Shown here: piece by piece, positions 1 through 23,992 of the stretch
Layout: the number at the start of each line of letters is the position of its first letter
Numbering within the stretch: the stretch's first letter is position 1
From: a virus
DNA length: 23,992 bases
Strand: one strand, 5' to 3'
IMG/VR virus record: IMGVR_UViG_3300028025_002682
Span: 1-23,992 of that record
Position numbers and translations under genes: made by a program
Notes under the pieces: generated by a model
Seen by the model: only the letters and a program-made list of their open reading frames with translations
Told to the model about the DNA's origin: nothing
The model's database searches: none

Positions 1-208
1 ATATTCTGGCTCACTAGGTAGGAGGGGTAGGGGTCAGAGTAAATCTATAGGAGGGTTAGGGACTCCTCCCGATAGAGAAGCGATGTATTATCCCCCATCA
101 CACTTACCTCTCTCCCTAATGAATCTATAGAGGGTTACACGATTTGAATTCCATTTTCACCAAAAAATTCCCCGAGAAATTTTTGACACTAGAAAGGTTG
201 CATATATT
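1..208. other. Non-coding leader region with G-runs, near-repeats and a hairpin
   Basis: No convincing gene is seen here. Four G-runs (24-27, 30-33, 53-55, 59-61) occur in a short span. The motif CTATAG(G)AGGG appears at 45-55 and 125-134, and again at 764-773 inside a small gene. A hairpin can form at 45-75, with CTAT/ATAG and GGAGG/CCTCC stems. The 3' end holds a TTGACA (183-188) with an AT-rich stretch before the ATG at 209. In so dense a genome, 200 non-coding bases suggest a regulatory role, but none can be assigned. Confidence 0.5.
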
Positions 209-210
209 AT
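183..210 (+). promoter_or_regulatory. Possible promoter upstream of the HNH gene
   Basis: TTGACA at 183-188 is a perfect -35 match. The best -10 candidates are TATTAT at 205-210 (16-bp spacer) or TATATT at 203-208 (14-bp spacer). Both touch the ATG at 209, so transcription would start inside the gene as called. The spacing is therefore less convincing than at the six other promoters in this window. Confidence 0.35.
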
Positions 211-619
211 GAAAAAGATTAAATTAGTTCCAGCAGTACACAACGGTATTACATTAACAGACTATTGGGTTAATCCTGTGGATGGCACTATTTGGTCCAC
301 TAAGAGAAAGAATCTTACACAGATTAAGGGTTCTCTCGATGATGGCTATAGAACTACCAGTCTTTCCACGTCTGAGGGAGTTCTAAATCTATACCTACAC
401 AGAATCGTTGCATGCACTCTAATCCCCTTTAAGACCAGTGGTATTACTAAGCGAGAGTGGAAGAACACCCCTGATAAGATTAAGAATATCATCATTTCCC
501 AGTGGTGTGTAAATCACATCGACCACGATCGTGGTAACTATCATCCCTCTAATCTAGAGTGGGCGACATTTACAGAGAACAATCGTGCAGCAGTTGCACA
601 TAAGCGAGCATCGGCATGA
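209..619 (+). CDS. HNH endonuclease family protein
   Basis: A 136-residue protein with the layout of small phage HNH nucleases. An N-terminal beta-rich part (about residues 18-70, with YWVNPVDGTIWS and YLHRIVA) resembles the NUMOD4-type DNA-binding region. A C-terminal core follows, with VNHIDHDRGN near 101-110 and HPSNLEWATFTENNR near 112-126. The two His and the Asn of the H-N-H metal site are present. Such proteins nick or cut DNA and often act as free-standing homing endonucleases in T4-like phages. An AAAGG sits 11 bases before the ATG. The stop overlaps the next start (ATGA). The family is clear; the target and activity are unknown. Confidence 0.75.
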   Translation: MKKIKLVPAVHNGITLTDYWVNPVDGTIWSTKRKNLTQIKGSLDDGYRTTSLSTSEGVLNLYLHRIVACTLIPFKTSGITKREWKNTPDKIKNIIISQWCVNHIDHDRGNYHPSNLEWATFTENNRAAVAHKRASA

Positions 620-786
620 AGATTACAGTATATTATGTTGTTCGAGTCTATAAGGATGGTAATGCACGTATAGACTCTGGACCATACTCTACGATTGTAG
701 ATGCAATTGATGCACGGGATGAGGAATATTGGAATGCAAATGATTATCAAATTTTCGAATCCTCTATAGAGGGAGTATTAGTATGA
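616..786 (+). CDS. Small hypothetical protein (56 aa)
   Basis: A short reading frame that fills the gap between two genes exactly. It begins at an ATGA overlap with the HNH gene and ends at an ATGA overlap with the next gene (stop 784-786, next ATG 783). The protein starts MKITVYYVVRVYKDGNARID and ends near FESSIEGVLV. It looks like a small beta-hairpin-rich fold (VYYVVRVYKDG) with an acidic middle (DARDEEYW). No family is recognised. The perfect overlap at both ends and clean phage-like codon use support it as a real gene. Confidence 0.7.
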   Translation: MKITVYYVVRVYKDGNARIDSGPYSTIVDAIDARDEEYWNANDYQIFESSIEGVLV

Positions 787-1190
787 CACAGGCATATGAT
801 GAAGCTAGAATTGCAGTTGAGAAAGAACTTGCTGAAAATAAGGCTAGAGTCGCTTCCCTCCTAGAAGAAGCAGACTTTCTAGATGACGATGGGTATCCCA
901 CGGATGATGCATTGGAGATTATCTCTAAGTGGCATTGGGATGATATTGCAGGTTGGTTTGATTTTATCAGTGGAATCTGGTATCTACGTTCTTGGGGATG
1001 GTCAGAGGGTGAAACCGTAGACGAGTGGAGTGGTGATAAGATGTATCTTTATACTATCTCTACTGCTGGTTGGTCTGGTAATGAATCCATTATTCATGCA
1101 ATGAAGGAGAATCATATGCTCTGGACGATTACATGGGTTCAAAGTCGTCGTGGTGGACATTATATTTTTGAAGGTAAAGAATTAAAATAA
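783..1190 (+). CDS. Hypothetical phage protein (135 aa)
   Basis: An acidic protein. Its N-terminal helix (about 1-32, rich in Ala/Glu/Lys, including EARIAVEKELAENKARVASL) is followed by a Trp-rich domain (about 50-120, with WHWDDIAGWFDF, WYLRSWGW and TAGWSGNESI). It ends in RRGGHYIFEGKELK. The aromatic repeats suggest a compact folded domain, not a membrane protein. It is translationally coupled to the preceding small gene by an ATGA overlap. No function is recognised; it looks like the small conserved proteins of unknown role common in T4-like phages. Confidence 0.7.
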   Translation: MTQAYDEARIAVEKELAENKARVASLLEEADFLDDDGYPTDDALEIISKWHWDDIAGWFDFISGIWYLRSWGWSEGETVDEWSGDKMYLYTISTAGWSGNESIIHAMKENHMLWTITWVQSRRGGHYIFEGKELK

Positions 1191-1221
1191 TTTTCGGATC
1201 CCCGAGATAGGATAGACTAAT

Positions 1222-1362
1222 ATGGACGACTGGGTTGCTGCAAAAAACTATAGATCTTACTATTGGAGGAATGGAGTATTGCAACTTAAAAACGGTATTC
1301 GTATGCTATGGTATGGAGTCTTTCTCAATCGAGGACATCATAGTATGTGGAAAAGAAAATAG
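1222..1362 (+). CDS. Small hypothetical protein (46 aa)
   Basis: The frame begins MDDWVAAKNYRSYYWRNGV and ends HHSMWKRK. It is basic and aromatic-rich, with seven Tyr or Trp residues in the first half. A purine-rich GGATAG lies about nine bases before the ATG. The stop at 1360-1362 abuts the -35 box of the next promoter (1363), so gene and promoter fit edge to edge. No family is recognised. Support rests on fit, length and codon use. Confidence 0.55.
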   Translation: MDDWVAAKNYRSYYWRNGVLQLKNGIRMLWYGVFLNRGHHSMWKRK

Positions 1363-1397
1363 TTGTCTTTAATTACTACTTACTGTATAATAATCTT
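1363..1397 (+). promoter_or_regulatory. Sigma70-like promoter predicting a leaderless mRNA
   Basis: TTGTCT at 1363-1368, a 17-bp spacer, then TATAAT at 1386-1391. Six bases follow before the ATG at 1398, so the expected +1 is the A of the start codon. The spacer begins TTAATT, as in the promoter at 16564, and ends in G directly before TATAAT, as in all six promoters of this type here. Confidence 0.8.
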
Positions 1398-1727
1398 ATG
1401 TTACTGACTATCAAATTACTCTTTCTCTTTGCAGGAATGTATCTATTACTAATAGGTAACTGGACTCTTGCATTGATTTGTTTTGCAATTACCATTGGTC
1501 TTACATTTATACTCTCGTTGGGATTATTCTTTGTGGGACTGGTCATGGTGCTTATGCTCACTGGATGTGGCTCGTTTGTAAAGACTGAGAACATCTACAT
1601 TGATAATAGTGCAGTCAATAATTATGTTGGCAATCCCTGTAGTTTTTATCTTGGGGATCGTTGTTTGGTTTGGAAAGATGGTCGTATGGCTAGGAATCCA
1701 GAAAACCCTTATAAGGAAAATAAATGA
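1398..1727 (+). CDS. Membrane protein with lipobox-like motif
   Basis: The start is set by the promoter, whose predicted +1 falls on this ATG; an upstream in-frame ATG at 1347 would lie ahead of the promoter. The 109-residue protein has two hydrophobic stretches (about 5-36 and 37-55). A lipobox-like LTGC follows directly, with the Cys near residue 57, and then a soluble tail with NNYVGNPCSFYLGDRCLVWKDGR. A lipobox after two membrane segments is unusual: normal lipoprotein signals are a single short hydrophobic stretch. It may be a membrane protein with an incidental Cys, or a lipoprotein made from an internal start. A spanin role is possible but not supported by neighbours. Confidence 0.6.
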   Translation: MLLTIKLLFLFAGMYLLLIGNWTLALICFAITIGLTFILSLGLFFVGLVMVLMLTGCGSFVKTENIYIDNSAVNNYVGNPCSFYLGDRCLVWKDGRMARNPENPYKENK

Positions 1728-1942
1728 ACGATGCACAACTAATTGAAATCTCTCGTGGTGTTGATAGTTATATTTCAACACTAATGTTAAAATATGAAAT
1801 TAGTCCATTATCTCTTGCAGCGATTTTGCTTGCAAGGACTATGTTATTAAACAAAGAAGCAGGATCCATGGAAGACCTTTTAAAACTGTTGAATAGTGTC
1901 ACTATGGATTCAACAATCGAAAGAAATAAAAAGGTTCACTAA
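1724..1942 (+). CDS. Hypothetical protein (72 aa)
   Basis: A small, mainly helical protein with a hydrophobic middle (SPLSLAAILLARTMLL, about 27-42) flanked by charged residues. The hydrophobic stretch is short and contains Arg, so a soluble helix-bundle protein is as likely as a membrane one. It is coupled to its neighbours by ATGA overlap upstream and by a shared base downstream, where its stop codon and the next ATG meet at 1942. No family is recognised. Confidence 0.6.
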   Translation: MNDAQLIEISRGVDSYISTLMLKYEISPLSLAAILLARTMLLNKEAGSMEDLLKLLNSVTMDSTIERNKKVH

Positions 1943-2574
1943 TGAATATTACTGGACTCTTTGCCATTCCTGTTGTTAGTGATTTCTATAAATGTTCACC
2001 AGAAGTGTATGAATATTTAAACACTGCAGAAATGTCAGAAACATGGGCTGAGGATTATGGTAATAGGTCTAAGAATACCTATTTGTTATATGAACCAGAA
2101 TTGCAAGAATTGTCTAACTTTATATTAGAATTGAGTGCGTGGGTAATGGGCAATGTTCTGGGCTTTGATACTGATGGTGTTCAGTTTACTCAATCTTGGG
2201 TAAGTCATAAAAATCCAGGAGAGTATCATACTAGACATTCTCACGCAAATAGTGTTATTTCTGGTGTCTATTATTTTCAAAAAAATATAGATCAGATGTC
2301 TCCAATCACTTTTTATAATCATCGAAGTATTAATAGTTATGAGTTATCACCCAAACCATTTAATGATAATTCACAACGAGTATTTGCATGGGATAGGTAT
2401 ACATATACACCCGAACCAAATAACATAATATTATTTCCCTCATATTTACAGCATTCAGTGTCTAAAAATAATACAACTGAAACTAGAAAATCTGTAGCAT
2501 TTAATATTATACCGAAGCATTCTTTTGGTAAAAAAGATGCATTAACTGAACTTGAATTTGAAAGATTAAAATGA
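1942..2574 (+). CDS. 2OG-Fe(II) oxygenase family protein
   Basis: A 210-residue protein matching the phage 2-oxoglutarate/Fe(II) dioxygenase group with the SGVYY signature. HTRHSHANSVISGVYY lies at about 96-111, where H99 and H101 are probable iron ligands. FPSYLQHSV follows, with distal His 171, then TRKSVAFN with Arg 182 expected to bind 2-oxoglutarate. Enzymes of this fold hydroxylate proteins, nucleic acids or small molecules using O2 and 2-oxoglutarate. They are frequent in T4-like phages of aquatic bacteria, usually with unknown substrate. The proximal motif has His where many relatives have Asp in HxD. The gene overlaps the phosphoesterase gene by four bases. Confidence 0.8.
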   Translation: MNITGLFAIPVVSDFYKCSPEVYEYLNTAEMSETWAEDYGNRSKNTYLLYEPELQELSNFILELSAWVMGNVLGFDTDGVQFTQSWVSHKNPGEYHTRHSHANSVISGVYYFQKNIDQMSPITFYNHRSINSYELSPKPFNDNSQRVFAWDRYTYTPEPNNIILFPSYLQHSVSKNNTTETRKSVAFNIIPKHSFGKKDALTELEFERLK

Positions 2575-3482
2575 AAATCGCAATTTGCTCCGATGTCCAT
2601 CTAGAATTTGGACAACTTGAGTTAGAGAATACTGAAAACGCAGATGTGCTCGTGCTTTCAGGAGACATCTGCACTGCAGTGGATCTTCGTGTCACGGACA
2701 GTATTCTTTCTTCTGCAAAGACAGATCGCTACATGGAGTTCTTTACTCAGTGTTCTAAAAACTTCCCCCACGTGGTGTATGTCATGGGTAATCATGAGCA
2801 CTATCATGGTGACTATTCAACTTCTGCTGGTTATCTAAGAGATGCCATGAAGAAGTGTGGTGATAATATTCACTTCCTCGACAAAGAAGTTTGGGAGTTG
2901 GATGACCACGTCTTTATCGGTGGCACACTCTGGACTGATATGAATGGTGAAGACGAGATGACCATGAATCATGTGAGTCGTCGCATGAATGACTTTCAGA
3001 TCTGTAAGAATAGTAATCGCACTGTCAGCTTCAGAACTATGGAGCCAGTCCTCGATGAGTTTGGTACTCCAAAGGTAGACGAAGAAGGTAAAATCATCTA
3101 TGGTGCTGCATTTAAGACTCGTGAGGCATATCTTTCTCCGCAGGATGCAGTGGAAGACCACAAAGCCATGCTGAAGTTTATTGAAGAAGTCTATGCCGAC
3201 ACTCCTCCATGGAAGACTGTTGTTGTTTGTACTCATCATGCTCCAAGCAAAGGTTCAGAGCATCCTCGTTACAAGCATGATCAACTCATGAATGGTGCAT
3301 ACAATTCTCAGTTGGATCAATTCATTATGGATCGTCCAGGAATTAAACTTTGGACTCATGGACATACTCACGAAGACTTTGACTACATGATTAAGAGTTG
3401 TCGTGTTGTCTGCAATCCACGTGGTTACATTAACTACGAAGATCGTGCAGATCGCTTTCAACTCCGAGTGGTGGAAGTATGA
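2571..3482 (+). CDS. Calcineurin-like metallophosphoesterase
   Basis: A 303-residue protein with the full metallophosphoesterase motif set in order: SDVH (D8, H10), SGDI (D32), GNHEHY (N74, H75), a THH (H222-H223) and THGHTH (H263, H265, H267). These residues bind two metal ions and cleave phosphomonoesters or diesters. Between about 120 and 200 an insert with WTDMNGEDE and FKTREAYLSP separates the motifs. The substrate cannot be told from sequence; phage relatives range from nucleotidases to Ser/Thr phosphatases and DNA repair enzymes. It is coupled to the oxygenase upstream and the unknown gene downstream by ATGA overlaps. Confidence 0.88.
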   Translation: MKIAICSDVHLEFGQLELENTENADVLVLSGDICTAVDLRVTDSILSSAKTDRYMEFFTQCSKNFPHVVYVMGNHEHYHGDYSTSAGYLRDAMKKCGDNIHFLDKEVWELDDHVFIGGTLWTDMNGEDEMTMNHVSRRMNDFQICKNSNRTVSFRTMEPVLDEFGTPKVDEEGKIIYGAAFKTREAYLSPQDAVEDHKAMLKFIEEVYADTPPWKTVVVCTHHAPSKGSEHPRYKHDQLMNGAYNSQLDQFIMDRPGIKLWTHGHTHEDFDYMIKSCRVVCNPRGYINYEDRADRFQLRVVEV

Positions 3483-3814
3483 GTGACTACACTCCAGACA
3501 GATGGGTAGTTGTAAAGATTACTGGACCAGATACTCCACCAATCCATAAAGTTTTTGCTTGTTGGTATGGTGGTTATGCTGGTTCAGATTCTTGGAAACT
3601 AAACAGTGGTATTACTAAAGTTACCTATGCAGATCGTGTTTATTTGTTCGAAGGTAGTTCTGGTTCTGTCTATGAATGTCACGCAGATTGTTACGGCACG
3701 AACATGTATGGTATGAGTGTCTTGTCCAATATGATTGACAAAACTGCAAAGAATGGAGTCACTATGGAGATTTTACCAGAAGAAACTATTTTCACGGAGA
3801 TTGAGTATGAGTAG
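3479..3814 (+). CDS. Hypothetical phage protein (111 aa)
   Basis: A beta-rich, aromatic protein (WVVVKITGP, ACWYGGYAGSDSWKLNSG, VYLFEGSSGSVYECH) with an acidic C-terminus. Three Cys lie at about 28, 67 and 71; CHADC is a close pair but no full metal motif is seen. The pattern resembles conserved unknown proteins of T4-like phages. It starts at an ATGA overlap with the phosphoesterase and ends overlapping the next gene's start at 3807. Confidence 0.65.
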   Translation: MSDYTPDRWVVVKITGPDTPPIHKVFACWYGGYAGSDSWKLNSGITKVTYADRVYLFEGSSGSVYECHADCYGTNMYGMSVLSNMIDKTAKNGVTMEILPEETIFTEIEYE

Positions 3815-3992
3815 TTGGACAATTAAGTTAGAAGAAGATCCAGAAACTGGAGATTTAATTATGCCATTCACGGATGAGATTTTAGAAACTGCTGGATGGA
3901 AAGAGGGTGATAATCTCGAGTGGATTGATAACAAAGATGGAACATGGACATTGAGGAAATTAGATGCAACATCTACAAATACCACTGAGTGA
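3807..3992 (+). CDS. Small AbrB/MazE-like protein
   Basis: The start at 3807 (MSSWTIKLEEDPETGDLIMP) is preferred over an in-frame ATG at 3735, which would overlap the preceding gene by 80 bases. The 61-residue protein reads as one short beta domain: GDLIMPFTDEILETAGWKEGD then LEWIDNKDGTWTLRK. This follows the outline of the AbrB/SpoVT swapped-hairpin DNA-binding fold, where an allele-specific strand is followed by a helix and GD. The similarity is by pattern only. It may be a transcription factor or an orphan antitoxin-like protein; no toxin partner is visible next to it. Confidence 0.6.
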   Translation: MSSWTIKLEEDPETGDLIMPFTDEILETAGWKEGDNLEWIDNKDGTWTLRKLDATSTNTTE

Positions 3993-4107
3993 TGCTGAAG
4001 AAGCAGTTCTACAACTCTTGCATAGAGTATCTAAACTCGAAGAAGAGAATAAAAATCTCAAGGAAGAAATTAAACGACTACACTGGTCACTACAGGAGCA
4101 CGACTAA
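3964..4107 (+). CDS. Small coiled-coil protein (47 aa)
   Basis: A short frame beginning MQHLQIPLSDAEEAV and ending HWSLQEHD. A good ribosome-binding site (GAGGA, 3953-3957) lies six bases before its ATG. The middle is a textbook coiled coil: RVSKLEEENKNLKEEIKRL has leucine/valine heptad spacing with the Asn of leucine zippers. It overlaps the end of the preceding gene by 29 bases in another frame and ends TAATG, coupling it to the next gene. It may be a dimerising partner or a zipper-type regulator. Confidence 0.7.
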   Translation: MQHLQIPLSDAEEAVLQLLHRVSKLEEENKNLKEEIKRLHWSLQEHD

Positions 4108-4352
4108 TGCCGAAATTTACACTAATTGCTGAACACACTGACATCTACGGTAAACCTACTAGTCATAAAGTGACACATGAGTTTAATGTAGATACACTGG
4201 ACAATGTTCTAGAGAACTTTGATCTCTTTATTCGTGGTTGTGGATTTATGCCACCTCCAGGAACACTGGATTATATTGATGATGATTTCTCTATGGATCC
4301 AGATAGTGTATGCCATTCTGAATTTTATTTTGATACGGAAAGAAACAAATGA
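4107..4352 (+). CDS. Conserved phage hypothetical protein (81 aa)
   Basis: A small acidic protein with a strand-rich start (KFTLIAEHTDIYGKPTSHKVTHEF) followed by a helix (VDTLDNVLENFDLFIRGCGF) and a Pro/Asp-rich end (PPPGTLDYIDDDFS). The pattern NVLENFDLFIRGCGF resembles a protein recurring in T4-like cyanophages, where its role is unknown; I cannot confirm this without a search. It starts at the last base of the upstream stop codon and overlaps the MazG-like gene by four bases. Confidence 0.65.
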   Translation: MPKFTLIAEHTDIYGKPTSHKVTHEFNVDTLDNVLENFDLFIRGCGFMPPPGTLDYIDDDFSMDPDSVCHSEFYFDTERNK

Positions 4353-4723
4353 GCAAAGTATTCACAGATGTCGCTGTTTTCATGAAATCAGTTGGACAAG
4401 AGACACCAGCAAAACCTCAAATGATGTCTGACCAAGCACTTTTATATAAAACTCTTATCGAAGAAGAGTATTATGAGTTCTTAGATGCGTATAAGAACAG
4501 TGATGACGTTGAAGAAATTGATGCGTGCTTCGATATGATGTGGGTTATTGTTGGTTACATGAAGTCACGTGGTTGGGATTGTGAAAATATCTGGGATGAG
4601 GGTGCAAAATCCAATTTATCCAAGATCGATCCTGTCACTGGACTTGTAAAAAGACGTGAAGATGGCAAAATTCTCAAGCCAGAGGGCTGGAAACCACCTG
4701 ATTTCACAAAATTTGTCAAATAA
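4349..4723 (+). CDS. MazG-like nucleotide pyrophosphohydrolase
   Basis: A 124-residue all-alpha protein with the metal-binding pattern of the MazG/HisE superfamily: IEEEYYEFLDAY (E39, E40, E43) followed by EEIDACFDMMW (E55, D58, D62). The C-terminal part, GAKSNLSKIDPVTGLVKRREDGKILKP in substance, is typical of phage MazG-like proteins. The family hydrolyses (d)NTPs or related nucleotides to monophosphates and pyrophosphate. In phages it is thought to clean nucleotide pools or alter host (p)ppGpp signalling. The HAD nucleotidase-like gene downstream fits a nucleotide-metabolism pairing, though it has its own promoter. Confidence 0.82.
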   Translation: MSKVFTDVAVFMKSVGQETPAKPQMMSDQALLYKTLIEEEYYEFLDAYKNSDDVEEIDACFDMMWVIVGYMKSRGWDCENIWDEGAKSNLSKIDPVTGLVKRREDGKILKPEGWKPPDFTKFVK

Positions 4724-4726
4724 GTG

Positions 4727-4761
4727 TTGTCTTGCAACAATTTTTGAGGTATAATAACATT
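4727..4761 (+). promoter_or_regulatory. Sigma70-like promoter predicting a leaderless mRNA
   Basis: TTGTCT at 4727-4732, a 17-bp spacer that begins TGCAA, and TATAAT at 4750-4755. Six bases separate it from the ATG at 4762, so +1 is expected on the A of the start codon. It begins three bases after the MazG-like stop codon. The spacer start TGCAA is shared with promoters at 13248 and 18129. Confidence 0.85.
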
Positions 4762-5268
4762 ATGATTACACTTTATCTTGACATGGATGGCGTTCTTGCT
4801 GATTTTAACAAGTCTTACAGCAAATATAACCCAACAAAAGAGGACAGAACACGTTTTCGTGACTCTGTTATGACATACCACATCTTCGAAGACCTTGATA
4901 AGATGCCAGACGCTGATATTTTGCTGTCTGGTGTTGCAAAAATACCAAAATTACATATTGAGATCCTTACTTCAATGGGTACATTCAATGTTGAGCAGGG
5001 TTTAGAAGCAAAAAGACAAAAACTTTTGTGGCTTGACAAGCATAACATCAAATATAAACCAAATTTTGTGCGAACAAAAACTGAAAAAGCACAATATGCA
5101 ACTGAACACTCAATTCTTATTGATGATTCTGTTGGTTGCATCAATCCCTTCAACTCAAAAGGTGGACAAGGCATTCTCCACACATCTGCACGTGACAGTT
5201 TAGAGCAACTTTCTCGTGCGATTGACATTATTAGCGGAGTTCATGCGCTTCGCAGGATTTCATTATGA
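4762..5268 (+). CDS. HAD-superfamily 5'-nucleotidase-like protein
   Basis: A 168-residue protein. The start at 4762 (MITLYLDMDGVLADFN) is preferred over the ATG at 4732, which lies inside the promoter. HAD motif I is DMDGVLADF (D7 nucleophile, D9), motif II is the ILTS threonine (T70), a Lys near 109 fits motif III, and LIDDS (D121, D122) is motif IV. The DGVLADF signature and small cap resemble 5'(3')-deoxyribonucleotidases, which dephosphorylate nucleotides. A role in adjusting phage nucleotide pools is a reasonable inference with MazG upstream; other HAD phosphatase substrates are possible. Confidence 0.82.
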   Translation: MITLYLDMDGVLADFNKSYSKYNPTKEDRTRFRDSVMTYHIFEDLDKMPDADILLSGVAKIPKLHIEILTSMGTFNVEQGLEAKRQKLLWLDKHNIKYKPNFVRTKTEKAQYATEHSILIDDSVGCINPFNSKGGQGILHTSARDSLEQLSRAIDIISGVHALRRISL

Positions 5269-5549
5269 ACGATTTATTTAAAACGACGTGGGATTGGATA
5301 GCAGATGACTGGTATAGTGGTAAGTTTCGTTTTATTGTTGAGCTTGTGGCTTGGGCTATTAGTATTGGTTGTGCGATCGCCATGGCTATTACTGTTCCCA
5401 ATCCTCCGCTACTCATTCTTTATCCTATTTGGATTGCTGGTTGCGCAATGTATGCTTGGGCTGCTTATACTCGGAAATCATTTGGCATGTTGGCTAACTA
5501 CTTGTTATTGGTAACTATTGATATTGTTGGACTTCTTAGGATGTTATGA
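5265..5549 (+). CDS. Small membrane protein (three TM segments)
   Basis: A 94-residue protein with three hydrophobic segments at about 22-43 (FIVELVAWAISIGCAIAMAI), 48-66 (LLILYPIWIAGCAMYAW) and 74-93 (MLANYLLLVTIDIVGLLRM). The N-terminal TTWDWIADDW is aromatic and acidic. It resembles small membrane proteins of T4-like aquatic phages whose job is unknown. A holin-like or transporter-like role cannot be told. It is coupled on both sides by ATGA overlaps. Confidence 0.65.
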   Translation: MNDLFKTTWDWIADDWYSGKFRFIVELVAWAISIGCAIAMAITVPNPPLLILYPIWIAGCAMYAWAAYTRKSFGMLANYLLLVTIDIVGLLRML

Positions 5550-6154
5550 ATATATTTTATCTTCACACAGACACGACAGAATGCGCAAAACAACATCTTG
5601 ATAAACACGTTGTTAAGATGATTCTGGAATACGCACAACTTTTGTCTACTGCTCATCGTCTTCTTGACGGATATGAGTATGAAGGTAAGTCTATTTCTGG
5701 TCGCAAAGCAATGCGATGGAAATTAGATGATTCTCGTGAAGATAATTTGTATCTTGCATCACACATGAAGCACCCATCAGGCATTTGGTGTCGTGAAACG
5801 TCTGGAAATTACATTTGGTTGTATTCTCTCTGGCGAGATCTCATGAAAGAGTATACATTCCGTTATGGTAAACACCATGTCGCAGAAAAACTTATTCCAT
5901 TTCTTGATAATTTACCAAAAAACATAAAAATGGGTGATATCACTCCGATGCCACAGTGTATGCCTGATCAATATAAAGTTCCAGACTCTATCCAAGCATA
6001 TCACAACTATTATATCAATGATAAACAACCATTCGCTGTTTGGACCAACAGACCCATTCCTGCGTGGTATGTTTCTGAGTGGAAAAACAGAAATCACAAA
6101 GCCATCGCTCTTTCTGAGAAGAATAAAGTGAAATTCAAGATGGTTCCAGCATAA
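5546..6154 (+). CDS. Conserved T4-like phage protein of unknown function
   Basis: A 202-residue soluble protein. Recognisable stretches are MNIFYLHTDTTECAKQHLDK, KMILEYAQLLSTAHRLLDG, HPSGIWCRETSGNYIWLY and PFAVWTNRPIPAWYVSEW. It has many conserved-looking His, Trp and Tyr residues, including DKHVVKM and KHPSG, consistent with an enzyme. I recall similar proteins in cyanophages annotated only as hypothetical; a DNA glycosylase label has been used for some but I see no motif that proves it. It overlaps the membrane-protein gene by four bases. Confidence 0.65.
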   Translation: MNIFYLHTDTTECAKQHLDKHVVKMILEYAQLLSTAHRLLDGYEYEGKSISGRKAMRWKLDDSREDNLYLASHMKHPSGIWCRETSGNYIWLYSLWRDLMKEYTFRYGKHHVAEKLIPFLDNLPKNIKMGDITPMPQCMPDQYKVPDSIQAYHNYYINDKQPFAVWTNRPIPAWYVSEWKNRNHKAIALSEKNKVKFKMVPA

Positions 6155-6158
6155 ATAC
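6151..6158 (+). promoter_or_regulatory. Possible T4-type late promoter element
   Basis: ATAAATAC after a C is one base from the T4 late box TATAAATA. It overlaps the stop codon of the preceding gene and lies about 16 bases before the ATG at 6175, leaving room for a short leader. The gp33-like coactivator in this window makes T4-style late transcription plausible, but an 8-base AT-rich match is weak evidence. Confidence 0.3.
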
Positions 6159-6174
6159 ATTTGAAGGAGATATT

Positions 6175-6423
6175 ATGCCAACGTATGTATTTCGAAATAA
6201 AGAAACAGGCGAGCAGTTCGAGAAGATTATGAAAATTTCTGAGTTAGATAACTTCAGAAATGAAAATCCGCAACTAGAGACAGTGATCCAATCTGTAGCG
6301 TTTGGTGATCCGACTAAAATGTCATCTACACGTAAATTCGACACAGGATTTAAGGAGGTATTGCAAAGAATCCACGAAAAGACTCCAGGTAGCCAATTAC
6401 AAAAATCATCATCACAACTATAA
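6175..6423 (+). CDS. FmdB-like small protein lacking the zinc ribbon cysteines
   Basis: The 82-residue protein begins MPTYVFRNKETGEQFEKIM, matching the start of FmdB-type proteins (MPTYEYRC..CG..FE). The cysteines that bind zinc are absent: Arg-Asn-Lys stands where the first CxxC would be. The rest (ELDNFRNENPQLETVIQ, SSTRKFDTGFKEVLQRIHEKTPG) fits the long phage version of this family. GAAGGAG (6162-6168) lies six bases before the ATG. The function is unknown; it may be a zinc-free structural relic, or an adaptor for the PhoH protein encoded ten bases downstream. Confidence 0.65.
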   Translation: MPTYVFRNKETGEQFEKIMKISELDNFRNENPQLETVIQSVAFGDPTKMSSTRKFDTGFKEVLQRIHEKTPGSQLQKSSSQL

Positions 6424-6432
6424 GGAATATTA

Positions 6433-7191
6433 ATGGCTCGTGCTGCTGCTAAAAAAATAAACGAAAATAATGAAGAGCGTGAAACAAAACCAATTGCCAG
6501 TAATCAGTTAAAGATTCGATTAGACAATTTAAAAACATTCCAGCCATTAACAGAAAATCAAAAAATATTCTTTGATGCGTATAAACGAGGAGATTATTTC
6601 GTAGCACTGCATGGTGTGGCAGGTACAGGTAAAACTTTCATTGCACTTTATAAAGCCATTGAAGAAGTGCTTGATAAATCAAATCCATTTAATAAAATTA
6701 TTGTGGTTCGTTCTGCAGTACAATCTCGTGAGATTGGTCATCTTCCAGGTGACGTAAATGAGAAGATGGAAATTTATCAACAGCCATATCGTCAAATCTG
6801 CGAAACATTATTTGGTCGCAAAGATGCATGGGATCGTTTAGAAGAACAACATCACATTGAATTTATTTCTACATCGTTTATTCGAGGAATGTCTTTTGAT
6901 AATGCAATCATTATCGTTGATGAGATGCAAAACTTAACATTCGAAGAGATTGATACAGTTATGACTCGTGTTGGTCATATGTCAAAGATTATTTGGTGTG
7001 GTGATTATCGCCAAACAGATCTAAATAAGAAAAAGAACGATATGTCTGGTATCTTAAAATTCTTTGATATCGCCATGCACATGAAAGCATTTACTAAAGT
7101 TGAATTCACTCCAGATGATATTGTTCGTTCATCTTTGGTTAAAGATTATATCTTGGCCAAACTTAAGATAGAAGATCAGGAGACGAAATGA
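6433..7191 (+). CDS. phoH: PhoH-family ATPase
   Basis: A 252-residue P-loop protein. Walker A is GVAGTGKT (61-68) and Walker B is IIIVDEMQN (159-167). The switch-like RSAVQSREIGHLPGD (93-107) and WCGDYRQTDL (188-197) are characteristic of PhoH. The family resembles the ATPase domain of superfamily 1 helicases. PhoH is widely carried by aquatic phages; roles in phosphate stress or RNA metabolism have been proposed without proof. An N-terminal basic stretch (about 1-35) precedes the ATPase domain. AAGGAAT lies upstream of the ATG and the 3' end overlaps the endolysin gene by four bases. Confidence 0.93.
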   Translation: MARAAAKKINENNEERETKPIASNQLKIRLDNLKTFQPLTENQKIFFDAYKRGDYFVALHGVAGTGKTFIALYKAIEEVLDKSNPFNKIIVVRSAVQSREIGHLPGDVNEKMEIYQQPYRQICETLFGRKDAWDRLEEQHHIEFISTSFIRGMSFDNAIIIVDEMQNLTFEEIDTVMTRVGHMSKIIWCGDYRQTDLNKKKNDMSGILKFFDIAMHMKAFTKVEFTPDDIVRSSLVKDYILAKLKIEDQETK

Positions 7192-7808
7192 TTACAGGTC
7201 AACAATTTAGAACTTTATTTCCAAGAGCACAAGACCCAGAAGGTTGGGCTAACTCTATGAATGAAGTATTCCCAACATACGAAATTAATACACCTCAACG
7301 TGTTGCTGCATTCCTTGCACAATGCGGACACGAGTCTGGTGGTTGGACTACGTTTGAAGAAAATCTTAATTACTCAGCACAAGGGTTAAATGGTATCTTC
7401 AAAAAGTATTTCCCTACACTTGAATCAGCACAACCTTATGCACGCAAACCAGAAATGATTGCCAATAAGGTTTATGGTGGTCGTATGGGTAATGGTCCAG
7501 AGGCATCGGGCGATGGATGGAAATATCGTGGACGTGGACCAATCCAATTGACTGGAAAAGATAACTATCGTTCATTTGCCAAAGATATGTTTGAAGACTG
7601 GGAAAATCTATTTGAGAATCCAGACTGGGTTTGTGCAGACAAAGACTTTGCTTTGATGTCTGCCATTTGGTTCTGGAACAAAAACAAGTTGAATGTTCAA
7701 GCTGATAGTGGCGACATTAAACTAATGACGAAAAAGATTAATGGTGGTTACATTGGTCTTGAAGATCGTATTCACCACTACGAGGATGCAATTAAACTGC
7801 TCACATAA
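7188..7808 (+). CDS. GH19 chitinase-like endolysin
   Basis: A 206-residue protein made of one glycoside hydrolase family 19 domain. CGHESGGW (residues 46-53) carries the probable catalytic Glu 49. ENLNYS follows with a second acid near 57-58. WKYRGRGPIQLTGKDNY (111-127) is the family signature, and KKINGG (182-187) lines the cleft. In phages, GH19 enzymes cleave peptidoglycan glycan strands during lysis. There is no signal peptide, so release would need a holin; a 3TM-type holin gene lies at 23497-23778 on the other strand. It overlaps neighbours at both ends and sits outside the structural operon. Confidence 0.9.
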   Translation: MITGQQFRTLFPRAQDPEGWANSMNEVFPTYEINTPQRVAAFLAQCGHESGGWTTFEENLNYSAQGLNGIFKKYFPTLESAQPYARKPEMIANKVYGGRMGNGPEASGDGWKYRGRGPIQLTGKDNYRSFAKDMFEDWENLFENPDWVCADKDFALMSAIWFWNKNKLNVQADSGDIKLMTKKINGGYIGLEDRIHHYEDAIKLLT

Positions 7809-8461
7809 TGAAGAATTTTATACATCATGATTTCGGTAAACTTGAACGTGACACAAAACCTGACGGTACGAGATTATACAAAACTCCGTCAGGTAAATCC
7901 TATCCTTCCGTCACAACTGTCACAGGATTGCACACAGCGAAGGGAATCGCAGAATGGCGAAAGAGAGTTGGCAACGAAGAAGCCAACAGAGTCTCTGCCA
8001 AAGCATCATCCAGAGGAACAAGAATCCACCATCACTGCGAACACTATTTGCTTGGAGAACATGTTGAGCCAAATATATCTGATGCAGAGATGTTTGGGTC
8101 GATTAAAGAATACCTAGATGAAATTGACAATATTCACTGTTTAGAGACTCCGCTGTATAGCGACCATTTACAGGTCGCTGGCACGGTAGACTGTATCGCT
8201 GAATATAAGGGTAAGATGTCTGTTATTGACTTTAAAACGTCTAGCAGACCAAAAGACAGAGATGACATTCATAACTACTTTATGCAATGTGCTGCATATT
8301 CTGTAGCGTTTGAGGAAAGAACTGGGATCCCTGTTGGTAGACTTGTAATTATTATGGGTGTTGATAATGACTATCCAAGAATTTTCATTGAAAAACGAGA
8401 TAACTGGATTGCTGGGTTTAAGAAACTTAGACTTGAGTATAGAAATAAATATAACACCTAA
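7808..8461 (+). CDS. PD-(D/E)XK exonuclease (MGME1/Cas4/RecB-like)
   Basis: A 217-residue protein with the PD-(D/E)XK nuclease core. SYPSVTTV (31-38) is a motif of the MGME1-like branch, and RGTRIHHHCEHYL (69-81) has the His expected upstream of the active site. AGTVDCI (D128) and VIDFKTS (D141, K143) form the metal and catalytic centre, and QCAAYSVAFEE (about 160-170) gives the conserved Gln/Tyr. Such enzymes degrade single-stranded DNA ends in replication and recombination. No iron-sulfur Cys cluster is visible, so it is not a true Cas4. The start overlaps the endolysin stop. Confidence 0.85.
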   Translation: MKNFIHHDFGKLERDTKPDGTRLYKTPSGKSYPSVTTVTGLHTAKGIAEWRKRVGNEEANRVSAKASSRGTRIHHHCEHYLLGEHVEPNISDAEMFGSIKEYLDEIDNIHCLETPLYSDHLQVAGTVDCIAEYKGKMSVIDFKTSSRPKDRDDIHNYFMQCAAYSVAFEERTGIPVGRLVIIMGVDNDYPRIFIEKRDNWIAGFKKLRLEYRNKYNT

Positions 8462-8465
8462 ATAA
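8458..8465 (+). promoter_or_regulatory. Possible late promoter box before the Cys-rich protein
   Basis: CTAAATAA overlaps the exonuclease stop codon and resembles the T4 late box TATAAATA. It sits 27 bases before the ATG at 8492. A small AAAAC/GTTTT hairpin follows before the ribosome-binding site CAGGA. A late promoter here would fit a structural role for the Cys-rich protein. The match is short. Confidence 0.35.
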
Positions 8466-8491
8466 AAAAAACAACTGTTTTCAGGAATAAA

Positions 8492-8881
8492 ATGACTATA
8501 CAATCTAGCGGAGCGATATCAATTAGCGACGTAAACACCGAACTTACTCTGGCGAGTAACTATTCGAGTAGTTTATCGTTTCTAAATGGTTTCATTAAAA
8601 CTTCACGACCAGCATCTCCAAATTTACAGGCTTTTTATGGATTAACATATTTCCAAAAAAATAATGACGGAAATTGTTCCAACGGTAATTGTACAGCAAA
8701 CTGCAACTGTGGTAATATTCAATGTACTAATTGTACTATTTCTGGTCAGGTAAACTGTGTTAATTGCGATGCACAAAAATGGCTACAGGTTAATTGCAAC
8801 TGTGCTTGCACATATAACTGTAATACCTCTCAAGTTTCATATAACTGTGATTGTGCATGCGATTGCGCTTGTGGTGGATAA
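8492..8881 (+). CDS. Cys-rich protein with phage-structural N-terminus; candidate RiPP-type substrate
   Basis: A 129-residue protein in two parts. Residues 1-55 (beginning MTIQSSGAISISDVNTEL, later LNGFI and LQAFYGL) have no Cys and resemble the short N-terminal module of T4-like aquatic phage virion proteins that carry SGAISxSD. Residues 62-127 hold 17 Cys, nearly all preceded by Asn, Asp or Ala (for example NCNCAC, CDCACDCACGG). It ends GG. AGGA precedes the start. A radical SAM/SPASM enzyme gene begins 37 bases downstream. Inference: the Cys-rich tail is the target of thioether or other radical modification. Alternatives are a disulfide-rich or metal-binding tail tip, or a metallothionein-like protein. 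Confidence 0.8.
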   Translation: MTIQSSGAISISDVNTELTLASNYSSSLSFLNGFIKTSRPASPNLQAFYGLTYFQKNNDGNCSNGNCTANCNCGNIQCTNCTISGQVNCVNCDAQKWLQVNCNCACTYNCNTSQVSYNCDCACDCACGG

Positions 8882-8917
8882 TATTAAATATTTGAATTAT
8901 ATTCTGAAGGGTTTGAA

Positions 8918-10354
8918 ATGATTTTTGAAATACACGCTGAACGTAATAAAACTGATAAAAAGATCTTTTATTATGACAATGAAACAAACACTCTAAAAGA
9001 TGAGACTGGAATTGTTTATGAGTCTCAACAACAAGCTAATTCTAAGAATCAATCTCCAGTAGTGCCATTCTCAAAAGACGTTCCTCTTAAAAAGAGTAGG
9101 GCAGTAAAACTTGTGAAAATCCAAATGGGACTTTCTTGTAATTACGCATGTGATTACTGTTCTCAAAAATTCGTTGAACGACCAAAAGAAACCAATCCAA
9201 AAGATATTGAAAATTTTATGGAATTGTTTAATGAATTGGAATTTGACGAGCAACGAGGTTTAAAAGTAGAATTCTGGGGTGGCGAACCATTTGTTTATTG
9301 GAAAACATTTAAACCATTGGCAGAAGCCATTGCAAAAAAATTCTCAGACTGGAAACAGCCACCAAAGTTTTCAGTTATCACTAATGGTTCTCTTTTAACT
9401 GAGGATATTTGTGCTTGGTTATATGCCATGGGATTTAGTGTGGCGATTAGTCACGATGGTCCAGGACAACATGTTCGTGGACCAGATCCCTTTGACGATC
9501 CAGAAGTTAAGAAAACTGTTCTTGAGTTTTATGAGGTGATGTCCAAAGAAGGTAGAATGAGTTTCAACTCAATGTTGAATGCGAAGAATACTAGTCGCAA
9601 ACTAATTCATGATTGGTTTGTTAATTTCACACAAGACCCAATGGTTCCTCTCGGTGAAGGTGGATTCGTTGATGCTTATGATGACGATGGTCTTGCGAGT
9701 TCTCTTCAAACTAAACGAGATATGTTTGAGTTCCGTCGCAAAGCATTTGCTGATATATTTGCCAATGATGGTTATATTGGATTTGGCGGTATCATTCAAA
9801 AGATTGATGGGTTCACTAATGCTGTCCTAACTCACAAGCATGCAGATTATCTTGGACAAAAATGTGGAATGGATGAAGAAGATACTATTTCATTTGACCT
9901 CCGTGGTAATGTTATCACTTGTCAAAACGTAAGTGCCACTGAAATATCTAAAAATGGTGAATCCCATTTAGGTGGAAACCTTTCTGACTTTGATAATATT
10001 TCTATTAACACGGCAACTCACTGGCGCAATCGTCAAGAATGTTCAAAGTGCCCAGTGTTACATATATGTCAAGGTGCGTGTATGTTCTTAGAAGGTGATT
10101 ATTGGAAAGCATCATGTAATAATGCATACTCAGACGCTGTTCCACTATTTGCATTATCTCTTGAGAAAATCACAGGATACATTCCATATTTAATTAAAAA
10201 TACAGAGTTACCATTAGAGCGTCAAGACATTTGGGGTACTATGTATGAACACGTAGAAGATCCACCAAAACGTAAAATTATTCCTATTTTACAGTCACAA
10301 GAAAAAGCCATTTTAGATGGTATTGAAATATTTAAGGAGAAAACGTATGATTAG
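8918..10354 (+). CDS. Radical SAM/SPASM peptide-modifying enzyme
   Basis: A 478-residue protein. A 65-residue N-terminal extension precedes the radical SAM core. MGLSCNYACDYCSQK contains the CxxxCxxC cluster site (C74, C78, C81) and FWGGEP (119-124) is the SAM-binding motif. The C-terminal SPASM domain is complete: C316-x13-G-x4-C335, then CSKCPVLHICQGAC (C375, C378, C384, C388), then C400. This predicts three [4Fe-4S] clusters. SPASM enzymes modify peptides or proteins: sactipeptide/ranthipeptide thioethers, PqqE-type crosslinks or formylglycine. The natural partner is the Cys-rich protein immediately upstream. GAAGG lies seven bases before the ATG. Function is firm at class level; the reaction is unknown. 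Confidence 0.92.
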   Translation: MIFEIHAERNKTDKKIFYYDNETNTLKDETGIVYESQQQANSKNQSPVVPFSKDVPLKKSRAVKLVKIQMGLSCNYACDYCSQKFVERPKETNPKDIENFMELFNELEFDEQRGLKVEFWGGEPFVYWKTFKPLAEAIAKKFSDWKQPPKFSVITNGSLLTEDICAWLYAMGFSVAISHDGPGQHVRGPDPFDDPEVKKTVLEFYEVMSKEGRMSFNSMLNAKNTSRKLIHDWFVNFTQDPMVPLGEGGFVDAYDDDGLASSLQTKRDMFEFRRKAFADIFANDGYIGFGGIIQKIDGFTNAVLTHKHADYLGQKCGMDEEDTISFDLRGNVITCQNVSATEISKNGESHLGGNLSDFDNISINTATHWRNRQECSKCPVLHICQGACMFLEGDYWKASCNNAYSDAVPLFALSLEKITGYIPYLIKNTELPLERQDIWGTMYEHVEDPPKRKIIPILQSQEKAILDGIEIFKEKTYD

Positions 10355-10691
10355 CAATTTAGCATTAATCGACAACCCAAAGGTAAGAGAATTGGGATTT
10401 AAACTAATGGAATTATCAAATGTTGTAGATATTCGATTTTTCCCAACATTAAGAGATGATCTAAAACAACTCGCAGGAGAAAATGTAGTGACATACACTG
10501 CAGTTATTTTAAAAGATAATAAATTTGAACGTGTGTTTGTTATAACACCAGAAGAAATGTATATGAATGACGATAATCATCAAATGGTTATTGATCAAAT
10601 GATTTCTAAAATTAATGATGCTATGACAAATACCAGAGGAAATCTTATTAACGCTATCGTAATTCCAGAATCAACACCAACTGGGGAATAA
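10347..10691 (+). CDS. Hypothetical protein in the radical SAM cluster (114 aa)
   Basis: The start at 10347 (MISNLALIDNPKVRELG) is chosen because AAGGAG lies seven bases before it; an in-frame ATG at 10317 lacks a site. The protein is mixed alpha/beta: a helix (PKVRELGFKLMELSNV), strands (VVTYTAVILKDNKFERVFVI) and a helix (HQMVIDQMISKINDAM). It has no Cys, so it is unlikely to be a substrate. It overlaps the radical SAM gene by eight bases and is probably co-translated. A role as a peptide-recognition or chaperone partner is possible but has no motif support. Confidence 0.65.
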   Translation: MISNLALIDNPKVRELGFKLMELSNVVDIRFFPTLRDDLKQLAGENVVTYTAVILKDNKFERVFVITPEEMYMNDDNHQMVIDQMISKINDAMTNTRGNLINAIVIPESTPTGE

Positions 10692-10693
10692 TT

Positions 10694-11431
10694 TTGTTAA
10701 CCAAAACTGACGTGCTTGCTTATTGGTATAAGCAAAAGAAATTTGCCATTCCTTTATTAAATCCATCTCCAAATTCGTTTGACCACAAAAATAGTTTTAT
10801 TGTTCGTGGTTCCAAAAAGCGACTTGTTGTTCTATGTTCGCACCCACATACAGCCACAGAAATTTCTGGGTTTAATAATCAACCTAATATTAGTTTTTAT
10901 ACAGCTAGTATGCATAAAACATATCCAGAGTTTACTTTCGACGCAGATAAGCCATGGTTACTAAGATTAGACACTGCTGGTATTAATTGGGAAGTTAATT
11001 ATGAATTTCATGATCAAAAAGAACTTGAAGAAGTAGTATTAACCTTTAATAAAGGATGTGCGTTGGATCACATGTTCCAACGCATAGATAATAACAGAAT
11101 ATTATTCTTTAATAACTTTGATGCGTGTCAAGGAAGAATTTATCAGGCGAAGTTTCAACAAGCCACTGAAATTATTGAGAACAATATTCAAGATGATGAG
11201 TTTATGCAATACCCATTTATCATTAGTTACGCAAGAAGTGAAGATATTAGTTTACAAGAAGCTGCGAAGCGTGTCATTATCAAGAATAAGATATTAGAAG
11301 CTGGGCTGGCAGAAAGTGAAACATTAAGAATTAGAACAAAGAAAGCGATTCTAAATTCTTCTTCTCTACAAGAGTTACATGATGTATTCAACAAATTCGA
11401 CACTGAACTTTCAAAGTATGGTAATTTATGA
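10694..11431 (+). CDS. Hypothetical protein in the radical SAM cluster (245 aa)
   Basis: The frame opens with a TTG codon (10694) preceded by GGGGA, and no ATG lies near the front, so TTG initiation is the best reading. Residues 1-165 are mixed alpha/beta with several aromatic and His residues (LCSHPHTATE, FFNNFDACQG). Residues 170-245 are helical (YARSEDISLQEAAKRVIIKN, KKAILNSSSLQELHDVFNKF) and resemble helical tails seen in some phage structural proteins. No catalytic motif is recognised. It overlaps the asparagine-synthetase-like gene by four bases, so it belongs to the same unit. Confidence 0.6.
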   Translation: MLTKTDVLAYWYKQKKFAIPLLNPSPNSFDHKNSFIVRGSKKRLVVLCSHPHTATEISGFNNQPNISFYTASMHKTYPEFTFDADKPWLLRLDTAGINWEVNYEFHDQKELEEVVLTFNKGCALDHMFQRIDNNRILFFNNFDACQGRIYQAKFQQATEIIENNIQDDEFMQYPFIISYARSEDISLQEAAKRVIIKNKILEAGLAESETLRIRTKKAILNSSSLQELHDVFNKFDTELSKYGNL

Positions 11432-12546
11432 TCTATTATAATAGTTATGACATTTTTAATAATCCTGTGTATCACAGTGATTTGGAAAAGGTTCCTGGTG
11501 GTCGGGAATTTTCAACTCTATTTAAAATGTTTAGTCAAAACATCACATTCTTAGATAGAACGAATACAATTAGTATTCCGCTAAACATGACAACCCCAGA
11601 TTTTTTAAAGATGCCTTCAATGGATATGTTCACACATAAATCTTTTGAAGAAATCTGCGATGAACGTGCCAGACAATTATTGGATCATGCAGCAAAAACT
11701 AACAGAACCATTACTGTTATGTATAGTGGTGGTATTGACTCAACATTAATTCTATGTTCGTTTCTTAAAAACGCTAAGCCTGAAGAGCTAAAGAATATAA
11801 TTGTTTTACTATCAGAAAAAAGTATTCTTGAAAATCCTGTTTTCTACCACCAATTTATCATAAAACATTTTAAATGTGATTCTAGCTACAAGTTCCCTGC
11901 TTACATGGGTAATGATAAAATCTTATTTGTTACTGGTGAAAATGCTGACCAATTATTTGGTTCACAAGTGACTGGTGGTCTTGTTACTTTTGCTGGATAT
12001 GATTCTTTATTGTCTCCTATTGAGCAGATGGAAGGTACTCTTATAGACTTCTTTATCGAAGGGTCGCCAACATTTTATAAACCATATATCGCTCCAGCAT
12101 ATCATATACTAAAACGTGTTACTGATGCTGCACCGATTAAAATTGATAACGTGTATAAATTCCTTTGGTGGATTAATTTCGCTATGAAGTGGCAATCTGT
12201 TTATGTTCGTATTATGCCATATTCTTGGAATAGAGATAATATTAAATTTGAAGAAAACTACACAACATTTTATTCCCCTGCGCAATTCCAACTGTGGTCA
12301 ATGCACAACTCAGATAAATTAATAGGTGATTCTCCAGAAACATTTAAGTTTATTCAAAAGAAATATATACTTGATGTCAATGGTGATGCTGGATATTTAA
12401 AGAAGTTAAAAATGGGTAGTTTGGCAAGCATGGTTCAACGAAAGGAAAACTGTTTCTTTATTGACGATAAACTCAAGTATCATGACACCTTTCCCGCAGA
12501 AGAATATTATAACTATAATAATGATTTTGTTGGGATGTTAAAATAA
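11428..12546 (+). CDS. Asparagine-synthetase-like PP-loop enzyme without glutaminase domain
   Basis: A 372-residue protein. The PP-loop SGGIDST (100-106) binds ATP, and GENADQLFG (170-178) matches the GEGADELFGGY motif of asparagine synthetase. There is no N-terminal Cys2 and no class II glutaminase domain; residues 1-90 are instead a short unrelated region. Such stand-alone synthetase domains adenylate a carboxylate and form an amide, as in lasso-peptide cyclases and beta-lactam synthetases. With a radical SAM enzyme and a possible peptide substrate upstream, an amide-forming step on that substrate is a reasonable inference. A free-ammonia asparagine synthetase is the alternative. Confidence 0.8.
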   Translation: MIYYNSYDIFNNPVYHSDLEKVPGGREFSTLFKMFSQNITFLDRTNTISIPLNMTTPDFLKMPSMDMFTHKSFEEICDERARQLLDHAAKTNRTITVMYSGGIDSTLILCSFLKNAKPEELKNIIVLLSEKSILENPVFYHQFIIKHFKCDSSYKFPAYMGNDKILFVTGENADQLFGSQVTGGLVTFAGYDSLLSPIEQMEGTLIDFFIEGSPTFYKPYIAPAYHILKRVTDAAPIKIDNVYKFLWWINFAMKWQSVYVRIMPYSWNRDNIKFEENYTTFYSPAQFQLWSMHNSDKLIGDSPETFKFIQKKYILDVNGDAGYLKKLKMGSLASMVQRKENCFFIDDKLKYHDTFPAEEYYNYNNDFVGMLK

Positions 12547-12567
12547 TTTTTATAGAGCACTACACAA

Positions 12568-13245
12568 ATGAAAATTTACTCCAAAGAAACTAAATCGGCT
12601 CTTGACTATACGGATAGTATGTATCCGTCATCAGCAGCATTGTTTGATGCAACTGATAATAAAGATCAGGGGTTTACATACACCAATGAGTACTCAACGA
12701 TTTATGGGTATGTTTTATCAGGTGAGGTTAAGTTACCGAATGGAATGACTGCTTATGAAGGTCAATATTTTTGTTATTGGTCTTGGGGTTGTGATGAGAT
12801 TCATTACACAGGACAAGTTGTAATAATCACCAGAATAGGATTTCGTGGACAGAACTCAGTTGGTGGTCCATTAGAGAACTCAGGAAGATTATGTTACATT
12901 GATGGATGTAGCGATACACTATTAATCTATCCTCCACGTCTTGGCGATCCGACATTAAATGCATTATATTTTCCAGCAAACGTAAACCAAACCTATCACA
13001 TTCACCCAAGTATTCGTCTTGGTGTAGTTGCTTCAGGTTCAGGGTTCGCTTGCTTAAAAAATTCTGATGGTACAGAAACACAAATTGAATTGAACAAAGG
13101 TACAGTCTGGTGTATTGAAGAAAGAGAAATGCATAGGTTCATCACAAAAGACGAAGGTATGGTTGTTATTGCATTCCATCCAGATGGAGATTGGGGACCA
13201 ACAGATCATAATCACACAATGCTTAACAGGACTTACATAAAGTAA
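12568..13245 (+). CDS. Bicupin-like protein
   Basis: A 225-residue protein with two cupin-like halves. The N-terminal half (about 43-95, with YGYVLSGEVKLPNG and GQYFCYW) lacks metal His. The C-terminal half (about 140-205) has HIHPSIRLG (H144, H146) and EREMHRF (H189), the usual cupin metal ligands, then FHPDGDWGPTDHNHTML (H204 onward). One active and one structural cupin is common in small oxygenases and isomerases. It closes the radical SAM cluster, 21 bases after the synthetase-like gene, with only a weak ribosome-binding site. A role as an oxygenase on the same peptide is possible; a sugar-binding or tail role is the alternative. Confidence 0.7.
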   Translation: MKIYSKETKSALDYTDSMYPSSAALFDATDNKDQGFTYTNEYSTIYGYVLSGEVKLPNGMTAYEGQYFCYWSWGCDEIHYTGQVVIITRIGFRGQNSVGGPLENSGRLCYIDGCSDTLLIYPPRLGDPTLNALYFPANVNQTYHIHPSIRLGVVASGSGFACLKNSDGTETQIELNKGTVWCIEEREMHRFITKDEGMVVIAFHPDGDWGPTDHNHTMLNRTYIK

Positions 13246-13247
13246 GT

Positions 13248-13282
13248 TTGTCTTGCAATCAATTGTAATGTATAATTGATGT
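13248..13282 (+). promoter_or_regulatory. Promoter of the tmRNA gene
   Basis: TTGTCT at 13248-13253, a 17-bp spacer beginning TGCAA and ending G, and TATAAT at 13271-13276. Predicted +1 is near 13283, at the front of the acceptor piece. It starts two bases after the cupin stop codon. There is no room for a riboswitch between promoter and RNA. Confidence 0.85.
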
Positions 13283-13346
13283 ATTGCTGTATGAAGCAAA
13301 GAGAAAGGTGTTCTGGACGAGGGTTCGATTCCCTCCACCTCCACCA
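13283..13346 (+). ncRNA. ssrA: Two-piece tmRNA, acceptor piece
   Basis: About 64 bases ending in the tRNA-like acceptor of tmRNA. The T arm is GAGGG (13319-13323), loop TTCGATT (13324-13330) and CCCTC (13331-13335). CACCTCC (13336-13342) then pairs with GGGGGTG of the coding piece, and ACCA (13343-13346) is encoded. A hairpin TTGCT/AGCAA (13284-13299) sits at the 5' end. G3 of the coding piece faces U in this strand, the G-U pair recognised by alanyl-tRNA synthetase. The acceptor half lies before the coding half, the order of circularly permuted tmRNA genes in alphaproteobacteria and some other lineages. Processing ends are inferred. Confidence 0.9.
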
Positions 13347-13403
13347 AAAGTGCTAGCAGAAGATAAAGTGCTACAGTCTGTTAAGAGACAGACCACTTCT
13401 GAT
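13347..13403 (+). other. tmRNA intervening segment (removed by processing)
   Basis: This stretch lies between the acceptor CCA and the first G of the coding piece. It can fold into a long hairpin: CAGA/TCTG and AGTG/CACT outer helices around GTCTGT/ACAGAC (loop TAAGAG). The repeat AAAGTGCTA occurs twice. In permuted tmRNA precursors such a segment links the two ends of the acceptor stem and is excised. Confidence 0.75.
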
Positions 13404-13630
13404 GGGGGTGACTAGGTTTCGACAGGGCGACGAGTAAACAAGTGGACAGCACGGGAATGTGAAACCCGTTAGGATTGAGGAAAGTACAGTAATGTGGTGG
13501 CAACATCATATCAGTATCTCTCGGTCGAAGAAGCAAAAAACGTAAACGCAAACGACGCACAGTTCGCATTAGCAGCCTAAACACTGCTTAGGGTTTCGGT
13601 AGCTTTCCTCGTAACAGAATAAGCTACCAT
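13404..13630 (+). ncRNA. ssrA: Two-piece tmRNA, coding piece (tag ANDAQFALAA)
   Basis: It begins GGGGGTG (13404-13410), which completes a 7-bp acceptor stem with the acceptor piece. The tmRNA D-loop hallmark GGTTTCGACAGGG follows. A pseudoknot-type stem ACGGG/CCCGT lies just downstream. The tag frame is GCA at 13548 through TAA at 13578-13580, giving ANDAQFALAA; a longer reading from GCA at 13533 would add AKNVN. The ALAA end is a ClpXP/ClpAP degron. tmRNA rescues stalled ribosomes and tags the unfinished proteins. The 3' end is uncertain, between about 13590 and 13630. Phage tmRNA genes of two-piece form are known from related aquatic myophages. Confidence 0.92.
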
Positions 13631-13634
13631 TTTT
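13598..13634 (+). terminator. Rho-independent terminator after the tmRNA
   Basis: GGTAGCTT (13598-13605) pairs with AAGCTACC (13621-13628) over a 15-base loop, followed by ATTTTT. It could also form the 3' structure of the tmRNA precursor before trimming. Confidence 0.75.
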
Positions 13635-13655
13635 ATAATTTAAAAGGATGTTACT

Positions 13656-13916
13656 ATGGAAGTTAAACCATTGAAAGACAAGGTTCTTGTTGCTGAGAAC
13701 AAAAGAGAAAATACAACAGAATCTGGTATCATCCTTGAAGGTGCTGGGTTTGATCAGTCAAAGACTGGAACAGTTCTTGCCATTGGACCAGACGTTACAG
13801 AAGTTAAAGTTGGTGATGTGATTTATCTTGAGTGGAACAAAGCACAAGTTGTTAAGATTGGTGATGCTCAACGTGTAATGATTAAAGAAGAAAACATTGT
13901 CGCTGTAGTTGAGTGA
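13656..13916 (+). CDS. groES: GroES-like co-chaperonin
   Basis: An 86-residue protein matching Hsp10/GroES along its length: MEVKPLKDKVLVAE at the start, the mobile-loop region ENTTESGIIL (about 18-27) with the hydrophobic IIL that contacts GroEL, then GTVLAIGPD (38-46), VKVGDVIYL (51-59) and a C-terminal strand KEENIVAVVE. It is about ten residues shorter than bacterial GroES. Phage co-chaperonins such as T4 gp31 replace host GroES to fold the major capsid protein. An AAAGGATG ribosome-binding site precedes the start. It sits directly after the tmRNA terminator. Confidence 0.88.
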   Translation: MEVKPLKDKVLVAENKRENTTESGIILEGAGFDQSKTGTVLAIGPDVTEVKVGDVIYLEWNKAQVVKIGDAQRVMIKEENIVAVVE

Positions 13917-14419
13917 TGAAAGCTGCAGTTCTTTGTAATGGACCAAGTAGGATTCTTTTTACTGAACCTGATAGGTATAGCTACCTTATTGGTTGTAATA
14001 TACCTTGGATACAAGTAGATTCTACAGTAGTTTTGGATATAGGTATTGTTGCTCAATGGTGGCAACGTAAATTACCAAATGTGCCAACATGGTTTAGTGA
14101 ACATGCGTGGCGAGAAACAAAATTTAGAAACAGAGAGTATTTTAAAAATCACTTTCTTGGTTTAGTTAAGCCACTGCCAGAATATGATTCTAGTGGACAC
14201 GTTGCGTGTAGTAAGTTAATTGAACTTGGATATAATGAAATAGATATTTACGGATGTGACTCTTGGTTCACTAGCGACACCAGCAGTCATACTCATAAAT
14301 ATTGGGACACGAGACCAGATGATACTTCGAAACATGTGGTTGGTTGGCGAAACAGATGGAACAGTATTATGTCCAACAACCCAGATGTAAAAATAACATT
14401 TATAGGAGAACCTAAATGA
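13916..14419 (+). CDS. Possible GT42/DUF115-like transferase
   Basis: A 167-residue protein starting at the ATG in the TGATG overlap with groES. MKAAVLCNGPS resembles the nucleotide-binding opening (GNGPS) of CST-type sialyltransferases and DUF115 proteins. HVACSKLIELGYNEIDIYGCDSWF (about 95-118) matches the second part of that fold, where a helix and strand end in YGxD. It is much shorter than known enzymes (about 250-300 residues). A role in glycosylating a phage or host surface is possible. Confidence in the transferase label is modest; the gene itself is solid. Confidence 0.55.
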   Translation: MKAAVLCNGPSRILFTEPDRYSYLIGCNIPWIQVDSTVVLDIGIVAQWWQRKLPNVPTWFSEHAWRETKFRNREYFKNHFLGLVKPLPEYDSSGHVACSKLIELGYNEIDIYGCDSWFTSDTSSHTHKYWDTRPDDTSKHVVGWRNRWNSIMSNNPDVKITFIGEPK

Positions 14420-14598
14420 AAGCATTAGTTACAGTAGTTATGATGGCATTTGCTACAATGTCATTCGCAGCAGAGCCAGCAAAGAAAGAAATTCCGACAG
14501 AGGTTACTAATTGTGTGAAGAAAGACAAGAATGGTAAATGTCCTCCTCCACCAAAGTCACCAAAGCCAACACCTAAGAAGCCTGCAGAGAAGAAGTAA
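14416..14598 (+). CDS. Small exported Pro/Lys-rich protein
   Basis: A 60-residue protein with a clear Sec signal peptide: MKALVTVVMMAFATMSFA then AEPAKKE, with an AxA-like cleavage at SFA. The mature part is short and rich in Lys and Pro (GKCPPPPKSPKPTPKKP), with two Cys that could pair. An AGGAG site lies seven bases before the ATG, which overlaps the upstream stop. It would reach the periplasm or envelope. The basic, Pro-rich tail resembles TonB-like or wall-binding linkers, but no function is recognised. Confidence 0.7.
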   Translation: MKALVTVVMMAFATMSFAAEPAKKEIPTEVTNCVKKDKNGKCPPPPKSPKPTPKKPAEKK

Positions 14599-14604
14599 GA
14601 CTTC

Positions 14605-14634
14605 CTAAATAATATACTGGTTCGGTGGAACCAG
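14605..14634 (+). promoter_or_regulatory. Late-box-like element and hairpin
   Basis: CTAAATA (14605-14611) resembles the T4 late promoter box. A perfect 7-bp hairpin follows: CTGGTTC (14617-14623), loop GGTG, GAACCAG (14628-14634). No U-run follows, so it is not a standard terminator; it would lie in the 5' leader of the next gene. Confidence 0.35.
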
Positions 14635-14684
14635 CACAAGAATCCACCAATACACACAACTCATAACACACAAGGAGATTTACT

Positions 14685-14960
14685 ATGAGTAATATGACCC
14701 CGTTCGAGATTCGCCTTGAACTATTAAAAATGGCGAAAGACATGCTTACTGAAGATTACTATGGTAAGCGTGAAGTCGTTAGCAATGAATACGCAACAAA
14801 ATGCGAAATTGCTAAAATCCATGGTACCGAAGTTCCTGCTCATCCAGGATTTCCAGCGTACCCAAGTGAAGCAGATATCATTCAAAAGGCACAGACCTTG
14901 AATGGTTTCGTTTCAAACATCCCACTAGATACAACAAAGACTAGCAAAAAGTCCACCTGA
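14685..14960 (+). CDS. Conserved T4-like phage hypothetical protein (91 aa)
   Basis: A helical start (MTPFEIRLELLKMAKDMLTEDYYGKREVV in substance) followed by a middle with EVPAHPGFPAYPSEADIIQKA, where Pro and aromatic residues alternate, and a basic C-terminal TKTSKKST. A strong AAGGAG sits seven bases before the ATG. MTPFEIRLELLKMAKD is a stretch I associate with unknown proteins of T4-like cyanophages. It lies between two hairpins and has a long leader, so it may be independently and strongly expressed. Confidence 0.7.
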   Translation: MSNMTPFEIRLELLKMAKDMLTEDYYGKREVVSNEYATKCEIAKIHGTEVPAHPGFPAYPSEADIIQKAQTLNGFVSNIPLDTTKTSKKST

Positions 14961-14969
14961 TAGGGATCG

Positions 14970-14995
14970 GAGTAACACATTCATTTGTGTTACTC
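14970..14995 (+). terminator. Strong hairpin, possible terminator
   Basis: A perfect 10-bp inverted repeat, GAGTAACACA/TGTGTTACTC, with loop TTCATT. It begins ten bases after the preceding stop codon. The following bases (TCTAACTGATTT) are only partly U-rich, so termination may be weak; it may protect the 3' end of the mRNA instead. Confidence 0.5.
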
Positions 14996-15018
14996 TCTAA
15001 CTGATTTAAGGAGATCGT

Positions 15019-15534
15019 ATGCAAAAGCGATTATACGTTTTAGTAGCATTATTTCTCATGAGTAGTATTGTTTTCATGAGTGCTACGTTTTCATCTGAAA
15101 AAATTATTGAAGTAGAATATACTCAATTAACTAAGGATGCCAAAAAGCAAGTTGATTGTTTGGCAGATAACATTTATCACGAAGCTGGTCATGAGCCAGA
15201 AAAAGGTCGTGTTGCAGTTGCACTTGTAACAATGAATAGAGTGCAAGATCCAAGATATCCAAAAGATATTTGCTCTGTAGTGAAACAAAAGGTAAACTAT
15301 ACCTGTCAGTTCACTTGGTTCTGTGAAGAAGGCAAAAGAGTATCTAATTCACATGCATATAGAGAAGCAAGAAAAGTTGCACTCTTTGTTTATGCGAATT
15401 ATGATAAGATTAAGGATATCACGCATGGTGCATTATTTTACCACGCAGATTATGTGAATCCAAGATGGCGTGGACTTGAAAAGACTACTGTAATTGGTAG
15501 ACATATTTTTTATAAAGAAAGTGGAAAAATTTAA
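15019..15534 (+). CDS. SleB-type cell wall hydrolase with N-terminal anchor
   Basis: A 171-residue protein. Residues 5-23 (LYVLVALFLMSSIVFMSAT) form a signal anchor or uncleaved signal peptide. The hydrolase_2 (SleB/CwlJ) domain follows: VDCLADNIYHEAGHEP with the probable catalytic Glu 55, GRVAVALVTMNRV, CQFTWFCE, and GALFYHADYVNPRW. These enzymes cut the glycan strands of peptidoglycan. AAGGAG lies six bases upstream of the ATG. It is the second wall-degrading enzyme here besides the GH19 endolysin, and its export signal suggests action from the periplasmic side. It is coupled to clpP by a shared base. Confidence 0.87.
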   Translation: MQKRLYVLVALFLMSSIVFMSATFSSEKIIEVEYTQLTKDAKKQVDCLADNIYHEAGHEPEKGRVAVALVTMNRVQDPRYPKDICSVVKQKVNYTCQFTWFCEEGKRVSNSHAYREARKVALFVYANYDKIKDITHGALFYHADYVNPRWRGLEKTTVIGRHIFYKESGKI

Positions 15535-16091
15535 TGATGCAAAAACTAAATCTACAACTGAAAGAAGATTCTTCACAACACTCATTCTTTTTACTAATGG
15601 AAGAAATCACATTGGCTACTGCCAAGAATGCAGTTGAGTGGATTTTTGAAGCAAACTTTTCTGAAGAGCGACCAGAGTTGCTCAATCTTATCATCACATC
15701 TCCAGGTGGTGATTTGAATGCAGCGTTTGCATTGATTGATGTCATGAGAGGTTCTGCTATTCCGATTCGTACAATTGGTCTTGGTCAGATTGCTTCTGCT
15801 GGACTTATGATTTTTATTGCTGGAGATAAAGACAATCGTATTCTAACACCAAACACTTCTATCCTGTCACATCAGTATTCATGGGGCGCGTTTGGTAAGG
15901 AACACGAACTTTTCGCAACGGTAAAAGAGTTCGACTTAACCACTAAGAAGATGATTGCACATTACAAAAAGTGCACTGGTCTTTCTGACGCAAAAATCCG
16001 AGAGGTTCTTTTGCCACCACAAGATATTTGGTTGAGTCCACCTGAAGCCAAAAAATTAGGACTATGCGACCATGTTAAAGAATTATCTTAA
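15534..16091 (+). CDS. clpP: ClpP-like serine protease
   Basis: A 185-residue protein with the ClpP fold and triad: Ser 88 in GQIASAGLMIFIAG, His 113 in LSHQYSWG, and Asp 164 in DIWLSPPEA (the position of DxFMSAEEA in bacterial ClpP). The oxyanion-hole motif SPGGD is at 56-60. ClpP degrades unfolded or tagged proteins with ClpX or ClpA. The tmRNA in this window adds a tag ending ALAA, a ClpXP signal, so the two may act together. A second ATG at 15537 is an equal start candidate. It differs from host ClpP in the handle (KKCTGLSDAKIREV). A structural prohead role is the alternative. Confidence 0.88.
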   Translation: MMQKLNLQLKEDSSQHSFFLLMEEITLATAKNAVEWIFEANFSEERPELLNLIITSPGGDLNAAFALIDVMRGSAIPIRTIGLGQIASAGLMIFIAGDKDNRILTPNTSILSHQYSWGAFGKEHELFATVKEFDLTTKKMIAHYKKCTGLSDAKIREVLLPPQDIWLSPPEAKKLGLCDHVKELS

Positions 16092-16251
16092 ATACTCAGG
16101 TTTGTGGGCAGGATTAGTTTTAAATCCTTACCACTGGAATTTTAAATTGGAGTTTAATCCTCCGCATGAAATTGATACATATATTTTCCACTTTGAATTA
16201 TATCTTGGTTTGGTATGGTTAAGAGTGGTGATTGATGATGGATCTTGGTAA
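16072..16251 (+). CDS. Small hydrophobic/aromatic protein (59 aa)
   Basis: A short frame overlapping the end of clpP by 20 bases. It begins MLKNYLKYSGLWAGLVLNPY, has a middle NPPHEIDTYIFHFELYLGL and ends VWLRVVIDDGSW. It is rich in Leu, Trp and Tyr and could be membrane-associated at the N-terminus. It fills what would otherwise be about 175 bases without a gene. No family is recognised. It ends just before the ribosome-binding site of the next gene. Confidence 0.6.
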   Translation: MLKNYLKYSGLWAGLVLNPYHWNFKLEFNPPHEIDTYIFHFELYLGLVWLRVVIDDGSW

Positions 16252-16267
16252 ATTAAAGGAGTTTGTT

Positions 16268-16498
16268 ATGAATGATAATATTTTCACTATTAGTGTTTTG
16301 ATTGCAATTGTATCTCTGATTGGTTCTGTTACGTTTTATCAATACAGCGAATTAAAGTCTGTAGAGCGAAATGTTGAATCAGCCATTGTTAAGGGTATTG
16401 ATCCGATTGCAGTTCGATGTGCCTATGCAAGCGAAAGAGACGTTGTTTGTGTGGCTTACGCTGCATCCCACAATACTCAGCCTAACATCAAAAAGTAA
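16268..16498 (+). CDS. Single-pass membrane protein (76 aa)
   Basis: The start at 16268 is chosen because AAAGGAG (16255-16261) lies six bases upstream; in-frame ATGs at 16232-16240 lack such a site and overlap the preceding gene. MNDNIFTISVLIAIVSLIGSVTFY gives one membrane segment (about 5-24), followed by a charged stretch with SELKSVERNVESAIVKG and two Cys (CAYASERDVVCVAYA). The Cys pair lies on the side that is probably periplasmic. The function is unknown. A terminator begins two bases after the stop. Confidence 0.65.
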   Translation: MNDNIFTISVLIAIVSLIGSVTFYQYSELKSVERNVESAIVKGIDPIAVRCAYASERDVVCVAYAASHNTQPNIKK

Positions 16499-16500
16499 TC

Positions 16501-16524
16501 CCCTACACTCTGTAGGGTTATTTT
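16501..16524 (+). terminator. Rho-independent terminator
   Basis: CCCTAC (16501-16506), loop ACTCT, GTAGGG (16512-16517), then TTATTTT. The hairpin is short but has a good U-rich tail, and it ends the unit that includes SleB and ClpP. Confidence 0.7.
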
Positions 16525-16529
16525 CGACT

Positions 16530-16560
16530 CCTAGAGCCTCTCTCCTAGAGGGGTTCTAGG
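16530..16560 (+). promoter_or_regulatory. Stable hairpin between terminator and promoter
   Basis: CCTAGA/TCTAGG outer stem (16530-16535 with 16555-16560) around CCTCT/AGAGG (16537-16541 with 16547-16551). It contains two copies of CTCCTAGAG. It sits just upstream of the -35 box at 16564, outside any mRNA made from that promoter, so it may be a backup terminator or a protein-binding site. Confidence 0.5.
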
Positions 16561-16563
16561 GTG

Positions 16564-16598
16564 TTGTCTTTAATTCATAATTATTGTATAATATCTCT
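16564..16598 (+). promoter_or_regulatory. Sigma70-like promoter with a short leader
   Basis: TTGTCT at 16564-16569, a 17-bp spacer beginning TTAATT, and TATAAT at 16587-16592. Predicted +1 is near 16599. Unlike four other promoters here, the next ATG is 28 bases further on and has a GGAG ribosome-binding site. Confidence 0.82.
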
Positions 16599-16626
16599 TA
16601 TATCGTTGATTATGGAGATGTGAAAA

Positions 16627-17328
16627 ATGGCTTTACTTACTGTAGGTAATCCAAAGTTGTTAAAGGGTCAAAAGAAGGGATATCTGTCGTCTGTCCTTCA
16701 TCTTGCACCTGCCGATTTATCTGGCAAAAATACCTGCCCAAAAGCGACAGCTGGTTGTAAAGCTGCATGTTTGAATACTGCTGGTCGTGGTGGTATCTTC
16801 AAGAAAGGTGAAACCACAAACACGATTCAACAAGCACGCATCCGCAAAACCAAAATGTTCTTTGAGAATCGTAACCAATTCATGCTTGACCTGTTCAAAG
16901 AGATTCAAGCCACGATTAAGAAAGCAGAGAAGCAAGGATTGATTCCAGTCTTTCGTCTCAATGGCACTTCTGATATTGCATGGGAGAAATACTCATTGCC
17001 AAATGGTAAGAATATATTTCAAAACTTTCCAGAAGTCCAGTTCTACGACTACACCAAAATTCTTGGTCGCAAAGTATCCCACATTCCAAACTATCACCTG
17101 ACTTTCTCCAAAGCAGATGGCAATGATATGGATGTTCGTCTTGCTGCAAGTAATGGTATGAATATTGCAGCTGTGTTCAAAGAGTTGCCAGAGAAATACA
17201 TCGGTCGTCCAGTTATTAATGGTGACGAGACAGATCTGCGATTCTTAGATCCAAAGGGAGTTATCGTTGGCTTGAAAGCCAAAGGTAAAGCGAAGAAAGA
17301 TACATCTGGATTCGTTGTAACTGCTTGA
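16627..17328 (+). CDS. Conserved phage protein with Cys motif (Gp88-like)
   Basis: A 233-residue basic protein. Recognisable stretches are LAPADLSGKNTCPKATAGC, KAACLNTAGRG, RIRKTKMFFENRNQFMLDL, FRLNGTSDIAWE and FPEVQFYDYTK. C37, C44 and C48 form a possible metal site. The pattern matches a family spread across many unrelated phages, which I associate with the Gp88 group; no biochemical role is established as far as I know. The RLNGTSD and YDYTK elements look like an enzyme active site. It has its own promoter and a terminal basic tail (GLKAKGKAKKDTSG). Confidence 0.7.
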   Translation: MALLTVGNPKLLKGQKKGYLSSVLHLAPADLSGKNTCPKATAGCKAACLNTAGRGGIFKKGETTNTIQQARIRKTKMFFENRNQFMLDLFKEIQATIKKAEKQGLIPVFRLNGTSDIAWEKYSLPNGKNIFQNFPEVQFYDYTKILGRKVSHIPNYHLTFSKADGNDMDVRLAASNGMNIAAVFKELPEKYIGRPVINGDETDLRFLDPKGVIVGLKAKGKAKKDTSGFVVTA

Positions 17329-17359
17329 CATGTAATGTTAATTGGAGTATAATTATATT
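17325..17359 (+). promoter_or_regulatory. Consensus promoter predicting a leaderless mRNA
   Basis: TTGACA (17325-17330), a 17-bp spacer ending G, TATAAT (17348-17353), then six bases to the ATG at 17360. Both boxes are perfect matches to the bacterial consensus. The -35 overlaps the last codons of the previous gene. Confidence 0.88.
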
Positions 17360-17710
17360 ATGCAAATGCTACATACATCACTCGGTAAGTCTAAAAAACG
17401 CAAACCTACTGCAAAGCAACGAGAGTTGCAAGCAAGCTGGGAAGCGATGATGAAGAAGTATGAACCAAAGACTCGAATCGCACCAAAGCGACAAGAACTC
17501 AGGGATACATACTCACTTGGAACACCTGCTTGTCGTGAGACACCTAATCATCCAAGTCTTCCATTTAGTGGTGCACCTTGTCTTAAGAAAGAAAACCCAG
17601 TTTACACTGGCGATAAGATTAAAGGTATTGGTACCATGCATAAGTCCAACGCAGTTCCTGTCTTCAGTGACGAAGAAGCAAAAGACATCGCCACTATGAG
17701 GAGAGGATAA
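17360..17710 (+). CDS. Conserved phage protein (116 aa), leaderless start
   Basis: The start at 17360 (MQMLHTSLGKSKKRKPTAKQ) is set by the promoter; an in-frame ATG at 17342 would precede the -10 box. The N-terminal third is strongly basic (KSKKRKPTAKQREL), followed by a Pro-rich middle (RETPNHPSLPFSGAPC) and a conserved-looking end (NPVYTGDKIKGIGTMHKSNA, VPVFSDEEAKDI). The latter half strongly resembles an unknown protein of T4-like cyanophages. The basic tail suggests nucleic acid binding. The next gene begins in a TAATG overlap. Confidence 0.7.
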   Translation: MQMLHTSLGKSKKRKPTAKQRELQASWEAMMKKYEPKTRIAPKRQELRDTYSLGTPACRETPNHPSLPFSGAPCLKKENPVYTGDKIKGIGTMHKSNAVPVFSDEEAKDIATMRRG

Positions 17711-17943
17711 TGGAAAAGAAAGTCTTAATGAAGATTCGCCTAAGACAAGATGGCACATGGGAACATGTCTATCAAGATGGTTCTACAGACCAAGAGTTTT
17801 ATGAATTGAATATTGTAGAACTTGCGAAGATGCAGCGTGAGAAGTATCTTAACCAGTCACAAGATTATGTGGAACAAGCTGTAGAAATTTCTGGTTATAA
17901 AGATGCAATTGAAGTTATCGATTATATAAGGAAATTAAAATGA
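17710..17943 (+). CDS. Hypothetical protein (77 aa)
   Basis: A small protein with a beta hairpin (KVLMKIRLRQDGTWEHVYQDG) followed by helices (YELNIVELAKMQREKYLNQ, VEQAVEISGYKDAIEVIDYI). No motif is recognised. It begins at the TAATG overlap with the preceding gene and overlaps the next gene by four bases, so it is part of the unit transcribed from the promoter at 17325. Confidence 0.6.
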   Translation: MEKKVLMKIRLRQDGTWEHVYQDGSTDQEFYELNIVELAKMQREKYLNQSQDYVEQAVEISGYKDAIEVIDYIRKLK

Positions 17944-18149
17944 GTGAGTTCTGCGTGAAGTGCTCTGAGCACGAAGGAAATATAGAGTTGTTATTGAAAC
18001 AACACTATATGGAAATGCAATGTATGAAGCAGAAATTGAAAGAGTTACAAGATGCAAACGCTAAGTTGCAAAACGAAAACGAAGCACTGGTAATGGACGT
18101 TGCTTTCTATGGTGGTAATTTAATTAACTTGTCTTGCAATGACAAATAA
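17940..18149 (+). CDS. Small coiled-coil protein with CxxC
   Basis: A 69-residue protein with CVKC at residues 5-8, then a long heptad-patterned helix (MKQKLKELQDANAKLQNENE, about 30-49) and a short hydrophobic end (VAFYGGNLINLSC). The CxxC may bind metal or form a disulfide. The promoter for the next gene lies inside its last seven codons. Function is unknown. Confidence 0.6.
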   Translation: MSEFCVKCSEHEGNIELLLKQHYMEMQCMKQKLKELQDANAKLQNENEALVMDVAFYGGNLINLSCNDK

Positions 18150-18164
18150 GGTATAATACATATT
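18129..18164 (+). promoter_or_regulatory. Sigma70-like promoter predicting a leaderless mRNA
   Basis: TTGTCT (18129-18134), a 17-bp spacer beginning TGCAA and ending G, TATAAT (18152-18157), then seven bases to the ATG at 18165. Predicted +1 is at or one base before the A of the start codon. It drives the gp33-gp59-gp32 module. Confidence 0.83.
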
Positions 18165-18392
18165 ATGAACTTGACTGAAAAATACAACTCTTTGCAAATT
18201 GAGAAGATGAAGTTGGATAAATTCTTTTCTATGTTTCTTGAGAAGTTTGAACGTAAGATGGATGCTGATAAAACAGACACTCCTATTTGGAAACTTTATA
18301 AAGCCAAACTAAAAGAGTACGATAAAGTTAATCAAGAACTTAAACACACTGAATACTGGATTAAGAAAGAGCAGAATGTCAGCTATATTTAA
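18165..18392 (+). CDS. Small helical protein (75 aa), leaderless start
   Basis: A charged, all-helical protein (EKYNSLQIEKMKLDKFFSMF, FERKMDADKTDTPIWKLYKA, KLKEYDKVNQELKHTEYWIK) likely to form a coiled coil or helical hairpin. No family is recognised. It overlaps the gp33-like gene by 17 bases in another frame. Its position at the head of the replication module suggests an early or middle role. Confidence 0.6.
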   Translation: MNLTEKYNSLQIEKMKLDKFFSMFLEKFERKMDADKTDTPIWKLYKAKLKEYDKVNQELKHTEYWIKKEQNVSYI

Positions 18393-18600
18393 GAATGCCA
18401 ACGACTTCTCTTTGCACATTGAACAGATAGTCTCTGCTTCTAATATCAGTTACATGGACGCTGTTCTTGAGTATTGTAAAGAGAACTATCTTGAACCAGA
18501 AGATGTTGCTAAGTTGATTAACAAATCACTAAAAGATAAAATTGAGATGGACTTTCGTGAACTTAATTATTTGCCTAAACAGGCACAGTTAGATGTCTGA
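18376..18600 (+). CDS. gp33: gp33-like late transcription coactivator
   Basis: A 74-residue protein (SNISYMDAVLEYCKENYLE, PEDVAKLINKSLKDKIEMDF, RELNYLPK). It resembles the small gp33-type proteins of T4-like cyanophages, with the SYMDAVLEYC and LNYLP stretches. T4 gp33 links RNA polymerase to the sliding clamp to activate late promoters. The gene order gp33, gp59, gp32 is the T4 order, which supports the call. The similarity is by recall, so the assignment is moderate. Confidence 0.6.
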   Translation: MSAIFKNANDFSLHIEQIVSASNISYMDAVLEYCKENYLEPEDVAKLINKSLKDKIEMDFRELNYLPKQAQLDV

Positions 18601-18790
18601 TAATAAACTTATAGTCATCGCTGTTATTGTATTCATCTGCGCACAAGTTACTTTTATGTATTGGGCGAAAGATGCATTCAAAGGTTTGACAGTTAGATAT
18701 GATTGTAGTATTTCTGAAATTTCACCAGACTTCCCACCACAAGTGAAAGAAGAATGTAGAAAACTCCGAGCAAAGTATGGACGGATTTAA
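18593..18790 (+). CDS. Single-pass membrane protein (65 aa)
   Basis: An N-terminal membrane segment (LIVIAVIVFICAQVTFMYWA, about 6-25) followed by a soluble tail with two Cys (RYDCSISEI, KEECRKLRAKYG). It lies between the gp33-like and gp59 genes and overlaps both, by 8 and 14 bases. In T4 these genes are adjacent, so this is an insertion in the module. Function is unknown. Confidence 0.65.
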   Translation: MSDNKLIVIAVIVFICAQVTFMYWAKDAFKGLTVRYDCSISEISPDFPPQVKEECRKLRAKYGRI

Positions 18791-19388
18791 AGCATACCGT
18801 TATTACCTAGCAATTAAACTCCACTTTACCACTGACAAATTTAATGTGTTTGAAAACAGAGGAAATGTTAAGGGTACTCGTGAAGCATTCAATGCTAGAA
18901 ATGACAGATACATATTTGAGAAGTTAGCCAGAAAGCACGAAGACGACAAAGAGATTATTCAGTTCTTTGTTTCTAATTTTGCTTATGGTAATGATACTGC
19001 GATCTATGCTGGAGCAGAAGCAGACGATAACTTCAGACAATGGAACAAAAGAAAACAAAGCATTACAAAGGTATTTGTAGATGATTTAGCGACATTACTA
19101 ACTCATCTCGAAGTAAACAAATTGAAACACTCTGCACTTTTTAATTTTACAGACAGTGAGTATCCTGTAGCATTATCACTGTTTGTTGGTGGAAAGATCT
19201 CCATCGAAACCTTACGAATCATAGATGACTTCCACCCTATTGTTGAAAAGTGGAATCAGAACTTATCAGTTAGATACATATGGGATAATGAATTGAGACG
19301 CATTACAAAGTTGACTGGATTCGTAAAATACGATAAGATTAAGATTCAAAAGGTTTTTAACCACTTCATGGAAGAAATTGCAGGGTAA
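18777..19388 (+). CDS. gp59: gp59-like DNA helicase loader
   Basis: A 203-residue, mostly helical basic protein. AYRYYLAIKLHFTTDKFNVF matches the N-terminal HMG-like region of T4 gp59 (YKLYLMIKQH..KYDV), and RNDRYIFEKLARKHEDDKEI matches RRDKYFFQKLSEKY. The C-terminal domain includes LFVGGKISIETLRIIDDF. T4 gp59 loads the gp41 helicase onto forked DNA coated with gp32. Length is close to T4 (217). It lies just upstream of gp32, as in T4. Confidence 0.85.
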   Translation: MDGFKAYRYYLAIKLHFTTDKFNVFENRGNVKGTREAFNARNDRYIFEKLARKHEDDKEIIQFFVSNFAYGNDTAIYAGAEADDNFRQWNKRKQSITKVFVDDLATLLTHLEVNKLKHSALFNFTDSEYPVALSLFVGGKISIETLRIIDDFHPIVEKWNQNLSVRYIWDNELRRITKLTGFVKYDKIKIQKVFNHFMEEIAG

Positions 19389-19389
19389 C

Positions 19390-19599
19390 ATGGGCAAGAC
19401 ATATCATAAGCAACCTAAAAGGTATGAAGATGAGCAGACCAGTGGGCGATCTGGAAAGCACGCTAAACATTCGAACAATCGAAAAAGTGGCGGAATGAAA
19501 ACGCTAAATAGTTATGTAGATGAAGATTATGATTCATTCGATGACGAAGTCGAACTGACTGATGAAATTCAGATACAACATACTAAAAATACACCGTAA
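19390..19599 (+). CDS. Small polar protein between gp59 and gp32
   Basis: The start at 19390 (MGKTYHKQPKRYEDEQT) is chosen over a TTG at 19378 because AGGG lies just upstream. The first half is basic and Gly/Ser/His-rich (GRSGKHAKHSNNRKSGG), the second half acidic (DEDYDSFDDEVELTDE). This bipolar layout suggests a disordered protein that could bind nucleic acid at one end and a basic partner at the other. Small proteins of this type occur before gp32 in cyanophages. The function is unknown. Confidence 0.6.
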   Translation: MGKTYHKQPKRYEDEQTSGRSGKHAKHSNNRKSGGMKTLNSYVDEDYDSFDDEVELTDEIQIQHTKNTP

Positions 19600-19621
19600 T
19601 ATTAATACAAAGGAAAATACG

Positions 19622-20536
19622 ATGGACATTCAAGCACTCCGTAAAATGCGCAATTCTGACTTCAGCAAAATCGCTGGAGAATTCGACAAGATTGCGAATC
19701 CCGAAACAGCCAATACCAAATCTTTTGCTGACGATCGCTTTTGGCGACTCGAAGGTGACAAGGCAGGTAATGGAACTGCAACACTCCGATTCCTACCACG
19801 TGTAGAAGGTGATGAACTCCCATGGGTTCGAATCTTCAGTCATGGTTTCCAAGGTCCAACTGGAAAGTGGTATATCGAAAACTCCCTAACTACTCTTGGT
19901 GAAAACGATCCTGTTGGTGAACTAAACACTCAACTTTGGAACTCTGGTTCTGAAGCCAACAAAGAGATCGCACGTAAACAAAAGCGTAAACTTTCTTTCA
20001 TTGCTAACGTACTCATTGTTTCAGATCCGAAGCATCCTGAGAACGAAGGTAAGGTATTCTTGTTCAAGTTTGGCAAGAAAATCTTTGATAAGATTATGGA
20101 CAAAGCACGTCCAACTTTTGAAGATGAAAAGCCAGTCAACGTATTTGACTTGTGGGAAGGTGCAAACTTTAAACTACGTATGCGTAAGAAAGATGGTTAC
20201 GCAAACTATGATGAGTCTGTATTCAGTGAACCTACTGTAGTTTCTGATGACGAAGACAAGTTGTTGGCAATCGTAAATGCTCAACACAAGTTGTCTGAGT
20301 TTACAGATCGTAAGAACTTCAAGTCTTATGATGAACTGAAGAAGAAGTTGAATGATGTTCTTTCTGGTGATGCTTTTGCTAGCAAGTCTGCTGCAGAGAT
20401 CGCTGAAGAAGAAGATCGTCCAGTGGCACAAGCACCTAAGATCGCATCCAAACCTGCACCAGCACCAAAAGCTGTAGCAGAAGATGACGATGAAGATGTT
20501 ATGTCATACTTCCAGAAGATTGCTGACGAAGGTTAA
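19622..20536 (+). CDS. gp32: gp32-like single-stranded DNA-binding protein
   Basis: A 304-residue protein. The start at 19622 follows an AAAGGA site; an in-frame ATG at 19562 lies in the previous gene. Basic N-terminus (ALRKMRNSDFSK) for cooperative binding, core OB-fold with FWRLEGDKAGNGTATLRFLP, KWYIENSLTTLGENDP and FLFKFGKKIFDKIMD, and an acidic C-terminal tail (EDDDEDVMSYFQKI) for partner proteins. Length is close to T4 gp32 (301). The protein has no Cys at all, so the zinc site of T4 gp32 (His plus three Cys) is absent. It binds ssDNA in replication, repair and recombination. Confidence 0.92.
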   Translation: MDIQALRKMRNSDFSKIAGEFDKIANPETANTKSFADDRFWRLEGDKAGNGTATLRFLPRVEGDELPWVRIFSHGFQGPTGKWYIENSLTTLGENDPVGELNTQLWNSGSEANKEIARKQKRKLSFIANVLIVSDPKHPENEGKVFLFKFGKKIFDKIMDKARPTFEDEKPVNVFDLWEGANFKLRMRKKDGYANYDESVFSEPTVVSDDEDKLLAIVNAQHKLSEFTDRKNFKSYDELKKKLNDVLSGDAFASKSAAEIAEEEDRPVAQAPKIASKPAPAPKAVAEDDDEDVMSYFQKIADEG

Positions 20537-20546
20537 TTATGAGTTG
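20535..20546 (+). other. GNRA-type hairpin after gp32
   Basis: TGCC, loop GAAA, GGCA at 20535-20546, just after the gp32 stop codon. Flanking AGT/ACT may extend it with a bulge. It lies before the main terminator and may stabilise the mRNA end. Confidence 0.5.
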
Positions 20547-20568
20547 CCGAAAGGCACTGTGAAGTACT

Positions 20569-20593
20569 GGGGAGCCGATGGCTCCCCTTTTTT
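20569..20593 (+). terminator. Strong rho-independent terminator of the rightward genes
   Basis: GGGGAGCC (20569-20576), loop GAT, GGCTCCCC (20580-20587), then TTTTTT. It lies in the 55-base gap between two convergent genes; its U-run overlaps the stop codon of the minus-strand gene. On the minus strand the hairpin is not followed by a U-run. Confidence 0.92.
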
Positions 20594-22175
20594 ATGCTCG
20601 TGCGTATCTGCTTCCGACGAACTTTGACATCGAAGACTCTTGATTGCGAATCGGAGACTTGATTACTTGAGATGTGTTGTTGTTTGTTGTGACTGGAGCA
20701 TTAACAACAGCAGTATTACCACCACCAGTACCAGTGTTTGCAGCTTCTGCGTCAGCGTTTTCTTTAGACGCACCAGCCACTGCAGCAGCAGTTGTTGGAG
20801 GAGGTGCGGTTGGTGCTGAAGAAGATGAATCTGATTTAAATGGGTAGAATGGACCAATTGCTACTTCTTTATTGATGACTGGAATCTTGAATTTGATTTC
20901 TGGGATACCAATGCTTGAAATCATTGCCATGAAATCATCTTTGATGCCAGTGATGAATTTAACGAATGGCTGAATGAGATTCTCACTTGTCCATGTAGCA
21001 AAGTCACCAATAACTTCTTTAATCTTTTCTTTGTCAAACAATCCAAATGTTAAGAAGTCTACGATACCAGCTAAACCAGCGATAAGTGCTTTACCGATAT
21101 CTCCGCTCTTAGCGAACTCATCAAACGCATCAGTTATTCCTGAGAAGAGAGCACCAACTATAGCACCAATAACAAATATCTTACCCAATGCTTTTAGTAG
21201 ATTCTTAGGACTGAATAATGTCTTAAACGCTGTCATTAGTCCTGTTCCCAAGAAATCAAAGATGCCATCTAATAATCCACCCTTTGATGCAGGTTCTACA
21301 GGTTTAGCCTTTGGTGCACCCTCGCCAGAACCACGAGTGTTTTCTTCAATCTTAGTTAAGAGAGAAGTTTGTTCACCCATTAGCTTAGCATTTTCTGATG
21401 CTTCTTCTAACTGCTCTCCCTCTGATGCAAATAATTGAGTTGGAGTTTTAGCCACTGCTTCTGCAGCAGGAGAAACCATTGCTGCTTTACCACCAGTCTT
21501 TAGTGCAGCACCCTTATCGAATTGAGCATACTCTTGTGTTAGTGCAGCTTTCTTTGCAAACAATGCAGCAGTTTCTGGTTTTGATTTAGCCAATTCTTCA
21601 TCAGTAAATTTACCACCAGTAGCTTGTCTTATCTTTTGAATACTTTCTTCAACCTTTGAAGATTCTTTTTTAGCTGCATAAGCACCTTCAAACTTTTTAT
21701 TAAGATCACCCTCAGCACCAAGTGCTTTCTGTTCCTTAATAAACTTATCTTTTTCTAATCGTTTGTTATTAATACCGAATACGTTAGTAGACTCGAGAAA
21801 CTTTGTTTTGATATTTTCACCAGAGAACTTACCAGCAAGATTAGACATAATCCCCTTACCTTTTTCCAAAGGAGACTTAAATGTCTTCATACTGTCCATC
21901 AGCTTTTGAATATCTTCTTGTGCTTTCTTTCTGTCCGATTCAGAATCTTCAAGAACTATGAGTTGTTTCTTTTGAACGTCTAATGACTCTTGTTCTAGTT
22001 TTAATCGTTCATCGTCTTTAATGTTTGCTGTAGTTTCCATTAAAGACTTTATTGTCGCAAGATGACCAACAGATTGTTGTTGTAAAACTATCAGTTGTGA
22101 TAATCCCTCTTCATTAGATCTTGTTTGTTGTCTAATGCTCGAATTAACAGAGCTGTTACCTGTTCTTTTTGCCAT
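20592..22175 (-). CDS. Tape-measure-like tail/baseplate hub protein
   Basis: A 527-residue protein. Long helical, charged N-terminal part (about 20-280) with DERLKLEQESLDVQKKQLIV and similar heptads. A hydrophobic middle follows (FLGTGLMTAFKTLFSP, FVIGAIVGALFSGI, ALIAGLAGIVDFLTFGLF; about 305-380). The C-terminus is Ala/Thr/Asn-rich and ends in IKSPIRNQESSMSKFVGSRY, an ending I associate with T4-like tail proteins. Helical rods with a central membrane-like segment are typical of tape measures. It follows the tail-chaperone-like genes, the classical position. It could instead be another hub protein, such as a gp29 analogue. Confidence 0.65.
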   Translation of the reverse strand: MAKRTGNSSVNSSIRQQTRSNEEGLSQLIVLQQQSVGHLATIKSLMETTANIKDDERLKLEQESLDVQKKQLIVLEDSESDRKKAQEDIQKLMDSMKTFKSPLEKGKGIMSNLAGKFSGENIKTKFLESTNVFGINNKRLEKDKFIKEQKALGAEGDLNKKFEGAYAAKKESSKVEESIQKIRQATGGKFTDEELAKSKPETAALFAKKAALTQEYAQFDKGAALKTGGKAAMVSPAAEAVAKTPTQLFASEGEQLEEASENAKLMGEQTSLLTKIEENTRGSGEGAPKAKPVEPASKGGLLDGIFDFLGTGLMTAFKTLFSPKNLLKALGKIFVIGAIVGALFSGITDAFDEFAKSGDIGKALIAGLAGIVDFLTFGLFDKEKIKEVIGDFATWTSENLIQPFVKFITGIKDDFMAMISSIGIPEIKFKIPVINKEVAIGPFYPFKSDSSSSAPTAPPPTTAAAVAGASKENADAEAANTGTGGGNTAVVNAPVTTNNNTSQVIKSPIRNQESSMSKFVGSRYARA

Positions 22176-22176
22176 A

Positions 22177-22419
22177 TTACTTTCTCTTAGATTCTATTCT
22201 TTTCTTTTCTTCTTCTAGATACTCAATTAACATAAAGACATACACTTCTCTTTCAAACGGAATCATTTCCTCAAGTTCCGCAAGCGAGTATTTGTGGTAC
22301 TGCATCAGAGCGAAATTCATTTTATAGTAATTCGCTAAACTTTCATGACAAAGGTTAATTAAAAAAAACTTTGCATGCCCTCCAGCATCTTCCTGTGTTG
22401 CTTTTGGCATACAGGGCAA
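22177..22419 (-). CDS. Downstream tail-chaperone ORF, probably expressed by -1 frameshift
   Basis: An 80-codon frame whose first 20 codons overlap the gp26-like gene. It lacks a ribosome-binding site at either ATG (22419 or that of MNFALMQYHKYS). The unique part (ANYYKMNFALMQYHKYSLAE, then MIPFEREVYVFMLIEYLEEE) has the helix-rich pattern of the T half of tail assembly chaperones and of T4-like gp51-type proteins. The frame is -1 relative to gp26, and a U8 run lies at the junction (22361-22368). The likely product is a gp26-ORF fusion. It ends one base before the tape-measure start region. Confidence 0.65.
   Translation of the reverse strand: MPCMPKATQEDAGGHAKFFLINLCHESLANYYKMNFALMQYHKYSLAELEEMIPFEREVYVFMLIEYLEEEKKRIESKRK
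22359..22368 (-). promoter_or_regulatory. Probable -1 ribosomal frameshift site (U_UUU_UUU before UAA)
   Basis: Read on the minus strand, the gp26-like frame ends AGT TTT TTT TAA. The heptamer U_UUU_UUU (22368-22362) is a perfect X_XXY_YYZ slippery site, directly before the stop codon. A small hairpin (CTTT/AAAG) starts a few bases downstream, and a 6-bp AGCGAA/TTCGCT stem lies about 25 bases on. Slippage by -1 would extend the protein through the 22177 frame. Confidence 0.65.
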
Positions 22420-23081
22420 GTATAGTCAATTTCTTTCTTAATTCTTGGCATAGTTGCAAAGAAGTTCTGGATTTTAATAAATTGATCAGATGTTAAGTTA
22501 TTTAAAAACTGTAACACCTCTTCATGCTTTTGTTCTTTGGTGTAGAAGATTTCTTCACCTTGATAGATGTAGTCAATCGACAGAGCAACTACATCAAAAA
22601 TTTTATCGATATTACCTTCATCTAAAGTTTCTAACTTTTTCATAATATCCATAGTTGGATACTTCATCATAACACCGACATCACCGAACAAGTCAATCTT
22701 GTTTGTATGTTCAGGATCTTTTTCTACCTGAAGCGTAGTTAAGTCAATAGAAACTTTAACTCTAGCCTTTTCGTTATCTTCACCATGGTCATTATCACAT
22801 GGGAAGATTAATTCAATAATTTCACCAACAGACTTAGCACGGATTTGAGTAAACATATACTCTAAATCAAATGTCGCTAGTTTATTAACATCAATGCTAT
22901 CTAAAACGCAAGTTTTAATTACACTCTTAAGAGTATCAACCATAACAAGCAAGTCTTCACTTTGTTGTGCAATTAATAATGCCTTTTCCTCTTTAACGAG
23001 GAATGGTCTAAACTTAACACTCACTCCACTCGAAGGCACGACCATATTATAGGTCGGTGTATTCATCATCGGTAATGCCAT
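22359..23081 (-). CDS. gp26: gp26-like baseplate hub/tail chaperone protein
   Basis: A 240-residue protein. MALPMMNTPTYNMVVPSSG, KFRPFLVKEEKALLIAQQ and TFDLEYMFTQIRAKSVGEI match the T4-like gp26 family. The C-terminus holds CPVCQKQH, one CxxC unit of a possible zinc site. T4 gp26 acts in baseplate hub assembly. The gene sits directly before the frameshift ORF and the tape-measure-like gene, the place held by tail assembly chaperones in other long-tailed phages. An AAAGGAG site precedes the start. Confidence 0.75.
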   Translation of the reverse strand: MALPMMNTPTYNMVVPSSGVSVKFRPFLVKEEKALLIAQQSEDLLVMVDTLKSVIKTCVLDSIDVNKLATFDLEYMFTQIRAKSVGEIIELIFPCDNDHGEDNEKARVKVSIDLTTLQVEKDPEHTNKIDLFGDVGVMMKYPTMDIMKKLETLDEGNIDKIFDVVALSIDYIYQGEEIFYTKEQKHEEVLQFLNNLTSDQFIKIQNFFATMPRIKKEIDYTCPVCQKQHRKMLEGMQSFF

Positions 23082-23083
23082 TA

Positions 23084-23500
23084 CTATTCTCCTTTAGCCA
23101 TATTCTTAATTAACTTATTCAATTCAGCAGTGCTACCCACGAAGATAGCATTGTTATTCGTAACCTGTTTAGCCTTCTCAGCTTTAGATGGTTCATCTAG
23201 TTTTTGTTTCTGTTGATGTAAATCCATCAACTGCTGATTCACTTCAGCGAGTTGTTTCATAAGATTACCCACTACTTCAAAAGCACGTGGGTGCTCAGAT
23301 TGCATGGCTACATCGAGAGACTTCTGAAGTGCTTCCTGTCCCTGCTGTAACAAAATACGAAGATTGTTACGAGTTGTATCGTAGTCTGATTCAATCTTTT
23401 GACTTGCTGTAGAAATAATCTCACCATCTTGTGTAATCACTTCTGTCTTTGGTAATGTTTGAACATCAAACACTTCAGACAAACTATCATCTATTCTCAT
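23084..23500 (-). CDS. gp16: Terminase small subunit (gp16-like)
   Basis: A 138-residue acidic, helical protein. DYDTTRNNLRILLQQGQEAL (about 39-58), SEHPRAFEVVGNLMKQLAEV (68-87) and NNNAIFVGSTAELNKLIKNM (115-134) match the T4-like gp16 pattern, including the HPRA(F/Y)EV core. gp16 forms rings that regulate the gp17 packaging motor at genome ends. The large subunit gp17 is not in this window. The start overlaps the holin-like gene by four bases. Confidence 0.83.
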   Translation of the reverse strand: MRIDDSLSEVFDVQTLPKTEVITQDGEIISTASQKIESDYDTTRNNLRILLQQGQEALQKSLDVAMQSEHPRAFEVVGNLMKQLAEVNQQLMDLHQQKQKLDEPSKAEKAKQVTNNNAIFVGSTAELNKLIKNMAKGE

Positions 23501-23778
23501 TCTTCATCCTTGGTATTTATTGACGAATTTGCAACTCCAGCTAACTTCTCTTTACCACGACTCCATACAGCGATACCTAAAACAGCACCCATAGCCATAT
23601 GAAATAATCCAGCACCCTCAAGCGTTAAAGGTTTCCACTGAGTGATGTCTTGTCCAGCAGTATGTTGTAACAAATTCCATAATACTGGAAAAACAATAAA
23701 GTCCATTATACAAACGACCATGTACATCCATCCCATGGATGGACGCCACTTATTGTTTAGCCAACTTTCTGGTGCCAT
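23497..23778 (-). CDS. Holin of the 3TM (GTA-like) family
   Basis: A 93-residue membrane protein. NNKWRPSMGWMYMVVCIMDF matches the start of the 3TM holin family (KWRPxxGW), with membrane segments at about 17-38 and 58-74 (HMAMGAVLGIAVW) and a charged C-terminal tail. Holins form membrane lesions that release endolysin at the time of lysis. It would serve the GH19 endolysin encoded on the other strand. It is embedded in the packaging genes, coupled by ATGA-type overlaps on both sides. Confidence 0.72.
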   Translation of the reverse strand: MAPESWLNNKWRPSMGWMYMVVCIMDFIVFPVLWNLLQHTAGQDITQWKPLTLEGAGLFHMAMGAVLGIAVWSRGKEKLAGVANSSINTKDEE

Positions 23779-23987
23779 TAGAATCTCAACAATCCTGGAA
23801 GTTTAGTCACGACTGCAGAACCCAAAGCACCAGTTACGAAGTTACCAGCACGTTCACCGATAACTCCATTTAACTGTTGCTGGAATCCAGTAAAGTTTTG
23901 AGTTAGTTTATCAATGAAGTTTGTTGGGATCTTCTGACCATCGGCTAGAGGACTAATCGTTGTAGCAGTCCAATACTTGTATTGCAT
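23778..23987 (-). CDS. Hypothetical protein at window edge, possibly partial (69 aa)
   Basis: The frame reads MQYKYWTATTISPLADGQKI and ends NFVTGALGSAVVTKLPGLLR. The C-terminal part is Gly/Ala-rich and moderately hydrophobic (about 48-69). Only five bases lie upstream of the ATG, so neither a ribosome-binding site nor an upstream extension can be judged. It is coupled to the holin gene. No family is recognised; its place in a late operon suggests a structural or lysis role. Confidence 0.5.
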   Translation of the reverse strand: MQYKYWTATTISPLADGQKIPTNFIDKLTQNFTGFQQQLNGVIGERAGNFVTGALGSAVVTKLPGLLRF

Positions 23988-23992
23988 AGTGA

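Follow-up and report, generated by a model that had tools for sequence, protein, structure and literature searches.

We propose that a viral genome fragment encodes a tail-fibre tip built in the fashion of a RiPP, in which a Cys-rich core would be modified by a radical SAM (rSAM) enzyme and the C-terminus would then be tailored. Judged from the sequence, this explanation as a whole has a probability of about 0.75. The window analysed is the whole fragment, 23,992 nt of the IMG/VR record IMGVR_UViG_3300028025_002682. Six consecutive rightward genes had been reported at positions 8492–13245 in an earlier note on this DNA, and each of these open reading frames, here P1 to P6 and all on the plus strand, was confirmed.

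The presumed substrate is P1 (8492–8881, 129 aa), which, as described earlier, has a virion-type N-terminus followed by a 66-residue stretch with 17 Cys. The N-terminal module upstream of the first Cys (8492–8674) contains MTIQSSGAISISDVNTEL..., and its motif MTLPxSGxIxxxDVNxEIG was found in other tips as well. All 17 Cys of the translated frame lie in the core formed by residues 62 to 127 (Cys62–Cys127, 8675–8872), which carries the conserved motifs NCxNCDxQxWLQ and CACTYNC and also Trp97 (8780–8782). The core is followed by a C-terminal Gly-Gly and the stop codon (8873–8881). In an alignment of 26 loci the Cys columns of the core were invariant. We do not regard this Cys pattern as a product of chance, because independent homologues keep its spacing and because a short CxC motif alone was found near the rSAM gene on the same strand in 128 of 148 non-redundant loci and on the opposite strand, used as a control, in 1 of 148. 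A tblastn search of the phage collection with P1 gave no match, as expected of a low-complexity query. Considering the features of its homologues described below, P1 is best explained as the distal tip of a tail fibre or spike.

P2 (8918–10354, 478 aa) is, from its motifs and domain scores, a SPASM-domain rSAM enzyme. It matched the Pfam Radical_SAM family (2.3e-9; 38.1 bits, cut-off 29.5), the NCBIfam SPASM domain TIGR04085 (31.9 bits, cut-off 27) and phrog_1802 (1.4e-61). The rSAM motif C74-x3-C78-x2-C81 (9137–9160) and the seven-Cys SPASM motif, C316-x13-G-x4-C335 and C375-x2-C378-x5-C384-x3-C388-x11-C400 (9863–10117), for which two auxiliary clusters are expected, were invariant among 52 relatives. 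All ten cluster cysteines are thus in place, in agreement with the three-cluster enzyme that the first reading of this DNA had described. The top NCBIfam matches of P2 were thioether or crosslink maturases, namely PapB (NF047865, 70.2 bits, the highest score), QhpD/PeaB (TIGR03906, 61.5 bits) and SCIFF (TIGR03974, 40.4 bits); these scores lie far under the equivalog cut-offs of 340, 453 and 425, respectively, and the bond type therefore cannot be read from the sequence of P2. PDB sequence matches included CteB (57.9 bits) and anSME, and full-length plasmid homologues were of the QhpD/PeaB type, with homology over residues 66–388.

The match to anSME raises the question of whether P2 could act like an anaerobic sulfatase maturase, which would convert Cys to formylglycine or another aldehyde and leave a reactive adhesive tip free of crosslinks. 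P2 has the identical seven-Cys SPASM arrangement and aligned over its full length to an NCBIfam sulfatase maturase (45 bits), and GenBank annotates the homologous enzyme of phage JWF in this way. We nevertheless consider this activity unlikely, given that P2 scored higher against the thioether and crosslink maturases, that a target of the CxPxR type is absent, and that a single substrate contains up to 21 Cys. Epimerisation of every other residue, which would produce a polytheonamide-like D/L beta-helix tip, is most improbable: the C-N-C-N alternation is strict, a second rSAM gene lies immediately upstream in the L181 lineage and B12-radical SAM genes occur in some loci, but the nearest families of P2 are dual-cluster SPASM crosslinkers and epimerisation has no need of cysteines.

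The association of the Cys tip with the rSAM gene was observed with either one as the search seed. A Cys-block profile scan that was blind to rSAM genes returned 80 loci, and in 78 of them an rSAM gene lay −134 to 1473 nt away in the same orientation; in the other two the contig stops no more than 160 nt from the Cys ORF. Scanning DNA for the bare N-C-N-C motif, again blind to rSAM genes, gave 66 in-frame ORFs, 60 of them with an rSAM gene, and the remaining six consisted of four on contigs that stop too early and two ORFs that were not tip-like. The reverse scan, starting from rSAM genes, detected a Cys ORF in every locus save the contig-cut L030, L035, L051 and L052. Among 148 non-redundant rSAM loci, a CxC-tip ORF was close by on the same strand in 136, and no tip was seen in the rSAM relatives L196, L205 and L208. 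The 66-aa Cys-block type corresponded to a single rSAM clade (57 rows, support 100), and tip-type labels changed 19 times on the rSAM tree compared with 68 times when shuffled; the tallied loci are related and not independent of one another, so the p-values overstate such associations. Cys-rich homologues that regularly occur without an rSAM gene, which the earlier note had named as evidence against its proposal, were not what we found, the rSAM-free cases being contig ends. By the linkage scans, the strand control and the clade match, the tip substrate has a tailoring enzyme of its own to which it is linked genetically, as in a RiPP in the broad sense. Many rSAM genes have been reported in Campylobacter phages and were interpreted there as metabolic (PMC2853527). 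Because the linkage held from both directions, we rejected a metabolic auxiliary role for the rSAM gene studied here. From these genomic patterns, P2 and its relatives very probably modify the tip.

Relatives of the tip proteins matched PHROG tail-fibre families and sit in tail modules. The CxC run either closes the protein or is followed at once by a further domain, which is a self-cleaving Hint or S74 domain or one of unknown kind. In L029 a Pfam S74 match begins at Ser129, immediately past ...CACFW, and the N-terminus of the same protein matched phrog_26746 weakly; Hint matches likewise start where the CxC run ends. The product could in principle be a secreted peptide, such as a bacteriocin or a superinfection-exclusion factor, and the enzyme set does resemble that of RiPP clusters, with a P1 that is small in the window. 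However, the homologues are tail fibres, with S74 domains, Hint domains or long fibre N-termini, and the annotated neighbour clusters included no recognisable leader protease or exporter, which makes a secreted product very improbable. The presumed substrates, phage fibres or proteins of virion type, differ from the short, cleaved and released precursors of the ranthipeptide/SCIFF kind. Many uncharacterised phages and prophages encode such a predicted tail protein, with a Cys-rich tip and a neighbouring radical enzyme.

The C-terminal residue of the tip was found to follow the tailoring genes of the locus. In sister loci, tips ended in Trp in 9/9 cases with an intact tryptophan halogenase and in 0/56 without, and in a follow-up halogenase scan all 26 readable tips, 21 of them distinct, ended in Trp. 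The window itself has no halogenase gene. Pairing of the halogenase with the internal conserved Trp97 was also considered; it gave no clear relation, the relation being with the C-terminal Trp. The flavoproteins of L130, L007 and L024 were not counted as halogenases because Arg replaces the catalytic Lys, GWMFGVP is present and their tips end in Cys. Genes for 2-oxoglutarate oxygenases or a desaturase also occur in sister loci. The earlier claim of a Cys-rich virion component, probably a fibre tip, that is modified by the rSAM enzyme is supported by the rSAM linkage of the tip homologues, by their tail-fibre relatives and by this halogenase pairing. These data also bear on whether the CxC tip might be a metal-binding needle, with the rSAM enzyme merely adjusting ligands or aiding cluster loading and forming no crosslinks. 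Alternating Cys would all face the same side of a beta-strand or of a trimeric needle, and phage fibres with iron-binding HxH tips are known (PMC11705849). A needle of this kind leaves unexplained the obligate SPASM maturase, its co-evolution with the tip type and the pairing of the halogenase with a C-terminal Trp, and we judge it quite unlikely.

A Gly-Gly end, as in P1, was observed in 8 of 10 tips with a P5 gene and in 1 of 55 without; the exceptions include L116, which has P5 and a tip ending in Arg, and L134, which ends in Gly-Gly without P5. P5 (11428–12546) is an Asn-synthetase-like, ATP-dependent PP-loop enzyme lacking a glutaminase domain, as had been noted before. Its motifs SGGIDS...SGENADQLFGS (PP-loop SGGxDS, SGExADxxFG) were invariant or nearly so in the homologue alignment, its score against Pfam Asparagine synthase (PF00733) was 12.9 bits, under the gathering cut-off of 21, and the top Foldseek matches of its model (pLDDT 72) were Asn and beta-lactam synthetases, at a weak E value of 3e-3. 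That P5 acts on the C-terminus is a tentative proposal. P4 (10694–11431, 245 aa, TTG start, phrog_21671) travels with P5; gp029 of JWF, with about 10% identity and nothing above 30% in hhalign, was not accepted as its homologue. P6 (12568–13245) is bicupin-like: the HxH...H residues are conserved, and the score against cupin PF07883 (21.4 bits) does not reach the cut-off of 27.2. A P5 scan demonstrated that many phages having neither an rSAM gene nor a CxC tip carry P4, P5 and the cupin as a module, and no neighbour protein ending in Gly-Gly was found in the rSAM-free ones. Since the module exists apart from rSAM in many phages, the proposal of a six-gene RiPP-like pathway stands for the linkage of P1 with P2 and not for a single indivisible unit. 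P3 (10347–10691, about 114 aa) is a small alpha/beta partner protein whose start is probably 10347 and not 10317, given the ribosome-binding site aaggag at 10334–10339. It is homologous to protein cluster 32 (hhalign 96.5%) and related to tandem forms adjoining the rSAM gene in other Cys-first loci. Its fold was predicted with confidence (pLDDT 83) and gave no significant match in the PDB, hence none to a known substrate-recognition fold; a RiPP recognition element is therefore unsupported.

In the mechanism that we envisage, P2, with its dual auxiliary clusters, would modify the C-terminal Cys core of P1 inside the infected cell, most likely taking hydrogen from the residues that separate the cysteines, chiefly Asn, Asp and Ala. 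On balance we expect Cys thioether crosslinks in the tip, and several of these would make it rigid and redox-proof. P3 would probably present or stabilise the substrate. Lineage-specific enzymes would then tailor the exposed C-terminus: P5 might adenylate the Gly-Gly carboxylate to give an amide or ester, aided by P4 and the cupin, and in sister loci the flavin halogenase would act on the C-terminal Trp. Where Hint or S74 domains trail the core, their self-cleavage would expose the same C-terminal end.

Parts of this scheme have counterparts in known systems. QhpD forms Cys-Asp/Glu thioethers in a substrate whose Trp is oxidised by a halogenase-fold flavoprotein (PMC7876137). As in QhpC/QhpD/QhpG maturation, a small Cys-rich protein would be modified by a SPASM rSAM enzyme, here homologous over residues 66–388, and a halogenase-fold flavoprotein like QhpG occurs in sister phage loci; the phage substrate, however, is a fibre tip with far more Cys and with Asn spacers, and neither the 28-residue leader nor a QhpE-type protease was seen. 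Ranthipeptides, which contain Cys-Asn and Cys-Asp thioethers (PMC8326336), and SCIFF systems (CteB, PapB) also have a Cys-rich substrate adjoining a SPASM rSAM gene, but there the substrate is a short secreted peptide and not part of a tail fibre. Like phage fibres with self-cleaving S74 or Hint C-termini, P1 relatives carry such a domain directly after the CxC run, whereas the tip in the window ends at a stop codon; no description of enzyme-modified Cys tips, on S74 or other phage fibres, was found in the open-access literature. The T4 gp37 tip also has an alternating-residue motif, with iron-binding His (HxH) instead of Cys and without a dedicated modifying enzyme. In the Achromobacter phages JWF and 2-1, NCNCDCNCNCSC precedes the Hint domain of a tail-fibre gene product, and a homologous rSAM gene lies two genes downstream of that fibre gene; unlike the window, these phages have a short CxC run in place of the 66-aa block and lack P5 and the cupin. 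Annotation of their genes goes no further than 'Hint-family' or 'hypothetical protein' for the fibre and 'radical SAM' for the enzyme. VirX1 is a viral flavin halogenase. The viral flavin halogenases of phrog_2928 share Pfam PF04820 with the sister-locus enzymes, which differ in being paired with Trp-ending tips.

We think it likely that these loci mark out a class of phages and prophages that is widespread, chiefly in Proteobacteria, and whose fibres end in an rSAM-crosslinked poly-CxC core with a C-terminus finished according to lineage (halogenated Trp, capped Gly-Gly, hydroxylations), giving a non-proteinogenic tip that would bind receptors or contact membranes. The proposal is directly testable in the isolates JWF and 2-1 and in the cultured hosts Burkholderia paludis MSh1, Limnohabitans and Polynucleobacter. 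If it is true, it would account for CxC motifs immediately before self-cleaving fibre domains, give a function to phage rSAM genes classed just as 'other' (phrog_1802) and provide a substrate for some viral halogenases. It would also provide a large set of natural SPASM enzymes that work on folded protein tips, and virions would bear tips that enzymes have built and crosslinked and possibly halogenated, a structural chemistry of viruses for which we found no earlier description.

The window is an entire IMG/VR contig of 23,992 bp, a fragment of a viral genome, in which six rightward ORFs (P1 to P6, + strand) span 8492-13245. P1 (8492-8881) combines a virion-type N-terminus with 17 Cys within residues 62-127 and the C-terminus CDCACDCACGG, and P2 (8918-10354) is a SPASM radical SAM enzyme (rSAM) with an anSME-type Cys pattern (C74-x3-C78-x2-C81, C316-x13-G-x4-C335, C375-x2-C378-x5-C384-x3-C388-x11-C400), all of whose listed cluster Cys are invariant across 52 relatives. 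A small alpha/beta protein, P3, is encoded from 10347; P4, of unknown function, P5, Asn-synthetase-like with the glutaminase domain absent, and P6, a bicupin, lie within the same span. The earlier note had described a Cys-rich candidate substrate beside a radical SAM/SPASM gene, together with a synthetase-like enzyme lacking glutaminase and a bicupin, and the genes were identified as such. Directly 3' of P6 lies a permuted (two-piece) betaproteobacterial tmRNA (13254-13671, +), matching Rfam beta_tmRNA and tmRNA_permuted, with the tag ANDAQFALAA; a GroES-like ORF begins at its 3' end, and 13913-14419 (+) weakly matches an alpha-2,3-sialyltransferase PHROG (1.2e-4). Since the full P1-P6 set is also present in a Polynucleobacter genome contig (L132), the host is likely a member of Burkholderiales.

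Seeding a scan of viral contigs with the rSAM yielded 52 relatives, and a Cys-rich ORF adjoined the rSAM in every one bar 4 truncated contigs. When only the Cys block was searched for, an rSAM was detected on the same strand within 1.5 kb in 78 of the best 80 loci, and in the remaining 2 the contig stops within 160 nt. A motif-only scan, with DNA encoding N-C-N-C-[ND]-C-[ND]-C and nothing else as the query, returned at least 66 in-frame ORFs; among those listed, 54 had an rSAM within the retrieved sequence slice and 6 in another part of the record, 4 lay on contigs that ended too early, and 2 were not tip-like (counts that exclude two rSAM loci without an in-frame motif). Among GTDB genomes, rSAM relatives likewise adjoin CxC fibres, in Burkholderiales, Rhodobacterales, Rhodospirillales and a small number of other groups. 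With all loci pooled and made non-redundant at 90% (n = 148), a same-strand tip, the Cys-rich CxC run of a tail-fibre-type protein, lay within 6 kb of the rSAM in 136; the 12 without a scored tip comprised 6 short flanks, 3 CxC variants outside the criterion and 3 with no tip. The short-motif criterion scored 128 of the 148 loci on the coding strand versus 1 on the opposite strand, used as control. Cys-protein homologues regularly occurring without the rSAM, which the earlier note had named as refuting its proposed pathway, were thus not observed in the rSAM-, Cys-block- and motif-seeded scans. A second set of radical SAM enzymes, far more divergent (42-151 bits), likewise lies beside CxC tips (L219, L239, L279, L231, L224, L285), and one protein of these loci has 20 Cys over 123 aa (TCQGCQTCQGCQKCQ...); in the phage or prophage locus L181:5824-9212 two radical SAM genes follow a CxC fibre in tandem.

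The proposal that the Cys-rich protein is a virion part such as a fibre tip gained support, as CxC-run proteins match PHROG tail-fibre families and the run is mostly C-terminal. It forms the C-terminal end in 86 of the 148 loci, and is followed by a ~170-aa unknown domain starting SKI in 31, by Hint in 9 and by S74 in 3; 7 more are C-terminal or Hint variants unclassed by pattern. In Achromobacter phage JWF a tail-fibre gene with NCNCDCNCNCSC-Hint stands two genes upstream of the rSAM, directly after the central tail fibre J region, and in L029 the Pfam S74 match begins at Ser129, directly after ...CACFW. S74 and Hint domains self-cleave; wherever one of them follows the CxC run, cleavage would make that run the end of the mature protein. 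The SKI-type domain (L010-L022 and other loci) conserves CSKIICxKL...GYxRWA...PWSxHMAYLMG C-terminal to the Cys core; it had no match in Pfam or PHROG and is possibly another fibre-maturation domain.

The rSAM enzyme and the tip evolve together. Enzymes paired with the 66-aa Cys block of the P1 type form a single clade (57 rows, SH-aLRT 100), inside which the SKI type is nested as one clade, and tip-type labels change 19 times on the rSAM tree versus 68 after shuffling. Among known enzymes, P2 scored best against PapB, geopeptide, DynA and QhpD-type maturases, with every score far short of the equivalog cut-off; its full-length plasmid homologues are QhpD/PeaB, and CteB and anSME are among its sequence matches in the PDB. 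The thioethers formed by QhpD join Cys to Asp/Glu within a small protein subunit (PMC7876137), ranthipeptides contain Cys-Asn and Cys-Asp thioethers (PMC8326336), and the spacer residues between tip Cys are chiefly Asn, Asp and Ala. On these grounds we favour, with a probability of roughly 0.6, that P2 makes multiple thioethers in the tip. Cys oxidation by P2, for which the anSME-type Cys arrangement and the anSME match speak, is a less likely alternative, as is metal binding by the tip of the kind described for T4 gp37 (PMC11705849). P3-like proteins, single or tandem, sit beside the rSAM in most Cys-first block-type loci; P3, whose fold had no match in PDB, may act as a substrate-presenting partner of the rSAM.

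Accessory genes of sister loci encode 2OG oxygenases, an Asp/Asn hydroxylase, a desaturase, B12-radical SAM proteins or a tryptophan-halogenase-family flavoprotein; accessory enzymes match the C-terminal residue of the tip. In loci whose flavoprotein bears the halogenase signature (a catalytic Lys within T-x-K-x-G-I-K-F-T-N-W, plus GWxWKIP) the tip ends in Trp in 9/9 cases versus 0/56 others, figures that, like all residue-matching counts here, describe association among related loci and not independent events. This Trp is either the last residue of the ORF (...CACW) or the one immediately preceding the S74 Ser (...CFW|SDD). All 26 further or overlapping loci with an rSAM and a readable tip from a halogenase-seeded scan also end in Trp (21 distinct sequences; L430, whose tip ORF is unreadable, is outside the 26). 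These bona fide flavin-dependent tryptophan halogenases with Trp-ending tips in phage tail cassettes (L029, L075, L087, L092, L099, L103, L131, L247, L408-L433) are candidates for protein-level halogenation. The pairing of a halogenase-family flavoprotein with an rSAM is shared with the QhpC/QhpD/QhpG system, in which halogenase-fold QhpG oxidises Trp of the QhpD substrate (PMC7876137). The flavoproteins of L130, L007 and L024 have Arg in place of the catalytic Lys, with GWMFGVP present, and that of L107 is without the GWxWxIP motif; tips of these four loci end in Cys, and the enzymes are possibly hydroxylases. Fatty-acid-desaturase-family genes (PF00487) lie between the rSAM and the Cys fibre gene in L060, L020, L048, L049, L021 and L022.

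A Gly-Gly end was found in 8/10 window-type loci with P5 versus 1/55 other loci, and tips of newly found P5-bearing rSAM loci end CG or CGG. Many P5 homologues, often next to P4 and a cupin, occur in phages that lack both rSAM and CxC tip (L344-L359, L373-L382, L400), so P4-P5-cupin is a separable module, and no GG-ending neighbour was found beside P5 in phages without rSAM. The earlier view of the six genes as one pathway is supported for P1 and P2 and loses ground for P4-P5-cupin; that this module acts on the tip is the weakest part of the proposal. Small ORFs beside the P5 gene in L346 and L351 end TCGCGSSF(A/S)(A/V), presumably resembling the C-termini of A-type iron-sulfur carriers.

Searches of open-access literature turned up no description of an rSAM-matured virion part whose C-terminus is finished by matched enzymes. 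Because subscription papers and preprints lay mostly outside the search, we regard it as likely, not certain, that this proposed tip-maturation system is new; its components (SPASM enzymes, S74 and Hint fibres, halogenases) belong to known classes.

Follow-up and report, generated by a model that had tools for sequence, protein, structure and literature searches.

A probable -1 frameshift joins gp26-like and gp51-like tail chaperone parts at a conserved slippery heptamer

In the phage lambda gene pair G/GT, the slippery heptamer is G_GGA_AAG. The tail assembly chaperone genes of T4-like phages were reportedly the subject of a study by Vladimirov, Gautam and Davidson in 2022 (Virology 566:9-15). 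According to two papers that cite it, some T4-like phages carry a short gene together with a fused long gene (PRFect, PMC10885494), and chaperone genes of T4-like phages are known to have poly-T slippery signals (phage Adele paper, PMC12846349); both features recur in the family described here. As given in sections of a review (PMC5009743), the lambda pair consists of a short chaperone and a C-terminally extended, frameshifted form, with the slip near the 3' end of the short gene, and a tape-measure-sized ORF comes next. In the TAC of Vandenendeviridae and Andersonviridae, as outlined in part of the phage Adele paper, the short chaperone gene has a conserved GTTTTT close to its end, at which a -1 frameshift occurs (PMC12846349). 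Finally, gp26 and gp51 are listed as hub assembly chaperones in an excerpt that describes gp51 as essential and its function as unknown (PMC3004832). By all signs, and as far as these partial sources reach, a tail-chaperone reading of T4-like gp26/gp51 is already in print. Among the open papers that our searches listed, we found no description of this frameshift in the gp26/gp51 genes of cyanophages, and we do not claim that it is absent from print (cf. Vladimirov et al. 2022).

The DNA analysed here (the window) is a 23,992-base IMG/VR virus record, a fragment rather than a whole genome. The arrangement on its minus strand resembles lambda G/GT in its predicted short and C-terminally extended products, in the place of the slip and in the ORF that follows; by contrast, the heptamer differs from that of lambda, being of the form U_UUU_UUN and accompanied by a Shine-Dalgarno (SD)-like element, and the likeness is one of arrangement rather than of compared sequences. 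The locus also resembles the TAC of Vandenendeviridae and Andersonviridae in having a probable -1 slip shortly before the short gene ends, although those are other phage families and were compared by description only.

The junction and its predicted products

The gp26-like gene (22359-23081, minus strand) encodes a short product of 240 aa and ends, read on the minus strand, in CTG GAG GGC ATG CAA AGT TTT TTT TAA, in which the T run is 8 long. As the first-pass annotation had described, a perfect slippery heptamer, U_UUU_UUU (22368-22362, minus strand; Phe-Phe codons in the 0 frame), abuts the stop codon UAA (22361-22359, minus strand), which varies between UAA, UAG and UGA among relatives. From 22362, the -1 frame continues for 61 codons (LINLCHES...ESKRK) to a stop codon at 22179-22177; the predicted fusion reads ...QSFF-LINLCHESLANYYK at the junction and has 301 aa in all, i.e. 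the 240-aa gp26-like part followed by this extension (22177-22362, minus strand). The extension had been proposed to be protein-like over about 60 codons, and it matches phrog_634 (baseplate hub assembly catalyst, gp51) at E 2.9e-26; it also has a weaker match to positions 227-276 of phrog_150. The interval originally assigned to it, 22177-22419, proved to be the TTG-to-stop span of an ORF finder: 22419-22363 overlaps gp26 coding, and 22362-22177 is the part that would be read after a slip. Similarly, the assertion that this frame has no usable start is correct for the post-slip part, while the overlap contains an in-frame TTG at 22419 and an in-frame ATG at 22410, neither of which is conserved.

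The 240-aa product matches PF12322 (T4_baseplate) over residues 9-240 (E 4.6e-57; 193.7 bits with a cut-off of 24.5) and phrog_150 (baseplate hub) at E 1e-63. In structural comparisons of an AlphaFold (AF2) model of this protein, built on a 36-sequence alignment (pLDDT 87.7), the best PDB row was the HK97 tail assembly chaperone 2ob9 (Z 7.6, 84 residues aligned, rmsd 4.1), followed by YqbN (3klu, Z 7.3), which we take to be a tail assembly chaperone of the same kind, and then by rows at 4.5 and 2.8. Foldseek also ranked 2ob9 first (E 0.7, probability 0.82). No credible relative emerged when PDB sequences were searched by profile; the best rows were MtrB chains (E 0.0014), which look like chance. 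In total, the model supports a tail-assembly-chaperone fold (TAC-N, lambda gpG-like) in the N-terminal part of the short product, the likeness being limited to residues 1-87 (the N-terminal ~85) and Z staying under 8.

The next ORF (20592-22175, minus strand) encodes 527 aa, and its ATG at 22175 lies 1 nt beyond the extension stop. The first-pass annotation called this gene tape-measure-like; its position, its length and two hydrophobic segments make it a candidate tape measure protein, but it had no match in Pfam, PHROGs or phage records, and comparisons with the HTVC008M tape measure (E 0.10) and T4 gp29 (E 0.20) lent no support.

The plus strand of the window carries further features. A permuted tmRNA (13239-13671) was recognised by Rfam RF04321 and RF01850 and by ARAGORN (tag ANDAQFALAA), and also fits the betaproteobacterial model; the related methylophage Melnitz has a two-piece tmRNA as well, according to part of its description (PMC9004378). 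At 8492-8881, an ORF of 129 aa, the C-terminal half of which is very rich in Cys and Asn, is followed by a radical SAM protein with a CNYACDYC motif (8918-10354; PF04055, E 2.3e-9), and the two look like a candidate phage-borne pair for making a modified peptide. Moreover, a 372-aa ORF (11428-12546) near a cupin-like ORF (12568-13245) had no Pfam match at E 0.01 and contains an asparagine-synthetase/PP-loop-like SGGIDS motif.

Conservation of the site and rival explanations

Relatives were gathered by gp26, independently by the extension, and from named phages. With profiles of the two parts, gp26 was found in 343 loci; 332 of them had the extension as well, and it occupies the -1 frame in 331 of the 332. 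Among the 11 loci with gp26 only, six (L069, L071, L074, L075, L312 and L331) seem, from their length, to be cut off behind the match, and in L088, L089, L092, L093 and L099 a -1 extension is visible by eye under the profile threshold. The one locus with the extension outside the -1 frame (L056, around 3220) has lost the beginning of the extension immediately behind U8, possibly through an artefact of assembly, and forms a cluster of its own in the clustering described below.

Collapsing identical 220-nt cores reduced the 332 two-part loci to 242 distinct loci, and U_UUU_UUN is present at the end of gp26 in 241 of these, Klebsiella phage 0507-KN2-1 (Ackermannviridae) being the sole exception. 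When 236 of the 241 loci with the site were clustered at 70% identity (five were left out owing to incomplete sequence), all 46 cluster representatives had U_UUU_UUN. In the rest of these gp26 ORFs, the motif was found in frame 16 times over a total of 54,583 codons. The second codon of the heptamer is UUC in 134 loci, UUU in 99, UUA in seven and UUG in one; by contrast, the first Phe codon is TTT in 241/241 loci, compared with a TTT share of 69% elsewhere in these ORFs, and the codon preceding it always ends in T. The 0-frame stop follows 0 or 1 codons past the heptamer in 230/241 loci, the set on which stop spacing and codon 1 of the extension were counted. The proposed frameshift is ordinary in kind and unusually well conserved.

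We next considered the extension itself. In the cluster that contains the window, the 76 members with a complete extension were compared with the window over extension codons 2-13, i.e. the stretch before the first Met in the window. In the -1 frame they had 303 synonymous and 167 non-synonymous differences, as opposed to 35/430 and 77/371 in the other two frames, giving a non-synonymous share of 36% versus 92% and 83%. Moreover, the His at extension codon 6 is nearly invariant when 13 diverse extensions are aligned. Between the point where the frame opens and codon 6, 118/241 loci have no ATG, GTG or TTG, and 159/241 have no ATG; any of the three codons occurs upstream in the open overlap in 22/241 distinct loci, and codon 1, at the stop overlap, is ATG in 12/230 loci. 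These comparisons support that the extension is translated and has no start of its own.

We therefore regard a -1 ribosomal frameshift that yields a tail assembly chaperone pair of the lambda G/GT type as very probable. The analogy with lambda drawn in the first-pass annotation is thus the best-supported reading, in view of the conserved heptamer, the nearly constant -1 frame, the lack of a conserved start and the chaperone-like N-terminal domain of gp26.

We consider each of two rivals improbable. The first is slippage of RNA polymerase on the T8 run, by which some mRNAs would gain or lose one U and be read as the fusion. A run of eight T is indeed present in the window and in 85 of the 241 loci; however, the run is seven long in 14 loci and six long in 142, as well as in 25/46 cluster representatives, and it reaches nine or more in none of the 241, while the relevant part of a review gives nine-A or nine-T runs for bacterial transcriptional slippage (PMC5009743). 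The homopolymer of about nine or more A or T, kept in relatives, that transcriptional slippage would call for was thus not found among these runs of six to eight. The U8 run had been expected by the first-pass annotation not to vary freely, and its length does vary, but U_UUU_UUN is always retained. Because the heptamer is kept while the homopolymer changes in length, slippage is more readily ascribed to the ribosome than to the polymerase.

The second rival, to which we assign an equally small probability, is a separate gp51 gene, translated from its own start or by re-initiation after the gp26 stop. In the first 20 annotated records examined, the extension is deposited as a separate CDS in ten and omitted from ten, and none joins the two parts; in some lineages, e.g. 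S-CRM01, nt-1 and RHph_N34, an ATG overlaps the stop, and the SD-like element might in principle hold ribosomes for a restart. However, the codon overlapping the stop in the cluster of the window is variable (ATT, ATA, GTA, GTT, GCA or ATG, with ATG in only 5/77), and some annotated gp51 starts, such as that of HTVC008M, sit within the conserved stretch. Because residues before any Met are conserved and a start codon is not kept, the extension does not appear to be an independent gene. Relatives with separate genes do exist, as the first-pass annotation had allowed for, in the duplicated copies of T4 and the stop-start overlap of Ackermannviridae, but these are lineage-specific replacements unlike the arrangement in the window.

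Finally, homopolymers are prone to sequencing error, and the idea that such an error, or one of assembly, had split one continuous gene has a negligible probability, because relatives, isolate genomes included, share the identical arrangement in 331/332 loci, even at sites with six T's.

The reading as a -1 ribosomal frameshift is also in line with the sequence upstream of the heptamer. In the window, GGAGGG (22378-22383, minus strand) lies 9 nt upstream of the heptamer and would form a duplex of -9.8 kcal/mol with the anti-SD. Pairing with the anti-SD of -6 kcal/mol or lower at spacings of 6-9 was found in 66-68% of the 241 loci versus 2.5% of control positions, and the Glu codon at the SD-like site is GAG in 160/210 cases versus a background of 28%. 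These 241-locus counts are dominated by two large clusters, and 21/46 cluster representatives reach -6 kcal/mol (19 with narrower spacing) versus 6.9% of controls; thus, the element is common, not universal. GGAGGG is likely a stimulator of the -1 slip. An upstream SD is a major feature of -1 frameshifting in E. coli dnaX, and SD stimulators occur in an estimated 56% of IS elements, according to sections of the same review (PMC5009743). The locus is like dnaX in this upstream SD; unlike it, dnaX has an A_AAA_AAG site and a downstream stem-loop, as that source describes (PMC5009743), whereas no conserved downstream RNA structure was found here (the window scored z 0.16 and the 46 clusters averaged -0.95, with 12/46 below -2).

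T4 and other lineages

T4 gp26 and gp51 each match PF12322 (8.8e-64 and 3.9e-52) and match one another by BLASTP (E 2e-6); phrog_634 and the extension profile, by contrast, are matched by gp51 but not by gp26. By these matches, the two proteins are paralogues, gp26 resembling the short form and gp51, with a gp26-like part plus the extension, resembling the long form. T4 gp26 ends in GLKEFFELL at the slip position. The T4 genes are divergent, with gp26 on the minus and gp51 on the plus strand; the usual description of gp26 and gp51 as separate proteins, which the first-pass annotation had cited, is right for T4, where a frameshift is not needed. Thus, T4 has two genes where this phage has one frameshifted gene. 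In a phrog_150 search of 22 phage genomes, T4 had two full-length copies of the gp26 family, whereas each of the remaining 21 had a single one, in several cases together with a short downstream piece, the extension; a weak second hit in ACG-2014d (E 6e-4, internal stops) was disregarded as chance. The window's 23,992-base fragment contains one copy.

The Straboviridae members Vibrio nt-1 and Aeromonas Asswx_1 keep U_UUU_UUC. Ackermannviridae (L089, L094, L099 and L345-L366) lack the slippery heptamer, yet their extension still occupies the -1 frame. The junction is UAAUG in Agtrevirus, Limestonevirus and the Vibrio members, UGAUC in Serratia KNP4, and an invariant AUUUAAUU in 18 Kuttervirus/Taipeivirus sequences (9 distinct), in which the first 11 extension codons have 16 synonymous and 0 non-synonymous differences. 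From these junction sequences, Ackermannviridae look as if they use coupled re-initiation at AUG, near-cognate AUU/AUC included; a possible alternative is an unrecognised -1 shift. We also considered a +5 hop across the stop from one AUU codon to another, and coupled re-initiation now looks simpler because AUG occupies the same place in Agtrevirus, Limestonevirus and the Vibrio members.

Tentatively, and at somewhat less than even probability, the gp26 family may have three interchangeable routes to the long form or extension: frameshift, duplication and stop-start overlap. On this joint reading, an SD-assisted -1 shift at U_UUU_UUN might serve the window, cyanophages, Vibrio nt-1, Aeromonas and rhizobial phages; T4 would have its short and fused long genes, and Ackermannviridae would use AUG and, in Kuttervirus/Taipeivirus and Serratia KNP4, apparently AUU or AUC, or else an unrecognised -1 event.

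Proposed mechanism and meaning

The assignment of the -1 products to a chaperone pair of the lambda G/GT type is made because the N-terminal domain of gp26 matches the HK97 chaperone and because the T4 gp26 and gp51 paralogues correspond to short and long forms. In the mechanism that we propose, most ribosomes would end at UAA and release the 240-aa short form, while a minority would slip back one base with Phe-tRNAs on U_UUU_UUU, probably assisted by pairing of the upstream GGAGGG with 16S rRNA. The slipped ribosomes would read 61 more codons, making a gp26-gp51 fusion of 301 aa. If lambda gpG/gpGT is a guide, many short copies may coat the tape measure protein and few long copies may recruit tail tube subunits. 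The signal and its conservation, the coding nature of the -1 frame, the homology of both parts and the chaperone-likeness of the gp26 model are what the comparisons show; the slippage itself and how often it occurs, the part played by GGAGGG, these binding partners and the role of the next ORF as the tape measure are what we infer.

The annotated gp51 CDSs of HTVC008M, P-HM2 and Melnitz (L001, L084 and L101) begin at codons inside the conserved extension. Because these annotated starts are internal, the deposited gp51 proteins of the three phages are probably truncated.

The general idea of such chaperones has been in print since 2022, so that what is gained here is chiefly how widely the site is conserved, together with the SD-like stimulator and the differences between lineages. 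Many records of cyanophages, pelagiphages and other T4-like phages list a 'baseplate hub subunit' and a 'baseplate hub assembly catalyst'; the evidence points to a single frameshifted chaperone gene behind both. If the reading of three routes is true, the gp26 family would be a natural experiment on the loss and replacement of frameshifting.
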